Part shown: piece by piece, positions 1 to 64,000 of the stretch
Numbering within the stretch: position 1 is the stretch's first letter
Layout of the letters: every line of letters starts with the position of its first letter
Assembly (NCBI GenBank): GCA_029975475.1
Contig: JARKPB010000008.1
Span: 1,178,001 to 1,242,000 of the forward strand
DNA: 64,000 nt
Direction of reading: 5' to 3'
DNA from: Anaerolineaceae bacterium
GTDB lineage: Bacteria; Chloroflexota; Anaerolineae; Anaerolineales; Anaerolineaceae
Made by a program: the position numbers and the translations under genes
The notes under the pieces: generated by a model
Database searches by the model: none
What the model saw: the letters and a program-made list of their open reading frames with translations, nothing else
What the model was told of the DNA's origin: nothing

Positions 1-362
1 GCAGCCACGACCTGCCGCATTCGGACAGGCAGGCGGTTATCCGGTTTTCGTCTGAAAATGAGCGCAGCGAGCGAAACAAGAAAAACGACCGCCAGAAAAG
101 CCCCCCACCCAAAAGCAAAGCGCAGCAGCCTGACCCACTGTCCAAGCAGCTCGCCCGCGCTTAAACCCAGCAAACCCAAAAGGGTGACCAGAGCCAGGAC
201 GCTTACCAGAATCCCTGCCAGATCACCAGAAAAACGGCCGTAATGAAGCCAGACATACCCCAGACGGTCTATCCAGCCCTGCTTGGTTTCAGCGGGCGGA
301 GAAGATGGGGCGGCGGGCTTTGTATTCCGCTGAGACGGTTGTGAGGGTGTTTTGGCCTTCAT
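1..362 (-). CDS. ftsK: DNA translocase FtsK/SpoIIIE-like, N-terminal part (runs off window)
   Basis: Only the first 120 residues are present; the reading frame is open to the window edge. A Pro/Ser-rich start is followed by two strong membrane segments around residues 45-65 and 80-98 with a short Gly/Ser loop, as in the N-terminal membrane module of FtsK/SpoIIIE ATPases, which pump DNA at the division septum. The ATG overlaps the stop of the upstream S1-domain gene as ATGA, so the two are probably translationally coupled. The motor domain with Walker motifs lies outside the window, so the family call rests on the membrane part alone. Another small membrane protein cannot be excluded. Confidence 0.5.
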   Translation of the reverse strand, partial: MKAKTPSQPSQRNTKPAAPSSPPAETKQGWIDRLGYVWLHYGRFSGDLAGILVSVLALVTLLGLLGLSAGELLGQWVRLLRFAFGWGAFLAVVFLVSLAALIFRRKPDNRLPVRMRQVVA

Positions 363-1303
363 TCAGCCGGCACTAATCCTAACCCCAGGCGGCGCCTTTC
401 GGGGTCGATATGCAGGATCTCGACCTCGACTGTTTCTCCCGGGACCAGCAGGTCTTCAATCATTTGACCTGGCCCCAGATTGAGGGACGAGATGTGAATC
501 AGCCCTTCCACACCTTCGTCCAACCGGGCAAATGCCCCATACCGGGTGAGCGATGTGATGCGGGCTTTTACCCGGTCGCCGGTTTTTTTTGTCGCGGATA
601 GGAGATCCCAGGGGTTGGATTGCAGCCTTTTCAGCGACAGCGCAATGCGCGCGTGTTCTTCGGATATCTGAAGGATGAGGACTTTGATCTGCTCGCCGAC
701 GCAAACGACCTGGTTCGGGTGCTGCACCCTGCCCCAGGATAATTCCGAGACATGGATTAAACCTTCAACTCCGCCAAGATCCACAAATACACCAAAATCT
801 GTTACATTGGTGACAGTCCCGGTGGCTGTTTCACCAGCCTGAAGGCTCTGAAATAGCTGTTTGCGCCGGCCGTCGCCCGCAAGGGCAGCCCTCTCCGAAA
901 GGACAATGCGTTCCTGGTCCGGCTCGCATTCGATTACTTTCAGGGATAATTTGCGGCCGACATAACCTGCGAGGATCTTTTTTCGCTCTTCATCCTGTTC
1001 AATGGGTACAGCATCAATGAGGTGGGAAATGGGCACAAACCCCTGGATGCCGTTCCCGTGCACCAACAAGCCGCCGCGGTTGTAGCCGTTGACTTCAAGT
1101 GTGATAACCTCATCTTGCTGATAAAGGGATACGGCGTAATCCCAGTCTACCACCTCCAGGTTAGACTGGACACCGTTTTTAACGATTTCTTTGTTGATGG
1201 CAGAATTTGATTCCTCATCAGATAGAATTGCTGCCCACCAGCCTTCGTCAATTTCCGGTGCCTGATCGTCCCTGACTACAAATCCACCCCGTTTTTCTAG
1301 CAT
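359..1303 (-). CDS. S1 RNA-binding domain protein (ribosomal protein S1-like)
   Basis: A 314-residue protein with three S1 (OB-fold) repeats. The first, degenerate one contains the GFVPISHL motif. The second reads GTVTNVTDFGVFVDLGGVEG and then LIHVSELSW, and the third contains GAFARL and GLIHISSL. S1 repeats bind single-stranded RNA, and proteins of this type help load mRNA on the ribosome or act in RNA turnover. It is shorter than the six-repeat S1 of proteobacteria, as is usual outside them. The start was chosen at the ATG preceded by GGAGGG with 8 bases of spacing; earlier in-frame starts fall inside the promoter. A good promoter lies about 50 bases upstream. Confidence 0.85.
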   Translation of the reverse strand: MLEKRGGFVVRDDQAPEIDEGWWAAILSDEESNSAINKEIVKNGVQSNLEVVDWDYAVSLYQQDEVITLEVNGYNRGGLLVHGNGIQGFVPISHLIDAVPIEQDEERKKILAGYVGRKLSLKVIECEPDQERIVLSERAALAGDGRRKQLFQSLQAGETATGTVTNVTDFGVFVDLGGVEGLIHVSELSWGRVQHPNQVVCVGEQIKVLILQISEEHARIALSLKRLQSNPWDLLSATKKTGDRVKARITSLTRYGAFARLDEGVEGLIHISSLNLGPGQMIEDLLVPGETVEVEILHIDPERRRLGLGLVPAE

Positions 1304-1352
1304 TACCAAACCCTCCGCTGGTTCAGTTCCTACAGATAATTTACACATTAAT

Positions 1353-1381
1353 ATTATATTAATATTCCGCCGGAATGACAA
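1353..1381 (-). promoter_or_regulatory. Sigma-70-type promoter of the S1 gene with a dyad in its spacer
   Basis: On the minus strand TTGTCA (1376-1381) and TATAAT (1353-1358) are separated by exactly 17 bases. The spacer carries the dyad ATTCCG-C-CGGAAT (1364-1376), which touches the -35 box. This is a typical operator position, but no binding protein is known here. Confidence 0.7.
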
Positions 1382-1398
1382 GGCGCACAGGCCTTCTT

Positions 1399-3294
1399 TC
1401 AACCCTGGCGGTTTTCTCCATTTCCTTTAAGCTGTTCTTCTTCCATATCCATCAGGGTTTTCGCCACCGCGTCGATTGCTACGCGCTGCTTCCGATACAG
1501 GTCGGCCTCTGACATCGCCAGTTTCATCGCGATTTCTTTCATTCGCCGGCCTTCCAAAAATTTCAGATCCAGGATGTTGTAGAGCATCCATTCTCCAGTG
1601 AAACGCCGCTCGCCCGCGGGGCGGTTCTTTTCGATCGCGGTTTTTAAGACCGACCGCAGGGCGTTGGCTTCATTCCCGGAATGCTCGTCCAGGTAGTTTT
1701 TCACAATTTGCAATTGCAGTAAAGGACTTTCGGTTAGTTTTGGTCCTCCCCAGTAATGCGTGAGGGCGTCGCGAACCCAGATAGTTAGATCCTGGGCGAC
1801 CGGCAAATTTTCTGCCAGCGCGACCCGGGCGTCATACTGACCGGCAGCCCGCAGGCGCTGAATCACCTCTGCCTGCCCGGACAGGATTTCAAGAGAGGCG
1901 TAGATTTGTTCCTGCGCTCTGCGATCTTGAAGAGCCAGTTCAATTCTTCTGGTCAGCAACCGCAAGGCGTTCCACTCTTCAGGATTGAGGTCCGAAACAG
2001 ATTTTTTCAGGCCGGTTACCCCCACGGCTCCCAGTAATTCCAGTTCTCCGCCATTGGTCTGCGTGTAAAGAGGAAGGATTAAATCTCCCTGCCATTCAAA
2101 AAAGCCGCTGGCGCGGTCGTGCGTCTTGAGGGCTGACTCCAGGTCCTCATTCACCAGATTACCCGGCGCTGTCTTGCCAATCTGGCCAATGCGCTCGAAA
2201 TGGCCGTTGTCCCGGGCCAGCAGGTAAGCCCCTCCCGCCTGCAGCCGATCGCAAATCGCCGCCAGAATGGTCTCCTGAAACTGATCCAGATCATCGCGGG
2301 TGATAAAACGCTCTTCCAACAGGCGCAATAACTCCAGGTCAGCGGAATCCTTGCCCCAGAAGAGAACCTTCTCGCCATACCGGGCGAAAAGGGTAATGAA
2401 ATATTGCGACAGCAAAATGGTGCCCACCATGACCAGCGGCACCAGGGCGGTGTAACTCGCGCCGAAGGCTTCACCCAAGCGGCGAACCAGAGTGACCAGC
2501 CCAAGCGTCAGACTGGCGGTGGCTGGTCCGCGCATCAACCACTTAAACAGGCGAGATTTGACCACCCGGTCTGGCCAGGGCACGCCGAAAAAAGCGACCG
2601 CGTATGCCATGACCGTCAGCATCGCGCCGACCAGCAAATTGGTGAATATTGCGACCAGCCAAAAAACCATCTCGTACTGGCTGGCAAAACCGGAACCGAA
2701 CAATAAGAATGGGAAGGAACCGGCTCCCAGGGCGACAGAACCGACCAGAAGGTAATACATTCGCCGCCGGCTGGTCGGGGTCGCGGTTCTCCGCAATGCC
2801 TGGAAAATTTGCCACCAGGCGATCAACATGGCGGTGACATAAAAAACGGTAAACAGGTCCGCGGTCAGCGTTGCGGTGAGGTACGGAGCCGGGGGGACAT
2901 TCAAGACGACCGGGCCAAGGAAATGATCCGCGGACAAAGCGATCACGAGGCCAAACGAGAATAGATAAACGACCCCCAGCCATAACCGCCGGGTGCGCGA
3001 GAAATCTCCGGTCGTTGCCAGGAGCGCATCCGAAAACCCCAGAAATCCCGCCGGCAGCATAATGATCCCTGCCCACTGGAATTTTAACCAGAAGGTGATC
3101 CAGTAAGGGGTCACGGATGTCCCGCCCAGAGCCTCACCGGTAAAGGTTATGCAGATGTAGACCAGGACCAGGGCGAAAGAACGGGCAACCCGATCCCTCA
3201 AGTTGAATGTCAGGGCATACATCAACAGCGCCAGGGCGGTGATCACAATCCCGGCGGTGATGATCTGGCTGATTGTTACCAGCACTGGCAGCAT
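1399..3294 (-). CDS. Membrane sensor with GAF-like domain and C-terminal helix-turn-helix-like region
   Basis: A 631-residue protein. Residues 1-300 hold about nine membrane helices, resembling the 7TM-type N-terminal sensor regions of bacterial signalling proteins. Residues about 325-460 look like a GAF-type sensory domain. The C-terminal 120 residues are helical and end in a segment resembling a sigma-region-4 or LuxR-like helix-turn-helix (GRRMKEIAMKLAMSEADLYR). No histidine-kinase H-box or ATPase motifs are visible, so it may be a membrane-bound one-component regulator. It sits 23 bases downstream of the acetyltransferase gene on the same strand. The start ATG lacks a strong ribosome-binding site. 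The function is inferred only from architecture. Confidence 0.6.
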   Translation of the reverse strand: MLPVLVTISQIITAGIVITALALLMYALTFNLRDRVARSFALVLVYICITFTGEALGGTSVTPYWITFWLKFQWAGIIMLPAGFLGFSDALLATTGDFSRTRRLWLGVVYLFSFGLVIALSADHFLGPVVLNVPPAPYLTATLTADLFTVFYVTAMLIAWWQIFQALRRTATPTSRRRMYYLLVGSVALGAGSFPFLLFGSGFASQYEMVFWLVAIFTNLLVGAMLTVMAYAVAFFGVPWPDRVVKSRLFKWLMRGPATASLTLGLVTLVRRLGEAFGASYTALVPLVMVGTILLSQYFITLFARYGEKVLFWGKDSADLELLRLLEERFITRDDLDQFQETILAAICDRLQAGGAYLLARDNGHFERIGQIGKTAPGNLVNEDLESALKTHDRASGFFEWQGDLILPLYTQTNGGELELLGAVGVTGLKKSVSDLNPEEWNALRLLTRRIELALQDRRAQEQIYASLEILSGQAEVIQRLRAAGQYDARVALAENLPVAQDLTIWVRDALTHYWGGPKLTESPLLQLQIVKNYLDEHSGNEANALRSVLKTAIEKNRPAGERRFTGEWMLYNILDLKFLEGRRMKEIAMKLAMSEADLYRKQRVAIDAVAKTLMDMEEEQLKGNGENRQG

Positions 3295-3317
3295 AACGGC
3301 ATCACTTTATGAAAGGG

Positions 3318-3857
3318 TCAGCGGAGACCGCGCGAAAAGAACAGGGCAATATCCTGATTCTGATAATAGTGGTCATGATAACCGCAAAATTCCATTCCCA
3401 ATTTCAACGCGAGGCAGACCGCGGGATGATTTTTGGACTGCAGCTCCAACACCAACCGGCGCAGCCGGCGCTGGGCAGCCCAGTCCTGAACGGACAGCAC
3501 CAACGCGGAGGCGATGCCCTTGCGGCGATATGCGCTGTCCACCACCAGATCGGTGATCCACGCCGCCGAGGGGCCGGGTTGTTCAAGCACTGCCAGGTAG
3601 CCCACCGGCCTCCGGTCAGCCAGGGCGACCAGCACAGCGGTTTTGGATTTCCAATCCATCAGGAAGGATTGCGGCTGGCGCGGATATTCGATTCGGACCG
3701 TCCGCGGTAGGCGCACCTGCCGAAAGGTGACGCTGAATTGATCCTCCTCCAGAGATCTTTCCATCTGCCAGACATAGGCGCTTTCTGAACGGTGGTCGAG
3801 CCGGGTGAGCAGGTCAATATCCGTGGATAAAGCCGGACGGATTTCAATTTCAGGCAT
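3318..3857 (-). CDS. GNAT family N-acetyltransferase
   Basis: A 179-residue single-domain protein. The acetyl-CoA-binding region reads ITDLVVDSAYRRKGIASALV, with the R/Q-x-x-G-x-A pattern of motif A, followed by helix and beta-bulge features typical of GNAT enzymes. The substrate cannot be told. The ATG was chosen because AGGAGGG lies six bases upstream; a TTG two codons earlier is unlikely. The ribosome-binding site overlaps the end of the upstream membrane-protein gene, so the two are probably cotranscribed. Confidence 0.8.
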   Translation of the reverse strand: MPEIEIRPALSTDIDLLTRLDHRSESAYVWQMERSLEEDQFSVTFRQVRLPRTVRIEYPRQPQSFLMDWKSKTAVLVALADRRPVGYLAVLEQPGPSAAWITDLVVDSAYRRKGIASALVLSVQDWAAQRRLRRLVLELQSKNHPAVCLALKLGMEFCGYHDHYYQNQDIALFFSRGLR

Positions 3858-3868
3858 GATCAACCCTC

Positions 3869-4564
3869 CTAATCTGACGGCGGGACAATTTGAATCGATA
3901 TTACGCAGGCCGGGAAAATATTGTTGGCATTATCAGCGACGACCAGCCGCAGCAGATAATCCCCCGGCGTCAAGAGTCCCGTGTTCCACAGCCCTCCAAG
4001 CGGCTGATCCACTTTTATGGAGTTGCCAGCGGCGATGGTTGACCAGATCTCTGAACCGGGCTGGCTGAATTCAAATTTGTAAAAACCCAGGTTGGTCACA
4101 TTCACCGTGCCGCGTAATTCAACCGTACCGGATATTTTTTCCCCGCTCTGCGGAAAGGTCCATTCAATCTGGCCCGCCACACAACCATTCTCATTTTGAG
4201 GATTGGCTGATTCAATCGGGTTGTTCATCGCGAGCGAAGATTTGGTCGGCAGGGCTGCGGCCTGAGGGGTAACCAGGGCTGCGTCGGCCGGGGTAGCGAT
4301 CACTGGCTGGTTTAGGTTGACAACAGCCGGGGCAATAAAGGATACATAAAAAAACTCGGCCAGATTGAAGAGCACCAGTAAGATCATCAACGTCAGCGCG
4401 CTGGTAAACCGCCGTTGAGCCGTCTCCCTTTCCAGTCCGAATAACGCCGAACGCCAATCCTTCCAGGCGGTGATTAATTGCCGGAGGACAATCACCGCCG
4501 CCAGACCGGAGAGGATATATACCCAGACTTCAATTTTGACCAGGAAACGCAGCAGTTCAAGCAT
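3869..4564 (-). CDS. Membrane protein with extracytoplasmic beta-sandwich-like domain
   Basis: About 231 residues. Two hydrophobic helices (about residues 13-33 and 55-80) precede a linker rich in Ala, Pro and Thr. A 90-residue domain follows with the pattern SGTVELRGTVNVTNLGFYKFE and then PGDYLLRLVVADN. This pattern is common in Chloroflexota envelope proteins and probably folds as an Ig-like domain outside the membrane. No enzyme motif is seen. An in-frame TTG lies two codons earlier; neither start has a clear ribosome-binding site, so the exact start is uncertain. It lies between the PNP gene and the acetyltransferase, on the same strand. Confidence 0.65.
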   Translation of the reverse strand: MLELLRFLVKIEVWVYILSGLAAVIVLRQLITAWKDWRSALFGLERETAQRRFTSALTLMILLVLFNLAEFFYVSFIAPAVVNLNQPVIATPADAALVTPQAAALPTKSSLAMNNPIESANPQNENGCVAGQIEWTFPQSGEKISGTVELRGTVNVTNLGFYKFEFSQPGSEIWSTIAAGNSIKVDQPLGGLWNTGLLTPGDYLLRLVVADNANNIFPACVISIQIVPPSD

Positions 4565-4594
4565 GGGCAAGAATCAGCATGTACAATCTGATTG

Positions 4595-5431
4595 TTACAG
4601 GCTTTTCAGTACTCCCTTAATGATCGCGGTCAGTTTGGGGACAATTACCCGCCCGGCTTCCAGGACTTCTTCGTGGGTGGTCTCGGTGCTGCCGTCTAAA
4701 TTGGCTTTGTTACTGATGCCCGAAAGGCCAAGAACGCGGGTTTTCCCGTGGCGGGCGACGATCACCTCCGGAACGGTGGACATTCCAACAGCGTCCGCGC
4801 CGATGATGCGCAGGAAGCGCAAATCCGCAGGACCTTCAAATGACGGACCAGACAGGCAGATGTAGATACCTTTGTGAACGCGGATGCCGGCTTCAGCGGC
4901 GGCTTTTTCCGCCGCTGCGACCAGCGCCGGGTCGTAGGCTTTGCTCATATCCGGGAAACGTTCGCCAAAAACCTCTAAATTCGGGCCGCGCAGCGGATTT
5001 GGGCCCGTCATGCCGATCAACGAGATGTGATCGGTAATCAGCATCACATCCCCGGGGGCGTAATCGGGGTTAATCGCGCCGGCAGCGTTGGTGACGATTA
5101 AATTCTTGACGCCCATGCGCTGCATGACCCGCACCGGCATGGTAACCTGGGACATGCTGTACCCTTCGTAATAATGCGTTCTGCCCTGCATCACCATGAC
5201 AGTTTGATTTTCCAGACGCCCAATAACCAGCCTGCCGGCGTGTCCGTGAACCGTTGATAGAGGCCAGTGAGGGATTTTTTCATAAGGGATTATTTCAGCA
5301 TTTTCAACTGAATCTGCCAGACCGCCAAGGCCTGAGCCAAGAATGAGTCCTGTTTCAGGCTGCTGCTGCGTATATTGGCGAACGGCGTGAACCGCTTCGT
5401 CAATTTGCTGCAGGGTGATAAATTCATCCAT
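4595..5431 (-). CDS. punA: Purine nucleoside phosphorylase (trimeric type)
   Basis: A 278-residue cytosolic enzyme of purine salvage, splitting inosine/guanosine with phosphate to the base and ribose 1-phosphate. Family motifs in order are LILGSGLGGLADSV (phosphate loop), STVHGHAGRLVIG, MQGRTHYYEGY, NAAGAINPDYAPGD, SGPSFEGPADLR, GADAVGMSTVPEV and GLSGISNKAN, in which the Asn binds the purine. Length matches the trimeric PNP/MTAP family. The start ATG follows GGAGG with six bases of spacing. The gene begins a minus-strand set that continues with the membrane protein and acetyltransferase. A perfect inverted repeat lies in the shared upstream region with yjbQ. Confidence 0.93.
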   Translation of the reverse strand: MDEFITLQQIDEAVHAVRQYTQQQPETGLILGSGLGGLADSVENAEIIPYEKIPHWPLSTVHGHAGRLVIGRLENQTVMVMQGRTHYYEGYSMSQVTMPVRVMQRMGVKNLIVTNAAGAINPDYAPGDVMLITDHISLIGMTGPNPLRGPNLEVFGERFPDMSKAYDPALVAAAEKAAAEAGIRVHKGIYICLSGPSFEGPADLRFLRIIGADAVGMSTVPEVIVARHGKTRVLGLSGISNKANLDGSTETTHEEVLEAGRVIVPKLTAIIKGVLKSL

Positions 5432-5499
5432 GCGAGGCCTCCAACTGAGAAGATGAAGATCATCCGGTAATCAAAACAAACATACGAGCAGATTATAAC

Positions 5500-5527
5500 A
5501 TTTTACCGTTCGCCCTTACGGTAAAAT
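5500..5527. promoter_or_regulatory. Perfect 10-bp inverted repeat between punA and yjbQ
   Basis: ATTTTACCGT (5500-5509) and ACGGTAAAAT (5518-5527) flank an 8-base spacer. The repeat lies between two divergent genes, about 70 bases from the punA start and 28 bases from yjbQ, and overlaps a plausible AT-rich -10 region for yjbQ. An operator for a dimeric repressor is the simplest reading. Confidence 0.55.
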
Positions 5528-5555
5528 AGATAATACACCATCAAAGGCGGTTCCT

Positions 5556-5972
5556 ATGGCATTTCATAAAGTAATTGAGGTAAAAACCACTGGAAAAGGG
5601 ATCTATGACCTCACCCATTCAGTGCATGAAGCGGTTCAAGCTTCGCAGATTCATGACGGCTTTTGCCTGATCTTCTGCCAGCATACCAGCGCCTCGCTGC
5701 TCATTAACGAGAATTACGACCCGACTGTTAAAATGGATCTGATGGAATTCTTCGCCAGGTTGGTCCCGGATGGACAGGCGTGGTTCCGACACACGGAGGA
5801 AGGCGCAGATGACTCGCCGGCCCACATCCTGGCAGCCCTGCTGCCTGTTCAGCTGACCATACCGGTAGAACGCGGGCGCCTGGCGCTTGGACGCTGGCAG
5901 GGAATCTATCTTGTGGAACACCGCGAAGCGCCCCATCACCGGAAAATTGACCTGCGGGTATTTGCTGGATAA
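5556..5972 (+). CDS. yjbQ: YjbQ family protein (UPF0047, possible thiamine-phosphate synthase activity)
   Basis: A 138-residue single-domain protein matching the YjbQ/UPF0047 family in length and motifs: QHTSASLLINENYDP, then FRHTEEGADDSPAH with conserved His and Asp, then PVERGRLALGRWQGIYLVEHR. Family members form small oligomers with a conserved metal-like site, and an E. coli homologue has weak thiamine-phosphate synthase activity. The true role is unsettled. The ATG follows AAAGGCGG. It is transcribed divergently from punA. Confidence 0.88.
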   Translation: MAFHKVIEVKTTGKGIYDLTHSVHEAVQASQIHDGFCLIFCQHTSASLLINENYDPTVKMDLMEFFARLVPDGQAWFRHTEEGADDSPAHILAALLPVQLTIPVERGRLALGRWQGIYLVEHREAPHHRKIDLRVFAG

Positions 5973-6203
5973 ACCATTCTTTTCAACTGATTCGCCCCGC
6001 GGCAACCATATTTATCAACCAAATAGGGTATCACGCTGGAAAAGGCAGTTTTGGCTGTTACCGGCGGCTTACTCATTTCTGGCATTACGCTTCCAGCTCA
6101 AACTTTATTGACTTGCCCAAAAAACAGATTTTTGCGCAACTCCGGCAAAGCGCTCGCACCTGGCGGATGAGGAATCCTGGAACGGGATTGGTCATATAGA
6201 CGA

Positions 6204-6228
6204 CCATGCCGGCTGCGCGCCGGCATGG
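6204..6228. terminator. Strong GC hairpin between convergent genes
   Basis: CCATGCCGGC (6204-6213) and GCCGGCATGG (6219-6228) form a perfect 10-bp stem with a five-base loop. It lies 29 bases beyond the end of the small lipoprotein gene and 231 bases beyond yjbQ. There is no clean T-run on either side, so a terminator role is plausible but not certain. The rest of 5973-6257 shows nothing recognisable. Confidence 0.4.
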
Positions 6229-6257
6229 ATGATCTCATTCACGATTTTGCCGGGATT

Positions 6258-6611
6258 TTACTGGTCTTCAACAATTTTTTTGAGGTTGAATTTTGTACCG
6301 CTTAATGCCCCCATGTCGGTAAATTCAATCGAGAGCCGATCTTCGTTGATTTTATATGTTGCCTGACCGTGAATAGGGTTGCTGGTCTCGGCAAAAAAGG
6401 TCAGTTCGATCAATTTTTCATCCATCAGGTGATATTTAACCGTGACACCGTTAAGTGAGTCCTGGCTGGTCATGAGCAGAATTCCGCTCTTCTGGAATTC
6501 CCAGACGGTATTGTGCGCCTTATCCATCCATTTGCCGAGCAGAGGGTTGGGCTGTCTGGCACACCCGGTAAGAAAGAGGAAAAGAATGATGGTTATAACT
6601 AATTTTTTCAT
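6258..6611 (-). CDS. Small predicted lipoprotein
   Basis: A 117-residue protein with a lipoprotein signal peptide: charged MKK, a hydrophobic core of about 12 residues, and lipobox LTGC with Cys17. The mature part has the pattern GKWMDKAHNTVWEFQKSG, followed by alternating strands that end in ATYKINEDRLSIEF. This resembles small beta-barrel or lipocalin-like lipoproteins that often carry a GxW motif near the N-terminus. No function can be assigned. Its codon use is more AT-rich than its neighbours. It lies between yjbQ and the tRNA gene. Confidence 0.75.
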   Translation of the reverse strand: MKKLVITIILFLFLTGCARQPNPLLGKWMDKAHNTVWEFQKSGILLMTSQDSLNGVTVKYHLMDEKLIELTFFAETSNPIHGQATYKINEDRLSIEFTDMGALSGTKFNLKKIVEDQ

Positions 6612-6643
6612 AGAAAAAATGGGTGCATGGACTATGCCAGAAT

Positions 6644-6675
6644 AAAAACCAGGCTCCGGGAAGGGCCTGGTTTTT
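6644..6675 (-). terminator. Intrinsic terminator of tRNA-Pro
   Basis: AAAAACCAGGC (6644-6654) pairs with GCCTGGTTTTT (6665-6675) around a 10-base loop. Read on the minus strand, the stem ends in a T-run ten bases after the tRNA 3' end. It could also work in the opposite direction. Confidence 0.85.
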
Positions 6676-6684
6676 CGAGAAGTG

Positions 6685-6759
6685 TCGGGGCGGAGGGATT
6701 TGAACCCTCGATCTCACGGTCCCGAACCGTGTGCTCTAGCCGGACTGAGCCACACCCCG
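6685..6759 (-). tRNA. tRNA-Pro (anticodon CGG)
   Basis: A 75-base cloverleaf can be drawn on the minus strand. The acceptor stem is CGGGGTG/CGCCCCG with discriminator A, the D-stem GCTC/GAGC, the anticodon stem CACGG/CCGTG with loop TTCGGGA, and the T-stem GAGGG/CCCTC with loop TTCAAAT. The C1-G72 pair is typical of bacterial tRNA-Pro. CCA is not encoded. A promoter and a terminator flank it directly. Confidence 0.96.
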
Positions 6760-6770
6760 AACAGGCAGTG

Positions 6771-6799
6771 ATTATAACCGTCTGACTTGGATTGTGCAA
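6771..6799 (-). promoter_or_regulatory. Promoter of tRNA-Pro
   Basis: On the minus strand TTGCAC (6794-6799) and TATAAT (6771-6776) are separated by 17 bases. The -10 box ends 11 bases before the first tRNA base. Confidence 0.85.
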
Positions 6800-6801
6800 G
6801 G

Positions 6802-8070
6802 TTATGTTCGGAAGACGTTTTTCGCACCGGTAACCTGGGCCGAATTCAGCGGCAGGATAAACATAAACTTACTCCCCCTGCCTTCAACACTTTCGACCCA
6901 GATTCGGCCGCCGTGCAGTTCGATCATCTCCTTGGCGATGGATAAACCCAGCCCCATGCCGCCGTGGTGGCGGGTAAGATGCTTTTCCACCTGATAAAAC
7001 CGTTTGAAAATCTGATCTTGTTCTTCCAGCGGAATACCCACACCGTTGTCCGCAACCGTGATCTTGATGTAACCGGGAACCTGCTCAGCTTTTGCCCTGA
7101 CAACTCCCCCTTCATTGTTAAAGATAATCGCATTTTTAATCAGGTTGCCAACGATGACTTCCAGTTTTTCCGGGTCAGCTTCCACGACCAGTGGAATCGT
7201 TCCAACTTCAGCGCTGAGAGATATATTTTTTTCTTTCGCAAAGGGTTGATGAGCGTTTACGGCGGACTGAATCAGAGTGTTGATCGATATTTTCTTCTTG
7301 CGAAGGCGGTACAACCCTTGTTCCAGCAGGTCAGAGTCCGTGAATTGCTCAATGACTTCCTTCAGGCGCATCGCGTTGCGCAGGATGACATCAACATCTG
7401 GTTTTTGCTCTTCAGATGCCGATTCCGATAAAAAAGTGGCGTGGCCAATCACCAGTCCCAGGGGCGTGCGCAATTCGTGACTGGCGATCGCGATAAAATC
7501 GCTTTTTAGCCGTTCCAGTTCAGTAACCTTCTGTTCGGCCAGGCGGGTATCTTCTTCCAGGCTGTGGTTACTAATTGCCATTCCAACCTGAGAAGCCAGA
7601 ATTTCAAGCGCACTGACGTCTTCCAGCGTGTAATGCGCATCCCTGGCTTTATTGATCGATTCAAAAACGCCGATGGTTTTTCCGCGAAACACGATGGGCA
7701 CCGCGAGAATGGATTGTGTGCCTTCGTTTAATTCGCGGTCAACCACTCGAAAAATGCGGTCGTCTTTATCTCCGTGGTGGAGGGTCATCGCTTCGCCGTT
7801 GGCGTACACCCAGCCAGCGATACTTCTTTCCAGGGGAACGCCGATATTTTTAAGCTTATCCAGCTGATACCAGGGTCCGGCCAGAAAGCGCAGCACCTGA
7901 TTTTCTGGGTCGAACACAAGAATAGAGGAGCTTTCGCTTTCGGTGATATCCGAAGCAAACTCGACCGCGCAATTCAGGAACGGCTCCAGTTCCAGGTTGG
8001 AGCTTAATGTTTTGCAAAATTCGAGTAAACTTTCCAGACGGCGAGTATAATTGATAGATACGGGATCCAT
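6802..8070 (-). CDS. GAF-domain sensor histidine kinase (cytosolic)
   Basis: 422 residues with no membrane helices. Residues about 28-168 form a GAF domain, which binds small ligands or senses redox or light in other kinases. A short coiled coil leads to the dimerisation helix with the H-box SHELRTPL (His198). The ATPase domain follows, with N-box NLIKNAIIF, G1 VADNGVGIP, and G2 GMGLGLSIAKEMIELHGG. It should autophosphorylate on His198 and pass phosphate to a response regulator, but no regulator gene is adjacent, so it is an orphan here. The ATG follows GGAGC, and an extended -10 box lies 27 bases upstream. Confidence 0.92.
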   Translation of the reverse strand: MDPVSINYTRRLESLLEFCKTLSSNLELEPFLNCAVEFASDITESESSSILVFDPENQVLRFLAGPWYQLDKLKNIGVPLERSIAGWVYANGEAMTLHHGDKDDRIFRVVDRELNEGTQSILAVPIVFRGKTIGVFESINKARDAHYTLEDVSALEILASQVGMAISNHSLEEDTRLAEQKVTELERLKSDFIAIASHELRTPLGLVIGHATFLSESASEEQKPDVDVILRNAMRLKEVIEQFTDSDLLEQGLYRLRKKKISINTLIQSAVNAHQPFAKEKNISLSAEVGTIPLVVEADPEKLEVIVGNLIKNAIIFNNEGGVVRAKAEQVPGYIKITVADNGVGIPLEEQDQIFKRFYQVEKHLTRHHGGMGLGLSIAKEMIELHGGRIWVESVEGRGSKFMFILPLNSAQVTGAKNVFRT

Positions 8071-8096
8071 TGAGCTTGCTCCCCGGCAGTAAAGAA

Positions 8097-8105
8097 ATTA
8101 TAGCA
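8097..8105 (-). promoter_or_regulatory. Extended -10 promoter of the GAF kinase
   Basis: On the minus strand TGC precedes TATAAT (ATTATA at 8097-8102 on the plus strand), giving an extended -10 element. No good -35 box is seen. The predicted leader is about 20 bases. Confidence 0.55.
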
Positions 8106-8151
8106 TAGCAGCGTATGCGAACATACCAATAAAATTGACAGGAGATGGTTT

Positions 8152-9228
8152 ATGAGCGACAAAAAAGTTCGGGTGGCAATCATCGGGGTAGGCAATTGCG
8201 CTTCCTCTTTTATTCAGGGCGTACACTACTACCGAAATGCCGCAGACAATGACCGGGTGCCCGGCCTCATGCATGTCAACCTTGGCGGCTATCATATCAG
8301 CGACATCGAATTCACCGCAGCATTCGACGTGGTTGACACCAAGGTCGGGTTAGACCTCTCAGAGGCCATTTTTGCCTATCCCAACAACACGTACAAATTC
8401 ACCGACGTTCCGAAATTAAACGTCCCGGTGCAGCGAGGGATGACTCACGACGGGCTGGGGAAATACCTCTCCCAGATCCTGAAGAAAGCCCCCGGACCAA
8501 CCGCCGACATCGTGAAAATTCTCAAAGAAACCAAGACCGATGTGGTTGTCAGTTATCTGCCCGTTGGCTCAGAAATGGCCACCAAATGGTATGTTGAGCA
8601 GATCCTTGAAGCCGGCTGCGGTTTTGTGAATGCGATCCCGGTTTTCATCGCGTCTTCGGAATACTGGGCTGAACGGTTCCGCGCCCGCGGGCTGCCGATC
8701 ATTGGCGATGATATCAAGAGTCAGGTTGGCGCGACCATCCTTCACCGCGTGCTGACCAGCCTGTTTGTTGACCGTGGAGTTCGCCTGGATCGAACCTACC
8801 AGCTGAATTTTGGCGGCAATACCGATTTCATGAACATGCTGGAGCGCGAACGGCTGGAATCCAAGAAGATTTCAAAAACCGGCGCGGTCACTTCCATGCT
8901 TCCTTATCAGCTGCATGAGGACAATATCCACGTCGGACCTTCTGACTATGTGCCCTGGCTCACCGACCGTAAATGGTGCTACCTGCGCATGGAAGGCACG
9001 ACCTTCGGGGATGTTCCATTGAACCTGGAAGCAAAACTGGAAGTCTGGGATTCTCCCAACTCTGCCGGGGTGATTATTGACGCGGTGCGCTGCTGCAAGC
9101 TGGCGCTTGACCGCGGGATCAGCGGGCCGGTGTACGGACCGGCTTCATATTTCATGAAGACCCCGCCGAAGCAGTACAAAGATGACGTCGCCCGCGAGAT
9201 GACCGAATCCTTTATTCGGGGCGAGTAA
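8152..9228 (+). CDS. ino1: myo-Inositol-1-phosphate synthase
   Basis: A 358-residue NAD-dependent enzyme that converts glucose 6-phosphate to myo-inositol 3-phosphate, the first step to inositol lipids and inositol-based osmolytes. Motifs are the N-terminal dinucleotide loop [14 protein letters not shown], then [12 protein letters not shown], then [12 protein letters not shown], then [11 protein letters not shown] followed by [10 protein letters not shown], with the conserved active-site lysines. Length matches the short actinobacterial and archaeal form and not the 500-residue eukaryotic form. The ATG follows AGGAG. A terminator ends the gene, so it is probably monocistronic. Confidence 0.93.
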
Positions 9229-9243
9229 GGCTGAACGGACCAG

Positions 9244-9288
9244 AAACCGGAGGATTTTGCCATCTTAACGCACGATCCTCCGGTTTTT
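9244..9288 (+). terminator. Intrinsic terminator of ino1
   Basis: AAACCGGAGGAT (9244-9255) pairs with ATCCTCCGGTTT (9275-9286), followed by a T-run. The stem is 12 bp and perfect, with a 19-base loop. Confidence 0.88.
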
Positions 9289-9298
9289 CTATCCTCCC

Positions 9299-9652
9299 AT
9301 GGAAACGTATCCCTGCATCTTCTGTAAAATTGCCGCAGGCAGCGCTCCGGCAAAAATCGTCTATCAAGACGCGGAAATCACCGCATTTTATGACCGCCAC
9401 CCGCGCGCGCCGGTTCACGTGCTGATCATCCCCAACCGGCATATTGACTCGGCGAATGACCTGAGCGAATCCGACGCGGCTTTAATCGGCCGCATGTTTC
9501 TCACCGCAGTCCGTCTGGCGGGAGATCACCGGATCGCAGAGAATGGCTACCGCCTGATTCTTAACACCGGGCGGGATGGCGGTCAAACGGTGCCCCACCT
9601 GCATCTGCATTTGCTGGGAGGGCAGAGAATCCATCTGGGGTTAAATCATTGA
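9299..9652 (+). CDS. HIT family hydrolase/nucleotidyltransferase
   Basis: 117 residues. The N-terminal CIFCKIAAGSAPAK and the C-terminal HIT triad HLHLHLLGG identify a histidine-triad (Hint branch) protein, which hydrolyses nucleoside phosphoramidates or related compounds. The motif PVHVLIIPNRHI is also typical. The stop overlaps the TTG start of the next lipoprotein gene, suggesting coupling. It starts 10 bases after the ino1 terminator T-run; no separate promoter was recognised with confidence. Confidence 0.92.
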   Translation: METYPCIFCKIAAGSAPAKIVYQDAEITAFYDRHPRAPVHVLIIPNRHIDSANDLSESDAALIGRMFLTAVRLAGDHRIAENGYRLILNTGRDGGQTVPHLHLHLLGGQRIHLGLNH

Positions 9653-11157
9653 ATCGAACCCGCAAGCTTGTTGGCACGGTAATCTGGCTGGCGGCGGTAT
9701 GGTTGACAGCCTGTGTCAGACCGTCAGCGCCTTATGAGCCGTTCGCGCCAAACAGCGGCGCTGAGAATACACCGGGCGAGTCAAACCTGCCGTTTACGCT
9801 GCCGACTCGCGATCCGTCCCAGCCCCTGCCCACCCCGGACGCACCGCACGCCCTTCCAACTCTGCGCGCAGAACCGATTCAATACACAGTTAAATCCGGG
9901 GATACCCTCGGATCGATCGCCCGCGCTTATCAGATTCCCATGCAGCGCATCATTGCAGAAAATCAGATCGCCAACCCCAACCTGATCAATCCGGGACAAA
10001 CATTCATCATTCCAGCTCCCATTCCGGATGGAACGGCTTCGGGTTTCAAGATGATTCCGGACTCTGAACTGGTATTTAGCCCAACCAGCGCTTTGCTTGA
10101 CCTGGAAACGTTCATCGCTTCCAGCGGCGGTTACCTGAGCAAATATTCCGAAGAAATCGGAGAAGAAAAATACAGCGGGGTGGAAATTGTTAACTTAATC
10201 TCCCGGTATTTTTCGGTCAACCCCCGACTGCTGCTGGCATTGCTGGAATACCAGTCCGGCTGGTTAAGTAACCCCGAACCAGATGAGGTTAATAGAATTT
10301 ACCCGATGGGATGGGCAGACCCCGGCCGCAAGGATCTCTATCGTCAGCTGGCCTGGGCAGCCAATCAACTCAACGGGGGATATTACCTGTGGAAAATCAA
10401 CGGTCTAGGAGCGTATACGCTCGCAGACGGGACAATCCTACGTCCTGATCCAACCATCAACGCTGGAACCGCGGCGGTGCAGTACCTGTTTTCGCTCTTA
10501 TTCGACCGTCAGGCATTTGAAAGCGCTGTAAGCCAGGATGGGTTTTTCGCTCAATTTGAAAAAATGTTTGGATATCCATTTGATTACACCTATGAGGTCA
10601 TCCCGGCGGATCTGCAGCAGCCCCCCATGCATCTGCCGTTTTCTGAGGGGGAAACCTGGTCTTTTACCGGGGGTCCGCACGGCGGTTGGGGAGACGGTTC
10701 AGCCTGGGCCGCGATTGACTTCGCCCCGCCCGGGAAAGGTAAGGGATGCGCAGAAAGCGACGCCTGGGTTACCGCGGTGGCAGACGGAAAAGTAATCCGC
10801 GTGGATACCGGTGTGGTGATCCTTGACCTTGACACGGATGGTTACGAACAGACGGGCTGGACGGTTCTGTACCTGCATATTGCCACAAAAGATCGAGTGC
10901 CGTTAAATGCGCTGGTTAAAGCCGGCGATCGGATTGGCCATCCCTCCTGTGAGGGCGGCGTCTCAAATGGAACCCATGTCCATCTCGCCAGAAGGTATAA
11001 TGGAGAATGGATTGCTGCGGATGGACCGATCCCATTTAACCTGGATGGTTGGATATCCGCAGGATATGGAACCGAGTACAACGGAAGTATGACACGTGAT
11101 GGAAAAGTGGTCGAAGCCTGGGAAATTTTTACCCCAGCCAACCAGATCAGCCGGTAA
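9649..11157 (+). CDS. LysM-M23 lipoprotein 1 (putative cell-wall hydrolase)
   Basis: 502 residues, starting at TTG that overlaps the HIT stop. A signal peptide ends in lipobox LTAC (Cys22). A Pro/Thr-rich linker leads to a LysM domain (about residues 78-122, YTVKSGDTLGSIARAY) that should bind peptidoglycan. Residues about 150-310 are helical, with SVNPRLLLALLEYQSGW, resembling the catalytic-Glu helix of lytic transglycosylases. The C-terminal M23-like domain has GGPH, AAIDFAP and THVHLAR. The usual H-x3-D zinc motif is replaced by H-x12-D, and a DLDTDG calcium-type loop is inserted. First of three tandem paralogues. Confidence 0.85.
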   Translation: MNRTRKLVGTVIWLAAVWLTACVRPSAPYEPFAPNSGAENTPGESNLPFTLPTRDPSQPLPTPDAPHALPTLRAEPIQYTVKSGDTLGSIARAYQIPMQRIIAENQIANPNLINPGQTFIIPAPIPDGTASGFKMIPDSELVFSPTSALLDLETFIASSGGYLSKYSEEIGEEKYSGVEIVNLISRYFSVNPRLLLALLEYQSGWLSNPEPDEVNRIYPMGWADPGRKDLYRQLAWAANQLNGGYYLWKINGLGAYTLADGTILRPDPTINAGTAAVQYLFSLLFDRQAFESAVSQDGFFAQFEKMFGYPFDYTYEVIPADLQQPPMHLPFSEGETWSFTGGPHGGWGDGSAWAAIDFAPPGKGKGCAESDAWVTAVADGKVIRVDTGVVILDLDTDGYEQTGWTVLYLHIATKDRVPLNALVKAGDRIGHPSCEGGVSNGTHVHLARRYNGEWIAADGPIPFNLDGWISAGYGTEYNGSMTRDGKVVEAWEIFTPANQISR

Positions 11158-12733
11158 GCTGCTTAGCGGTGTAATTTCCGCATTTCTGGCAGGGATGGTT
11201 ATCTCCGGCTGCGTCCGGCCCTATGTCAGCACCTTTGAACGAACCGCAACCGCAGTCGCCCATAATCCACCGGCTTTGGGAGGCGGCGAGGAAGTCGACC
11301 TGCCTTCGCCGTCCCTGCCGGTTGACACCCAGGTTCCAACCGTGGTAGAGGGCAGCCTCGACCAGCCCATTCCAACCCCGGAGGCGACCGCCATCCCCAC
11401 GCCGCTGCCAACGCTTTCTACTGCTCAGCCGCCTCTGATTTATACCACGCAGGCTGGCGATTTCCTGCAGGCGCTGGCCGCCCGTTTTGGAGTCACCCCC
11501 GGCCAGATCATCAGCGATACCGCCTTTGAGCCACAGGAACTCATTCCGCCCGGCACGATTCTCTACATCCCGGATGTGCTGGGCGATCACACGCCAACCA
11601 CCACCATTTTGCCTGATTCTGAAATTGTTTTCTCTCCCTCCGCGCTGGATTTTGATATCGAACAATTTGTCAGGGATGCGGGGGGATATTTGCAGGATTA
11701 TCGCGAGTATCTGAGCAGCGGGTGGGCCAGCGGGGCAGAGGTAATCGAACGCGTCGCGATCGAAAATTCTATCAATCCCCGCATTCTGCTCGCCCTGGTT
11801 GAATATCAGAGCAAATGGGTCTACGGCCAGCCGGCCAATCTCGCCGATACCGATTATCCGATGGGGTACGTCAACCCGCAATATCCGCGCCTGTACCGGC
11901 AGCTTTCCTGGGCAGTATCGCAGCTGTCAATCGGATATTACGGCTGGCGGGCTGGGATTCTCACTGAATTAACTTTTCCGGACGGCGAAAAACTGCGCAT
12001 CGCGCCTGAAGTAAACGCCGGCTCGGTCGCATTAAAATATCTGTTCTCCCGGCTTTACACGCGGGGGATGTGGAACCGGGCGATGTACGGAGAGGACAGC
12101 TTACCCGCATTGTTTGAGCGCATGTTTGGCGATCCCTGGCAGCGCGCGCAAACGGTAGAGCCGCTGTATCCGACAACCCTGAAACAGCCCGATTTTACGC
12201 TTCCCTATCTGCCCGGGCATGTATGGGAATATACAGGCGGGCCTCATTCCGCCTGGGGACCGGACGGAGCGCTGGCCGCGCTGGATTTTGCCCCCCCGAC
12301 AGACGGGGTAGGTTGTAAACCGACAAGTGAATGGGCGACCGCCATAGGGCCGGGTGTGGTCGTGCGGTCCTCAAACGGGGTGGTCGTCGTGGATATGGAC
12401 GGCGACGGCTACGAGCAGACCGGCTGGGCGATCCTCTACCTGCACATCGCCAGCGAAGGACGCGTCCCGGTCGGCACCACAGTCAGCGTCAATGACCGCA
12501 TTGGCAAACCATCCTGCGAGGGAGGGCGTTCAACCGGGACTCACCTGCACCTGGCCCGCAAGTACAACGGCGAATGGATCCTCGCGGATGGTCCGGTGCC
12601 TTTCACATTGAGCGGCTGGCGGGCGATTTCAGGCGGCCAACCTTATCTCGGGTACCTGGTCAAGGGCAACCTGGTGGTTGAAGCCAATCAGTTCGGTTCC
12701 TCAACCGCATCCATCCCACGTCCGAAAGAATAA
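11099..12733 (+). CDS. LysM-M23 lipoprotein 2 (putative cell-wall hydrolase)
   Basis: 544 residues, overlapping the previous gene by 59 bases. The start is uncertain: a GTG directly precedes the ATG, and a late ATG would remove most of the signal peptide. The lipobox is VISGC. A long Pro/Thr linker is followed by LysM (YTTQAGDFLQALAARF), a helical region with SINPRILLALVEYQSKW, and the M23-like domain with GGPH, AALDFAPP, the DMDGDG loop and GTHLHLAR. Order and spacing match the neighbours, so the three arose by duplication. It is predicted to act outside the membrane on peptidoglycan. Confidence 0.83.
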   Translation: MEKWSKPGKFLPQPTRSAGKLLSGVISAFLAGMVISGCVRPYVSTFERTATAVAHNPPALGGGEEVDLPSPSLPVDTQVPTVVEGSLDQPIPTPEATAIPTPLPTLSTAQPPLIYTTQAGDFLQALAARFGVTPGQIISDTAFEPQELIPPGTILYIPDVLGDHTPTTTILPDSEIVFSPSALDFDIEQFVRDAGGYLQDYREYLSSGWASGAEVIERVAIENSINPRILLALVEYQSKWVYGQPANLADTDYPMGYVNPQYPRLYRQLSWAVSQLSIGYYGWRAGILTELTFPDGEKLRIAPEVNAGSVALKYLFSRLYTRGMWNRAMYGEDSLPALFERMFGDPWQRAQTVEPLYPTTLKQPDFTLPYLPGHVWEYTGGPHSAWGPDGALAALDFAPPTDGVGCKPTSEWATAIGPGVVVRSSNGVVVVDMDGDGYEQTGWAILYLHIASEGRVPVGTTVSVNDRIGKPSCEGGRSTGTHLHLARKYNGEWILADGPVPFTLSGWRAISGGQPYLGYLVKGNLVVEANQFGSSTASIPRPKE

Positions 12734-12741
12734 GTAGTTCA

Positions 12742-14229
12742 ATGTTTCCGTCTCGATTCTTTTCTCTATCGTTTACTTTGCTTGTCGTGGTCGGCATGCT
12801 GCTGTCCGCCTGCGCGCAGGCGAATCCGCCGGCCATGAATGAAAACCTGCCCGGCGGTTTGGATGAGCCTTCCGTTTCGAACCCGCAGGTCACTCCCCTG
12901 CCCACCCGACCGGTTTACGCCCCGGGCGAACTGGTTGACTACATCGCTCAAACCGGCGACACCCTTCCGGCGATTGCCAGTCATTTTAACACCACCGTAA
13001 AGGAGATTCTCGAAGCCAACCCGATCATCCCGAAGGACGCCACAACCATGCCGCCTGGTTTGCCGATGAAAATTCCGATTTATTACCGGCCGTTCTGGGG
13101 AAGTCCTTACCAGATCCTTCCAGACAGTTTATTTGTCAACGGGCCGGCTCAGCTTGACTTCAACGCGGTTGAATTTGTGGATTCGCAGCCCGGTTGGTTC
13201 AAGCACTATTCTTTCTTCTTGGGAAATGCTACCCGTCGGGGGGGTGAACTGATCAATTACATCGCAGACCAGTTTTCGATCAGTCCGCGTTTACTTCTGG
13301 CAATCCTTGAATATCTTTCCGGCGGTTTATCGCAGCCAGAAATACCTGAAAATGTCGATCGGTTTTTACTTTACCGAACCGATAATGAGCACCGAGCACT
13401 GGCCTTACAACTCGTGCAGCTGGCAAACACGCTGAATAATGGTTATTACGGCTGGCGTTCAGGCGCGCTGACCGAATTCTCGCGCAGCGATTCCAGCCTG
13501 GAGAGACCAGACCCGTGGCAGAATGCTGCCAGTGTCGCTTTGCAGTACACGTTTAGCCAGTTTATGGACAACCAGCGTTATTACCAGGCGATCCACGCCG
13601 AGGGACTTCAGAAGACGTATGAACACCTGTTTGGTAATCCATGGGAAGGAACCAGCGATCATATTCCGGGCAGCCTGACACAGCCCCAATTTTTACTACC
13701 TTTTCCGGCTGGTAAAACCTGGGCTTATACTGGCGGCCCGCACACCGGATGGGGCAGCGGCGCACCTTTCGCCGCGGTTGACTTTGCCCCGCTGGGATCA
13801 ATCGCTGGCTGCGGCATATCCAGCGAATTTGCCACTGCCATCGCGGACGGGGTGGTGACCCGCACAGGACCGGGTTACTTGACCCTGGACCTCGATGGGG
13901 ATGGAGATGACCGCACCGGGTGGGTCGTATTCTATCTTCACCTTTCCAGCACAGAGATGGTGAAAACCGGGACTGTGGTCAAAGCTGGAGATCCACTCGG
14001 GCATCCTTCCTGCGAGGGGGGAAACGCGACCGGCAGCCACGTGCATATTGCCCGTAAATATAACGGGGAATGGATCGCTGCTGATTCTGCCCTGCCATTT
14101 AACATGGAAGGCTGGGTGCCAATTAACGGATCAGTTCCGTACGAAGGGAAACTGACCCGTTACGGCCGTACGGTTATCGCCTGTGTGTGCGCCAATCAAT
14201 CCAGTCTGGTTACAGCCGGACAACCCTGA
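12742..14229 (+). CDS. LysM-M23 lipoprotein 3 (putative cell-wall hydrolase)
   Basis: 495 residues. The signal peptide ends in lipobox LSAC. The domains are LysM (YIAQTGDTLPAIASHF), a helical lytic-transglycosylase-like region with SISPRLLLAILEYLSGG, and an M23-like domain with GGPH, AAVDFAPL, the DLDGDGDD loop and GSHVHIARKY. It starts eight bases after paralogue 2 and is the most diverged of the set. The conserved His, Asp and HxH suggest an active metallopeptidase. It ends 17 bases before the MFS transporter start chosen here. Confidence 0.84.
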   Translation: MFPSRFFSLSFTLLVVVGMLLSACAQANPPAMNENLPGGLDEPSVSNPQVTPLPTRPVYAPGELVDYIAQTGDTLPAIASHFNTTVKEILEANPIIPKDATTMPPGLPMKIPIYYRPFWGSPYQILPDSLFVNGPAQLDFNAVEFVDSQPGWFKHYSFFLGNATRRGGELINYIADQFSISPRLLLAILEYLSGGLSQPEIPENVDRFLLYRTDNEHRALALQLVQLANTLNNGYYGWRSGALTEFSRSDSSLERPDPWQNAASVALQYTFSQFMDNQRYYQAIHAEGLQKTYEHLFGNPWEGTSDHIPGSLTQPQFLLPFPAGKTWAYTGGPHTGWGSGAPFAAVDFAPLGSIAGCGISSEFATAIADGVVTRTGPGYLTLDLDGDGDDRTGWVVFYLHLSSTEMVKTGTVVKAGDPLGHPSCEGGNATGSHVHIARKYNGEWIAADSALPFNMEGWVPINGSVPYEGKLTRYGRTVIACVCANQSSLVTAGQP

Positions 14230-14246
14230 ACACCAACCCTCAAAAC

Positions 14247-15569
14247 ATGATTAAGCACCCGGGTTTCAAAGCATTCAGCATCGTATGGACAGGACAGGTT
14301 TTTTCGCTGATTGGCACGGCGATGAGCGGCTTTTCGCTGGGCATCTGGGCCTGGCAAACCACTGAATCTGCCACCGCCCTGGCATTAATGGGCTTTTTTG
14401 GATTTGTGCCGCTGATCCTGTTTGGACCGTTCACCGGCGCGCTGGTTGACCGCTGGAATCGGAAACTGGTGATGATGTTGAGCGACCTCGCCAGCGGAGT
14501 AACCACCCTGATCGTTCTGATCCTGTATCTGGGAGGCAGCCTTCAAATCTGGCATCTGTATGCCCTGTCATTCTTCGCGGGTATTTTCCAGTCCTTCCAG
14601 TGGCCGGCTTACTCGGCAGCCATCACGCTCATGGTGCCAAAAGATCAGTATGTCCGGGCCAGCGGCATGATTTCACTGGCCGAATCGGGGTCAGGGATCC
14701 TGGCACCGATCTTCGCTGGTGCGCTGCTGGCGACAACCAGTTTAACCAGCATCCTGGTAATTGATCTGATTACCCTGGCGATCGCCATCACCGCCTTGCT
14801 CCTTGTTCGGATTCCTCAACCGCAAGAGACGCGTGAAGGTCAGGCAGGCAGGGGAAATTTGCTGGGCGAGGCGGTCTACGGGTTTCGTTATATTTTTGAA
14901 CGGCCAAGCCTGCTGGGTTTACAGCTGGTCTTTTTCTTTGGAAATTTCTTCAGCTCCTTTGGATATGCGGTCTTAAGCCCGATGATCCTGGCACGGTCTG
15001 GAAATAACGCCAACTTTTTGGCCTGGACAGAGTCTTCGATGGGTCTGGGCGGCGTTCTTGGTGGGTTAGCCATCACCGCCTGGGGAGGCCCGAAACGCAA
15101 AGTAGACGGCGTATTAATCGGATTTACCTTATCGGGATTGTTTTGCGTCCTTCTGGGCGCGGGCCGCAACCTGCCAGCCTGGCTGGCTGGGGGCTTCTTG
15201 AGTTCAATGGTAACGATTTTGATCAACAGTTCAAATCAGGCTATCTGGCAGGCGAAAGTGCCTCCGGACGTGCAGGGGCGGGTGTTCTCTGCAAGGCGGT
15301 TGATCGCACAGGTGGCTTCCCCGTTATCCATGCTGCTCGCTGGCCCCCTGGCCGACCGATTGATGACCCCTGGCTTGATTTCCGCGGATGCACCGATGGC
15401 GGCCAGTTTGGGGTGGGCAGCCGGTGTAGGCCCGGGCGCGGGGATGGGGGTTATGATCGCAGCAAGCGGTATTTTGACCCTACTGGCTGGTGTATCTGGT
15501 TATTTCTTCAAAGCAGTTCGGAATGCCGAATCCGTTCTACCGGATCATCAGGCTTTAATTAAATCATAA
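14247..15569 (+). CDS. MFS transporter (EntS/MFS_3-like exporter)
   Basis: 440 residues with about 12 membrane helices. The signature loop GPFTGALVDRWNRKLVMMLSD between helices 2 and 3 is the MFS motif A (G-x-L-x-D-R-x-x-R). The family resembles drug and siderophore exporters of the MFS_3 group; the substrate is unknown. The start was placed at the ATG giving a normal N-terminus; an upstream in-frame start would overlap lipoprotein 3 by 43 bases. It ends at an intrinsic terminator facing the osmC gene. Confidence 0.87.
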   Translation: MIKHPGFKAFSIVWTGQVFSLIGTAMSGFSLGIWAWQTTESATALALMGFFGFVPLILFGPFTGALVDRWNRKLVMMLSDLASGVTTLIVLILYLGGSLQIWHLYALSFFAGIFQSFQWPAYSAAITLMVPKDQYVRASGMISLAESGSGILAPIFAGALLATTSLTSILVIDLITLAIAITALLLVRIPQPQETREGQAGRGNLLGEAVYGFRYIFERPSLLGLQLVFFFGNFFSSFGYAVLSPMILARSGNNANFLAWTESSMGLGGVLGGLAITAWGGPKRKVDGVLIGFTLSGLFCVLLGAGRNLPAWLAGGFLSSMVTILINSSNQAIWQAKVPPDVQGRVFSARRLIAQVASPLSMLLAGPLADRLMTPGLISADAPMAASLGWAAGVGPGAGMGVMIAASGILTLLAGVSGYFFKAVRNAESVLPDHQALIKS

Positions 15570-15602
15570 ACGCGCAGCGGATAGCAGGATCGCCGCGCGT
15601 TT
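15568..15602. terminator. Bidirectional terminator between MFS gene and osmC-like gene
   Basis: AAACGCGCAGCG (15568-15579) pairs with CGCCGCGCGTTT (15591-15602) with one mismatch, in a 33-base gap-overlap between convergent genes. The T-run is short. Confidence 0.65.
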
Positions 15603-15616
15603 ATAACCCGTGTCAA

Positions 15617-16036
15617 TTAGCGCGCTTCCAGTATGGTAATTTTGTGAACGATCTCAGCTCCCGGACGCAGTGAGGCTGCAGCCGAGCAGTACTTGGTTTC
15701 AGAGAGTTCTACTGCCCGCTCGACAGCGGCAGGATCAACGGCATGGCCGGTGACAACATATTCGATCAATATTTTTGTGAAGCGTTTCGGGTGTTCACCG
15801 GCGCGCTCGGCATCGATCCGCACTTCAAAGGCGGTTACATTGACCTGCTTTTTCTTAAGGATGGAAATCACATCCATGGCGGTGCACCCGGCCAGACCAA
15901 CTGCCAGCAATTCCATCGGTCTTGAGCCAGTGTTTTGACCGCCGGCTTCTGGGGCAGCATCTAACGGGATTTCAAAGCCGCTCTCGGTGAAACCCGTGAA
16001 AGCCAGACCGCTTTTCCAGGTTACTTTGGCTTCCAT
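15617..16036 (-). CDS. OsmC family peroxiredoxin-like protein
   Basis: 139 residues. The two reactive cysteines of the OsmC/Ohr fold are in AGCTAMDV and KYCSAA. The motif RPMELLAVGLAGCTAMDV is typical of the YhfA branch, which reduces organic hydroperoxides or has unknown thiol chemistry. The ATG has a strong AGGAGGG that overlaps the stop of the disulfide oxidoreductase gene. The two genes together suggest a thiol-redox function at the end of the sigma-factor gene set. Confidence 0.9.
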   Translation of the reverse strand: MEAKVTWKSGLAFTGFTESGFEIPLDAAPEAGGQNTGSRPMELLAVGLAGCTAMDVISILKKKQVNVTAFEVRIDAERAGEHPKRFTKILIEYVVTGHAVDPAAVERAVELSETKYCSAAASLRPGAEIVHKITILEAR

Positions 16037-16041
16037 GAATA

Positions 16042-16713
16042 TCAGCCCTCCTTTTCAACCACAAGACGGATTTCTTCTAACAGATCGGATTCTGGGTGAA
16101 GGCCGACAACGTTCGCAGCGCCGTAATTCACTGTGGTTTGAGGCACCCCGGAGACACCATATCTGGCTGAAAGTTCAGGGAATTCTATCGCCTCGACCAT
16201 GTCAGCGGTCACCATCGGGCTTTCAAAGGCCATCTGATGAGCCAGAACAACCGCACGCGGACAATATGGACAGGTCGGGGTTACAAACACTTCCAGGTGA
16301 AGCGGTTTCTTTAAACCCGAAAGATAGGTCCTGGTATCCTCCGATAGACCAGAATCGCGTTGGGAAATGAACAAAATGTCATTAATCAGGGTGGTAAACT
16401 CGTGCCCGGAAGGTATCCCGTAGAACCGGATGCCGTAATCCTTGACCTGACCGTCCTCCTCTCCCGCGAGGATGAAAACCGGGGCGCGTTCTACATGGAA
16501 AGACGACGCCAGTTCGGCATGCTGTTTGAAATCATAGACTTCAAGTTTCAGCAGAGGAGAACGTTCCGCAACTTCCTTCAGCAGTTGTTGAATCTGCGGG
16601 CAATATTCACATTCCTCAGCGGCGCCAAAGAAAATCATTCTTACCGGGTGTTTGAGGTCCTTAAAGACCTCATCAATCTGGCTGGTAATCTTGGGGTCCA
16701 ATAAATTTTCCAT
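16042..16713 (-). CDS. Protein disulfide oxidoreductase (tandem thioredoxin fold)
   Basis: 223 residues made of two thioredoxin/glutaredoxin folds. The first active site is CEYC (near residue 37) and the second is CPYC (near residue 148), followed by GVSGVPQTTVN with the cis-Pro. Tandem-fold proteins of this type (PDO) are best known from thermophilic archaea and bacteria, where they support cytosolic disulfide exchange and reduce alkyl hydroperoxide reductases. No signal peptide is present. It is followed five bases later by the OsmC gene. Confidence 0.9.
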   Translation of the reverse strand: MENLLDPKITSQIDEVFKDLKHPVRMIFFGAAEECEYCPQIQQLLKEVAERSPLLKLEVYDFKQHAELASSFHVERAPVFILAGEEDGQVKDYGIRFYGIPSGHEFTTLINDILFISQRDSGLSEDTRTYLSGLKKPLHLEVFVTPTCPYCPRAVVLAHQMAFESPMVTADMVEAIEFPELSARYGVSGVPQTTVNYGAANVVGLHPESDLLEEIRLVVEKEG

Positions 16714-16771
16714 ATTTCTCCTTAATCAGCTGTTCCAGTCAGCTGCTCCTCCGGAGCAGCGTTTGACATTA

Positions 16772-16969
16772 TCAGGTAAAACTCCCGCTTTCTTGGTATC
16801 CACAGTTTGGACAGACCAGGTTCAGCATCCCGTCGTAATCGAGAACGCCAGTTTTACAGACGGGACAAAGGTCTTCAGCCCTGAATGCTCTGCGAAGCGA
16901 GCACGTCGCGGCTTCCTTTTGTCCTTGCCCGTCATCGCCGGGAGTATCAATGGGGGTCATTACGGGCAT
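16772..16969 (-). CDS. Small zinc-ribbon protein
   Basis: 65 residues. Two cysteine pairs, CPVC and CPNC, 17 residues apart in the pattern of a zinc ribbon, sit in the C-terminal half. The N-terminus is polar and looks unstructured. It lies between the anti-sigma gene and the disulfide oxidoreductase on the same strand. The ribosome-binding site is weak (AGAAAG). No function can be named. Confidence 0.65.
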   Translation of the reverse strand: MPVMTPIDTPGDDGQGQKEAATCSLRRAFRAEDLCPVCKTGVLDYDGMLNLVCPNCGYQESGSFT

Positions 16970-17007
16970 TTTCTTTCTCTTTTTCTGATGCCAATTAAGG
17001 ATAAAGG

Positions 17008-17265
17008 TTACAAATCGCGGCGAGGTTCAGGCAGATTCAGGCGCAGGTACAGCCTTTTTCGAACATCCTCCGGCAATTGGTCCTGCCCCTTGATTTCTTG
17101 GTATAACTCGATTGTCTTGGTGGTCGTGTTGACCACAACCCGGCAGTTGTCGCATTCGCGCAAATGCTTTTCCAGCTGGTCGCACAATTCCGCCTCAAGC
17201 TCACCATCAATCAACAGATTAATCTGCTGTAAGATTTCTTTACAGGTAAGAGGATGATTGGTCAT
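17008..17265 (-). CDS. Zinc-binding anti-sigma factor (ZAS type)
   Basis: 85 residues with the HxxxCxxC motif in HLRECDNC and an upstream Cys near residue 8, the zinc site of redox-sensitive anti-sigma factors such as RsrA. No membrane helix is present, so it is cytosolic. Its ATG overlaps the sigma-factor stop (ATGA), the standard arrangement for a sigma/anti-sigma pair. In relatives, oxidation of the cysteines releases the sigma factor. Downstream redox genes fit that idea. Confidence 0.87.
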   Translation of the reverse strand: MTNHPLTCKEILQQINLLIDGELEAELCDQLEKHLRECDNCRVVVNTTTKTIELYQEIKGQDQLPEDVRKRLYLRLNLPEPRRDL

Positions 17266-17876
17266 GCAGCTCTCCCGGAAAGCTTTTCGTGGAAATAACC
17301 GGTTAGAAGTTCCCTCAACTTTAATCTCGCCCGCATCAGGCTGGTTTTGACATTAGCCTCTGTTAACTCCAGCGCATCCGCTGTTTCCTGAATAGAAAGC
17401 CCCTCAATGTCACGAAGTTGAAAGACCATCTTTAACCTCGGGCTCAATTGATTCAACGCCTGATCGAGAAAGGCGCGGCTTTCGCTGGACAGCAATTCTT
17501 TTTCAGGCAAACAGCACCAGTCTTCAATCTCGAGGGTTTCGCTCTCTCCGTCCTGGTTTTCATCATTTTCCAATTCGACCGGGATGGTATTCGCGCGCTT
17601 TTGCCGGCGAAGCAGCATTAAAGATTCGTTCACCGCGATGCGGTAAAGCCAGGTGGATACAGAAGATCTGCCCTGAAAATCAGAAAGCGCATTCATCGCT
17701 TTAAGGAAAGTCTCCTGAAGGACATCTTCTGCATCCTGTGAATTGCCCGTAATCCGCAAAGCGAGGCGGTAGATGGATGGAGAATACCGCTCCACCAGCT
17801 GCGCGAAGGCTTCGCGGCTGCCAGACCGCAAAGCATCCAGAGAGATGTCATTCGTGCCGGTCGATTGTCTATCCAT
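17262..17876 (-). CDS. ECF RNA polymerase sigma factor
   Basis: 204 residues. Region 2 spans about residues 24-95 with NSQDAEDVLQETFLKAM and STWLYRIAVNESL. Region 4 spans about 135-190 with LKMVFQLRDIEGLSIQETADAL and then ANVKTSLMRARLKL, the helix-turn-helix that reads the -35 element. An acidic loop lies between them (ENDENQDGESETLEIED). It is paired with the zinc anti-sigma gene. It probably controls stress genes, perhaps the thiol-redox genes that follow on the same strand. Confidence 0.93.
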   Translation of the reverse strand: MDRQSTGTNDISLDALRSGSREAFAQLVERYSPSIYRLALRITGNSQDAEDVLQETFLKAMNALSDFQGRSSVSTWLYRIAVNESLMLLRRQKRANTIPVELENDENQDGESETLEIEDWCCLPEKELLSSESRAFLDQALNQLSPRLKMVFQLRDIEGLSIQETADALELTEANVKTSLMRARLKLRELLTGYFHEKLSGRAA

Positions 17877-17905
17877 TTAGATGTTTTATCCCATAAAAGG
17901 TTGCA

Positions 17906-18952
17906 TCACGAAAGCGGCCAGGTTGGCAGCACATCCAGATCCAGGGGATCGCGCTGACCCAGGGCGTAGCGGTAATATCCGGCAGCCGCGATCATCGCGG
18001 CGTTATCCGTGCACAGCGAAAGCGGAGGAATATGCACGCGGTACGACTCTTGACCCAAGAAGGTTTCACGCAGAGCCCGGTTTGCTGAGACGCCCCCCCC
18101 GATCAGGATTTCTTTTACCCGATACTGATCGGCTGCTTTCATGGTTTTCTGGTAAAGGACATCCACAACCGCGGCTTGAAAACTGGCGGCGAGATCAGCG
18201 ACCGGGACCGCCTGATGTTCATCCTGCAGCGCGCGAACAGTGCGTAAGACGGCGGTTTTTAGCCCTGAAAACGAAAAATCCCACGAGCCTTCCAGGCGCG
18301 CCCGCGGAAAATTAAAAGCGCGCGGATTCCCTTCACTGGCTGCTTTCTGGATGGACGGCCCGCCGGGGTAAGGCAGCCCCAGAATGCGGGCAACTTTATC
18401 AAATGCTTCTCCGGCAGCGTCATCCAGCGTGGCACCCAAACGCTCGTATTGCAAATGCTCGCGGATCAGGATTAATTCAGTGTGGCCGCCGGATACCAGC
18501 AGCGCCAGCAGCGGGAAAACCGGTTCAGGCGGAGGACTGCCCGCCTCAGCGGGATATACCCAGGCTGAATATATGTGGCCTTCGATGTGATTAACCCCCA
18601 CAAGCGGCAGACCCCGTCCAAGCACCAGCCCCTTGGCCGCGTTCATCCCGACGACAAGCGACCCGGCAAGCCCAGGACCGCGGGTAACCGCGACGGCGTC
18701 CAGGTCGCTCAAACTGATATGTGCCTGAAGCAGAGCCTGTTCAATGACACTGTAAATGGTGCGGATGTGCTGGCGTGAGGCGACTTCTGGAAAGACACCT
18801 CCATACCTGGCATGCACATCCATCTGGCTGGCAACAACAGATGAAAGCAGACAGCGGCCATTTTCCAGAACAGCCGCGGCGGTCTCATCACAGCTGGTTT
18901 CAATCCCCAGGACACGGGCGGGAGGAAAGACACCTTTTTTTTCTGGGTTCAT
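17906..18952 (-). CDS. tsaD: tRNA N6-threonylcarbamoyladenosine transferase TsaD
   Basis: 348 residues. Motifs are LGIETSCDETAAAV at the start, the Fe-binding NHIEGHIYSAW, LLVSGGHTELI, GEAFDKVARILGLPYPGGP, FSFSGLKTAV and IGGGVSANRALRE. The enzyme transfers the threonylcarbamoyl group to A37 of ANN-reading tRNAs, with TsaB, TsaC and TsaE encoded elsewhere. Length matches the family. The ATG follows GGAGTG. It sits between pepQ-like and sigma-factor genes, 12 bases after the former. Confidence 0.96.
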   Translation of the reverse strand: MNPEKKGVFPPARVLGIETSCDETAAAVLENGRCLLSSVVASQMDVHARYGGVFPEVASRQHIRTIYSVIEQALLQAHISLSDLDAVAVTRGPGLAGSLVVGMNAAKGLVLGRGLPLVGVNHIEGHIYSAWVYPAEAGSPPPEPVFPLLALLVSGGHTELILIREHLQYERLGATLDDAAGEAFDKVARILGLPYPGGPSIQKAASEGNPRAFNFPRARLEGSWDFSFSGLKTAVLRTVRALQDEHQAVPVADLAASFQAAVVDVLYQKTMKAADQYRVKEILIGGGVSANRALRETFLGQESYRVHIPPLSLCTDNAAMIAAAGYYRYALGQRDPLDLDVLPTWPLS

Positions 18953-18964
18953 AACACTCCCATA

Positions 18965-20200
18965 TTACTTTACTGGCAGGATCAGATCCTTTGGAAAATC
19001 TGCCAGGATTTCAAACGTGCCGTCATTTTTTACGGTGAGCGTGTCTTCGATGCGAACTCCCATCCCCCGTTCCGGGTAGTACAACCCGGGCTCCATGGTG
19101 AAAACCGCCCCCGGGATCAGCAAATCATCCGCTTCTGCGGTGAGCATACCGGCGAAAGGCTTTTCGTGCACCCGCAGGCCGACCCCGTGTCCCAGACTGT
19201 GCACATACCCCTCCTCGGTGGCGGGTTGACTCAACACAGTGGGATGCCCCATCTCCTCAAATAATTCGCAGGTGCGCTTTTGATACGCCGGAAACGGGGT
19301 TGAGACCTTTAATTCGGAAAGCAGACGGTCATAAACCTGGCGAACCTCTTCGTACAGTTTTAATTCTTCATCGGGGGCATATCCGAGGCACCAGGTCCGC
19401 GTAAAGTCGTAGAAATATCCACCGCCGTTTTCGCATGGGAAGATATCAAAGACGATGGTTTTGCCGAGGGTGAGAAAATCGGCGGGATTCCCGGTTGAAT
19501 GCGGCACGCCCGCGTCTCTCCCGATCGCAAAAATCGTCCCTTCCGGGTTGGCAGCCCCCATTTCAGCCAGCCAGAGGTCAATTTTGCTCTTCACATCCCC
19601 AATCGTGAGCGGGGTATCGTCGCTCTTTACCAGGATGTTCCCTTTCACGCGCTGGCCGGTCAGGAAATCGGCCACTCTGGCGACCACAGCAGTTGTGATT
19701 TTGCCCATGCGGCGAATGCGGTCAATTTCCTCTGGACCTTTGGTCATCATCGCTGGCAGGAAAATTCTATCCGGGTCTAAGCCGACCAGTTCCAGTTCCG
19801 GCATCACCCTTGCCAGTTCGGTGAAGACCGCAAAGGCATTGGCCAGTTCAACCTGACCATACAAAGCGACGCGCCCGCCGTTTATTCCGCTGGTTCTTAA
19901 CATGGCCGCATACCTTAAGGCAGCAGCTTTCGTGCGGTTACCTTCGGCCTGCTTCATCAACGCGGCCATATCAAATGTATCGTAGCCGATGGTGCGTAAT
20001 CCAGATTTGGCAGCTTCATCCCGCTCCATTGAAGCGTGAAACAGCACGGGGTCTTCTCCGCGTTTTTTAATCAAATCAGCCCGGGTAATGTGGCCTCCAC
20101 CCGTTAAATAAACCATTGCCGGGTTATGCTGCCCGGGACCAGTAACCAGCAAGGCATCTATGCCGCTTTCCTGCATGTAACGATCGATATCTTGTTTCAT
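18965..20200 (-). CDS. M24 family metallopeptidase (Xaa-Pro peptidase type)
   Basis: 411 residues. The N-terminal half is a creatinase-like domain. The C-terminal pita-bread domain has the five metal ligands: Asp in VFDIFP, Asp in YDFTRT, His in HSLGHGVGLRVHE, Glu in FTMEPGLY and Glu in VRIEDT. The family removes X-Pro dipeptides or N-terminal residues using two metal ions. Exact specificity (PepQ-like or aminopeptidase P-like) is open. It follows selA by 16 bases and precedes tsaD by 12. Confidence 0.9.
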   Translation of the reverse strand: MKQDIDRYMQESGIDALLVTGPGQHNPAMVYLTGGGHITRADLIKKRGEDPVLFHASMERDEAAKSGLRTIGYDTFDMAALMKQAEGNRTKAAALRYAAMLRTSGINGGRVALYGQVELANAFAVFTELARVMPELELVGLDPDRIFLPAMMTKGPEEIDRIRRMGKITTAVVARVADFLTGQRVKGNILVKSDDTPLTIGDVKSKIDLWLAEMGAANPEGTIFAIGRDAGVPHSTGNPADFLTLGKTIVFDIFPCENGGGYFYDFTRTWCLGYAPDEELKLYEEVRQVYDRLLSELKVSTPFPAYQKRTCELFEEMGHPTVLSQPATEEGYVHSLGHGVGLRVHEKPFAGMLTAEADDLLIPGAVFTMEPGLYYPERGMGVRIEDTLTVKNDGTFEILADFPKDLILPVK

Positions 20201-20216
20201 AGGTTCCTCAAAGCAA

Positions 20217-21563
20217 TCAGTTTATGATCCTTTTCAAAATTTCAAGCAGGCGTTCATCTTGTTCCGGCAGGACAGTACGCGGGTCAAACACAACTCGATC
20301 CTGATCGATCCGGGCAATAACCGGCGGAGTGGAAAGGCGCAGGTTTTGATTAAATATTTGAATGCCGGCTGGCTTTAATCCCAGCAGCCAGGTCGGCAGC
20401 GTTTCCCCCGGCAGGCTTCCGCCGCCGATGGCGGATTCTCCCCTGAGGAGTTCCCCCTGCCCCAGAGCGCTGATCCACCCTTCAGCGCGCGCGCGAATGG
20501 CATCCAGCGGCATGGAGATCATCTGCCAGACAGGTATTTCCCGCTCCGCTTCATCCTTCAGGTAGTGCAGCAGGGTTTGTTCAAGTCCGGCCAGACAGAT
20601 TTTATCCGCGCGAAACGCGCGAGCCAGCGGGTGTTTTCGGATTTTTTTGATCAGTTCATGACTGCCAAGCACAATCCCGGCCTGGGGTCCGCCGAGCAGT
20701 TTATCCCCGGAAAAACAGACCAGGTCAGCCCCGGCCTGCAGTGAATCGGTCACCAGGGGTTCTTTTCCCAGCCCGTAACGGGTCGTGTCCAGCAGCGCGC
20801 CTGAACCAAGATCGTCGAGCACAGGTACCCCGTATTGATGCGCCCGGGAACAAAGTTCAGCGAAATCTGGTTCAGAGGTAAAGCCGATGATGCGAAAATT
20901 GGAGGGGTGTGCCCGAACCACCAGCGCCGTTCCCGACTCTAACGCCTGGGTGTAATCCTCCAGATGGACCCGGTTGGTGGTACCGATTTCCACCATCCGC
21001 GCGCCCGAGGCGGCCATTACTTCAGGGATGCGGAACCCACCGCCAATCTCAATTAGTTGGCTACGCGCAATCACAGCCCGCCGGCCTCTGGCGACAGCCG
21101 CCAGGCAAAGCAGCACCGCGGCCGCGTTGTTGTTGACCACCAGGGCAGCTTCAGCGCCGGTCAGGCGGGTTAATAATTTTTCAACCGCGCCGCCCCTCGC
21201 ACCGCGGCTGCCGGTTTCCAGTGAATATTCCAGGGTGTTGTAATATCTTGCCGCGCGGTACATCGCCTCTGCGGCAGACCGGCTCAGCGGCGCCCGGCCC
21301 AGATTGGTATGCAGGATCACTCCGCTGGCGTTGATCACGCTGCGCAGCCCGCTGGCAACCGCTTCCTGCAGCTTTCGACGGGTTGAGTCAAATACCGCGT
21401 CAATCTGGACTGGATCATTTTGCTGACGAACTTTAACGCGAACTTCTTCCAGGCTGGCGCGCAGGGCATCTTTGACCAAAGAACGGCCGTACAACGCCAG
21501 CCAGTCGGCTGGAACCTGTTGCAACAGCTCGTCCATCGATGGGATATCACGAAGGCGGTTCAT
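20217..21563 (-). CDS. selA: L-seryl-tRNA(Sec) selenium transferase
   Basis: 448 residues. The PLP lysine lies in FSGDKLLGGPQAG. Other family motifs are INASGVILHTNLGRAPLS, TGSRGARGG, NNNAAAVLL and RAHPSNFRIIGF. SelA is a decameric enzyme that turns Ser-tRNA(Sec) into Sec-tRNA(Sec), so the organism should make selenoproteins. selB, selD and tRNA-Sec are not in this window. The ATG was chosen because AGGA precedes it; it overlaps the upstream membrane-protein gene by 17 bases, and a longer frame would only add an unlikely Cys-rich N-terminus. Confidence 0.95.
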   Translation of the reverse strand: MNRLRDIPSMDELLQQVPADWLALYGRSLVKDALRASLEEVRVKVRQQNDPVQIDAVFDSTRRKLQEAVASGLRSVINASGVILHTNLGRAPLSRSAAEAMYRAARYYNTLEYSLETGSRGARGGAVEKLLTRLTGAEAALVVNNNAAAVLLCLAAVARGRRAVIARSQLIEIGGGFRIPEVMAASGARMVEIGTTNRVHLEDYTQALESGTALVVRAHPSNFRIIGFTSEPDFAELCSRAHQYGVPVLDDLGSGALLDTTRYGLGKEPLVTDSLQAGADLVCFSGDKLLGGPQAGIVLGSHELIKKIRKHPLARAFRADKICLAGLEQTLLHYLKDEAEREIPVWQMISMPLDAIRARAEGWISALGQGELLRGESAIGGGSLPGETLPTWLLGLKPAGIQIFNQNLRLSTPPVIARIDQDRVVFDPRTVLPEQDERLLEILKRIIN

Positions 21564-21969
21564 CGCTGTCCTGTTCGGCGATAAACTTGCTGCGGTTTTG
21601 CAGCCGCAGGAGATATTCAAATAGAAACAGGCCGCCGCCAATTAATAGCGCCAGCGGAAAGGTCAATGCCCTGCCCCATGCCAGCCAGGCAATCAGATCG
21701 AAGTAACCTCCTACCAGCAGCGCCTGCCTGAGCAGAACACTTCCGTCGGCTGGCGGAGTAGACGGGAAACGCCGGTTGAGAATATACACAAATGGAAGCG
21801 CTGATCCGCTGGCTGCCAGCGTCAGCAAGAAAAAGAACAGCCAGCGCGGACCAAGATTGGGCACAGTGAAAAGCACCACCAGAAAAATGCCGATCCAGCC
21901 AGCAGACAGCATTAATAAACTGGTGAACAGCACCGGATGAAAATCAGGCAGCTTCCTGGATGTTTTCAC
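21547..21969 (-). CDS. Conserved small membrane protein
   Basis: 140 residues with four predicted membrane helices (about 14-36, 43-65, 85-103, 105-122) and an acidic tail. Starts at GTG preceded by AGGAGCGAGC. A TATAAT box lies 17-22 bases upstream on the minus strand (ATTATA at 21986-21991). The C-terminus overlaps selA, so it is probably the first gene of the selA-pepQ-tsaD set. No functional motif recognised. Confidence 0.72.
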   Translation of the reverse strand: MKTSRKLPDFHPVLFTSLLMLSAGWIGIFLVVLFTVPNLGPRWLFFFLLTLAASGSALPFVYILNRRFPSTPPADGSVLLRQALLVGGYFDLIAWLAWGRALTFPLALLIGGGLFLFEYLLRLQNRSKFIAEQDSDEPPS

Positions 21970-22071
21970 GCTCGCTCCTGATCAAATTATAACCCATCCA
22001 CTTTATCCCCGCCTTTTCAAATCGCCTGGGGGGAAAGACATTCTACCCCACCCCAATAAATCTTCCATTTG

Positions 22072-22080
22072 TGGTAGAAT
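22072..22080 (+). promoter_or_regulatory. Extended -10 promoter of the metH transcript
   Basis: TGG directly precedes TAGAAT (22075-22080), an extended -10 element. The start of transcription would be near 22087, about 30 bases before the riboswitch. A hairpin-forming GGATGA/TCATCC pair (22099-22116) lies between. Confidence 0.6.
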
Positions 22081-22117
22081 TTTGCAACAATTAAGGTTGG
22101 ATGATGACCATCATCCG

Positions 22118-22224
22118 CTCATCCAGAGAGGTGGAGGGACCGGCCCAGTGAAACCTCGGCAGCGGCCGAAAGGCAAGTGCCAATTCCGGCAGAACCCGCT
22201 TCAGCGGGTATTCTGGAAGATGAG
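22118..22224 (+). ncRNA. SAM-I riboswitch (S-box leader)
   Basis: The sequence matches the S-box core: P1 strand CTCATC (22118-22123), AGAGAGGTGGAGGGAC, CCGGCCC, GTGAAACCTCGGCAGC, a variable hairpin, and the closing P1 strand GATGAG (22219-22224). SAM-I aptamers bind S-adenosylmethionine and usually switch off methionine genes. A terminator follows 16 bases later and metH is the next gene, which is the classical arrangement. The two ends of P1 pair over six bases. Confidence 0.95.
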
Positions 22225-22240
22225 AGCAGCGCAAGTCCTG

Positions 22241-22267
22241 ACCTCTCTTTTCCAGAGAGGTTTTTTT
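22241..22267 (+). terminator. Riboswitch expression-platform terminator
   Basis: ACCTCTC (22241-22247) pairs with GAGAGGT (22255-22261) and is followed by a run of T. The segment CCAGAGAGG occurs both in the aptamer (22123-22131) and in the terminator 3' arm (22252-22260). The terminator 5' arm could therefore pair with either copy, giving a simple switch. Confidence 0.88.
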
Positions 22268-22302
22268 ACTTTATCGTAATCTTATTCTTTTCAGGAGCCG
22301 TA

Positions 22303-25300
22303 ATGACTCACCGACCCTTGACCCAATCGCGCTATCTTGAGGCTGTTCGCCAGAGAATACTCGTCTTCGATGGGGCGATGGGTACCAGTCTTCAGAAACT
22401 CAATTTATCCCCCGCTGACTTTGGCGGTGAAAAAACCGCGGGATGCAACGATTATCTGGTGATCACCAAACCGTCAGCGGTTGAGTTGGTTCACCGTTCG
22501 TTTCTGGACGCGGGCGCGGATGTGCTGGAAACGAATACGTTCCGCGCGAACCGATTAACACTGAATGAATACGGGCTAAGCAGCCAGACAACAGAAATCA
22601 ACCGCGCGGCTGCCCAACTGGCCCGCCGTCTCGCCGATGAATACGGCGCTGCCACCGGCCAGGAACGGTTTGTCGCCGGATCTATGGGCCCGACCGGCAA
22701 ACTCCCCTCGATGTCTGACCCGGAATTGTCTGATATATCCTTTGATGAGCTGGCGGACATTTTCCGAGAGCAGGCAAGCGGGCTTCTGGAAGGCGGCGTG
22801 GACGTGTTGTTGATTGAAACTTCCCAGGATATCCTGGAAGTCAAGGCTGCCGTGCACGGCTGCCAGCTGGCATTCGATCAGACTGGGATCGTCGTGCCAA
22901 TCCAGGCGCAGGTGACGCTGGACACCACCGGCAGGATGCTGCTTGGCACGGACATCAGCGCTGTGCTGGCGATACTGGAGGGACTGGGGATCGATATCAT
23001 CGGTTTGAACTGCTCGACCGGACCGGACTACATGCGCGAACCGATCCGTTTCCTCGGAGAAAATTCCAGCCTGCCAGTCTCCTGCATCCCGAACGCCGGA
23101 CTGCCGCTCAACGTGGATGGGCAGGCTGTCTATCCAATGGCGCCTGAACCATTCGCGGATGAACTAAGCGAATTTATCCAAAAATATCATGTCACTATTG
23201 TCGGCGGCTGCTGCGGAACCACTCCGGAACATATCCGCCTGCTGGCGCAAAAAGTTAAGAACCTGCCGGTTGAAGCGCGCCCACAAAACCCAACCCCGCG
23301 GCTGGCATCAGCGGTTCAGGCGCAGCCGATGATACAGGAACCGCCTCCTTTTTTAATTGGCGAGCGGTTAAACACCCAGGGATCCAGTAAATTTAAGCAG
23401 ATCATCCTGGCAGAAGATTTCGATGCTGCCCTGGAGATTGCGCGCTCCCAGGTAGATGCCGGCGCGCACGGATTGGACCTGTGCACGGCGTTAACCGAAC
23501 GGCCAGATGAAGGTTTGCTCATGCAGCGTCTGATCAAGACGCTGGCGCCGGTGATCAAAGTACCATTCATTATTGACACCACAGAACCCGACGTGATGGA
23601 GATCGCGCTGAAGACAGCTCCGGGCCGCTGCCTGATAAATTCCATCAACCTCGAAGCCGGGCGAGCCAAAGCGGACCGGGTGCTGCATCTGGCCAGGACT
23701 TACAACGCCGCCGTGATCGCCCTGACAATTGATGAAGCCGGAATGGCAAAGACATCGGAGCGCAAGCTGGAAGTCGCCAGGCGAATTTACCAGATCGCGG
23801 TAGAAGAGCATGGTCTGAAACCGCAGGACCTGGTCTTTGATGCCCTGACCTTCACCCTGGCAACCGGCGATCCAGAATTTCAGGATTCGGCTCTTGAAAC
23901 CATCGAGGGTATCCGAAAGATCAAGCGCGAGCTGCCGGGCGCGCTGACCTCTCTGGGGGTCAGCAATGTATCTTTCGGGTTGTCTCCTGCCGCGCGGGGT
24001 GTGATCAACTCGATCATGCTGTATCACTGCGTCAGCGCCGGTCTGGACATGGCGATTGTGAATCCCGCCCAGATTCGACCCTATGCCGAAATCTCGCCAA
24101 GCGAACGCGAACTGGCTGAAGATCTGCTTTTTAACCGCAAGGCAGACGCTTTACACCGGGTGATTGATTATTTCTCAAAAAATTCCAACCTTCATCCAAA
24201 AGCTGAAAGCCGGCAGGAAATTCTGGATGCGATGCCCGCGCCTGAACGGCTGCATTACCGTATTCTCCATCGGCTCAAGGACGGCATCGAGGCAGATATC
24301 GATGCGCTCATCGCCCAGGCTGATGCGAGCCTCAGTAAAAACGATGCCGCCGTGAAAATTCTCAACGAGGTATTGCTTCCGGCGATGAAGGAAGTGGGAG
24401 ACAAATTCGGTTCAGGCGAGTTGATCTTACCGTTTGTTTTGCAATCTGCCGAGGTCATGAAGAAAGCCGTCGCCCACCTGGAAACCTACCTTGAGCGGTC
24501 CGCGGACGCGTCGAAAGGATTACTGGTGCTGGCCACAGTCTACGGCGATGTGCATGACATTGGTAAAAACCTGGTTAAAACCATCCTTTCGAACAATGGC
24601 TACACCGTTGTCGACCTCGGGAAACAGGTCCCGGCGGAGACGATCATCCGCAAAGCGGAGGAGTTAAATGCCAGCGCGATCGGGCTTTCAGCCCTGCTGG
24701 TGTCCACCTCCAAGCAGATGCCGTTGATTGTCAACGAACTCCACCGGCGGAAATTAAATTTTCCAGTTCTGATTGGCGGCGCGGCGATCAACCGGCGGTT
24801 CGGCAGGCGAATTCTGAAAACCGAAGATGGTGAAGTATATGAGCCCGGCGTCTTCTACTGCAAGGACGCCTTTGAAGGTTTGAACACCATGGACGCGCTG
24901 TCAGATGATCAGCGCCGCAGCGAGTTACTGGCGCGCATTCGCCGTGAATCACAGATGGAATTCGAGAATCAGTCCCGGCTTGATCCGCCAGAAGGACAAA
25001 CTCGCCGTTCTGCGACGCCTCCAGCCGAACATATCCCTGCCGCGCCGGGCTGGGGCGCGCGCGTGGTGCGCGAGATGCCGCTCGAAATTGTCGCCAGGTA
25101 TCTATCGCGCAACGAGCTCTTCCGTTTATCCTGGGGAGCGAAAAATACCCACGGGAAAGAATGGGAAACGCTGCAGGCCGCCTTTGAAGAACGCTTGACC
25201 GCCATGCTCACCCAGGCGAGCCGCGAAGGCTGGTTAAAACCTCAGGGAGCGTACGGGTACTGGCCCGCGCAATCTCAGGGCGAGCAATTAATCATCTATG

Positions 25301-25824
25301 ATCCACTAACCTTAGCCAGCAAACAGCCTGAAGAGATCATGCGCTTTTCCTTCCCGCGGCAGGCTGATGGGGATTTTCTCTGCCTGGCTGATTATTTCCT
25401 TCCGGTCGACTCAGGACGAATGGACGTGGCTGCCTTCCAGGTGGTTACAGTCGGACAATCCGCGAGCGAACGGTTTGAGCGGCTGCAGGAAGCGGGGGAT
25501 TACAGCGAAGCGTATTTCACCCACGGGCTGGCAGTCCAGATGGCAGAAGCGGCGGCAGAATACTTACACCGGCATATTCGCCGCGAACTGCAGATTGGTC
25601 CTGAACAGGGCAAACGCTATTCCTGGGGTTATCCTGCCATTCCTGAACTTGCCGATCATGCCCTTGTTTTTCGCTTGCTGCCCGCTGAAGCCGAGCTGGG
25701 GATGAGTCTGACGGCTGCTTATCAGCTTGTGCCTGAACAATCCACAGCAGCGATTCTCCTGCACCACCCTGCTGCCCGGTATTTTAATATTGGTGAAAGT
25801 AGAGTCGACCAGCTGTTGAGATGA
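22303..25824 (+). CDS. metH: Cobalamin-dependent methionine synthase MetH
   Basis: 1173 residues with all four modules. The homocysteine domain has DGAMGTSLQ and zinc ligands in GLNCSTGP and GGCCGTTP. The pterin domain has FLIGERLNTQGSSKF. The B12 module has VYGDVHDIGKNLV, whose His is the lower cobalt ligand. The C-terminal reactivation domain has RYSWGYPAIPELADH, where most MetH proteins have Cys-Pro in place of Ile-Pro. It makes methionine from homocysteine and methyl-THF. The ATG follows CAGGAG and lies 36 bases after the riboswitch terminator; earlier in-frame starts fall inside the aptamer and are rejected. Confidence 0.96.
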   Translation: MTHRPLTQSRYLEAVRQRILVFDGAMGTSLQKLNLSPADFGGEKTAGCNDYLVITKPSAVELVHRSFLDAGADVLETNTFRANRLTLNEYGLSSQTTEINRAAAQLARRLADEYGAATGQERFVAGSMGPTGKLPSMSDPELSDISFDELADIFREQASGLLEGGVDVLLIETSQDILEVKAAVHGCQLAFDQTGIVVPIQAQVTLDTTGRMLLGTDISAVLAILEGLGIDIIGLNCSTGPDYMREPIRFLGENSSLPVSCIPNAGLPLNVDGQAVYPMAPEPFADELSEFIQKYHVTIVGGCCGTTPEHIRLLAQKVKNLPVEARPQNPTPRLASAVQAQPMIQEPPPFLIGERLNTQGSSKFKQIILAEDFDAALEIARSQVDAGAHGLDLCTALTERPDEGLLMQRLIKTLAPVIKVPFIIDTTEPDVMEIALKTAPGRCLINSINLEAGRAKADRVLHLARTYNAAVIALTIDEAGMAKTSERKLEVARRIYQIAVEEHGLKPQDLVFDALTFTLATGDPEFQDSALETIEGIRKIKRELPGALTSLGVSNVSFGLSPAARGVINSIMLYHCVSAGLDMAIVNPAQIRPYAEISPSERELAEDLLFNRKADALHRVIDYFSKNSNLHPKAESRQEILDAMPAPERLHYRILHRLKDGIEADIDALIAQADASLSKNDAAVKILNEVLLPAMKEVGDKFGSGELILPFVLQSAEVMKKAVAHLETYLERSADASKGLLVLATVYGDVHDIGKNLVKTILSNNGYTVVDLGKQVPAETIIRKAEELNASAIGLSALLVSTSKQMPLIVNELHRRKLNFPVLIGGAAINRRFGRRILKTEDGEVYEPGVFYCKDAFEGLNTMDALSDDQRRSELLARIRRESQMEFENQSRLDPPEGQTRRSATPPAEHIPAAPGWGARVVREMPLEIVARYLSRNELFRLSWGAKNTHGKEWETLQAAFEERLTAMLTQASREGWLKPQGAYGYWPAQSQGEQLIIYDPLTLASKQPEEIMRFSFPRQADGDFLCLADYFLPVDSGRMDVAAFQVVTVGQSASERFERLQEAGDYSEAYFTHGLAVQMAEAAAEYLHRHIRRELQIGPEQGKRYSWGYPAIPELADHALVFRLLPAEAELGMSLTAAYQLVPEQSTAAILLHHPAARYFNIGESRVDQLLR

Positions 25825-27710
25825 GCATGAATAAAAAACCAAATTCCTCCACATTATTCTCAGAAATTCTTCACGCCCCGCGCCCGGCTGTAACCGACGG
25901 CGCGATGGGCACGATGCTGCACGCCCGCGGGGTTAATTTTGAAAGCGGGTTTGACCAGCTTAACTTAACCAATCCGGCTCTGGTAGCGGAAATTCACCGC
26001 GCTTATATTGATGCTGGAGCGGTCATGATCCAGACCAACACCTTTGGCGCGAACAGTTACAAACTGGCCCAGCACGGGCTGGAAAAGCAGGTGGGTGAAA
26101 TTAACGCTGCCGCGGTTGAACTGGCCCGCCGGGTGGTGATGGCTTCGTTTCGAGATGTGCTGATCGCGGGGGATGTCGGTCCGCTGGGGGTTCGTCTGGC
26201 TCCTTTTGGCCGGGTACAGCCCGAGCAGGCTCGATCCGTTTTTTCTGAGCAGATCAGCGCACTGGCGGAAGCTGGCGCAGACCTGATCATTATCGAGACC
26301 ATGACGGATTTATATGAAGTACGCGAAGCCATCCTGGCTGCCCGCCAGGTCGCGCCGGATCTTCCGGTAATCGCCTCGATGACCTTCACCCGCGATGACC
26401 GGACCCTGCTCGGGGATAATCCTTCAAAAGTCGCCCGGAAATTGAACGAATTTGGCGCGGATGTGCTGGGAATCAATTGTTCTGGCGGGCCCAATCAGCT
26501 TCTGCGGATCCTTAAGTTGATGCGCCAGTCGGTACCAGACGCTGTATATTCGGTGATGCCCAATGCTGGCTGGCCGGAGCAGGTCAGCGGGCGGATCATG
26601 TACCCGGCTGCCCCGGAATACTTTGGCGAGTACGCCCTGGCCCTCTGGCAGGCGGGAGCGCGTTTTATTGGCGGCTGCTGCGGAACCACGCCGCAGCATA
26701 TCGAAGCCATGGCAAACGCCGTCAAGAACGCCGACCTGGAATCGATGCAAAACGGTTTTGTAATCAGTATTGCCGAGAGAGAAGAAGTCGAGGAAGAAAA
26801 GCAGCCGCCTACCCAGCTGGCACAAAAACTGGCCCGGGGGAAATTCGTTACAGCGGTTGAAATGGACCCTCCCAGGGGGATGGCGACCCAAAAACTGCTG
26901 GCCGGTGCCAGCCTGCTGGCTGAAGCTGGCGCAGATGTGATTGATGTCGCTGACAGCCCGATGGCCCGGATGCGCATGAGCCCCTGGGCAGTTTGCACCT
27001 TGATCCAGCGCAAGGTGAATATTGAAACCGTGCTGCACTTCCCTACCCGCGGGCGGAACTTGCTGCGGGTGCAGGGGGATCTCCTGGCAGCGCACGCCAT
27101 GGGGGTGCGCAATGTATTTGTCGTCATGGGCGATCCGACCGCGATTGGCGACTATCCGGACGCGATGGATAATTATGACCTGGTGCCGTCTGGGTTGATC
27201 AAATTGATCAAACAGGGGTTCAACACCGGGGTGGATTATGCCGGCGCGGATATCGGCCAACCAACTTCGTTTTTTGCCGGCTGCGCCTTGAATTTAAACC
27301 CGCCTGATCCCGCGGAAGAAATAAAAAACATCCGCCGAAAGCTGCGCGCCGGGGCTGATTTTGTTCTCACCCAGCCCATTTATGACATCCGCTACGCGGT
27401 AAACTTCCTGAGCCGCTACCGCGACGAAGCCGGGTTATTCCCGGTGCCCATCCTGGCGGGAATATTACCGCTCGCCAGCGAACGGCACGCGGCCTTTCTG
27501 CATCACGAAGTGCCCGGCATCGATATACCTGAACACGTGCTCCGGCGAATGAACGCCGCCGGAGAAAATGGACTGTCTGAAGGCAAGAAAATTGCGATAG
27601 AATTGATTGAGCAGTTGAAATCACTTGTTCAGGGAATCTACCTGATGCCGGCGTTTAACCGCTTCGATGTGGCTGCCGAGATTATCGAGACCATAAAGCA
27701 GGATGAATAA
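25821..27710 (+). CDS. Homocysteine S-methyltransferase / methylenetetrahydrofolate reductase fusion
   Basis: 629 residues, two domains. Residues 1-300 are a homocysteine methyltransferase with DGAMGTMLHARG and zinc motifs GINCSGGP and GGCCGTTP. Residues about 335-620 are an MTHFR TIM barrel (FVTAVEMDPPRG, then VFVVMGDP, then VLTQPIYD) that makes methyl-THF, the substrate of MetH. The fusion resembles YitJ of Bacillus. The start overlaps the metH stop as ATGA, so both are under the SAM riboswitch. A second ATG lies two codons later. Confidence 0.93.
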   Translation: MSMNKKPNSSTLFSEILHAPRPAVTDGAMGTMLHARGVNFESGFDQLNLTNPALVAEIHRAYIDAGAVMIQTNTFGANSYKLAQHGLEKQVGEINAAAVELARRVVMASFRDVLIAGDVGPLGVRLAPFGRVQPEQARSVFSEQISALAEAGADLIIIETMTDLYEVREAILAARQVAPDLPVIASMTFTRDDRTLLGDNPSKVARKLNEFGADVLGINCSGGPNQLLRILKLMRQSVPDAVYSVMPNAGWPEQVSGRIMYPAAPEYFGEYALALWQAGARFIGGCCGTTPQHIEAMANAVKNADLESMQNGFVISIAEREEVEEEKQPPTQLAQKLARGKFVTAVEMDPPRGMATQKLLAGASLLAEAGADVIDVADSPMARMRMSPWAVCTLIQRKVNIETVLHFPTRGRNLLRVQGDLLAAHAMGVRNVFVVMGDPTAIGDYPDAMDNYDLVPSGLIKLIKQGFNTGVDYAGADIGQPTSFFAGCALNLNPPDPAEEIKNIRRKLRAGADFVLTQPIYDIRYAVNFLSRYRDEAGLFPVPILAGILPLASERHAAFLHHEVPGIDIPEHVLRRMNAAGENGLSEGKKIAIELIEQLKSLVQGIYLMPAFNRFDVAAEIIETIKQDE

Positions 27711-27720
27711 GAGGACTGGT

Positions 27721-28494
27721 ATGCTGCTGGCGATTGATATGGGCAACACCAATTTAACCCTTGGGCTGTATGAAGGCAGCAAGCTAGGGGCGCGCTGGCG
27801 TTTATCCACCGATATGGAGCGCATGGCCGATGAATACGGCCTGCAAATCCTCGGGGTATTGCAGCATTCTGGCTGCTCGCTGCGCCAGCTGGACGGGGTG
27901 ATCCTGTCGTCTGTGGTACCGCAGGTTACCAGCCGCATCATTCAAGCCTGCCGTCAGTACCTGGATCAGGACCCGATGGTCATCAGCCACGAATTAAAAA
28001 CCGGCCTGGTCATTCGGTATGACAACCCGGCTTCGGTCGGCGCGGACCGAATTGCCGACGCGGTAGCGGTGAAAGAATTGTACGGCTGCCCGGCCGTGGT
28101 GGTAGATTTTGGCACGGCCACGACCTTTAACGCGATCAACTCGGCCGCCGAATATCTGGGCGGGGCGATCGCGCCTGGAATGATGATCGCCCTCGAAGCG
28201 CTCATCCAGCGCACCAGCAAACTCCCCACAGTGGACCTGAAAATTCCTCCATCGCCAATTGGAGGAAATACCATTCACGCCATCCAGTCCGGGATCCTCT
28301 TTGGTTACGCCGGCATGGTAGAAGGAATGGTCGCGCGCTTTAAACAGATCATAGGGGAAGACGCGCGGGTCATCGCGACCGGCGGTTTTTCAGAAGTAAT
28401 CGCGACCGCCACAAACGTTTTCACCCACATCGCCCCATGGCTGACGCTGGACGGCATGCGAATATTATGGGAGATGAACCAAACCAATGGCTAA
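27721..28494 (+). CDS. coaX: Type III pantothenate kinase
   Basis: 257 residues. The N-terminal LLAIDMGNTNLTLGLYEG is the phosphate-1 loop of type III kinases, followed by GADRIADAVA and VVDFGTATTFNAI, then GGAIAPGM. The enzyme phosphorylates pantothenate in the first step of CoA synthesis, is not inhibited by CoA, and needs a monovalent cation. The ATG at 27721 has GAGG upstream; an ATG 18 bases earlier overlaps the previous stop and is less likely. It overlaps coaBC by eight bases. Confidence 0.93.
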   Translation: MLLAIDMGNTNLTLGLYEGSKLGARWRLSTDMERMADEYGLQILGVLQHSGCSLRQLDGVILSSVVPQVTSRIIQACRQYLDQDPMVISHELKTGLVIRYDNPASVGADRIADAVAVKELYGCPAVVVDFGTATTFNAINSAAEYLGGAIAPGMMIALEALIQRTSKLPTVDLKIPPSPIGGNTIHAIQSGILFGYAGMVEGMVARFKQIIGEDARVIATGGFSEVIATATNVFTHIAPWLTLDGMRILWEMNQTNG

Positions 28495-29701
28495 CCCGCT
28501 GACCGGAAAACGCATCCTTCTAGGCATCACCGGCTCAATCGCCGCTTATAAAGGGGCTGACCTGGCTTCAAAGTTAACTCAGGCCGGGGCAGTCCTGGAT
28601 GTGATCCTGACCAGAAGCGCTGAAAAGTTCATTACTCCGTTGACCTTCCAATCACTCACCGGGCGAAAATGCTACACCGATGATGATCTGTGGGGCGGCG
28701 AAGGCCACGTTACCCACATTGGGCTTGGTCGGGCAGCCGAAATGGTCGTGATCGCCCCCGCCAGCGCGACCACCCTCGCCCGCCTTGCAAACGGCTTTGG
28801 CGATACTTTGCTCAGTCTTGCCGTGCTGGCATCCCACAGCCCTTTGATCCTTGCGCCTGCAATGGATGTCGGCATGTATATGCATCCCGCCACGCAGGCG
28901 AACGTCGAAACGTTGAGGTCACGCGGCGCGCATTTCATCGGACCCGCTGAAGGAAGAATGGCTTCCGGCCTGGTTGGTTTTGGCCGTTTTGTGGAACCCG
29001 CTGACATCCTGCGCGAGCTGCGCTTTCTGGCTTCTTCTGGCGGCCCGCTGAATGGGAAAAAGCTGGTCGTCACTGCCGGAGGCAGCCAGGAGGCGATTGA
29101 TCCGGTGCGTTTGATCACCAACCGTTCCAGCGGGAAACAGGGATACGCGGTCGCCCAGGCAGCGCTGGATGCGGGCGCGAAGGTTACATTGATAAGCGCG
29201 CCTACCAGCCTGACGCCGCCTTTTGGCGCTGAAGTGATCCCGGTTAAGAGCGCGGCTGAAATGCAGCAGGCGGTTATCCACGCCTGTCAGGATGCCGATG
29301 TTCTAATCATGGCGGCAGCGGTGGCAGATTTTCGCCCCGCGAACCCTTCCGCCCAGAAGATCAAAAAGACCGGAGATCCGCTAACCATACAGTTAGAGCC
29401 CACCCAGGATATTCTGGCGGAAATCGCGCAGCGGCGGGAACGATTGCCAAAATTGCAAAAAGTCATCGGCTTTGCCGCGGAAAGCCAGGATCTGTTGGCC
29501 AACGCGCGGAAAAAATTAGAGGCGAAGAAACTGGATCTGATCGTCGCCAACGATATCTCCGCTTCAGACGCTGGTTTTGAAGTGGATACCAATCGGGTTA
29601 CCTTTATCATGGGGGATGGCACGATGAACTCCAGGCCGCTTTCCACGAAAGAGGAAGTCGCGGCGCAAATTATCAATCAGGTGATTGACTGGCTGAGTTA
29701 A
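28487..29701 (+). CDS. coaBC: Bifunctional phosphopantothenoylcysteine decarboxylase/phosphopantothenate-cysteine ligase
   Basis: 404 residues. The N-terminal flavodoxin-like CoaC part has LLGITGSIAAYK, THIGLGR with the catalytic His, and APAMDVGMYMHP. The C-terminal CoaB part has VTAGGSQEAIDPVRLITNRSSGKQGYA, then AAVADF, then KIKKTGDPLTI. These are steps two and three of CoA synthesis. The ATG overlaps the coaX stop, so coaX and coaBC are translationally linked and probably share the metH transcript. Confidence 0.95.
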   Translation: MANPLTGKRILLGITGSIAAYKGADLASKLTQAGAVLDVILTRSAEKFITPLTFQSLTGRKCYTDDDLWGGEGHVTHIGLGRAAEMVVIAPASATTLARLANGFGDTLLSLAVLASHSPLILAPAMDVGMYMHPATQANVETLRSRGAHFIGPAEGRMASGLVGFGRFVEPADILRELRFLASSGGPLNGKKLVVTAGGSQEAIDPVRLITNRSSGKQGYAVAQAALDAGAKVTLISAPTSLTPPFGAEVIPVKSAAEMQQAVIHACQDADVLIMAAAVADFRPANPSAQKIKKTGDPLTIQLEPTQDILAEIAQRRERLPKLQKVIGFAAESQDLLANARKKLEAKKLDLIVANDISASDAGFEVDTNRVTFIMGDGTMNSRPLSTKEEVAAQIINQVIDWLS

Positions 29702-29720
29702 TTTTTTACTGGTATTTACA

Positions 29721-30962
29721 ATGAAGAAAAATCTACTGCGCCTCTTTTTTGTTCTATCGATTCTCTGCCTTTTTCTCCTCAGCGCCTGCGGAACCAAAAT
29801 ACAGGCGGCTGAACCTATGCCCGAGCGGCTGGTTCTGCCGAGTCTTACGCAGACCGTCAAAGTGATTACAGTTCAACCAACCCAAACTGTCCAGGCACCC
29901 CAGACTTCATCTGGATCCAAGGAAACGCCCCAGATACCACCCGCCACGCCGACCACCGAAGTCCTGGGGTTCTTCAATTTCCCAAGTGATGTCAATCCGC
30001 TGACCGGGTTGAAAGTCAGCGATCCTACCACCGTGAACCGCATGCCCGTGCTGGTAAAAATCTCAAACTACCCGCGGTACGGCCGACCGCAGTCTGGGCT
30101 TGGGTCCGCTGATATGGTGTTTGATTACTATATCGGCTACGAGGTCAACCGTTTTCTGGCGGTTTATCTCAGTGAAGATCCTGAAGAAGCCGGCCCGATC
30201 CGTTCCGGGCGTCTTGTCGACGCACAGCTTGGAAGTATGTATCCGGGCTATCTGGTGTACGGGAATGCGGACCGCGGTGTTCAGGAACACCTGGAAAAAT
30301 ATTTAGGGAAACGCCTGTTACCGACGAAACTATCCCCCTGTCCGCCGGTCTGCGGCGACGACACCCACACCCTCGCCGGAATATTTGCCTACCCGGCAAA
30401 AGTCCGGGAGTACATGACGGGACAGACCGGGATCCCTGACACAGCCCCGGATTTAAGAGGGATGATATTTGATCCGCGACCCCCGCAGAGCGATCACCCG
30501 GGATTATTTATCGGCATCAACTTTGGGGTTGAAAACCGGGCTGAGTGGTTATACAACCCGGAAAGAGGAACCTACCAGAAATGGATTGAAACCGGCGAGA
30601 GCGAAAACGGCAGGCTGGTGATGATACCGCACGTGGACAAACTGACCCAAAAGCAGCTGGAAGTCTCGAATTTAATCATCCTGTTTGCGGATTACATTCA
30701 ATACGCGCCAACCCTGCATGATATTACCATCTGGGGGAATACCACAGGTGAAAAAGCGGTATTCTTCCGCGACGGTGTGATGACGGTTGGCAGCTGGCGC
30801 ACGGTGGCTCAGGATAAGCCCATTCAATTCTTTAATCAATACAACCTGCCGTTTTCGTTGAAACCCGGCAAAACCTGGATCGTTATCGCCAGCCTGCAAT
30901 CCCCGCTGGAAGAACCGGCGCCGGGGAAATTTGAACTAAAATTTTATTTGCCTTATAATTAA
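29721..30962 (+). CDS. DUF3048 (YerB-like) lipoprotein
   Basis: 413 residues with signal peptide and lipobox LSAC (Cys24). A Gln/Thr/Pro-rich linker is followed by the DUF3048 core, with PLTGLKVSDPTTVNRMPVLV, then KISNYPRYGRPQSGL and GPIRSGRLVDAQLGSMY, and a C-terminal YerB part. Its biochemical function is unknown; relatives are surface-anchored in Firmicutes and Chloroflexota. It follows coaBC by 19 bases. Its last codons contain the -10 box of the next gene. Confidence 0.85.
   Translation: MKKNLLRLFFVLSILCLFLLSACGTKIQAAEPMPERLVLPSLTQTVKVITVQPTQTVQAPQTSSGSKETPQIPPATPTTEVLGFFNFPSDVNPLTGLKVSDPTTVNRMPVLVKISNYPRYGRPQSGLGSADMVFDYYIGYEVNRFLAVYLSEDPEEAGPIRSGRLVDAQLGSMYPGYLVYGNADRGVQEHLEKYLGKRLLPTKLSPCPPVCGDDTHTLAGIFAYPAKVREYMTGQTGIPDTAPDLRGMIFDPRPPQSDHPGLFIGINFGVENRAEWLYNPERGTYQKWIETGESENGRLVMIPHVDKLTQKQLEVSNLIILFADYIQYAPTLHDITIWGNTTGEKAVFFRDGVMTVGSWRTVAQDKPIQFFNQYNLPFSLKPGKTWIVIASLQSPLEEPAPGKFELKFYLPYN
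30954..30959 (+). promoter_or_regulatory. -10 box for a probably leaderless phosphoesterase transcript
   Basis: TATAAT ends six bases before the ATG at 30966, so transcription would start at or next to the start codon. The box lies inside the last codons of the DUF3048 gene. No clear ribosome-binding site precedes the ATG. Confidence 0.5.
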
Positions 30963-30965
30963 TCG

Positions 30966-31694
30966 ATGCGCGCGCTCGTGATTTCTGATATTCATGCCAA
31001 TTCCATTGCCCTGAAAGCAGTGCTCGATGCCGCCGGAAAGGTGGATGCCGTCTGGTGTCTGGGCGATCTGGTCGGGTACGGTCCGGATCCCAATGAAACC
31101 ATCGAAATCATTAAAGATCTGCCAAACTTGATATGCCTGCTTGGAAATCACGACGCAGCAGTCCTTGGACAGATCCGGCTGGATGCGTTTAACCGCGAAG
31201 CCAGGGAATCCATTGAATGGATGCAATCCAATATTTCCCCTGACAACCTTTTCTTTTTGAAAATGCTGCCCGAAAAGCATGTCATCGGTCAGGTTACCCT
31301 GGTACACGGTTCGCCGCGCAATCCGGTCTGGGAATATATTTTAGATGTTCATACAGCAGCGGATAATTTTCCATTTTTCGGCACCAAGGTATGTCTGGTT
31401 GGTCACACCCATCTTCCGGTAGTGTATATTCACAGTACGGATAAGGGCACGGTAAACTGGGCCTTGCTGCCGGTTGGAGAGAAGTATGTGATCACCGATC
31501 GGGTCATTCTTAATCCCGGCTCGGTTGGCCAACCGCGCGACCACGACCGCCGGGCCGCTTTTGCGATCCTCGACACCTACCGCATGACCTGGATGCCCGA
31601 GCGGGTTGAATACGACATTAACGAAGTCCAGAATCGAATCAAATCTTCCGGGCTGCCAACCCGCCACGCGACGCGGCTGGGTGATGGTATGTAA
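30966..31694 (+). CDS. Metallophosphoesterase (YfcE/MJ0936-like)
   Basis: 242 residues with the full calcineurin-like motif set: SDIHAN, LGDLVGYGPDP, LGNHD, VHGSP and VGHTHLP, providing ligands for two metal ions. Proteins of this branch hydrolyse phosphodiesters or cyclic nucleotides, or act as phosphatases. The substrate is unknown. It has no signal peptide and is cytosolic. Confidence 0.9.
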   Translation: MRALVISDIHANSIALKAVLDAAGKVDAVWCLGDLVGYGPDPNETIEIIKDLPNLICLLGNHDAAVLGQIRLDAFNREARESIEWMQSNISPDNLFFLKMLPEKHVIGQVTLVHGSPRNPVWEYILDVHTAADNFPFFGTKVCLVGHTHLPVVYIHSTDKGTVNWALLPVGEKYVITDRVILNPGSVGQPRDHDRRAAFAILDTYRMTWMPERVEYDINEVQNRIKSSGLPTRHATRLGDGM

Positions 31695-31781
31695 AGAATC
31701 AAGCCCGAAGCGGAACCAATCCCATTCTTGGGCGTCTTATTAAGCAGAAACGCCAATTCCGTTTTTCGTAAGGAGGAGAAG

Positions 31782-32765
31782 ATGAAAAGTAAGCTGGTTG
31801 TGGTCATCCTGGCCGCAGCATTAATACTGTCCGCCTGCGCCAGCCGTGCCGGGAGCAGCGACACGGTTCTGGTGGAAAAAGGCGGCTATGCAGCCCCTCA
31901 AGCAGATTACGCCCGGTCGGCTCCAGCTGCGGAAGCCCCGGCGCCCGTTAACCCGGCGGGAGGCAGCAGCGGCAGTTTTGGCAACGCATCCGCCAACCCC
32001 GCTCCGCAGAAACAAATGATCATCATGAACGGCGATATGGTCATTGTGGTTGACAACCCGGCTGCCGCGCAGGAGAAAATCAACCAGATCGCCATTGATC
32101 TGGGCGGCAATCTGCTGGGCTCCCAACTCTACAAGACCACCAATTATGCCGGCGTTGAAGTACAGGAAGGTTATGTCAGCATCAACGTGCCGTCTGAAAA
32201 ATTACAGGAAGCAATCCGGCTGATTAAGAGCCTGGTTAAGGATGAGAAGAAAGACATTATCAGCGAAAATTTGAATTCTCAAAATGTAACCAGTCAGTAC
32301 GTGGACCTGCAGTCCCGGCTGCGCAACCTGGAAGAAACAGAAGCGCAGCTGCGAAAAATTCTCGAAACAGCCTCCAAAGTGGATGATGTCCTCTCGGTGT
32401 TCAACCGCCTGACCGAGGTACGCGAGCAAATTGAGATTACCAAGGGCCAGATGAAGTATTACGAAGAGGCCTCAGCCATGTCAACGCTGAACATTACCCT
32501 GCGGGCAAGGGAGATGGTTGAACCGATCACCGTGGCGGGCTGGACCCCGACCGGCGTGGCGCGGGACGCGCTGCAGGCGCTCCTGGACGGGCTGAAATTC
32601 CTGGCTTCGGCGCTGATCTGGATCATCATCTTCGTCGCCCCGATCGCGATCCTGCTGTATCTATTTGTCCGGCTGGTGATCTGGATCATCCGCAAATTAT
32701 TCCCCCGGCGAGCAAAACCCATGCCCCCCTTCCCGCCAATTCCCCCGGTTCCGCCGGCTGCGTAG
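31782..32765 (+). CDS. DUF4349 lipoprotein
   Basis: 327 residues. The signal peptide ends in lipobox LSAC. The DUF4349 core (about residues 80-240) has GDMVIVVDNPAAAQEKI, VSINVPSEKLQEAI and a coiled-coil part, LRNLEETEAQLRKILETA. One membrane helix near residue 285 and a basic, Pro-rich tail follow. Function unknown. The start was chosen at the ATG after AGGAGGAGAAG; an earlier in-frame start has no ribosome-binding site. A very strong terminator follows. Confidence 0.88.
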   Translation: MKSKLVVVILAAALILSACASRAGSSDTVLVEKGGYAAPQADYARSAPAAEAPAPVNPAGGSSGSFGNASANPAPQKQMIIMNGDMVIVVDNPAAAQEKINQIAIDLGGNLLGSQLYKTTNYAGVEVQEGYVSINVPSEKLQEAIRLIKSLVKDEKKDIISENLNSQNVTSQYVDLQSRLRNLEETEAQLRKILETASKVDDVLSVFNRLTEVREQIEITKGQMKYYEEASAMSTLNITLRAREMVEPITVAGWTPTGVARDALQALLDGLKFLASALIWIIIFVAPIAILLYLFVRLVIWIIRKLFPRRAKPMPPFPPIPPVPPAA

Positions 32766-32778
32766 TTGGTAAAATTGT

Positions 32779-32812
32779 CCGGGGCTGGAAGACCCAGCCC
32801 CGGCTTTTTTTT
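32779..32812 (+). terminator. Intrinsic terminator after DUF4349 gene
   Basis: CCGGGGCTGG (32779-32788) pairs perfectly with CCAGCCCCGG (32794-32803) around a five-base loop, followed by C and eight T. It separates this gene from the convergent ABC transporter genes. Confidence 0.95.
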
Positions 32813-34043
32813 ATACCTTTCCAAACAGCGCTCTGAAAAAGACTCTGGCTGAAAAGGGCTGGCCAGAAAGGAGGGTCTGCGCGCGGAACATCCCGGCAAT
32901 CGAGCGCACCAGAAGAATCACCGTAGCGACAAGGAGCGCCGCCGATAGAATCGGCTGCCATACTGGAACGTTGGTGGCGGCCAGACGGGTCATCATGGCG
33001 ATTGGCGCAGTGAACGGGAACAGGCTAAAAATGGTGGCCGCGGTTCCGCTTGGAGCTTCAATCAGCAGGTTGATAAAAATTAGCGGAAGAACCATTGGCA
33101 GGATAATCAAGGTGGTTACCTGAGAGGCTTCGCGCATATTGGGAACCAGCGCACCTACTCCGGCCATCAGGCTGCCGTACAGCGCGTAACCGAGCAGGAA
33201 GAACAACAATCCCCACAGAATAATGGTAAACGGGAGCTGGAAAGAGATAGAGATCCCTCCGCTTCCCAGCCGCAGCAACAGCCACCCCGAAAGGGTCCAG
33301 ACCAGCGTCTGCAGCAGGCCTGCCAACCCCAGAGCGACGATCTTTCCGGTCAACATCTGAATCGGGGTTACTGAAGTCATTAAGATTTCGATCACGCGGT
33401 TGCTCTTCTCGGTATTTACGCTGCTCAACATGACGCTGGATGTGGTCAGGATAAGGGCGTATAACAACATCGTAACGATATAAGGCAGGAAGAAGGTCAG
33501 CAAACTGTTCGGGTCGCGCTGAGGCTGTTCCGTCAGATACGCGCGGGTTGTATTCAGTGGATCCGCTACCCGGTAAGCCAGGGTTTGATCGCCGTCCAGC
33601 AGGTTATAGATCATTAAATCAATGATCACGCTGGAATTTGCCTGACCGCTAATGGGATTGAAATCGGGGCGGACGTAGATAATTTCACCCTCATCCACGA
33701 CATCCGCCGGGATCAGGTAATAAGCGACGATCTCCTTTCTGCCGAGCGCAGCGGCGGCCAGTTCCTCCGATGAAAATGCTTTTAATCGTCCGGACAAGTT
33801 TTCAGGGATACGGGTCACCCGCCCGGACAAATCCACGTATCCTTCCAGGGATTTGTTGATCTCAGGTGTAAAGAACTGCGCTATCGGTGATGGAGCACCG
33901 CTTGAAGCGTTATGATTAGCGGATTGAATGATCAGGGTTAAAATCAACCCCACCGCAGGACCAAGCAAGAGCACAAAGATAAAGGACTTGCGCAGCACGT
34001 AAGTGCGGAATTCATTCTTGAAAATCAGCAAGGTTTTATCCAC
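32811..34043 (-). CDS. ABC-2 transporter permease (NatB-like), subunit 2
   Basis: 410 residues. One N-terminal helix, a large extracytoplasmic domain (residues about 45-185), then five helices near the C-terminus, the layout of NatB/ABC-2 exporters. The start is GTG with GCAGGAGGCAGCC upstream; it overlaps the previous permease stop by eight bases. It is a paralogue of that permease, with matching segments such as EKSNRVIEILMTSVTP. The pair should form a heterodimer with the ATPase gene upstream. Substrate unknown; sodium or peptide export are known roles for relatives. Confidence 0.87.
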   Translation of the reverse strand: MDKTLLIFKNEFRTYVLRKSFIFVLLLGPAVGLILTLIIQSANHNASSGAPSPIAQFFTPEINKSLEGYVDLSGRVTRIPENLSGRLKAFSSEELAAAALGRKEIVAYYLIPADVVDEGEIIYVRPDFNPISGQANSSVIIDLMIYNLLDGDQTLAYRVADPLNTTRAYLTEQPQRDPNSLLTFFLPYIVTMLLYALILTTSSVMLSSVNTEKSNRVIEILMTSVTPIQMLTGKIVALGLAGLLQTLVWTLSGWLLLRLGSGGISISFQLPFTIILWGLLFFLLGYALYGSLMAGVGALVPNMREASQVTTLIILPMVLPLIFINLLIEAPSGTAATIFSLFPFTAPIAMMTRLAATNVPVWQPILSAALLVATVILLVRSIAGMFRAQTLLSGQPFSARVFFRALFGKV

Positions 34044-35259
34044 GGCTGCCTCCTGCGGCACGAATACCGGCAAATAATTCTTTAAGGGTCATTTTCTTCC
34101 CGTAACGGAGCATGCCCAGGCGGAAGGCTCTTCCAGAAAGCCATAATGCGCCGGCTGCTGACAAGACCAGGATCAGGAGAGAAGCCGCAATCTGCCAGGC
34201 TGGAATCGTGGCAAATGCCGCCCGGATTGGCAGCGTGGCTGGCGCGGTCAGCGGAAAAAGGCTCAGAAAAACGGATAGGCTGCCGTTTGGCCGTACGATG
34301 ATGGGGGTGAGAAACCAGTACGGAAGAACGATTGGCAGGGTAAAAATTCCAGCCAGCTGCTGCGCTTCGCGGGCTTCGGTCGCGGTCGCCCCGAGGGTTG
34401 CCATCAAAGCGCCCACCAGAATAAATGCGGGCAGTAAAGCCGCTACCATCAACGGCAGGTATGACAGATCTAACTGGACAGACCCCAGATCAGGAATCAG
34501 GATGCGCCCAACCAGATAAGCAATCCAGATAAACAAGATCCAGATAATCAACTGGGTAATGCCCACACTCAGGTTGCCAACGGTCTTGCCTGCCATCAAC
34601 TCGCCGGGGGAAACGGAAGTAACCATGATTTCCATGGTGCGGTTTTCTTTTTCTTCAACCACCGCTTGAAGCAGGTAGCCGCCGCTGATATTGATGACAA
34701 GGATGAAGATCAACCCGGTAATTAAGGGCATCAAAATTGTGGCAAACGGGTTAGAGACTTCGCGCATGCCATCCGCGGAACGAATGGTTACATCAAAACC
34801 CCGGTAGAGCCGCTGCTGGACATCTTTGGGCTGGCTTAACAATAAGTTGTAACTCAAGAAGGAAGCAAAATCCTCGGTCACATTGTCCCCTGGATTTTCC
34901 AGGGAGTACATCGTTGCGCGTCCACTGCTAAAGTAATCGGGGGAGAGGACAAAGAAAGCCTGAATTTGATTGGCGTTCAGGGCATCCCGCGCGCTTTCCT
35001 CACTTTCAAAGATCCTGATTTCAGGATCCGGGAATAGGGATTTTTTCTCCGGCGCCGGAGGGAATTGGGGATCCGGAAAGATTTCCGGCGCGCGGACAAA
35101 GCCGATCGGGCGGCTGTCGTTTTCCAGCAGCACGGAAAGAAAGCCAACACCGATGATCAGCGCGAGAAAGAGAGGCACACTGAACAGGGCGATTAAGAAC
35201 CGCCGGCGCAGGACGTGGCGCTTATATTCATTCCAGAAAACCAGAAAGAATTTACTCAT
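34036..35259 (-). CDS. ABC-2 transporter permease (NatB-like), subunit 1
   Basis: 407 residues with the same topology as its neighbour: one N-terminal helix, an outer domain, and five C-terminal helices. It contains the motif EKENRTMEIMVTSVSPGELM, typical of NatB and related exporters. Its ATG overlaps the ATPase stop by four bases, so all three genes form one tightly coupled operon. The extracytoplasmic domain is rich in acidic residues. Confidence 0.87.
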   Translation of the reverse strand: MSKFFLVFWNEYKRHVLRRRFLIALFSVPLFLALIIGVGFLSVLLENDSRPIGFVRAPEIFPDPQFPPAPEKKSLFPDPEIRIFESEESARDALNANQIQAFFVLSPDYFSSGRATMYSLENPGDNVTEDFASFLSYNLLLSQPKDVQQRLYRGFDVTIRSADGMREVSNPFATILMPLITGLIFILVINISGGYLLQAVVEEKENRTMEIMVTSVSPGELMAGKTVGNLSVGITQLIIWILFIWIAYLVGRILIPDLGSVQLDLSYLPLMVAALLPAFILVGALMATLGATATEAREAQQLAGIFTLPIVLPYWFLTPIIVRPNGSLSVFLSLFPLTAPATLPIRAAFATIPAWQIAASLLILVLSAAGALWLSGRAFRLGMLRYGKKMTLKELFAGIRAAGGSRG

Positions 35260-36161
35260 TCTAAAAGCTCCTGCCCTGTGACCGTCTTGATAAAGATCTC
35301 GTCCAGGGTTGGCATGGCGATCTCGAATTGTTCCAGCACAACGCCGGCATTGACCAGATAGGCTAACACGGACTGCGGTTTAGCCTGGGGATCAAGGGTT
35401 AGCAGCTGGCTGCCGTTGCGGTTCTGCCGTCCCGTCACACCCGGGATCTGAGCTGGAAGGTCTGAGGCAGCCCGCACCAGCACCGCCTGATCGGCAAATT
35501 TTCGCCGAATCTCATCTAGCCCGCCGTAGAGAACCGAACTTCCCCGATGGATCAGCACCAGCCGGTCGCACAACTCTTCAACCTGGTTCATCTGATGCGT
35601 ACACATCACGATGGTTGTCCCGCGATCGCGTTCCTCGCGGAGTAAATCTTTGACCATCTGGGTATTCACCGGATCTAATGCGCTGAACGGTTCATCAATT
35701 ATCAAAATCTCCGGCTCGTGCGCCAGGGTGGCGATTAATTGCGCCTTCTGCTGCATGCCTTTGGACAGCTCTTTTAATTTTTTCTTTCGGTGTGGGGCAA
35801 GGTCAAATTTTTCCAGGTAGGCTTCAACCCTTCGATCCGATTCAGCCGGAGGTACGCCTTTCAGATTGGTCAGATAAACCAGACATTGCTGCAAAGGCAT
35901 ATCCTGATAAAGCCCGCGTTCTTCAGGTAAATAGCCAATGCGGTCTTTTTTTTCACTGGTCATCTCACCGCCCAGGACGGACACTTTGCCTGAATCTGGT
36001 TTGAAGATATCTAAAATAATGCGAATGGTTGTGGTTTTCCCGGCGCCATTTGGGCCAAGCAGGCCGAAAATCTCACCAGGGCTGACTTCAAAGCTGACAT
36101 CATTGACCGCCCGCATCGAACCGAAAGTTTTGACAATTTTATCGACAACAATTGTTGGCAT
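35256..36161 (-). CDS. ABC transporter ATP-binding protein (NatA-like)
   Basis: 301 residues. Walker A GPNGAGKTTTI, Q-loop region YLPEERGLY, signature LSKGMQQKAQLI, Walker B EILIIDEPFSALD, and the H-loop His in CTHQMNQ. A C-terminal DUF4162-like extension follows residue 220, as in NatA-type ATPases. It drives the two permeases encoded downstream. The ATG follows GAGGTGA. It lies in the cytosol at the membrane. Confidence 0.93.
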   Translation of the reverse strand: MPTIVVDKIVKTFGSMRAVNDVSFEVSPGEIFGLLGPNGAGKTTTIRIILDIFKPDSGKVSVLGGEMTSEKKDRIGYLPEERGLYQDMPLQQCLVYLTNLKGVPPAESDRRVEAYLEKFDLAPHRKKKLKELSKGMQQKAQLIATLAHEPEILIIDEPFSALDPVNTQMVKDLLREERDRGTTIVMCTHQMNQVEELCDRLVLIHRGSSVLYGGLDEIRRKFADQAVLVRAASDLPAQIPGVTGRQNRNGSQLLTLDPQAKPQSVLAYLVNAGVVLEQFEIAMPTLDEIFIKTVTGQELLE

Positions 36162-36293
36162 ATATTCACCTCGCCGGAAAATTCGCGCTTATTACCATTT
36201 TGATAGCTACAAGCGTACCAGATCGCATCTATATCTGTATTATCCGCATGGTCAGTCCCCCGCTGGTCGGTAGTACAGGAGTCCGCGCCAGAT

Positions 36294-36944
36294 TTACACC
36301 GGCCTGGACTTTTTATCCCTTAACAACAATAGCGGGCTGAGTAAAAGAACGGGCAGCAAAAAGTAGAACCAGCCCATTTGAAGCCGGGCGACCTCATAAG
36401 CGAAGAGGCCGCACACGAACAGGTCAATGGCTGCCCCGATCCACTTCACCTGCTGGTACCCCCGCGCCTGCAGAATACCAAGCAGAATAAACAACATACC
36501 GATGCCTGCTGGAAGCAGCGCCAGGTTATCCCGGTTCTGGATCACCCAGGTGCCTGGCTGGGGGATCGCAGGGCGGCCGGAAGCAGGTAACAGCAAAAAT
36601 ATCAGGGCGGCAAATACCAGGTAAACCACGCCGAGCAAATCCATCACCCCAAGGAAAGCCCGGCGCGGATCGTGCAGGACTTCGACAACTTCTTTGATTT
36701 CAGTTGTCTGGTCGCCGCGGGTTATCAGGATCAACCCGCCTTTAGAACGCAGTTTAATTTTTTCAGATTTTGTGATAGGGACTTCAAAACCGCGCCTCAG
36801 GGTTGCCCTGTCCGGAAGAATTATCACCTTTCGCTGATTCAACTTGACCTCCGCGTTGCGCAGGTCTTCTCCGCGGTATTCAATCGTAATAATCTTTGTG
36901 CCAGACGGGTTCAACGGGATTCGGATGATACGCAGATCAGTCAT
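36294..36944 (-). CDS. Predicted membrane protein, unknown function
   Basis: 216 residues. The first 90 are soluble and beta-rich, with basic patches (KLNQRKVIILPDRATLRRGF). Four hydrophobic helices follow (about residues 100-120, 140-160, 165-185, 190-208) and a basic C-terminal end. The ATG was chosen for GGAGTG seven bases upstream; a longer frame would start inside the divergent promoter region. A TACAAT with TGT in front on the minus strand may be its promoter. No family recognised. It is not clearly part of the ABC operon, from which it is separated by 132 bases. Confidence 0.65.
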   Translation of the reverse strand: MTDLRIIRIPLNPSGTKIITIEYRGEDLRNAEVKLNQRKVIILPDRATLRRGFEVPITKSEKIKLRSKGGLILITRGDQTTEIKEVVEVLHDPRRAFLGVMDLLGVVYLVFAALIFLLLPASGRPAIPQPGTWVIQNRDNLALLPAGIGMLFILLGILQARGYQQVKWIGAAIDLFVCGLFAYEVARLQMGWFYFLLPVLLLSPLLLLRDKKSRPV

Positions 36945-37039
36945 GTGCCACTCCATCTTCAAATAAAACAATTGTAACATGCCGAGAATTGCCGGAACGG
37001 CTGGATGGCCAATCGGCATCTCGCTGGATTAGAATTGGA

Positions 37040-37045
37040 TAAAAT
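37040..37045 (+). promoter_or_regulatory. -10 box for a probably leaderless kinase transcript
   Basis: TAAAAT ends seven bases before the ATG at 37053, with no ribosome-binding site between. No convincing -35 box. Confidence 0.4.
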
Positions 37046-37052
37046 TAACCCT

Positions 37053-39239
37053 ATGAAAACCCAACGGTTGGCGCCTTATGCGATCATCTTTCTGATGATC
37101 CTGATCTTCAAATGGACCATTCCCCAATCCATACCGGCCGGCCAATGGGTGGGCTGGCTGCTGGGTTTGATTCCATTCGCCCTGGCCGCAGTGTACAACT
37201 GGTTTGCGTCTTCAAGAATCGCAGACCTGCGCTTCATCCTCGCCTGGCGCTGTCTGATTTTTGGTTTCGTTTTTTTATTCCTGGCTGTTTTGTTGAGAGA
37301 ATTCCCAGCCAGAGATACGATCACAGGCGTTGATATTCAGCGTTGGTCCGATCTGCTAACCATCAGCGGCCATCTCACAATTACCGTTGGTTTACTGCTT
37401 CACCCGCACACCATCCGTCAGGTAACGCCTTTCAGCGTGCGCTCGGAAGGCTGGCTGCGTCTCAGGCTTGAGCTCTTGATCATATCCGCCGCTGCGGTGA
37501 CCCTGATCTGGGGGGTGCTGATCCAACCCGCCTTGCCGCTGGCGCAAAGATTGCCCCCACCGGACTGGGGAGCATACCTGATCCCGCTGATGGATTTTTT
37601 TGTCCTGACAATCCTGGCGAATATCTTTCTGGCCACGCGTCCCACGAACCTTTCTCCCGCTCTGGGCTGGATCACCGTTTCTTATTCTGCCTTCGCAATC
37701 ACGGACGTCGTTTACAGCTTGCAGCGGCTGCAGGGGAATTTTCAGCCCGCAGGATCTCTGGGCGCGGGCTGGATGATGGCCGCGGCAGGATTTTACTTGG
37801 CAGGGCGAACGGTGGATCGCTCTGCTCCGGCTTTTACTGGACTGAAAGAAGGCAGCCGGCTGCTGGCTTTTGCTGAACGCCTTCAGGGATCCCTGCCGGT
37901 CACAGCGGTGTTCACAGTTGGCGTGTACGCGTTTTTTAACTGGCAAATCCTTCAACAGGGAGACACACTGCCGTTATGGGCGACTGTGGTGCTCGGGTTG
38001 TTATTGATCGCCCGGCAGAGTCTGCGAGCCGGGGAAATTGAATATGAACAATACACCTCGCTGGTGAACGGGGTGGCTGAACCGGCGTTTTTTTGCGATG
38101 CCAGCGGTCGGTTCCAGCTGGTGAACCCGGCATTACTGTCCGCCAGCGGTTACGCTGGCCCGGCGGATTTGCTTGGGCAGCCTATGGAGATTCTGTTCGG
38201 GTCAAAACAAGCCGCGCAAGTATTAAAAGAGGGATTAAGCTCGCCCGCTGCGGGTTTTTCTGGTGAAATTGAGCTGATCACAGCCGACAAACGAACACTG
38301 CCCGTTTTTCTCTCGCTTCGGCCGTTATTTGTTGGAACGCGCAGTAAACAGTGGCTCGCCGGGACAGCCCACGACTTAAGCCTGCAGAAAAAACAGCAGC
38401 AAGCGTTACAGCAAGCCCTGAAGCAGGTCGATAAAGCCCGCAATGAACTGCAAGAACTAAACCGCTCTCTGGAAGCCAGAGTGGCAGAGAAAACCACCAG
38501 CCTGACCACAGCGCTGCAGCAGCTGGAAAAGCAGAATATTGAATTACAGCAGCTGGACCAATTAAAGTCTGACTTTGTTTCATTGGTCTCCCACGAGCTG
38601 CGCGCGCCGCTGACCAATATCTCGGCTGGGATGCAGTTATTAAATTCATCCAATCAGGTTCCCGAGGCAGTTCGAGAGAAATTCCGGCTTATTCAGGCTG
38701 AAATCGAGCGGTTAAGCCATTTTGTTGAAACAATCCTGGACCTGTCCGCTTTAGACGCCGGGAAACTGCCCCTGTATCCAACCCCGCTGGCGTTGAACAG
38801 CATCTTTCGCACGGTATCTCAATCACTGGCGCATCGACCCGGTGCTGAGCGAATATCCTGGGAAGATGCCAAGGATTTACCGGCCGTTTTTGCCGATGAA
38901 AAAGCGCTCGGCTCGATCCTCTTTCACCTGCTGGATAATGCCCTGAAGTATGCTCCTGCCGGTGTGATCTCGGTGAAAGCTAAGGCGGGAGAAAAACAGA
39001 TGGTAATCACCGTCCAGGATCAGGGACCTGGCTTTGATCAGCAGGAGAAGGCATTAATATTTGACCCGTTTTATCGAACCGACAGCCGCGATTCACGGAA
39101 GACTTATGGGCACGGCCTGGGCCTGTATATTGTAAAACGGCTGGCACAGGCGATGAACGGCACGATCAGCGCGGACAACCACCCGGAGGGCGGGGCGATC
39201 TTCACCCTGACCCTGCCGCTGGCAGACACGCAGGTTTAA
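37053..39239 (+). CDS. Membrane-bound PAS sensor histidine kinase
   Basis: 728 residues. Residues 1-310 hold about eight to ten membrane helices. A PAS domain follows (about 320-435, YEQYTSLVNGVAEPAFFCD), then a coiled coil and the H-box VSHELRAPLTNIS with the phosphorylated His near residue 514. The ATPase domain has N-box LLDNALKYAP, G1 VQDQGPGFD and G2 GHGLGLYIVKRLAQ. The partner is almost certainly the OmpR-type regulator 95 bases downstream. The signal is unknown; the PAS domain might bind a ligand or heme. Confidence 0.92.
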   Translation: MKTQRLAPYAIIFLMILIFKWTIPQSIPAGQWVGWLLGLIPFALAAVYNWFASSRIADLRFILAWRCLIFGFVFLFLAVLLREFPARDTITGVDIQRWSDLLTISGHLTITVGLLLHPHTIRQVTPFSVRSEGWLRLRLELLIISAAAVTLIWGVLIQPALPLAQRLPPPDWGAYLIPLMDFFVLTILANIFLATRPTNLSPALGWITVSYSAFAITDVVYSLQRLQGNFQPAGSLGAGWMMAAAGFYLAGRTVDRSAPAFTGLKEGSRLLAFAERLQGSLPVTAVFTVGVYAFFNWQILQQGDTLPLWATVVLGLLLIARQSLRAGEIEYEQYTSLVNGVAEPAFFCDASGRFQLVNPALLSASGYAGPADLLGQPMEILFGSKQAAQVLKEGLSSPAAGFSGEIELITADKRTLPVFLSLRPLFVGTRSKQWLAGTAHDLSLQKKQQQALQQALKQVDKARNELQELNRSLEARVAEKTTSLTTALQQLEKQNIELQQLDQLKSDFVSLVSHELRAPLTNISAGMQLLNSSNQVPEAVREKFRLIQAEIERLSHFVETILDLSALDAGKLPLYPTPLALNSIFRTVSQSLAHRPGAERISWEDAKDLPAVFADEKALGSILFHLLDNALKYAPAGVISVKAKAGEKQMVITVQDQGPGFDQQEKALIFDPFYRTDSRDSRKTYGHGLGLYIVKRLAQAMNGTISADNHPEGGAIFTLTLPLADTQV

Positions 39240-39294
39240 TTTCCTGTCAGTCATCCATATTTTTTATACCATTTGACAGTAGATGTTTCCCTTA

Positions 39295-39331
39295 GATTAA
39301 ATTAGGATTAAAATGAGGCAGGTTCGATTAA
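39295..39331 (+). repeat. Three GATTAA repeats before the response regulator gene
   Basis: GATTAA occurs at 39295-39300, 39306-39311 and 39326-39331, in register at 11 and 20 bases, close to one and two helical turns. OmpR-family regulators bind direct repeats with such spacing. A TTGACA lies just upstream (39274-39279). Confidence 0.5.
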
Positions 39332-39334
39332 GAG

Positions 39335-40030
39335 ATGACCGGTAAAGAAAAAGCCCGTATCTTACTGGTAGATGATGACTCGACCCTGTTGAAATTTCTG
39401 GGTGAATTTCTTCAGGAAGAAGGCTTCGAGGTCATTCCCGCTGAAAGCGGTCCAGAAGCCCTGCGGGCAGCCTACCAACACCAACCCAACCTGGCGATCC
39501 TGGATGTGATGATGCCCGGGATGGACGGATGGGAATTGACCGCCCGCCTGCGCGAATTAACCGATTTACCCATCATCCTGCTCTCCGGAAAAACCGCTGA
39601 GGAAGACAAACTGCGCGGCTTTAAGCTGGGGATTGATGATTACGTAACCAAACCGTTCAGCTTCGCGGAACTGTCAGCCCGAATCGCTTCAGTGCTACAC
39701 CGTGCTCAGGCTGCTCCTCCGCAAGGGCGGAGGATGTTACTAATTGGTGATCTGCAGGTTGATCTGGATCGGAGAGAAGTGCTCCGAAACGGCGCGCTCG
39801 TCGCCCTCACGCCCACCGAATTTCGCCTGCTCGAAGTACTGGCACGAGAACGAGGGCATGCCATCAGTGAAGAGAATCTCTTAAGACTGGTCTGGGGCAG
39901 CAGCGGCGCCGTAGACCCGATCGCTTTACGCCGGTATGTTTACCTGCTTCGGCAGAAGATTGAACCAGATCCCGCCAATCCGCGGCATATTATCACGATT
40001 CGAGGTTACGGATACCGATTGGAGATATAA
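39335..40030 (+). CDS. OmpR/PhoB-family response regulator
   Basis: 231 residues. The receiver domain has DDD at 13-15, the phosphorylation site Asp57 in LAILDVMMPG, Ser84 in the LLSG switch position and Lys106 in VTKPF. The C-terminal winged helix (about 135-230) has LTPTEFRLLEVLARE and ends in RGYGYRLEI, the standard OmpR-type DNA-binding domain. It is likely phosphorylated by the upstream kinase. It is followed by a ferredoxin-like gene three bases later, which may be a target or partner. Confidence 0.95.
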   Translation: MTGKEKARILLVDDDSTLLKFLGEFLQEEGFEVIPAESGPEALRAAYQHQPNLAILDVMMPGMDGWELTARLRELTDLPIILLSGKTAEEDKLRGFKLGIDDYVTKPFSFAELSARIASVLHRAQAAPPQGRRMLLIGDLQVDLDRREVLRNGALVALTPTEFRLLEVLARERGHAISEENLLRLVWGSSGAVDPIALRRYVYLLRQKIEPDPANPRHIITIRGYGYRLEI

Positions 40031-40032
40031 GC

Positions 40033-40617
40033 ATGCCAGTTACCCACAGCAGCAGCATTGAAGAAAGCGAGATCCAAGAAAAAAGCAGCCCGATTCATTA
40101 TGTCGCCACCCACGAACAGGCCTGGGAATTGATCAAAGCCCACGACCAGTTCTGGGTATGCAACTGCGGATGCAGGGAAAATCGGGGTAAGTGCGAGCGT
40201 TCACGGCTGGATGTGTGCCTGATGTTCACCGGGCAAGCCGCCCCATCGGGCTCAGGGATGCACGCCATATCTTTTGACGACGCCAGGCGGATTTTGCAGG
40301 AAGCGCGCCAGAAGATGCTTGTCGCCCGCCCGTTTCATGTGCCGGGCGACCCAACGAAGGTGGAAGGGATTTGTTTTTGCTGCGATGATTGCTGCGGATA
40401 TTTTTTGGACCCGACCGAAAAATGCGAGCCGGGAAATCTGGTCGAAGTCACAGACCACGCCCTTTGCACCCTGTGCGGCGATTGCGCGCCAGTCTGCTAT
40501 TTTCACGCCCGCCGGGTAGAAGATGGAAGGATGCGGATTTACCCGGACCGCTGTTACGGCTGCGGCCTGTGCGTGGATGTCTGCCTGTTGGGGGCAATTC
40601 GCATGGTTCCAAGATAA
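40033..40617 (+). CDS. Cys-rich protein with two 4Fe-4S clusters
   Basis: 194 residues. An N-terminal Cys-rich part has CNCGCRENRGKC, then CLMF, then ICFCCDDCCGYF. The C-terminal bacterial ferredoxin domain has CTLCGDCAPVC and CYGCGLCVDVC, binding two 4Fe-4S clusters. It lies three bases after the response regulator, so it is probably cotranscribed. The same Cys pattern recurs in the protein at 48416-49585. A role in electron transfer is likely, but the partner is not known. Confidence 0.85.
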   Translation: MPVTHSSSIEESEIQEKSSPIHYVATHEQAWELIKAHDQFWVCNCGCRENRGKCERSRLDVCLMFTGQAAPSGSGMHAISFDDARRILQEARQKMLVARPFHVPGDPTKVEGICFCCDDCCGYFLDPTEKCEPGNLVEVTDHALCTLCGDCAPVCYFHARRVEDGRMRIYPDRCYGCGLCVDVCLLGAIRMVPR

Positions 40618-40637
40618 TTAAGAACTTCACCGGTTAC

Positions 40638-40670
40638 AAAAGACCGCCGGTTACCCCGACGGTCTTTTTA
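40638..40670. terminator. Terminator between convergent genes
   Basis: AAAAGACCG (40638-40646) pairs with CGGTCTTTT (40660-40668), with T-runs at both ends. It can serve the ferredoxin gene and the zinc-ribbon gene. Confidence 0.85.
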
Positions 40671-40671
40671 T

Positions 40672-41472
40672 TCAAGCCTTACGGCCAATCAACAAGAACG
40701 GGGATATCACCATCCAGAGCAAGCCCAGAAGACAGATATAGGTCCCTGCCCCGGTCGTGGCGAAGACATCCGCCCACAGCAACATGGCAGCGTAAACGGT
40801 ATAGGCGTAGAAAGCAATCACCACCGCCAGACCAAGTAAAGCCAGCGGCATCGCCAGCCAGTTGATGACTTTTTTACCGATCAGGGTCAAGAGACCGATT
40901 AAAGCCGCCAGGGGAATGATGACCAGGGCGGTCATCAGCCCAACAATCACAGCCTGCTCCACCAAAAATGGATTGCTAAAATCCCAGCTGGAGAGATTTG
41001 CCAGCGATCCAATTCCATACAGCGCGAAGTGAAAACCAGAAGCAGATGCGACGGTATCCCAGGGTAGGAAGAAGCCAAGAACGGCAAGGATTGCGCCAAC
41101 CGCCGGAAGGCGCAGCAGCCACCCGGAAGCGCGGCGAACGGGCAGCGCTGCCGGGCCAGGATAAGCAGGTACAGGCGCCGGTGCGAAGGCGGAAGGCGCT
41201 ATCGGGGTAGGCAGCGGGGGTTGTTTCTGATAAGACGGCGAAGGAGCAGGGGGTGGGAAAGGCGCAGGCACGGGAGGGATGGGTTGAACCGGCTGCGGAA
41301 TATCTTGCTTTTGCTCTACAACCCGGGTGGCATAAGAGATGTCCGTCTGGGTGAAATTTTGGGTTTCCGGCGTCTCTGGTGGAGGGGCAGAATGTACTGC
41401 CAGAGGGAATCCGCAAAACATACAAAACTTAACCTCTCCGCTGATTTGCTTGCCGCAATTTGGACAAAACAT
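40672..41472 (-). CDS. Zinc-ribbon, proline-rich membrane protein
   Basis: 266 residues. The N-terminus is a double zinc ribbon (CPNCGKQI, CMFCGFPL). Residues about 30-115 are Pro/Ala/Gln-rich and disordered. About five membrane helices follow from residue 118. Such zinc-ribbon-linker-membrane proteins are frequent in Chloroflexota and Firmicutes; their function is unknown. The ATG follows AGGAGG. An upstream TTGCGG-16-TATACT on the minus strand is a possible promoter. Confidence 0.8.
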   Translation of the reverse strand: MFCPNCGKQISGEVKFCMFCGFPLAVHSAPPPETPETQNFTQTDISYATRVVEQKQDIPQPVQPIPPVPAPFPPPAPSPSYQKQPPLPTPIAPSAFAPAPVPAYPGPAALPVRRASGWLLRLPAVGAILAVLGFFLPWDTVASASGFHFALYGIGSLANLSSWDFSNPFLVEQAVIVGLMTALVIIPLAALIGLLTLIGKKVINWLAMPLALLGLAVVIAFYAYTVYAAMLLWADVFATTGAGTYICLLGLLWMVISPFLLIGRKA

Positions 41473-41625
41473 ACGAACCTCCTGCGAATGCGTTATCTAA
41501 TAGTATACAAAGAAGTCCGGAAGCCGCAACCTGATTTTCCACTTTTCTCTTGCGTTTACCGCTGCAAAAGAAGCAGCCTGTCATCCAGGGGAGCGGACTC
41601 TAAGTCTTGATACGTTCAAGTTTCC

Positions 41626-42381
41626 CTAGACCGCGCGCCAGATCTGATACAGCCCCAGGCGGCCGCCCTGCCCGTCCGATTCAAATTCTTCCAGCAGGGT
41701 AAAACCGGTTTGGTCTGCGAGGGCGGCCAGTTCGGCCCGGGTGAAAAGATGAACGTAGCGCAGGCCGGTTTGCCCGTCCTTAGAGCCGGGCTGGCGCCAA
41801 TCGAGGAGGGTGTCGCCTTCATCCAGGTAGCGCGCATCCACACCCACCGACTCCCAGGGCTGGACGCGCGCCATCAGGCGCGGACTGTGCTGGAACTGCC
41901 AGACAGAGAGGGCAAACCATGCCCCGCCAGGGATGAGACCGCGCGCCTGACGCAGCAACGCGAGGCGCGCAGATGTTGAGGGAATATGATGAAGGAAGGC
42001 GAAGGCGAGCAGCCCGTCATATTTTTCACCCAGCCCGGCGGCGCGCAGCCAGTCTGGATCGGCCAGATCGACCAAGGTGAAATGCACCTTGAGTCCAGGC
42101 GGCAGCAGCTCCATTTCCAGCATCGAGCGAGCCTCCTGCAGCAAGCCAGGCGAAAAATCCAGGCCGTGGTATTCACCCGTGCGCCCGGCGCGGATCCACT
42201 CGCCAGCCAGCGCGCCGGACCCGCAGCCCAGATCCAGCCAGCGGCCTCCGGCGGGCAGCATCTGCAGCACGCGGCGCACACCCGGTTGAATTCGGCGGCG
42301 GGTGGCGGCGAAATCCCCGGCGTGTTCAGCGTAAAACCGGCGGTTGATTTCCAGCAATCTGGACAGCGTTTCGCTATGCAT
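41626..42381 (-). CDS. Class I SAM-dependent methyltransferase
   Basis: 251 residues. Motif I is WLDLGCGSGALAGEW, acidic motif II is GLDFSPG, motif IV is FAFLHHIPS, followed by ARGLIPGGAWFAL. This is the Rossmann fold of class I methyltransferases. The region before the fold and the C-terminal extension resemble the Trm9/ALKBH8-like group that modifies wobble uridines, which would match the Elp3 gene just downstream on the opposite strand; this is an inference. The ATG follows GGGAGGG, while a longer frame would overlap the divergent gene. Confidence 0.85.
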   Translation of the reverse strand: MHSETLSRLLEINRRFYAEHAGDFAATRRRIQPGVRRVLQMLPAGGRWLDLGCGSGALAGEWIRAGRTGEYHGLDFSPGLLQEARSMLEMELLPPGLKVHFTLVDLADPDWLRAAGLGEKYDGLLAFAFLHHIPSTSARLALLRQARGLIPGGAWFALSVWQFQHSPRLMARVQPWESVGVDARYLDEGDTLLDWRQPGSKDGQTGLRYVHLFTRAELAALADQTGFTLLEEFESDGQGGRLGLYQIWRAV

Positions 42382-42442
42382 TTCGCCCTCCCTGATTACT
42401 ATAGCCTGAAGACCGTCAGGCGTCAAACCCCCTAGCGGTCCG

Positions 42443-42454
42443 GCAAAATTTTGC
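42443..42454. promoter_or_regulatory. 12-bp palindrome GCAAAATTTTGC
   Basis: A perfect palindrome sits between the divergent methyltransferase and DUF3267 genes, just upstream of the -10 box at 42464, where a -35 element would be. Confidence 0.4.
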
Positions 42455-42460
42455 GCTTTT

Positions 42461-42469
42461 TGGTAAGAT
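42461..42469 (+). promoter_or_regulatory. Extended -10 box for the DUF3267-elp3 transcript (leaderless)
   Basis: TGG precedes TAAGAT (42464-42469). The ATG begins six bases after the box. The only purine-rich stretch, GGGG, touches the start codon and is too close to act as a normal ribosome-binding site. Confidence 0.5.
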
Positions 42470-42475
42470 TGGGGC

Positions 42476-43096
42476 ATGGGCACTTCTCCTACAGTGGATG
42501 AACTGCAATATTCGGGCAGTTACCAGCTGCTTGAGCGGCTGGCTTTTGACCGGATTGTTCCCTTTATCTGGCGCTGGTACGCTCAACGGGCGAGCTGGAT
42601 CACCATTCTACATTTCGTTATGACGTTAATTCCATCTGTCTGGCTGGCAGCGGTCCTGCTGCGCGGGACTGACGGGAGCAGCCGGATGGCAGACCTTGCC
42701 CTGGGCTTGGCGGGATTTATCGCGGTGCTGCCCGCACATGAATTGATTCATGCAGCCGCTTTCAGGCTGGCCGGGGTCAAGGATATCCGCTTTGGTTTCA
42801 CGCTAAAAGAGATGACCTTTTACACGATCGCGCACCGCAGCCCGCTGAGCCAGCCTGCTTTTCCACTGGCGGCTCTGGCCCCAAACCTGATTTTGACTCC
42901 GCTGCTGCTGTGGGCAGCAATCACCCCGGGCTTGCGCATCCCGGGATTGACGCTGCTGGCGCTGCACACCTCGGCAGCCATGGGAGATATCGCGCTGGTG
43001 AATTATTTTTACCTGAACCGCGGGCGGCGGCTTTGGACCTACGACGACGCTGACCTGCGCGAGACCTACATCTACGCCAAGCGGGAGGATGAATGA
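42476..43096 (+). CDS. DUF3267 membrane zincin (putative metalloprotease)
   Basis: 206 residues. Four to five membrane helices; the HELIHA motif (HExxH) lies at the end of a helix near residue 83, as in site-2-protease-like and DUF3267 proteins. A conserved Asn-Asp region (MGDIALVNYFYLN) follows near residue 165 and could supply the third metal ligand. No substrate is known. The stop overlaps the elp3 start (ATGA). Confidence 0.8.
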   Translation: MGTSPTVDELQYSGSYQLLERLAFDRIVPFIWRWYAQRASWITILHFVMTLIPSVWLAAVLLRGTDGSSRMADLALGLAGFIAVLPAHELIHAAAFRLAGVKDIRFGFTLKEMTFYTIAHRSPLSQPAFPLAALAPNLILTPLLLWAAITPGLRIPGLTLLALHTSAAMGDIALVNYFYLNRGRRLWTYDDADLRETYIYAKREDE

Positions 43097-44694
43097 ACCA
43101 GTACGATCCGCAGCGCTGGCGCGAACTGCGGCAGCCGGACCCGGAAAAAGAAGCCGCAGCGCGGAAAATTCTCGAGGAAATCCGCGCCGGGTCAGAAGTC
43201 GCGGCGGCAGTGCGGCGGAACCCGGTTAAGGGTCAGAGCGGCTACATCGCCAAACACGTGCTGGTGAGCGTCTACCGCAAACTGGTCGCCAGCGGTGAGT
43301 GGCCCGCGGATGAAGAGCTGCTGCGGCGCATCCGCATGAAACCGGTGCGCAGCCTTTCAGGGGTCACGACCGTGACGGTGCTGACGAAACCCTACCCCTG
43401 TCCGGGGGAGTGCATCTTCTGCCCGAGCGATGTGCGCATGCCAAAAAGCTATCTGCCGGACGAACCGGGAGCCGCGCGGGCTTTTCAGAATCAGTTTGAC
43501 CCGTATTTACAGGTGCATTCGCGCCTGAGCGAGTATCACGCGATCGGCCACCCGGTTGACAAGATCGAACTCTTGATCCTGGGCGGAACGTTCAGCGCTT
43601 ACCCGCGCAGCTATCAAGAGATGTTTATCCGGCGCGTGTTTGACGCAATGAACGGCAGGGACGCGCCGGATCTTGCCACTGCCCAGGTTTGGAACGAGAG
43701 CGCGGCGCACCGCAACGTTGGTCTGGTGGTCGAGACCAGACCAGATGAGATCAGCGCGAAGGAACTGATCTGGCTGCGCCAGCTGGGAGTGACCAAGGTG
43801 CAGATCGGTGTGCAGAGCCTGGACGAGCGAATTCTGGCGCTGAACAAGCGCAAGCACACAGCCGGGGATACGCTGAAGGCGGCCGGGCTGCTGCGCGCGG
43901 CGGGTTTTAAGATTGTGGCGCACTGGATGCCCAACCTGCTGGGAGCCACGCTGGAAAGCGACCGGGCGGATTTTGCACGCCTGTGGGAAACGCTGTGTCC
44001 GGATGAGCTGAAAATTTACCCGACACAGCTGCTGGAAGGCACAGAACTGTATGAGCGCTGGAGGCAGGGTGAATTTCAACCGTACACAACCGAAGAACTG
44101 GTGGCTTTGATCGCCGACCTGAAGCCGTCCATTCCGCCCTACTGCCGGGTAAACCGGGTGATCCGCGATATCCCTTCCACCCACGTGGTGGCGGGGAATA
44201 AACGCACCAGCCTGCGCCAGGATGTGCTGGCTGAGTTGAAACGGCGGGGAACACGCTGCGGCTGCATCCGCTGCCACGAGGTAAAAGGTACGCCGGTTCG
44301 CCCCGAGCTGCTCAGGCTGGAAGAAACGATCTACCCGGCCGGGGCCGCTGAGGAGCATTTTCTGCATTTGCGCACACCCGAAGACCAGATCGCCGGCTAT
44401 CTGCGCTTGAGTTTACCCGGGGCGGATTCTCCGGCGCTGGGCCTGAGCGAACTGGAGGGGGCAGCCCTGATCCGCGAAGTGCACGTCTACGGGCAGGCGG
44501 TCAGCCTGGGAGATGAGCAGCCCGGGGCGGCGCAGCACAGCGGGCTGGGCGGGCGCCTGATTGAGGCAGCAGCAGCGCGGGCGAAAAGCGCCGGCTACAG
44601 CCGGCTGGGGGTGATCGCGGCCATCGGCACGCGCAATTATTACCGGCGGCACGGTTTTGAGGTCGAGGGGCTGTATATGACCCGCGCCCTGTGA
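43093..44694 (+). CDS. elp3: Elongator-like protein Elp3 (tRNA wobble uridine modification)
   Basis: 533 residues. The radical-SAM domain has the 4Fe-4S motif CPGECIFC in YPCPGECIFCPSDVRMP, followed by ELLILGGTFSAYP and LVVETRPDEIS. A C-terminal GNAT domain (about residues 385-533, GLGGRLIEAAAARAKSAG) supplies acetyl-CoA chemistry. Elp3 carries out the first step of cm5U34 formation in tRNA; the Dehalococcoides enzyme of the same phylum is structurally known. Full length. It overlaps the upstream DUF3267 gene, so both share a leaderless promoter. Confidence 0.95.
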   Translation: MNQYDPQRWRELRQPDPEKEAAARKILEEIRAGSEVAAAVRRNPVKGQSGYIAKHVLVSVYRKLVASGEWPADEELLRRIRMKPVRSLSGVTTVTVLTKPYPCPGECIFCPSDVRMPKSYLPDEPGAARAFQNQFDPYLQVHSRLSEYHAIGHPVDKIELLILGGTFSAYPRSYQEMFIRRVFDAMNGRDAPDLATAQVWNESAAHRNVGLVVETRPDEISAKELIWLRQLGVTKVQIGVQSLDERILALNKRKHTAGDTLKAAGLLRAAGFKIVAHWMPNLLGATLESDRADFARLWETLCPDELKIYPTQLLEGTELYERWRQGEFQPYTTEELVALIADLKPSIPPYCRVNRVIRDIPSTHVVAGNKRTSLRQDVLAELKRRGTRCGCIRCHEVKGTPVRPELLRLEETIYPAGAAEEHFLHLRTPEDQIAGYLRLSLPGADSPALGLSELEGAALIREVHVYGQAVSLGDEQPGAAQHSGLGGRLIEAAAARAKSAGYSRLGVIAAIGTRNYYRRHGFEVEGLYMTRAL

Positions 44695-44706
44695 GAGGCA
44701 GCAGGG

Positions 44707-44726
44707 ATTCGTTTTCAAAAACGAAT
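44707..44726. repeat. Near-perfect palindrome ATTCGTTTT-CA-AAAACGAAT
   Basis: A nine-base inverted repeat with two central bases, followed by another half-site GAAACGAAT (44728-44736). It lies 13 bases after elp3 and 90 bases before the GNAT gene. It could be an operator; its two-base loop makes a terminator unlikely. Confidence 0.5.
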
Positions 44727-44815
44727 TGAAACGAATGCCCGCGCGGCGCGGAATGGTAAGGTTCAGCAAGCATTATTATAGATAATGTGTTCTATTTGTC
44801 AACAAGGAAAACAAC

Positions 44816-45679
44816 ATGTCTGGGACCAATTACGATCCTTATGACCTGTATCTGGCGGGGCACGCCCTCTTCATCGGGTTTGCGCGGCGAATGAGGCAAG
44901 CGCAGCGCGATCCGCTGCTGGGCAGGCGCAAGTCGGGGGAGCTGATTGAGGACGCGGCGCGGACGCTGGCGCAGTTTGACGAGCTTGACCTGTCCGCGCC
45001 AAATTCTGTGCGCTGGATGGCGCACGCAGATCTGGATCTTCCCGCGCCAGACCTGCTGAAGGGCTGGTGGAACCAATGCTCCGATGAGCTGGACGCGCTG
45101 CTGGCCGCGGATCTGATCTCCGCGCGGGAAACGGGCGGTGCGAAAGCGGTTGTTCCACCGCACAGAGCAGGCCCTGCCCGCCTAAGGTATAAGATTGAAG
45201 CGGCACAGCAGGCCGATCGGGATCAATTAGCATGCTTTATTGAAACGCGCTGGGGCAGCCGCGTCGTGGTGGTCAGCGGGAAAGTGTATCTTCCGGTGGA
45301 ACTGCCCGCGCTGATCGCCAGGGCTGAAAACGGGGATTGGCTGGGAGTGCTGACCTACGCGGTTCATCCGCTGGACTGGGAGGTGATCACGCTGGACAGC
45401 CTGCAGCCGGGGGCGGGGATCGGCTCAGCGCTGCTTGAGAGCGTGTGCGAGTACGCCAGGCTCAGCGGATCCAGGAGCGTCAGGCTGGTGACGACAAACG
45501 ACAATCTGAATGCCCTGGGTTTTTACCAGAAACACGGCTTCTACCTGCGGGCGGTGCGGCCCGGCGCAGTCAATGAGGCGCGCAGGCTGAAACCGGAAAT
45601 TCCGCTGACAGCGGAAAACGGGATCGAAATCCGCGACGAGCTGGAGCTGGAGCGCGAGGTATCAATAAGCCGCGCTTGA
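44816..45679 (+). CDS. GNAT acetyltransferase with unrecognised N-terminal domain
   Basis: 287 residues. Residues 1-115 are mostly helical and match no family I recognise. Residues about 125-245 form a GNAT domain with the acetyl-CoA loop SLQPGAGIGSALLESVCEYA and GFYQKHGFYL. The C-terminal 40 residues (IPLTAENGIEIRDELELERE) resemble a tail found in related GNAT proteins. The ATG follows AAGGA. Substrate unknown. Confidence 0.8.
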   Translation: MSGTNYDPYDLYLAGHALFIGFARRMRQAQRDPLLGRRKSGELIEDAARTLAQFDELDLSAPNSVRWMAHADLDLPAPDLLKGWWNQCSDELDALLAADLISARETGGAKAVVPPHRAGPARLRYKIEAAQQADRDQLACFIETRWGSRVVVVSGKVYLPVELPALIARAENGDWLGVLTYAVHPLDWEVITLDSLQPGAGIGSALLESVCEYARLSGSRSVRLVTTNDNLNALGFYQKHGFYLRAVRPGAVNEARRLKPEIPLTAENGIEIRDELELEREVSISRA

Positions 45680-45703
45680 TTCTTACCGACGGGCCGCTAT
45701 AAT
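45676..45703 (+). promoter_or_regulatory. Promoter of the CBS-ACT gene
   Basis: TTGATT (45676-45681) and TATAAT (45698-45703) are 16 bases apart; the -35 box overlaps the end of the GNAT gene. The leader is about 40 bases. Confidence 0.65.
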
Positions 45704-45748
45704 TAAGGGGTAATCTGGACCCACAATTTATCCTGAGGAGGACTTCCC

Positions 45749-46393
45749 ATGTTTGTACGCGACCGCATGTCCCACAACCCGATCACGATCACGACGGACA
45801 CGACTGTCCTTGACGCGCTGGACCTGATGAGCAAACGCAAGGTGCGCCGCCTGCCGATTCTGGACGGCAAGGGCAAGATGGTCGGCATTGTCTCGGATAA
45901 AGATCTGCTGCGCGCCACGCCGTCCCCGGCGACGACGCTGGCGAAGTACGAGATCCCTGAAGCGCTGCAGAAGTTAACCGTGGATAAGGTTATGACGCGC
46001 AACGTGATCACGGTGACCGAAGATACAACCCTTGAGGAAGCCGCCTGTATTTTACTGGACAAGCGCATCGGAGGTCTGCCGGTGATGCGCGGGGAAGCGC
46101 TGGTGGGGATTATCACCGAGACGGATATGTTCAAGTCGCTGCTGGCGCTGATGGGCGGGCGGCGCGGGGGCGTGCGCGTCACGGTCAAGGTGCTGAATGC
46201 CAAAGGGACGCTGGCGCGGGTGACCGGGGCGGTCTTCGCAATTGGCGGGGATATCGTGGGGATCGGGATCACCGACGAGACGATCACGATGAAAGTGCTG
46301 GATGTAAGCGAGCAGGCACTGGCGGAAGCGCTCAAACCGGTGGTGGAGAGCGTGGTGGATGTGCGCAGCGTGAGCGGGGGCGGCTGCGCGTAA
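45749..46393 (+). CDS. CBS-pair protein with C-terminal ACT-like domain
   Basis: 214 residues. Two CBS motifs (residues about 1-60 and 75-132), with MSHNPITITTDTTVLDAL and MTRNVITVTEDTTLEEAA, pair to bind adenine nucleotides. The C-terminal ACT-like domain (about 140-205) has VRVTVKVLNAKGTLARVTGAV, typical of small-ligand binding. This AcuB-like layout senses energy or metabolite state; no partner enzyme is adjacent. The ATG follows GAGGAGG. A palindrome lies downstream. Confidence 0.9.
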   Translation: MFVRDRMSHNPITITTDTTVLDALDLMSKRKVRRLPILDGKGKMVGIVSDKDLLRATPSPATTLAKYEIPEALQKLTVDKVMTRNVITVTEDTTLEEAACILLDKRIGGLPVMRGEALVGIITETDMFKSLLALMGGRRGGVRVTVKVLNAKGTLARVTGAVFAIGGDIVGIGITDETITMKVLDVSEQALAEALKPVVESVVDVRSVSGGGCA

Positions 46394-46422
46394 GGTGGAG
46401 ATTGGATGGAACGATAACTCCT

Positions 46423-46442
46423 GCCCGCGGCATGCCGCGGGC
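46423..46442. terminator. Perfect 20-bp palindrome between CBS gene and AT-rich patch
   Basis: GCCCGCGG-CATG-CCGCGGGC forms an eight-base-pair stem with a four-base loop, 30 bases after the CBS gene stop. The following sequence has few T, so termination is weak or the site serves as a boundary element. Confidence 0.4.
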
Positions 46443-46451
46443 TGGTCTGGT

Positions 46452-47171
46452 TTAGAGATGAAAAGCGCTTTGAGAATGAAGCATTTCCCACTCGTAATCG
46501 CGAACCAGTTGTTCGTAATCCAGGAATTTGACTCTGGGGCGAATTTCTTGAAATATTTGATAGGATATTTTGGTCTCAAATTCTTTTCGGCGGATTGAGT
46601 CTGAAACGATCACGAACCGGGCAGAAAAATCCTGGAATTCTGAAAATTTAATTAAGGAATTTTGGAAGTCCGTTGTATGTTCAACCTCGAACATGCTGTG
46701 GGGCATTTTGCGCTGATTAAACCAGATGACATCAATGCTCTCACTGCGGGAAACAAAATGTTCATAAGAAAAAGGCGGTACAGCCGATAGCGAACGTATA
46801 TTGCCTAAATTTGTGGTTAAAAATCTTTTATTCCGATCCTGGTTGGGAATAAACGTATCAAAGTCCCGTAGTTTCCCAATAATAGCCAGCAAGCCCTGGT
46901 AATAGGCATGGTTGATTTCATTAACCAAATTTACGGGAAGGGATTTTTCAACCCGACCCGTTCCGCTGGCTGTCTCTCGAAGCGCCCAAAGACCGGGGCG
47001 GATCTTTACGATTTCCGGACGGGTCTGGACAATTCTTCGAATTGAGGCAAAAGGGGTTTTGGTCTTCCACGTACAGTCTGAAATTTTCATCACTTCAACA
47101 TACAACTGGCCAAGGGTCGCCTGACCGCCGAGGCGTTCAAGAGTCTGAATAACGGCGTCATATTGTTTCAT
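46452..47171 (-). CDS. Winged-helix plus PD-(D/E)xK nuclease-like protein
   Basis: 239 residues. Residues 1-66 look like a winged helix (TLGQLYVEVMKI, then ASIRRIVQTRPEIVKIRPGLWAL). The C-terminal half has Asp147 in SIDVIWF and Glu162/Glu164 in FEVEHTTD, spaced as the core of a restriction-endonuclease fold; the usual Lys is replaced by a second Glu. A similar layout occurs in restriction-type proteins. Base composition is markedly AT-richer than the flanks. It is followed on the same strand by nothing related; the NERD gene lies 23 bases upstream. Function, probably DNA cleavage or defence, is inferred. Confidence 0.6.
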   Translation of the reverse strand: MKQYDAVIQTLERLGGQATLGQLYVEVMKISDCTWKTKTPFASIRRIVQTRPEIVKIRPGLWALRETASGTGRVEKSLPVNLVNEINHAYYQGLLAIIGKLRDFDTFIPNQDRNKRFLTTNLGNIRSLSAVPPFSYEHFVSRSESIDVIWFNQRKMPHSMFEVEHTTDFQNSLIKFSEFQDFSARFVIVSDSIRRKEFETKISYQIFQEIRPRVKFLDYEQLVRDYEWEMLHSQSAFHL

Positions 47172-47194
47172 AACCTACCTCTGGTATCTTGACC

Positions 47195-48283
47195 TCAAGC
47201 GATTTCAAGCAGCAAATCAACAACTTTATCCCGAATGATTTCATTTTCAGGATTTTTTAGGGAATTTTTTTGGATAGCTTCCAGTAAAAATTTTTTATTC
47301 AGGATAATAATTCCTTTTACAGGTTTCGTGAACTCCACATATGCATTGGTAAAAACGATAATCCCGTAAACATACGTATCACTGCCTGTAACCTGTTTGA
47401 TTTTTTCGCGCAGCCAATAGACATTCCTTAATGTCTGTGCAATGAAATTTTTTTCTGCGGGTTTTCCATTCACCAATATGACTTCATTCTCAACTTTTAC
47501 ACGCCCATTGTGCGATTTTGTTTCTATAGCAAAAACCACTCCTGATTTACTGATGACCACATGATCGATATTGCCGAATGGTGATACAACATCATGAAGG
47601 ACACGGAAATCTTTCCCAAGATTCCTGAGCAGACTGGCAGCTTTGACTTCACCCTTAGCACCTTTTTGCGCGCGTGCAATTAATACTTTCATACGGTCAG
47701 CATATTTCATAATAATTTGAGAGCCAATAAATAAAGCAGCAACCACGATTAGAGCAGGTAACGGGTCGAATATGAAACCAACCGGGATACAAATTACTAA
47801 CAATACCATGTATATGCCCGCAACCCGCCAGAGCTTTTTCTTTCGGGCTTGCGCCATTTCAAACGTAGATTTACCGGCAGTATGCGTTTCTCTTAATCTC
47901 TGAATTGTTTTCCCGTCCAGGCTTTTGGGGGCAGTCTTGACTGCGATTGGGATGTCTTTTTGAGCCTGTTTTGTGATAGAGGATGTTGATCCCTGCGGTA
48001 CTGAAGAACCAGGAGACTCTACTTTCCTATTAGAAGCATTGATTAATTCCTGATATCGTTGTTTGGCACCCGGAAAATCTGGATTAAGGTTTAATACCCG
48101 ATGAATACAATCCAACTGCATCTTTGGATCATCTACAGCCAATGACAAACCGTACCAGGCAGCAGCATTGTTTGGATTTTCCCGAACAAGCTTGATCAGG
48201 ACTTCCCTTGCAGAAAGAATATTACCTGATTTTAGTTCGTCAGCCGCAAATTGTAGTATTTTTTGGTATTCTTGCGAGTCCAT
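47195..48283 (-). CDS. TPR-membrane-NERD domain protein (nuclease-related)
   Basis: 362 residues. Residues 1-80 form about two TPR-like repeats. A polar linker leads to two membrane helices (about 152-172 and 174-193). The NERD domain follows, with Glu212 in GAKGEVKAA, Asp240 in NIDHVVI and the ExK pair Glu254/Lys256 in IETKSHNG, the catalytic set of the PD-(D/E)xK fold. NERD proteins are suspected nucleases, some plasmid- or phage-linked. The ATG follows GAGGGGTGA. AT-rich composition matches the gene downstream and not the neighbours. Confidence 0.75.
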   Translation of the reverse strand: MDSQEYQKILQFAADELKSGNILSAREVLIKLVRENPNNAAAWYGLSLAVDDPKMQLDCIHRVLNLNPDFPGAKQRYQELINASNRKVESPGSSVPQGSTSSITKQAQKDIPIAVKTAPKSLDGKTIQRLRETHTAGKSTFEMAQARKKKLWRVAGIYMVLLVICIPVGFIFDPLPALIVVAALFIGSQIIMKYADRMKVLIARAQKGAKGEVKAASLLRNLGKDFRVLHDVVSPFGNIDHVVISKSGVVFAIETKSHNGRVKVENEVILVNGKPAEKNFIAQTLRNVYWLREKIKQVTGSDTYVYGIIVFTNAYVEFTKPVKGIIILNKKFLLEAIQKNSLKNPENEIIRDKVVDLLLEIA

Positions 48284-48415
48284 TCACCCCTCGAAAGCAT
48301 CAATACACTGCAATATGCAGTCGTTGATTTCAGATAGATTTTTTATACACAATTACCAATCTGCTTTATGGTTCTAGACTGGTCACAGCCACTCAGTTTA
48401 ATTGAACCTTCCTCT

Positions 48416-49585
48416 TTATCCCCCTTTTCTCCCTCCGAACAGGCCAATGACCTTTTCTTTGAGCAGCGACCAGAGGGCTTCGCGCCGGATCTGGGACCAG
48501 AGAGCGTCATTGGTTTTTGGTATTTCGGGCAGGTCCTGACGCAGCACCATCTCGACCGCTGCGGAAGGGCAGTGGCTGGCGCATAGACCACAGCCAATGC
48601 ACAGATCGTGATGAAAGACAGGAGCAAGGTCGCCGGGGGTGACCGCATCTACCGGGCAGATGTCAGCGCACTCGCCGCAATTGGTGCACAGGTCAGCACG
48701 CCAGAGCGGCAGGAACCGCGAGGGAGCATTGACATTGCGCACCCCAGCCTTGAAGCTTTTAACCGCCGGGCAACAGCACGGACAGCAGTTACAGAGGGCT
48801 TTAAGTTTTCCCTGGGCGTTATCCAGGTTATGAATCAAGCCGGCTTCTTCCGCCCCGCGTAAAATGGTAACAGCTTCAGCGGCATCAATTTTGCGTGCCA
48901 GGCCAGTTTCAATTAGCGTCTGGGCGAGTTCATTAAAAGTAAAACAGGTTTCCCGGGGATATTCGCAATGGCCACCACCGCGGTTATCACGCGCCAGGCG
49001 GCAGTAACATTCCGAGACACCAATCAGCGGTTCGCGGCTGACCATTTCAGAGATGATATCTATTGGCAGCACCTGAGCCTGGCTGGAGACAGGTGCGCCG
49101 ATGGGAATCACTTCGCTTCGCGGGGCGGCAGGCAGGGTGCTTTCCACCGCAAGGACGCGGAAGTATGGCGTTTTGGATGGCATCTTCGCGGTCTGAGCCG
49201 CCAGGGAATCCCAGAACTCCCCATAAGCCGCTCCAAGCTCGGTACCGCGCTTGCGGCGCACCTGCTGCTCCAGGGTAAAAGCGACAAAGGCGCGCTCATA
49301 AACCCGCCCTTTGGGGGTAAGATCGTGACTGATGACGAAACCTTCTTCATGCAAGCGGGTGAGTGAGTCTTGAAACCGCGCCTCTGAAAACCCAGCGCGC
49401 GCAGCCTTGCGTTGAAGCTGGGCAGCAGTCAGCGAGCCCATAACCGGCAGAAGAAAGAAGAGCTTAAAATCCTCCTCGCGAAGTGTGCGCTCAATAGCCC
49501 AGATCAACCTTTCTTTGTTGGCTACATCGCCGGTTTGCATGGTGAAATTCTGGATATATCGGTCTAAATAGGTTTTCGCAGCCAT
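48416..49585 (-). CDS. Helix-turn-helix-like, Cys-rich 4Fe-4S dicluster protein
   Basis: 389 residues. The N-terminal 130 residues look winged-helix-like (LTAAQLQRKAARAGFSEARF). Residues about 195-280 have the Cys pattern CYCRLARDNRGGGHC, CFTF, then LCNCCPCCC. A two-cluster ferredoxin domain follows with CTNCGECADIC and CIGCGLCASHC. The same Cys order occurs in the smaller protein at 40033-40617. The ATG follows TGGAGGTAGG; a longer frame adds only six residues. Probable redox carrier or sensor, location cytosolic. Confidence 0.8.
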   Translation of the reverse strand: MAAKTYLDRYIQNFTMQTGDVANKERLIWAIERTLREEDFKLFFLLPVMGSLTAAQLQRKAARAGFSEARFQDSLTRLHEEGFVISHDLTPKGRVYERAFVAFTLEQQVRRKRGTELGAAYGEFWDSLAAQTAKMPSKTPYFRVLAVESTLPAAPRSEVIPIGAPVSSQAQVLPIDIISEMVSREPLIGVSECYCRLARDNRGGGHCEYPRETCFTFNELAQTLIETGLARKIDAAEAVTILRGAEEAGLIHNLDNAQGKLKALCNCCPCCCPAVKSFKAGVRNVNAPSRFLPLWRADLCTNCGECADICPVDAVTPGDLAPVFHHDLCIGCGLCASHCPSAAVEMVLRQDLPEIPKTNDALWSQIRREALWSLLKEKVIGLFGGRKGG

Positions 49586-49675
49586 CCTACCTCCAAAAAT
49601 CAACCATTCAGGGATGAAATAATTTTAGCAGAGAAAACCAGACCTGTCGCCGCCAGGCCAGCGGACCCTTCAAAT

Positions 49676-49697
49676 AAAAAAGCCCGCCAAAGCGGGC
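49676..49697 (-). terminator. Terminator of the alpha-galactosidase operon
   Basis: GCCCGC (49682-49687) and GCGGGC (49692-49697) pair around CAAA. On the minus strand the stem is followed by six T (49676-49681). Confidence 0.87.
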
Positions 49698-49716
49698 AAA
49701 ACATAATTGTTCAGGG

Positions 49717-52062
49717 TTAGACTCTAACCACCAGCCTGGCCTGGCCGGTAAACGCCAGGGGGAAGGCGTAGAGGCTGCCGCCGAGGGCGCGCCAGGGGAC
49801 GGAGACGCCGTCCAGGCAGGCTTCGAGCGGGGGACGGGGGAGCGAGAGGCAGAGATCCCCCGCGGCGCGGCGCGGGAGGGAGAGGCTGATTTCGACCGTC
49901 TCGCGGGTGTACTCGACCGCGGTGATCTCGCTGCCCTGCGAGACATGCAGGCGGCTGCCGGCAATCTGGGGCAGGCTGGGAGTAAAGGGCCGTAAGGCAG
50001 CTAGGAGCACGCCGTGAGCGGGGAGGGTGAGGGTCAGCGGCTGCTGTGCCGAGATCACCCCGGCCTGACCGTCCCAGAAGGAGTGGTAGAGGGTTTGGGC
50101 GCCGCTCAGGCCAAAATCAGCCGGGTTCAAAGCGACCTGGGCGGGCCGGTCCGCCCAGTTGAACAGGGCGGCGAGGGTCCAGCGGCCGGCAGGGCCTTCG
50201 AGATCAAGGCGCAGGCGGGAAGGGGTTTCGGCATCCAGCCAGTCGAGCACCTGCGGACGGCGGTCAATGGACGGGAAAAGGGCGCGGGCGATTTCGACCC
50301 GTTCGGCGGGCAATCGGGGCAGATCATCCGAAAGCAGCAGGTAACCGCCGGTGAGGGCGATGGCGGTGGCAAGGGAATGAACCTCGGCGAGGGTCAGCTC
50401 GGTATCGGGGCGGACAAGGAGGCAATCCGGGTCGTTGAGCCACCAGCGGCGGTGGAGATGGGCGCGGGTGAGAATATTGTGAATGGAGAGCGAAGCGCAG
50501 GGGATGTTAGGCTCTTCGCGGAAAGGCCACTTGATGCCAAAGAAAGCTGGCTTCCAGGTGCCGGAAACATCCGCGCCGATGCGGTTGGCTTCGACCAGCC
50601 CAAGGACTGAGCCGAGCGGGGCTCCGCAGGCGAGGATAAAGGTATCCGGGCCGGCGGCGGCGCGCAGGCGTTCCATGCCGCGGCGCAGCACCTGAGCGCG
50701 GGTTTTGGTGGGGTCCTGATAACGGCCTTTGAGGGCGGCGGCGTAGAGAAAGTCCAGTTTGAGGTAGGGGTATCCCCAATCCTGCACGGCAGCCGCGACG
50801 GTTTGCTCGGCGTAGCGCATCGCCTCCGGATTGGTGAGGTCAAGGGCATAGCACAACGCGTTCCAGACAAAACCGGCGTTGGCCGGGCGGCCAGAGGCGG
50901 TGCGCAGCAGCCAGTCGGGGTGTTCTCTGGCCAGACGAGATTTGGGGTGGACGATGAACGGCGCCTGCCAGATGCCGGGGGTCAGGCCGGCGGCTTTAAT
51001 TTCCTCGGCAAGGGCGCGCATACCAGATGGGAAGGTCGGCTTGAAGGTGAACCAATCGCCCACGATGGTCTCGTATCCATCATCAATCTGCAGTAGATCC
51101 ACCGGCAGTTCGTCTTTCAGTTCCACCAGCGCCTGCAGGTTGTGGCGAATATCAGCTACAGTCACTTTGGTGTAAAAGTGGTACCAGGAGCACCAGCCAA
51201 CCGGAATTTCATCCGGCAGGCGCACATTGTTCTCACGGGCGGCCGCATCCAGGTAGAAGGCGAGCGGATCGGCATCCAGGCGGGCAAGGGCGCAAACCGC
51301 CCAGTCGGTGGTCATCGCAGCGCCGGGGTCCAGACGGGCATCATCTCCAGCGGCGTAGAGGCGCAGATAGGGCTGTTGGCCGAGCCAGGCTTCGACCGTG
51401 CCAAATTGTTCGCGCTGAGAAAGAAAGCCCAGGGCGGCGGCAGCATTGTGTTCGCGGTCAGCGAGAAGGGCGTAAAAATCCGAACGGAAGAGGTTGCGGT
51501 GGTCGGGCTGGGGTGAAGAGGCGTTAATCGTCATCGGCGCCTGGAAGGGACCCAGGCGGGTGGGGCGCTGGTGCTCACCGGCGCGGTATGAGGCTGTATA
51601 GGACCAGGACTGCCAGCCCGAAGCGAAGAAAGCCAGATCCGCGGGGGTGGTTGAGGGTGCAAGCGATAATTCCTGGGGAATGGCAGCTTTGAGAAGGGTA
51701 AAACAATCCACCGACACGGCTGTCGCTCCGCAATTTTCTACCGAGAGTTTCCAGAAGAAGAGCGGGGCTTCTTCCGGCAGGGCGAATGTGAGGGTAAAGA
51801 CCAGGCCGTGGGGCTCGGGTTGAAGGCGCAACACCAGGGTCTGAAGGCGGCCGTGATGCGGGTCGCGCACCACAGCGGGGTCCGCCGAAACCAGCGGCCA
51901 GGAAGACTCAAGCGCGCGAAAGACGCCGGCCGGCGCGCGGAAACAGGCGGATAGGCGCGCCCCGCGCAGGGCTGGCAGGTCGGGGCGCGAAGGAAGCAGG
52001 TCAAATGTGCCGTTTTCCGGCTGGCAGGTGAAGGTGTAGTGTCTGGTTTCGATGGAAAGCAT
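49717..52062 (-). CDS. GH36 alpha-galactosidase
   Basis: 781 residues. An N-terminal beta-sandwich (about 1-260) is followed by the catalytic barrel. It contains VGWCSWYHFYTKVTVADI, LLQIDDGYE, nucleophile Asp in YLKLDF, and the proposed acid/base Asp in RIGADVSGTW, as in the Thermotoga GH36 enzyme. A C-terminal beta domain ends the protein. No signal peptide, so it probably acts on imported alpha-galactosides in the cytosol. The start ATG lies two bases after the stop of the receiver gene, with GGAG 12 bases upstream; an in-frame TTG six codons earlier is possible. No sugar transporter is adjacent. Confidence 0.92.
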   Translation of the reverse strand: MLSIETRHYTFTCQPENGTFDLLPSRPDLPALRGARLSACFRAPAGVFRALESSWPLVSADPAVVRDPHHGRLQTLVLRLQPEPHGLVFTLTFALPEEAPLFFWKLSVENCGATAVSVDCFTLLKAAIPQELSLAPSTTPADLAFFASGWQSWSYTASYRAGEHQRPTRLGPFQAPMTINASSPQPDHRNLFRSDFYALLADREHNAAAALGFLSQREQFGTVEAWLGQQPYLRLYAAGDDARLDPGAAMTTDWAVCALARLDADPLAFYLDAAARENNVRLPDEIPVGWCSWYHFYTKVTVADIRHNLQALVELKDELPVDLLQIDDGYETIVGDWFTFKPTFPSGMRALAEEIKAAGLTPGIWQAPFIVHPKSRLAREHPDWLLRTASGRPANAGFVWNALCYALDLTNPEAMRYAEQTVAAAVQDWGYPYLKLDFLYAAALKGRYQDPTKTRAQVLRRGMERLRAAAGPDTFILACGAPLGSVLGLVEANRIGADVSGTWKPAFFGIKWPFREEPNIPCASLSIHNILTRAHLHRRWWLNDPDCLLVRPDTELTLAEVHSLATAIALTGGYLLLSDDLPRLPAERVEIARALFPSIDRRPQVLDWLDAETPSRLRLDLEGPAGRWTLAALFNWADRPAQVALNPADFGLSGAQTLYHSFWDGQAGVISAQQPLTLTLPAHGVLLAALRPFTPSLPQIAGSRLHVSQGSEITAVEYTRETVEISLSLPRRAAGDLCLSLPRPPLEACLDGVSVPWRALGGSLYAFPLAFTGQARLVVRV

Positions 52063-52063
52063 A

Positions 52064-52435
52064 TCAGGATAAATCTCCAATTGCAGATTGAACCGCCTGT
52101 TGAACTGCCGGGATGGTGAAAGGCTTACTCAGCAAGGCGACCACCTGAGGATACAGCTGGCGCATGGTGAGGAGCGAATCGCCGCGGGCGGTGACGACGA
52201 TCACGGGGATATATTTCCAGGATTCATGCACGCACAGGCGCTCGAGGACATCCGTCCCGGACATCTCGGGCATCATCAGATCCAGGGTGATGCAGTCCAC
52301 GTGCTGAGCGGTGAGCTGCTGCAGCGCTGCCGCACCGGAAGAAGCCGTGAGCACCTGATAGCCGATGCGGGTGAGGCCGGCAGAGATCAGTTTTAGTATG
52401 ATGGCATCGTCATCCACAGAAAGGATGGTTGGCAC
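52064..52435 (-). CDS. Stand-alone response-regulator receiver domain
   Basis: 123 residues, only a receiver fold: acidic DDD at 8-10, phosphorylated Asp52 in ITLDLMMPEMSG, Thr82 in VTARG and Lys104 in SKPF. No output domain. It may work as a phosphate shuttle or bind a partner such as a kinase encoded elsewhere. It is divergent from dinG and lies directly upstream of the alpha-galactosidase gene, an unusual pairing. Confidence 0.92.
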   Translation of the reverse strand: MPTILSVDDDAIILKLISAGLTRIGYQVLTASSGAAALQQLTAQHVDCITLDLMMPEMSGTDVLERLCVHESWKYIPVIVVTARGDSLLTMRQLYPQVVALLSKPFTIPAVQQAVQSAIGDLS

Positions 52436-52479
52436 GTCACTTCCCTCCCAGACATTATTATAAATCAGGAAAAGCCTGC

Positions 52480-52488
52480 TGGTATAAT
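52480..52488 (+). promoter_or_regulatory. Extended -10 promoter of dinG (leaderless)
   Basis: TGG directly precedes a perfect TATAAT (52483-52488). The ATG at 52495 starts six bases later and has no ribosome-binding site, so the mRNA is probably leaderless. Confidence 0.6.
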
Positions 52489-52494
52489 GAACGC

Positions 52495-55287
52495 ATGCCC
52501 AGCATGGTCGCGATAGACATTGAAACCACCGGTCTGGATTCGAATCGCGACGCGATTATCGAAATCGCGGCGGTTCGTTTTAACGGGGCGCGGATCGAGG
52601 AAGAATGGTCCACGCTGGTCAACCCGAACCGGCCCATTCCGCCGGAGATCAGCCACCTGACCGGGATCACAAATGACATGGTTCGCAACGCCCCGCTGGT
52701 GCGCGCGGTGGTGCAGGACCTGGCGGATTTCGTTGGAGCCGCGCCGGTCTTGGGGCAGAACGTGCGCTTTGATCTGGGCTTTCTGCAAAAGCTGAACATC
52801 CTGCAGCTGAATGAAGTTGTGGACACCTACCAGATGGCGGCGGTGTTGATGCCCACTTCCAGCCGCTACAACCTGGGCACGCTGGGGGCGAACCTGGGGA
52901 TTTTGATTCCCAATTCGCACCGCGCCCTGGACGACGCCCGGTTGACCCACGCGGTGTATGTGCGCCTGGTGGAAATGGCCGAAGCGCTGCCGATCGAGCT
53001 GCTGGCCGAGATTGTGCGCCTGGGCGAGCCGCTGGAATGGGACGGGTTCTGGGGCTTTCGCGAAGCGCTAAAAACGAGGGTGAAACAACCGATCACCGCC
53101 CGTCAGCTGAGAAACCAGGATTACACCACGCTGTTTGGAGAGGCTCCGCAGCTGTATCCGCCGCTGACGCTGCCAGAGGAGCCTAAGCCGCTGAACACAG
53201 ACGAAGTGGCAGCCATTCTGGAACACGGCGGGCCGTTTTCCGATTATTTCAGCGGATACGAATACCGTCCGCAGCAGGTCGAGATGCTGCGCGCGGTGGC
53301 GGACGCGCTCTCAAACGGCAATCACTTAATGGTGGAAGCCGGTACCGGAACGGGGAAGTCTTACGCATATCTCATTCCGGCGGCTTACTGGGCCTTGACC
53401 AACAACACGCGTGTGGTGATTTCGACCAATACCATCACGCTGCAGGATCAGTTGATCAACAAGGATATTCCCGATCTCAAGGCTGCCCTGGGGCTGGATT
53501 TGCGCACAGCGGTCTTAAAGGGGCGCGCGAATTACCTCTGTCCGCGCCGACTGGAGGCAATGCGCCAGCGGACGCCGGAAAACGCGGATGAGATGCGCGT
53601 GCTGGGCAAGGTGCTGGTGTGGATTTATCAGGGGGGAAGCGGCGACCGCGGCGAAATCAACCTGAACGGGCCGATTGAGCGGGATATCTGGAACCGGCTG
53701 TCAGCGGATGACGAAGGCTGCAAGGCCGAGGTTTGCACCAGCAGAATGGGAGGCGCCTGCCCATTCCAGCGCGCGAAGACGGCCGCGCAGAGCGCGCACC
53801 TTTTAATCGTCAACCACGCCCTGCTGCTTTCGGATGTGGTAACTGGCAGCCGGGTGCTGCCGGAATACAACTATCTGATTGTGGATGAAGGGCATCATCT
53901 GGAGGCGGCGACCACCAGCGCGCTGTCGTACCGGGTGACCCAGCCCGATTTGGGGCGTTTACTGAAAGAACTGGGCGGTTTATCCAGCGGGGTATTGAGC
54001 CGCCTGTACACCATTCTGGCAAAACTGCTCAAACCTTCAGAGACGGCCGGTTATCACCAGGCGATTCAGCGCGCCACCGACCTGGCCTTTCGGCTGGATT
54101 ACGATTTTGGCGAATTTTTTCGGGCGCTGGATCATTTCTTAGAAGACGCGCGCGAAGGTTACCCCGTCGGCACCTACGGCCAGCAGACCCGGATTACACC
54201 GGCTACACGCACCCTACCCGCCTGGGAAGATGTCGAGATCGCCTGGGATTCCTGCCGTGAAACGCTCGCGCTGCTGACCGGTCTGCTGCAGGAAATCCAC
54301 AAATCAGCCGGCGAGCACGCTGAGGACGCGCCGGATGAACTGGAAGATTCACTCGGCGCGCTGGGTACCCTGCTGCGGCGGTTGGTGGAAACTGAAGCGA
54401 ATCTGACCGCGCTTGTGTCGCAGGGGAACGAAAATTACGTGTACTGGGCTGAGATCGGGCCAAACGGCGGAAAAATCGCGCTGCAAATCGCGCCGATCCA
54501 TATTGGTCCGCTGATGGAACAGCATCTCTGGCATCAAAAAGCCAGTGTGATTGTAACATCCGCCACCCTGACAGCCAACGGCGAATTTGATTATCTCAAG
54601 AACCGATTAAACGCGGACGAAGCCGAGGAACTAATCCTGGGCTCGCCCTTTGATTATGAATCCTCCGCACTGCTCTATCTGGTGGACGACATTCCCGAAC
54701 CGAATGATGGGAGTTACCAGCGCCTGCTGGAAGGCACGTTGACCCGCCTGGCTCAGGCCACCAACGGGCGCATGCTGGTGCTGTTTACCTCGTACGCGCA
54801 GCTGAAGAAAACTTCGCGGGCGATCGGGCCAGAATTGAGCAAGCACGGCATTGAAGTCTATGAACAGGGAGAAGGGAGTTCGACCAATACCCTGTTGGAA
54901 ACCTTCCGCGAGGCGGATAAAGCCGTACTGCTCGGCACGCGCGCCTTCTGGGAGGGGGTAGACATCCCCGGCGAAGCACTCTCGGTGCTGGTGATCACAA
55001 AACTGCCATTTGACGTGCCCTCTGACCCGATCATCGCCGCGCGGGCTGAAACTTTTGAAGACCCCTTTAATGAATACAGCCTGCCAGAAGCAATTTTGCG
55101 CTTCCGGCAGGGATTTGGGCGGCTGATCCGCACGCAATCTGACCGGGGGATTGTGGTCGTGCTGGACCGGCGGTTGATAAATAAGAAATACGGGCGGTTG
55201 TTTCTCGATTCGCTTCCGGAATGCACCAAACGACAGGGAAAAATGCTGGATTTGCCCGCTGCTGCTGCCCGCTGGCTTAACCTTTAA
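52495..55287 (+). CDS. dinG: DinG-type helicase with N-terminal DEDD exonuclease
   Basis: 930 residues. Residues 1-165 are a DnaQ-like exonuclease with DIETTGL (DxE), NVRFDLGF and HRALDDARLT. The helicase has Walker A EAGTGTGKSY, DEGH in IVDEGHHLEAA, and the four-Cys iron-sulfur site (LCPRRL, GCKAEVC, ACPF). Motif VI is QGFGRLIR. It resembles Firmicutes DinG with a fused exonuclease and should unwind 5'-3' or degrade DNA in repair. Start at the first ATG after the -10 box; a second ATG follows three codons later. The stop overlaps the convergent cupredoxin gene by four bases. Confidence 0.92.
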   Translation: MPSMVAIDIETTGLDSNRDAIIEIAAVRFNGARIEEEWSTLVNPNRPIPPEISHLTGITNDMVRNAPLVRAVVQDLADFVGAAPVLGQNVRFDLGFLQKLNILQLNEVVDTYQMAAVLMPTSSRYNLGTLGANLGILIPNSHRALDDARLTHAVYVRLVEMAEALPIELLAEIVRLGEPLEWDGFWGFREALKTRVKQPITARQLRNQDYTTLFGEAPQLYPPLTLPEEPKPLNTDEVAAILEHGGPFSDYFSGYEYRPQQVEMLRAVADALSNGNHLMVEAGTGTGKSYAYLIPAAYWALTNNTRVVISTNTITLQDQLINKDIPDLKAALGLDLRTAVLKGRANYLCPRRLEAMRQRTPENADEMRVLGKVLVWIYQGGSGDRGEINLNGPIERDIWNRLSADDEGCKAEVCTSRMGGACPFQRAKTAAQSAHLLIVNHALLLSDVVTGSRVLPEYNYLIVDEGHHLEAATTSALSYRVTQPDLGRLLKELGGLSSGVLSRLYTILAKLLKPSETAGYHQAIQRATDLAFRLDYDFGEFFRALDHFLEDAREGYPVGTYGQQTRITPATRTLPAWEDVEIAWDSCRETLALLTGLLQEIHKSAGEHAEDAPDELEDSLGALGTLLRRLVETEANLTALVSQGNENYVYWAEIGPNGGKIALQIAPIHIGPLMEQHLWHQKASVIVTSATLTANGEFDYLKNRLNADEAEELILGSPFDYESSALLYLVDDIPEPNDGSYQRLLEGTLTRLAQATNGRMLVLFTSYAQLKKTSRAIGPELSKHGIEVYEQGEGSSTNTLLETFREADKAVLLGTRAFWEGVDIPGEALSVLVITKLPFDVPSDPIIAARAETFEDPFNEYSLPEAILRFRQGFGRLIRTQSDRGIVVVLDRRLINKKYGRLFLDSLPECTKRQGKMLDLPAAAARWLNL

Positions 55288-55751
55288 GGCACGACTTCGA
55301 CACTGCCGAGCATATCGGGGTGGAAACGGCAGAAATAGGTAAAATTGCCGGTTTGATTGAACCGAAATTCCCAGGCGCGGTCTTTTGAGAGCGAACCGGA
55401 GTCGAAAAGCCCGCCTTCCGCGGTTACAGTGTGGGCCGCCCCATCCTCATTCTTCCATTTGACCACTGTACCAACTTTGACTGTAATCCTTGCCGGCAGA
55501 TAAGCGAAGCCAGCGATTTTGATTTCGACTTCGTCATCAGCGCCCGCTTCGGTAACCGCGGCAGTTTCAGTCATCACAGGTGCTTCCGTCGAGGAGGCGG
55601 TCTGGGTAAAGACCGGCCGGGTTTCTGCCGCGGTCGGGATGGGTTGGGTCGCGGCTGGCGGCTGGACCGCAGGCGAACCCGCGGCGGAACAGGCGCTTAA
55701 CACAATCGCGGCGGCGAGCAGCAAAGCGAATGAACCGGTAAATTTCTTCAT
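55284..55751 (-). CDS. Cupredoxin-domain lipoprotein (plastocyanin-like)
   Basis: 155 residues. The signal peptide ends in lipobox LSAC. A Thr/Ala/Pro-rich linker leads to a cupredoxin fold (about residues 72-155) with copper ligands His in AAHTV and Cys, His, Met in FCRFHPDM. Blue copper proteins of this type carry single electrons outside the membrane. The partner is unknown. It converges with dinG and shares the last four bases. Confidence 0.9.
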   Translation of the reverse strand: MKKFTGSFALLLAAAIVLSACSAAGSPAVQPPAATQPIPTAAETRPVFTQTASSTEAPVMTETAAVTEAGADDEVEIKIAGFAYLPARITVKVGTVVKWKNEDGAAHTVTAEGGLFDSGSLSKDRAWEFRFNQTGNFTYFCRFHPDMLGSVEVVP

Positions 55752-55850
55752 GCTGGCTCCTCATTAAAATTACGATAAATTTAATCTGATTATAGCCACC
55801 CCCGCCGAGAAATCAACTTGCAATCCCTGTACGCGCAAGGCGCGGCAGAC

Positions 55851-55879
55851 TTGACAGCCGCCCGCCCAGCGCATAGGAT
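55851..55879 (+). promoter_or_regulatory. Promoter of the tlpA-fol operon
   Basis: TTGACA (55851-55856) and TAGGAT (55874-55879) are separated by exactly 17 bases. The ATG at 55888 begins eight bases after the -10 box, so transcription would start at or just before it. No ribosome-binding site is seen. Confidence 0.75.
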
Positions 55880-55887
55880 TAAATAAT

Positions 55888-56430
55888 ATGACACCAAAGA
55901 AAAAACGGTTATTAGTTTTCCTGGGAATTTTTACCGCGGCAGCGATCTGGACCATCTGGAGCGCTGGCTGGCAACCCAGCGGAGAAACCAGCAGCGCCGC
56001 GCAGAGCGGTTTTCTCGCGCCGGATTTTACATTAAACGACAGCAGCGGGGAAAGCGTCACGCTCAGCGAACTGCGCGGCAAACCAGTAATCTTAAACCTC
56101 TGGGCGTCCTGGTGCGGGCCGTGCCGGGCGGAAATGCCGGCGCTGCAGGCGCTGCACGAAGATTTGGGGGATCAGCTGGTCATCCTGGGGGTGAATGCCA
56201 GCGATCAGGATTCACGCCAGAAAGCGCTCAGTTTCTTAAGTGAAAACGGGGTTACCTTTCGGATCGTATTTGACGAGCGCGGGGAAGTATCGGACCTCTA
56301 TCTGCTGCAGGCTCTACCGACCACCTATTTTATCCGGGCTGATGGCATCATCGAGGACGTGATCATCGGCGGACCGCTGAGCGAGGCGCTGCTGCGCGCC
56401 AAGGCGGCCAGCCTGCTGGAGGGACGCTAA
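55888..56430 (+). CDS. TlpA-like thioredoxin, membrane anchored
   Basis: 180 residues. One N-terminal hydrophobic helix (residues 8-25) anchors or secretes it. The AhpC/TSA/TlpA fold has PDFTLNDSSGE, WASWCGPCRAE with the CxxC active site, and the cis-Pro in ALPTTYFI. It reduces disulfides outside the membrane, often for cytochrome or oxidase assembly. The stop overlaps the next start (TAATG). Confidence 0.9.
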   Translation: MTPKKKRLLVFLGIFTAAAIWTIWSAGWQPSGETSSAAQSGFLAPDFTLNDSSGESVTLSELRGKPVILNLWASWCGPCRAEMPALQALHEDLGDQLVILGVNASDQDSRQKALSFLSENGVTFRIVFDERGEVSDLYLLQALPTTYFIRADGIIEDVIIGGPLSEALLRAKAASLLEGR

Positions 56431-57185
56431 TGTTTCCGGTGATCCAAATTGGTCCGCTGGCGATCCAGAGCGGCGGGTTATTGTTCCTGCTGGGCATCTA
56501 CGCGGCGGGGCTGCTGGCCGAGGCGCAGGCTAAAAAGCAGGCGCCGCAGCATAAAGAAGCGGTTTCAAGCATGATCTTTGTGGCAGCCCTGGCCGGGCTG
56601 GTTGGCGCGCGCATCGGTTTTGTGCTGCGCTACCCGGCGGCGTTCAGCGCGCAGCCGTGGAACGCGCTGCTGCCCACTCCGACGATGCTGGACAGCGCCA
56701 GCGGTTGGATCTGTGCTGTTTTCGCGCTGCTGATTCTGGGCCAGCGGCGCGCCATTCCCCTGTTTGACCTGGCCGATCTGCTCGCTCCTGGGCTGGCGGG
56801 GATGGCTTTTTTTCTGGCCCTCGCCGGGCTGGCCAGCGGCAGCAGCAGCGGCATCCCGACCAGCCTGCCCTGGGGGCTGGAACAATACGGCGCCGCGCGC
56901 CACCCCACCGGGATTTACTGGACCGCGGGGACCGGGCTGCTGGTGGCGTTATTTTGGCCGCGCAGACCAAAAACGCCGGTGAGCGGGGTGCGCTTTTTAA
57001 GCCTGGCAGCGGCAGAAGTTGGATTATCCCTGATCATCCTGCCCTTCCAGGACCAGAGCGGGCTGCTTCCGAGCGAAATCTTGAGAACCCGTTTTGGCGC
57101 TTTGTTCCTGCTGGCTGTGTTCCTGGTTCTCTTATACCGGCGGTTAAACAGCGCGGAGGAGAAGAACAATGAATCTGGAAGGTAA
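56430..57185 (+). CDS. Lgt-like membrane protein (degenerate prolipoprotein diacylglyceryl transferase)
   Basis: 251 residues with about seven membrane helices. The pattern GARIGFVLRYP matches the Lgt loop that holds a conserved Arg, and RHPTGIYW matches the family motif RHPxQxY. The catalytic HGG motif of true Lgt is absent; the matching region reads DSASGWICAVFALL. It therefore probably does not modify lipoproteins and may serve the adjacent TlpA instead. The genome must encode a real Lgt elsewhere because of the many lipoproteins here. It overlaps the next gene by 17 bases. Confidence 0.7.
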   Translation: MFPVIQIGPLAIQSGGLLFLLGIYAAGLLAEAQAKKQAPQHKEAVSSMIFVAALAGLVGARIGFVLRYPAAFSAQPWNALLPTPTMLDSASGWICAVFALLILGQRRAIPLFDLADLLAPGLAGMAFFLALAGLASGSSSGIPTSLPWGLEQYGAARHPTGIYWTAGTGLLVALFWPRRPKTPVSGVRFLSLAAAEVGLSLIILPFQDQSGLLPSEILRTRFGALFLLAVFLVLLYRRLNSAEEKNNESGR

Positions 57186-57894
57186 GACCATTCTGATAAC
57201 TGGCGGGGCCCGCAGAGTGGGGCGGGCGCTGGCCCTGGCGGTTGGAAAGGCGGGCGGTAATGTGGTGGTGCACCACAGCCAGTCGCCGAGGGAAGCCGAC
57301 CAGGTGGTCAGCGAGGTGCAGCGCATGGGGCGTAAAGCCTGGGCATTGCAGGCTGATTTTTCCGCGCCGCGCCAGGCGGTTGACCTGATGGAGGCGGCCT
57401 GGCGTCTGTCACCGCTGGACGGGTTGGTGAACAACGCGGCTATTTTCGAGCCGCTGGGATGGCAGGAAAGCAGCCTGGAAGCCTGGCAGCGCCATCTGGA
57501 TATCAACCTGACCGCGCCTTTCCTGCTGTGTCAGGCGTTTGCCCGCATGTTCAAAGGGGATCAAGCCGGCCGGATTGTGAACATTCTGGACTGGCGCGCG
57601 CTCAGGCCGGGGGCGGATCATCTGCCTTACACGATCAGCAAAGCCGGTCTTGCCGCGCTGACGCGCTCTCTGGCGGAAGCGCTGGCGCCGCGCATCTGCG
57701 TCAACGGGATCGCGCTGGGGGCGATCCTGCCGCCGGCTGACGGGGCGGACAGCGCGGGAATTCTGGCGCAGGTACCTGCCAGACGCTGGGCAATGATTGA
57801 AGAAGTGACCGATACCCTGCTGTTCCTGCTGGGGGGGCCGGAGTATATCACCGGTGAAGTCATCCACGTGGACGGCGGCAGACACATCATCTAA
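57169..57894 (+). CDS. Short-chain dehydrogenase, pteridine-reductase-like
   Basis: 241 residues. The NADP loop is TGGARRVGRA, the TGxxxRxG variant typical of pteridine reductase PTR1 and FolM and not TGxxxGxG. The active-site set is NNAAIF, then YTISKAG with Tyr and Lys; the usual catalytic Ser is replaced (DWRAL). It sits before folB and folK, so reduction of a pterin or dihydrofolate is likely. The ATG follows GGAGGAGAAG. Confidence 0.82.
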   Translation: MNLEGKTILITGGARRVGRALALAVGKAGGNVVVHHSQSPREADQVVSEVQRMGRKAWALQADFSAPRQAVDLMEAAWRLSPLDGLVNNAAIFEPLGWQESSLEAWQRHLDINLTAPFLLCQAFARMFKGDQAGRIVNILDWRALRPGADHLPYTISKAGLAALTRSLAEALAPRICVNGIALGAILPPADGADSAGILAQVPARRWAMIEEVTDTLLFLLGGPEYITGEVIHVDGGRHII

Positions 57895-57910
57895 CATCGA
57901 GGAGCAATCA

Positions 57911-58258
57911 ATGGACGAGATTTTTATTAACGACCTGTTGATCCGCGGGGTAATTGGCATCAGCGACCATGAACGCGCCAACCGGCAGGATATCCTGATC
58001 AACATTGTGCTGTACACGGAATCGCACAAAGGCGGCGAGAGCGACCGGATTGACGACTGCATCAATTACCGCACGGTGGCGAAGAAAGTTATCGCTTACG
58101 CTGAGTCAGCCGACCGCTACACCGTCGAAGCCCTGGCCGAGGATATCGCCAGGATTTGTCTGGAGGAGCCGAAGGTCGCCAGCGTGAAAGTGAGGGTCGA
58201 GAAACCGGGAGCGGTGCGCTTCGCGCGTTCGGTGGGTGTGCAAATTGTGAGGCCGTGA
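57911..58258 (+). CDS. folB: Dihydroneopterin aldolase
   Basis: 115 residues. Motifs are LLIRGVIGISDHERANRQDI, NYRTVAKKV, and VEALAEDIARICL with the catalytic region, then VRVEKPGAVRFARSVGV. The octameric enzyme cleaves dihydroneopterin to 6-hydroxymethyl-dihydropterin in folate synthesis. The ATG follows GAGGAG; earlier in-frame starts overlap the SDR gene. The stop overlaps the folK start (TGATG). Confidence 0.94.
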   Translation: MDEIFINDLLIRGVIGISDHERANRQDILINIVLYTESHKGGESDRIDDCINYRTVAKKVIAYAESADRYTVEALAEDIARICLEEPKVASVKVRVEKPGAVRFARSVGVQIVRP

Positions 58259-58755
58259 TGCCGTCCGCGACCAGGCACCGCGCCTATCTGGTGCTCGGTT
58301 CAAACATCGAACCAGAAAAAAACTTACGCCTGGCGCTGGAAAAGCTGGCCCGGGAATGCGACCTGCTGGCAGTATCGCAAGCCTGGGAGACCCTGGCAGA
58401 AGGGTCACCGGGCCCGAATTTTCTTAACGCCGCAGCTCTGATCGGCACCAATCACTCAGCGGTGGATCTTAAGTTCAAAATCTTGCGAAAAATTGAAGCC
58501 GAACTGGGCAGGGTGCGCAGCGCGGACAAGAACGCGCCGCGGACGATTGACCTCGATATTTTAATTTTTGACGGGGAGATCCTGGAAGAGAGCCTGTGGC
58601 AGCGGATTTTTATCGCCGTCCCGCTGGCGGAACTGCTTCCAAACCTGGAACATCCGCTTACCTGCCAGATGTTGTTCGAGGCGGCCAGGGAAATGCGCGA
58701 GCATCTGTATATCAAAGCCAGGCCTGATGTTGGAACAGCCTTTCGAAAAGAGTAA
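58258..58755 (+). CDS. folK: 6-hydroxymethyl-dihydropterin pyrophosphokinase
   Basis: 165 residues. Motifs are AYLVLGSNIEPEKNLRLAL, GPNFLNAA, and the catalytic RTIDLDILIFDGE that binds ATP-Mg. It pyrophosphorylates the folB product. No folP (dihydropteroate synthase) follows. The start ATG overlaps the folB stop. A terminator is present 6 bases after the stop. Confidence 0.95.
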   Translation: MPSATRHRAYLVLGSNIEPEKNLRLALEKLARECDLLAVSQAWETLAEGSPGPNFLNAAALIGTNHSAVDLKFKILRKIEAELGRVRSADKNAPRTIDLDILIFDGEILEESLWQRIFIAVPLAELLPNLEHPLTCQMLFEAAREMREHLYIKARPDVGTAFRKE

Positions 58756-58760
58756 AAAAT

Positions 58761-58790
58761 GAGACCGGCGGCTGCCGGTCTCTGATTTTT
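58761..58790. terminator. Bidirectional terminator between folK and folE
   Basis: GAGACCGGC (58761-58769) pairs perfectly with GCCGGTCTC (58774-58782) around GGCT, followed by TGATTTTT on the plus strand. Confidence 0.9.
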
Positions 58791-58793
58791 CGA

Positions 58794-59438
58794 TTAGAAG
58801 TGCAGCGGCTCCGCACTGCGCGAGATATTATCCAGAAATTCCATGCGCAGCGCCAGGTCGGTTTTAAAGGCGCCTAACATGGTTGAGGTGGTCATGCGCG
58901 AGTCATGCTTTTTTACCCCCCGGATCATCGAGCAGAGGTGCAGGCCTTCAATCACCACCGCGACACCGCGCGGCTCAAGCAATTCATAGAGAAAATCAGC
59001 GATCTGACGGGTCATGCGCTCCTGCACCTGAAGGCGGCGGGAGAACATATCCACGATGCGGGGGATTTTGGACAGACCAATCACCCGGCCTTTGGGAATG
59101 TAGGCGACATGCGCCCGGCCCAAAAAAGGCAGCATGTGGTGCTCGCAGAGAGAATAATATTCAATGTCGCGCACCAACACCATTTCGTCATATTCCACTT
59201 CAAACAAGGCATCGTTAACCAGAGCGACCGGATCAACGCGGTAGCCTGCCAACAATTCATCATACATTCTCGCCACGCGGTTCGGCGTTCGCTTCAAACC
59301 GTCGCGGTTTGGATTTTCACCAAAAGCCTTCAACATGGTCAGCACCGATTGTTCGATCGCTGAAGTATCCAGCACGCTGTCATCAAATAGTTCAGCAGCT
59401 TTATAGATGGCTTGATTGCGTTTGTTATTGTCTTCCAT
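58794..59438 (-). CDS. folE: GTP cyclohydrolase I
   Basis: 214 residues. Zinc ligands are in [10 protein letters not shown] (Cys, His) and [11 protein letters not shown] (second Cys). The motifs [35 protein letters not shown] and [16 protein letters not shown] also match. It opens folate synthesis by turning GTP into dihydroneopterin triphosphate. It follows the polyprenyl synthase gene by 14 bases on the same strand and converges with folB-folK. The ATG follows GAGGACC. Confidence 0.96.
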
Positions 59439-59452
59439 GGTGGTCCTCGATA

Positions 59453-60460
59453 TTATTTGACTCGCCCAATGAGCGATAAAGATAGGTTTTCAAGGGTATC
59501 GCGGGCGAACCCTTCGGGCGCCGCCAGATGAAGCGCCTTGAGCGCTTCAGCAGTGGCCTGTTCGGTACGGGTAAGCACTTCCGCCTTGATGCCGTCTTCT
59601 TCCAGGACGGCGGCAAGAGCGGGAACGTCTTGAGCGGGGATCGGACCCTGCTGCCAGCGCGAGCGGAAGCGCGGACTTTTTTCCAGACCAATACACACCG
59701 GGTAGGTTTTCTTGCCGGCAGCCAGATCAGAAGCGGATGATTTTCCGGTGAGGGCTGAGTCGCCCCAGATTCCCAGCCAGTCATCCCAGATTTGAAAGGC
59801 TTCACCTAACAGACTGCCAAACCATTCCCAGGCGCGCAACCGTTCTGGATCAGCGCCGCCGAGCAATCCGCCAATTCTGGCGCTGCAGGCGATCAGCGCG
59901 CCGGTCTTTCCGGCGATCATTTCACGGTACTGATCCAGGGAAACCGCCGGAAGACGTTCAAATGACAGGTCAAGGTACTGCCCGCCGGTGAGGCGCAGGC
60001 AGGTTTCATCCAGAGTTTGAAGCACCTGGAGGATGAGCTCGGCCGGATAAGCGGGCGCCAGACGCGGGAGCGCCAGATGGGCGAGGGTAAACATCGCGTC
60101 GCCGGCATTGATCGCCTGAGCTTTCCCCCAGCGAACCCAGACAGTCGGCCTGCCGCGGCGGGTATCGGAGCGGTCTTGAACATCATCATGGATCAGTGAA
60201 AAATTATGCAGCAGTTCCACCGCCGCGGCTGCCGGAAGGGCAGCATTCCAGTTACCGCCGGCCGCTTCAACCGCGAGCAGGAGTAAAACCGGGCGAATGC
60301 GTTTTCCGCCTGGCTCATCCGGGCGCCCGTCTGGATACCAGCCGAGGTGGTGCCACAACATTTCCGCCAGCCCGGCTTCACGGGAGAGAAACGCGCCGGA
60401 TAGCAGTGACCGCATTTCCGATTCAACCGCGGGGATCATTTCAGCGACAGGATCGGTCAT
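59453..60460 (-). CDS. Polyprenyl (farnesyl/geranylgeranyl) diphosphate synthase
   Basis: 335 residues. The first Asp-rich motif is HDDVQDRSD with [10 protein letters not shown] upstream; the second reads [10 protein letters not shown], where the usual DDxxD last Asp is replaced by Gly, still with a later Asp. The enzyme links IPP units to allylic diphosphates. Chain length cannot be told. The ATG lies one base before the idi2 stop ends, so it is coupled to it; a longer frame would overlap idi2 by about 100 bases. Confidence 0.9.
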
Positions 60461-60461
60461 A

Positions 60462-61499
60462 TCAACGCTCGATTTTGACAATGCGGGTGCCGTCCCGCAG
60501 CTCGGATAATGTTTGAGACCCGCTGGCAAAGGCGGCAATTTCAAGCTGGCGGCGAAACACAAAGACGCGGTCTAACACCGCCTCGGTGGATACCGCGGCC
60601 GCTTTGAGAAAAGCAGCCGCCATACCGGTGAGGGTCGCGCCGAGCGCCAGGCATTTGGCAGCATCCACACCGTTGAGCAGGCCGCCGGAAGCGAACACAG
60701 GCAGGTGCGGCGCGGCCTGGCGGATCTGGAGCAATGACTCGGCGGTCGGCAAACCCCAAGCGCGAAAGGCATCCGCGACTTCTATCAACAGCGGATCCTG
60801 CAGGCGGAACCGCTCCACCTGCGACCAGGATGTTCCCCCGGCGCCGGCCGCATCAATGGCGCTCACCCCGGCATCCGCGAGCTGGCGCGCAACCCCGGCG
60901 GATATCCCCCACCCCACTTCTTTTACAATAACCGGAACGGGGAGAGAGCGGCATAATCCTTCTATCTTCAAGAGCAAACCGCGCCAGTTATGATCGCCTT
61001 CGGGCTGCAGGGCTTCCTGCAGGGGATTAAGATGCAGGATCAGCGCGTCCGCGCCGGCCATCTCGACCGCGCGCTGACATTCCGCCAGCCCGTAGCCAGC
61101 GTTTAACTGAACCGCGCCGAGGTTGGCAAAAAGGAGGATATCTGGCGCAGCAGAGCGGACGGCAAAGGTATCCGCCAGTTCCGGGTGCTCAATTGCAGCC
61201 CGCTGAGAGCCAAGGCCCATGGCGATGCCGGTCTGCTGGGCAGCCTCAGCCAGGCGGCGGTTTATCATCCCGGCTTCAGGAGTGCCGCCTGTCATTGAGG
61301 AAATCAACAGCGGCAGTTTAACCGGGCGGCCAAAGAGAGTCTGGGAGAGATCGATCTTCGCCAGGTCAGTTTCCGGTAACGCGCGGTGAACCAGGCGGTA
61401 ATTTTCGAGGCCTGTGGTCAGGCCGGAACGAACATCTTCCTCGAGATTGATGCGGATATGATCCGATTTTCGCGATTTGAGCAGATGATTCTCAGGCAT
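60462..61499 (-). CDS. fni: Isopentenyl-diphosphate delta-isomerase, type 2
   Basis: 345 residues. FMN-binding TIM barrel with SSMTGGTPEA, GLGSQRAAIEHP, LHLNPLQEALQPEGD (catalytic Gln/Glu) and GTSWSQVERFR. It interconverts IPP and DMAPP using FMN and NADPH. The ATG follows GAGAGGCACC; a longer frame has no ribosome-binding site and would start within ftsH. First gene of the idi2-polyprenyl synthase-folE set. A TATACT lies about 17 bases upstream. Confidence 0.95.
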   Translation of the reverse strand: MPENHLLKSRKSDHIRINLEEDVRSGLTTGLENYRLVHRALPETDLAKIDLSQTLFGRPVKLPLLISSMTGGTPEAGMINRRLAEAAQQTGIAMGLGSQRAAIEHPELADTFAVRSAAPDILLFANLGAVQLNAGYGLAECQRAVEMAGADALILHLNPLQEALQPEGDHNWRGLLLKIEGLCRSLPVPVIVKEVGWGISAGVARQLADAGVSAIDAAGAGGTSWSQVERFRLQDPLLIEVADAFRAWGLPTAESLLQIRQAAPHLPVFASGGLLNGVDAAKCLALGATLTGMAAAFLKAAAVSTEAVLDRVFVFRRQLEIAAFASGSQTLSELRDGTRIVKIER

Positions 61500-61572
61500 G
61501 GTGCCTCTCAGTAGGGAAAGTATATCAAAGAACCGAAAAATCTCCCATTTTTTGTAGAATGTTCGTATAACG

Positions 61573-61607
61573 AAAAGGCGGGAGACCTGGATTTCAGATC
61601 TCCCGCC
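61573..61607 (-). terminator. Intrinsic terminator of ftsH
   Basis: GGCGGGAGA (61577-61585) pairs with TCTCCCGCC (61599-61607); on the minus strand the stem is followed by TTTT. Confidence 0.88.
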
Positions 61608-61623
61608 AGAATTTTCGACCACG

Positions 61624-63489
61624 CTAAACGGCCAAGGGTACCGGGGTTCCGCTGGCTTTGGGTTGAGGCGGAGGGAAGATTTTTTCAAACTCTTCCTTCG
61701 TGAGGGTCTCGATTTCGAGGAGGCGGTTGGCGACAGCATCCAGTTCCGCGCGGTATTTCCGCAAGATTTCAAGCGCCTGTTGGTACGCCTCGCTGACCAG
61801 GGTTTTCACCTCACGGTCAATCTGTTCGGCGACCTGCTCCGAGTAATCGCGCTGCTCGGATATTTCGCGTCCGAGGAAAATCAATTCTTCTTTTTGACCG
61901 TACACCATGGGGCCAAGCTCTTTGCTCATTCCCAGACGGGTAACCATGTTACGGGCCAGTTGGGTCACGCGCTCGATGTCGTTGGACGCGCCGGAGGTGA
62001 TGTCATCAAACACGATTTCTTCCGCTGCCCGGCCGCCCAGCAGGCTGATCATCTCGCTCATCAGTTTTTTGCGCGACATGAGGGTGATATCCTCGGACGG
62101 GAGAGCGAGGGTGTAGCCTCCCGCCATCCCGCGAGCCACGATGGTGACCTTTTGAACCGGGTTTGCCAGCGGCAGGGCGTTCATGACCACCGCGTGACCG
62201 GCTTCGTGGTAAGCCACAATCCGTTTTTCGTCCGCGGTTATCAGGCGGCTCTTCCGTTCTGGGCCGGCGATGACGCGCTCGATCGATTCCTCAAATTCTG
62301 CCTGCCCAATGACCTTTTTGTTTCGGCGAGCGGCCAGAATGGCGGCTTCATTAACCAGATTTTCCAGATCCGCGCCGACAAAACCGGGGGTAGCGCGGGC
62401 GAGCTGGGTTAAATCCACATTCGGCTCGAGGGGTTTACCTTTGACATGCACTTTGAGGATCATTTCACGGCCGCGAACATCCGGGCGGTCGAGCACCACA
62501 CGGCGGTCAAAGCGGCCTGGCCGCAGAAGAGCGGGATCCAGGATATCAGGGCGGTTGGTGGCCGCCATGATGATGATATTGGTGTCGGTATCAAACCCAT
62601 CCATCTCCACGAGCATCTGGTTGAGGGTCTGTTCGCGTTCATCGTGAGAGCCGCCCAGCCCGGCTCCTCGCTGGCGGCCGACCGCGTCAATCTCATCCAC
62701 AAACACAATGCAGGGAGAGTGGCGTTTTGCCTGGTCAAAGAGATCGCGCACACGGCTGGCGCCAACACCCACAAACATCTCGACAAATTCAGAACCAGAA
62801 ATGGAGAAGAAAGGAACACCGGCTTCGCCGGACACGGCTTTTGCCATCAGCGTCTTGCCGGTGCCCGGAGGCCCAACCAGTAAAACGCCTTTGGGAATAC
62901 GCGCGCCGAGTTGAATAAATTTTTGCGGCTCGCGCAAGAACTCGACCACTTCGCGCAGCTCTTCTTTGGCTTCATCCACGCCGGCGACATCACTGAAAGT
63001 CACAGTCGGATGGTCGCCAGTAAACATGCGGGCGCGGGATTTGCCGAAAGACATGGCGGCGTTGTTGCTGCCCTGAGCCTGGCGGAAAATGAAGAAGAAC
63101 GCGCCAGCCAGGATAAGGAAAGGAAGAAGGTACGACAGAACCGATAAGATGCCGACCCAGGCGGAGGGCGGCTTGATTTCAATATTTATCCCTTTCTGGG
63201 GGGATAATTCTTCCGGCGTGACCCCCAGCGCCAACAGCTGCGTTACCAGGTCGCTATTCGGGTCTTTATTGGTCGTCCGCTCAATATTTTGATCCCCTTT
63301 GTACACCACCGTCAACCGGTTTTCATCAACGGTAATTCGGCTGACCTTCCCCTGCTGCACATCATAAGCAAGCTGATTGATCGTCAGCGGTTCGCTTGAT
63401 GCGGAACGGTTCATGTTGACGACAATCATGGCGATTATCGCCACAAAAAGCAGCAGGTAAATAATATACGATTGATTTCGCGAATTCAC
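61624..63489 (-). CDS. ftsH: ATP-dependent zinc metalloprotease FtsH
   Basis: 621 residues. Two membrane helices (about 9-26 and 113-133) flank an extracytoplasmic domain. The AAA domain has Walker A GPPGTGKT, Walker B VFVDEID, the pore loop [11 protein letters not shown] and [11 protein letters not shown]. The protease domain has HEAGH and a distant Asp as third zinc ligand. It degrades membrane and short-lived proteins as a hexamer. Start is GTG after GGAGGTATTC. The promoter lies about 40 bases upstream. Confidence 0.97.
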
Positions 63490-63532
63490 GAATACCTCCA
63501 GCCATTGGTCCGAAGTGGACTACTTAACAGGG

Positions 63533-63541
63533 ATTATACCA
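63533..63541 (-). promoter_or_regulatory. Extended -10 promoter of ftsH
   Basis: On the minus strand TGG is followed directly by TATAAT (63533-63538). The leader would be about 37 bases and includes the ribosome-binding site. Confidence 0.65.
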
Positions 63542-64000
63542 ATCTTATACCTGACCGGATAGAGAATATATAAGCAATCGCATGTTTCTAAGACGGTTCT
63601 TATAGACCGGGCAGGCGCGCCGGTAATAAGGAGGCAGGAATAACCCGTAAAGAAGCGCCAATCATTGACCGGAAATTCATTGGCAGCGAGAATGAGCTGA
63701 AGGGGGTCCCGCCGCGGGCAAATGGAGCCGCAGAAGCAGGTTAAGCGGATTTGCCCGCAGAGGTTTGGGGGAAGAAGAAATCCCGCTGCCGCCACCTGCG
63801 CGGCTGGCTGAGCCGGCAGCAGCCGGGCGGCTCGGGGTTCCTCTCCTTCAGGCTGGATTATTCTGATTAATAACTAAAGGGTAGTAATTTTACGCCGCGG
63901 CAGTACTATCGTTCACAACCTGAATTTTTCGGATCCGAGCAGAATGCGAATGAAGAAACCGGGCGCCGGATTCTGGATTCTTTTAGATGTGTTCCGCAAA
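63542..64000. other. Region without recognised genes at the window edge
   Basis: No reading frame here has a ribosome-binding site, known motif or natural length. A 91-codon minus-strand frame is present but has odd composition. The region holds the hairpin at 63714-63758 and further GC-rich self-complementary stretches (63776-63832). It may contain an RNA or the leader of a gene beyond the window. Confidence 0.6.
63714..63758. ncRNA. Strong two-part hairpin, possible structured RNA
   Basis: GCGGGCAAAT (63714-63723) pairs perfectly with ATTTGCCCGC (63749-63758). Inside it, after a GGAG bulge, CCGC (63728-63731) pairs with GCGG (63745-63748) around a 13-base loop. Fourteen base pairs with a one-sided bulge is more than expected by chance, but no RNA family was recognised and the strand is not known. 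Confidence 0.4.

Follow-up and report, generated by a model that had tools for sequence, protein, structure and literature searches.

Three tandem LysM lipoproteins of an Anaerolineaceae bacterium pair an M23A peptidase domain with a probable lysozyme-fold domain

LasA belongs to subfamily M23A of the M23 peptidases, for which the motif H(x)12D is given, and M23B enzymes typically carry Hx3D (both in the passages cited from PMC9662197). For beta-lytic protease (Blp), the cited part of PMC9783410 names His22, Asp36 and His123 as zinc ligands. Pseudoalterin is described in the cited part of PMC6962226 as killing Gram-positive bacteria. Here we compare these enzymes with three neighboring genes from an Anaerolineaceae bacterium, found in a stretch of 64,000 nucleotides that we refer to as the window.

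The three genes and their conservation

The original prediction was that the window holds three tandem lipoprotein paralogues with the shared order lipobox, LysM, helical domain and M23. The genes, here p1, p2 and p3 (Table 1), are confirmed by the list of open reading frames and the alignment, and the domain order is borne out in all three by the alignment and Pfam. We call them lipoproteins by the lipobox rule: the motif is LTAC in p1, ISGC in p2 and LSAC in p3, ending an N-terminal hydrophobic stretch (judged by eye). The LysM family PF01476 scores 59.1, 22.1 and 27.7 bits in p1, p2 and p3, all above the curated cut-off of 20.9. Invariant across the three proteins are the lipobox Cys, a LysM Gly/Asp, PR-L-LA--EY-x-S, GGPH, Asp, Tyr-Leu-His and HxH. 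The first structure model of p1, built on an alignment of p1 plus 83 of 105 rows, has a pLDDT of 93.5. A scan of positions 8000-15700 gave one promoter-like site, compared to 4.6 in shuffles, and 11 terminator-like sites, compared to 8.9.

Table 1. Coordinates in the window of the three genes and of the features discussed in the text.
Feature	Position	Strand	Basis
p1, lipoprotein LysM - lysozyme-like domain - M23A, 502 aa, TTG start	9649..11157	+	ORF; Pfam; model pLDDT 93.5
p1 lipobox Cys22 (LTAC)	9712..9714	+	sequence, alignment
p1 LysM, residues 79-122	9883..10014	+	PF01476, E 4e-16
p1 lysozyme-like middle domain, residues 136-316	10054..10596	+	model pLDDT 94.4; fold matches; without Pfam match
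p1 Glu200, E or D in 256/262 rows	10246..10248	+	column counts
p1 Gln202, aligned with GH23 catalytic Glu	10252..10254	+	hhalign; column counts
p1 M23A peptidase domain, residues 318-490	10600..11118	+	profile and fold comparisons
p1 His344 of GGPH, putative zinc ligand	10678..10680	+	aligned with M23A His; invariant
p1 Asp357, putative zinc ligand, 12 residues between it and His344	10717..10719	+	profile alignment, spacing count
p1 HxH (His443, His445)	10975..10983	+	alignment
p2, paralogue with same domain order, 545 aa as called, GTG start	11096..12733	+	ORF; Pfam; alignment
p2 LysM, residues 116-159	11441..11572	+	Pfam
p2 lysozyme-like middle domain, Gln at Glu position, residues 172-351	11609..12148	+	profile match
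p2 M23A domain, residues 359-530	12170..12685	+	profile match
p3, paralogue with same domain order, 495 aa, ATG start	12742..14229	+	ORF; Pfam; alignment
p3 LysM	12940..13080	+	Pfam residues 67-94 only; end at 113 from alignment
p3 lysozyme-like middle domain, Leu at Glu position, residues 126-302	13117..13647	+	profile match
p3 M23A domain, residues 308-480	13663..14181	+	profile match; phmmer to 6ik4, 8af1, 3it5

The M23A domain is present in all 121 sampled genomes of the order, each at least 90% complete, including one of 1.7 Mb, and 115 of the 121 carry at least three copies. We sampled the 80 best of the 582 confirmed loci, among them loci from Bellilinea caldifistulae, Longilinea arvoryzae and Levilinea saccharolytica, and the order p1-p2-p3 is found in 66. 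Of the 14 without it, 11 have fewer than 800 bases after the last gene.

The peptidase domain belongs with M23A

Three features of the peptidase domain noted in the original prediction hold in all three proteins: the H-x3-D pair is absent, the residue four before the Asp being Trp in p1, Leu in p2 and Phe in p3; the His of GGPH and the Asp have 12 residues between them; and the HxH is intact. Alignment and superposition suggest that these residues form one intact M23-type site, and the site residues HDHHH are complete in the three window proteins. They are also complete in all 80 p1 orthologues, in 83 of 85 p2 orthologues (one of the remaining two has HDHNH, the other is cut off) and in 63 of the 65 p3 orthologues matched by the M23 profile (two are cut off, and a 66th p3 falls below threshold). 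The spacing is exactly 12 in 80/80 p1 and 65/65 profile-matched p3 orthologues, so that H-x12-D in these two groups is not a matter of chance. A spacing of exactly 12 does not hold throughout p2, whose 85 orthologues have 12 (66 cases), 13 (three), 20 (one), 21 (14) and 24 (one).

The Pfam family Peptidase_M23 matches the three proteins weakly, with 28.3 (p1), 24.9 (p2) and 35.1 (p3) bits, so that p3 alone passes the cut-off of 28.7. Comparison with solved structures places the domains with M23A. The p3 domain matches pseudoalterin (6ik4), Blp (8af1) and LasA (3it5) by phmmer. With a profile built from 42 M23 domains, pseudoalterin reaches 1.6e-11, Blp 2.9e-9 and LasA 2.2e-8, all ahead of the M23B structures that it finds, the best of which has 7.3e-5; the alignments of both the M23 and the middle domain take every second row of the alignment behind the first model, 42 of 84. 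In the VIA fold comparison, Z is 20.1 for LasA, 19.8 for pseudoalterin and 19.0 for Blp, over 160-162 residues with rmsd 2.3-2.4 and 21-24% identity, and the next row has 12.8. Model residues 249/250-429 cover the alignment to these three enzymes, so the C-terminal part of the M23A fold is present. In each of the three, the M23A His stands opposite the GGPH His. In a tree, a branch with support 100/98 (100/99 once three long rows are removed) sets the Anaerolineae domains, Blp and pseudoalterin apart from the M23B rows. The tree holds 18 of the 42 alignment rows, window p2 and p3, 24 of 28 far rows, five of the six tried M23B loci of the genome and, as M23A references, Blp and pseudoalterin without LasA. 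The peptidase domains of p1-p3 thus belong with those of LasA, Blp and pseudoalterin, and the unusual part of these proteins is the middle domain, not the zinc site.

The middle domain resembles lysozymes

The original prediction likened the central region to lysozyme-like folds, and a resemblance is seen by Foldseek, VIA and hhalign, with middling scores. The structure model of the domain has a pLDDT of 94.4. The top VIA rows, among the matches listed, include LytB, a tail-tip protein of phage Andhra, MltC, goose lysozyme and MltF, which we take to be mostly lysozyme-like; the best Z is 8.7, where values of 7 to 8 are usual when a model has no clear match. The best Foldseek E is 0.04, with none at 0.001. 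In an hhalign comparison with a set of 23 GH23 domains from relatives (taken from 30 loci, the other seven of which gave no motif), we find 28 ungapped columns with P 9e-5 and a probability of 59%, compared to 0.2 for a control with the M23 profile. In a Pfam search with 42 members and E up to 10, in which filters drop most weak matches, neither SLT nor any other lysozyme family appeared, and there was no match beyond five chance-like families with E from 0.0048 to 0.23. PDB sequences gave no match to the domain. Altogether, we consider a lysozyme-superfamily fold likely for the middle domain.

In the hhalign alignment, the GH23 catalytic helix falls on NPRLLLALLEYQS. The GH23 ES motif, with the catalytic Glu at the helix end, is missing from the three window proteins, where the residue at the Glu position (202 in p1 numbering) is Gln in p1, Gln in p2 and Leu in p3. 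Only 38 of 262 rows have Glu at this position, 34 of them p2, and the other 224 have it replaced. Two residues earlier, at position 200, an acid is kept in 256 of the 262 rows.

In other parts of the phylum, the middle domain of some relatives is joined to an M23B peptidase instead of M23A. L052, L172 and others, of about 540-1000 aa, have the homologous domain ahead of M23 as in p1-p3 (profile E 3e-26 in L052). The L052 peptidase is M23B-type with GHDGWD, and its closest structures are zoocin A, DipM and the MepM type. Golvesin_C (L052) and laminin-G (L165, L172) are extra domains absent from p1-p3. A tree joining all 44 fused M23 domains is rejected by the AU test (p 0.00013); with three long rows left out, a tree that keeps the fused domains of Anaerolineae and those of M23B type in one group has p 0.026. 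These values come from trees in which long branches meet and the two reference rows are unusual in residue composition (a treekit warning), and from groups named after the first tree was viewed. Since the middle domain stays constant and the joint tree is rejected, the sequences suggest that the peptidase domain was probably exchanged beside it. Migration of the ligand from H-x3-D within one fused lineage we consider unlikely on the same tests.

Proposed role, alternatives and relation to known enzymes

We propose, with a probability of about two in three, that p1-p3 are anchored, LysM-bearing M23A zinc endopeptidases that loosen cross-links of the cell's own wall, and that their lysozyme fold is mostly non-catalytic. 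The proteins would be held at the membrane through the lipobox, and on the glycan by LysM together with the middle domain. The zinc ligands would correspond to those of Blp, namely the His of GGPH, the Asp that follows after 12 residues and the latter His in HxH, and the M23A domain would open peptide cross-links. The middle domain, placed between LysM and the peptidase, would most likely not cut the glycan but grip or orient a strand of it, so that the peptides it bears are offered to the peptidase. The nearest characterized M23A enzymes are bacteriolytic proteases acting on other bacteria, an observation that goes against an own-wall role.

A different reading takes p1-p3 as weapons against other bacteria, displayed on the surface or released, which lyse their targets in the manner of LasA, Blp and pseudoalterin. 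The closest solved relatives are indeed bacteriolytic M23A proteases, and pseudoalterin kills Gram-positive bacteria (cited part of PMC6962226), but the lipobox in all three proteins and the presence in all 121 genomes sampled from the order, including small ones, make this very unlikely. The original prediction also went further than an intact site, and took the spacing as a sign of a separate M23 subfamily whose zinc ligand has moved. The missing His four before the Asp, the weak Pfam scores and the range from 12 to 24 among p2 orthologues would suit that claim, which we nevertheless consider extremely unlikely: H(x)12D is already published for LasA and M23A (cited passages of PMC9662197), as are the zinc ligands of Blp (cited part of PMC9783410), the GGPH His aligns with its M23A counterpart in three solved structures, M23A structures are the best matches by sequence, profile and fold, and the branch with support 100/98 groups the Anaerolineae domains with Blp and pseudoalterin. 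We have rejected a new zinc-ligand arrangement on the motif and on the profile and fold rankings.

A second wall-cutting domain, also part of the original prediction, is doubtful in p1-p3. Such bifunctional enzymes would have in the middle domain an active lytic transglycosylase or muramidase, working through Glu200, or through Glu202 in those p2 that have it. The acid conserved at 200 would fit, and so would the canonical Glu of 34/85 p2 orthologues, which falls in a few clusters on the p2 tree with four changes, so that those p2 may be active on glycan. The relatives L178 and L171, in which no M23 site is seen, have Glu at 202 and Gln at 200; for L178, PDB sequences gave one chance match only and NCBIfam gave none. 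We nonetheless regard a cutting middle domain as unlikely. None of the window proteins has Glu202; three p1 orthologues (L065, L067, L076) have Gln at both positions and yet a complete M23 site; Glu200, two residues off on the same helix, should face another side of it; a GLMQ-like motif after the helix, as in GH23, is not seen by eye; and two canonical SLT matches in the genome are available for cutting glycan. A broader proposal, which we put forward tentatively and consider rather unlikely, is that the middle domain could be an unnamed lysozyme-superfamily module of Chloroflexota with its acid moved two residues along the catalytic helix (200, not 202). It would stay constant while the wall peptidase paired with it is swapped (M23A in Anaerolineae, M23B in other parts of the phylum), and would couple glycan engagement to cross-link cleavage by clamping the glycan or cutting it with the displaced acid.

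The original prediction thus stands for a single M23-type site and a lysozyme-like middle, and not for a new subfamily. The shifted ligand was a false lead to an ordinary M23A domain, and the better lead is the lysozyme-like domain, without Pfam match and mostly without the usual catalytic Glu, that accompanies M23 peptidases in Chloroflexota. To our knowledge, the wall enzymes of this phylum are little studied. Literature searches on Anaerolineae/Chloroflexi walls, M23 and lytic transglycosylase pseudoenzymes returned no title on the p1-p3 architecture among the matches listed. If the middle domain is a glycan clamp, it provides a testable model for positioning a cross-link peptidase in the Chloroflexota wall. 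If our reading is true, M23A, represented by bacteriolytic proteases in the cited parts of the papers above, gains a role in everyday wall maintenance.

Among known systems, the fold of the middle domain resembles that of GH23 lytic transglycosylases, goose-type lysozyme and the GH73 LytB; unlike GH23, it has neither a GLMQ-like motif nor a Pfam match. LasA, pseudoalterin and Blp share H(x)12D and HxH with p1-p3, together with a C-[EN]-G-G stretch directly ahead of G-x-H-x-H and a likeness over the whole chain, C-terminal part included; in the profile alignment Blp has 13 residues between His and Asp, compared to 12 in p1-p3. Unlike these three enzymes, p1-p3 form a tandem triplet of lipoproteins at the membrane that also carry LysM and a lysozyme-like domain, and 19 of 85 p2 copies have 13-24 residues from His to Asp. 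The LysM-bearing M23B endopeptidases of the DipM, MepM/YebA and ShyA type typically have Hx3D (cited passages of PMC9662197), whereas the motif of p1-p3 is H(x)12D, and their profile and fold scores favor M23A. In both, LysM lies ahead of M23, and wall remodeling is likely common to them.

Gene arrangement and conservation of the lipoproteins

The genes p1, p2 and p3 encode paralogous lipoproteins and are preceded by a HIT-family gene. ORFs and alignment agree with the original prediction of three tandem LysM/M23-like lipoproteins carrying GGPH-x12-D and HxH. In an alignment of the three, p2 and p3 are 45% and 41% identical to p1, and all share the lipobox Cys, LysM, a middle region, GGPH, the Asp, YLH and HxH. 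Pfam identifies LysM in p1, p2 and p3, scores M23 above cut-off in p3 only (below it in p1 and p2), and has no match to the middle region of any of them.

Features of the p1-p2-p3 locus
Feature	Coordinates	Strand	Basis
HIT-family gene	9299-9652		Pfam
p1	9649-11157	+	ORF
p2	11096-12733	+	ORF as called
p3	12742-14229	+	ORF

The p1 start codon, a TTG at 9649, overlaps the stop of the HIT-family gene, p2 as called starts inside the end of p1, and 8 bases separate p2 from p3. Because of these overlaps and the short gap, p1-p2-p3 are likely on one transcript; a promoter and terminator scan of 8000-15700 gave signals not above shuffles. The TTG/stop overlap also suggests coupled translation of the HIT gene with p1.

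A scan of genome contigs for relatives confirmed 582 loci, of which we analyzed the best 80; all 80 are p1-type because p1 was used to confirm matches. These include 80 copies of p1, 85 of p2 and 66 of p3; the order p1-p2-p3 appears in 66/80 loci, eight of which have a second p2. p3 is missing from 14 loci: in 11 of them fewer than 800 bases remain past the last gene, and three have room but no adjoining p3 (L072, with p1 and p2; L081 and L092, with p1 alone). The flanking genes are less fixed than p1-p2-p3 themselves: of the 73 loci with more than 1,600 bases before p1, the HIT gene occurs in 23 and the inositol-phosphate synthase gene in 17. Each of the 121 genomes sampled from the order (completeness at least 90%) has matches to an M23A profile; by our count, 115 have at least three copies and 6 have two.

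The peptidase domain

A phmmer search with p3 has pseudoalterin (6ik4), Blp (8af1) and LasA (3it5) as top matches, and aligns the GGPH His of p3 onto the His of their G-x-H motif. A profile built from 42 M23 domains also ranks these three over the M23B structures found. An AlphaFold2 model covering p1 residues 74-502 (84-row alignment, pLDDT 93.5) matches the same M23A trio by VIA at Z 20.1, 19.8 and 19.0, with 160-162 residues aligned at 2.3-2.4 Å; the next row has Z 12.8. In a tree, a 100/98 branch sets Blp, pseudoalterin and the Anaerolineae domains apart from five M23B proteins that this genome encodes. Judged by sequence and model, the peptidase domain of p1-p3 is M23A. In the model, His344 (the GGPH His of p1) is at the end of one strand and Asp357 is inside the next (263-271 and 282-286 in model numbering), so that the 12 residues make up the turn between strands.

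In a profile alignment of the best 80 of 582 loci, the full site residue set HDHHH is complete in 80/80 p1, 83/85 p2 (the other two being one HDHNH and one cut off) and 63/65 p3 (the remaining two are cut off, and the 66th p3 copy is below threshold). The His-Asp spacing in these loci is 12 in 80/80 p1 and 65/65 p3; amongst the 85 p2, it is 12 in 66, 13 in 3, 20 in one, 21 in 14 and 24 in one. The 16/85 p2 with 20, 21 or 24 residues have insertions in the turn between putative zinc ligands, as in L128:2116-3852, L103:7132-8754, L117:4240-5916 and L084:7113-8798, and some inserts include an extra His that is not conserved. Separately, in a same-class homologue (L049:3832-5412) Ala replaces the GGPH His, Ser the Asp and RVS the HxH; by sequence its M23A domain is apparently dead, and an intact copy (L050) is found elsewhere in that genome.

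The middle domain

Pfam searches with 42 middle-domain members at E up to 10 gave no match worth naming, and PDB sequences gave none. When the middle domain of p1 is folded alone (pLDDT 94.4), its best Foldseek match is a cod goose-type lysozyme (E 0.04), and no match is below 0.001. VIA reports LytB (Z 8.7, 8.4, 8.2), a phage Andhra tail-tip protein (8.0), MltC (7.7), goose lysozyme (7.6) and MltF (7.4), middling values, as 7 to 8 is the typical best for models without a clear match; later rows we take, by name, to be mostly lysozyme-superfamily entries. A second line of evidence is hhalign against 23 GH23 domains of relatives, which aligns 28 columns without a gap (probability 59%, P 9e-5; M23 profile control, probability 0.2), placing the ES-motif catalytic Glu opposite Gln202 of p1 and the Ser opposite Ser203.

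A middle domain that actively cuts glycan would make p1-p3 bifunctional, which we consider unlikely. In 262 rows (80 p1, 85 p2, 66 p3, 28 far relatives and the three window proteins), Glu at 202 is found in 0/80 p1, 34/85 p2, 1/66 p3, 3/28 far relatives and 0/3 window proteins, which have Gln (p1), Gln (p2) and Leu (p3). At position 200, 256/262 rows have Glu or Asp and the other six have Gln: p2 of L117 and far rows L178 and L171, which have Glu202, and three p1 orthologues (L065, L067, L076) with Gln at both positions. These p1, with an acid at neither position, argue against a necessary catalytic acid in the middle domain, and make the bifunctional reading slightly less likely. On a quick 86-row tree, 4 changes account for the Glu/non-Glu split in p2; thus Glu202 is stable in part of p2, and the p2 proteins bearing it may still cut glycan. 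L178:1690-2913 has a related lysozyme-like domain with QKEQ (Glu at the canonical place), without a Pfam or NCBIfam name, and a Golvesin_C domain, and lacks an M23 match; in L171 a pattern search did not see the M23 site.

The middle-domain profile has matches in 64/301 sampled genomes of the phylum: 25/25 of the same family or order, 9/13 in the rest of the class and 30/263 of the remaining genomes. The M23 tree contains 24 far rows, of which 15 group with M23B and 9 are on the M23A side. For L052, the one M23B-type case searched, zoocin A, DipM and MepM-like structures come closest, and LasA ranks last among 38. The AU test rejects a tree that keeps every fused M23 domain in one group (p 0.00013; reduced comparison p 0.026). 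From these sequences, the peptidase partner of the middle domain has likely been exchanged, a grade short of proof because long branches meet in these trees. Two very long proteins of the phylum, L051:2-4213 and L054:4144-9999, each have a middle domain and, after it, an M23 domain placed with Blp and pseudoalterin in the tree; further downstream, L054 includes CARDB, fn3 and a possible beta-lactamase-like stretch.

Proposed role and known M23A enzymes

We propose that the lipid anchor and LysM would tether the protein at the membrane-facing side of the wall, where the lysozyme-like domain may hold a glycan strand while the M23A site, presumably with zinc, would cleave a nearby peptide cross-link. 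Since two canonical SLT matches and other M23 proteins are present in the genome, a non-cutting lysozyme fold would leave no gap in its tool set. The presence of M23A across the sampled order, including a 1.7 Mb genome, makes a role in the cell's own wall more likely than killing.

The headline of the original prediction, a relocated zinc ligand defining a distinct M23 subfamily, turns out to be known biology, and the middle domain is the part worth pursuing. We reject a new zinc-ligand arrangement in p1-p3 on the basis of the published M23A spacing, the top matches 6ik4, 8af1 and 3it5, and the 100/98 branch. The His-Asp spacing is not new, since the review PMC9662197 already gives H(x)12D for LasA of M23A, and PMC9783410 gives His22, Asp36 and His123 as the zinc ligands of Blp; nor is the spacing constant within M23B, where gp13 has H(x)7D (PMC9662197).
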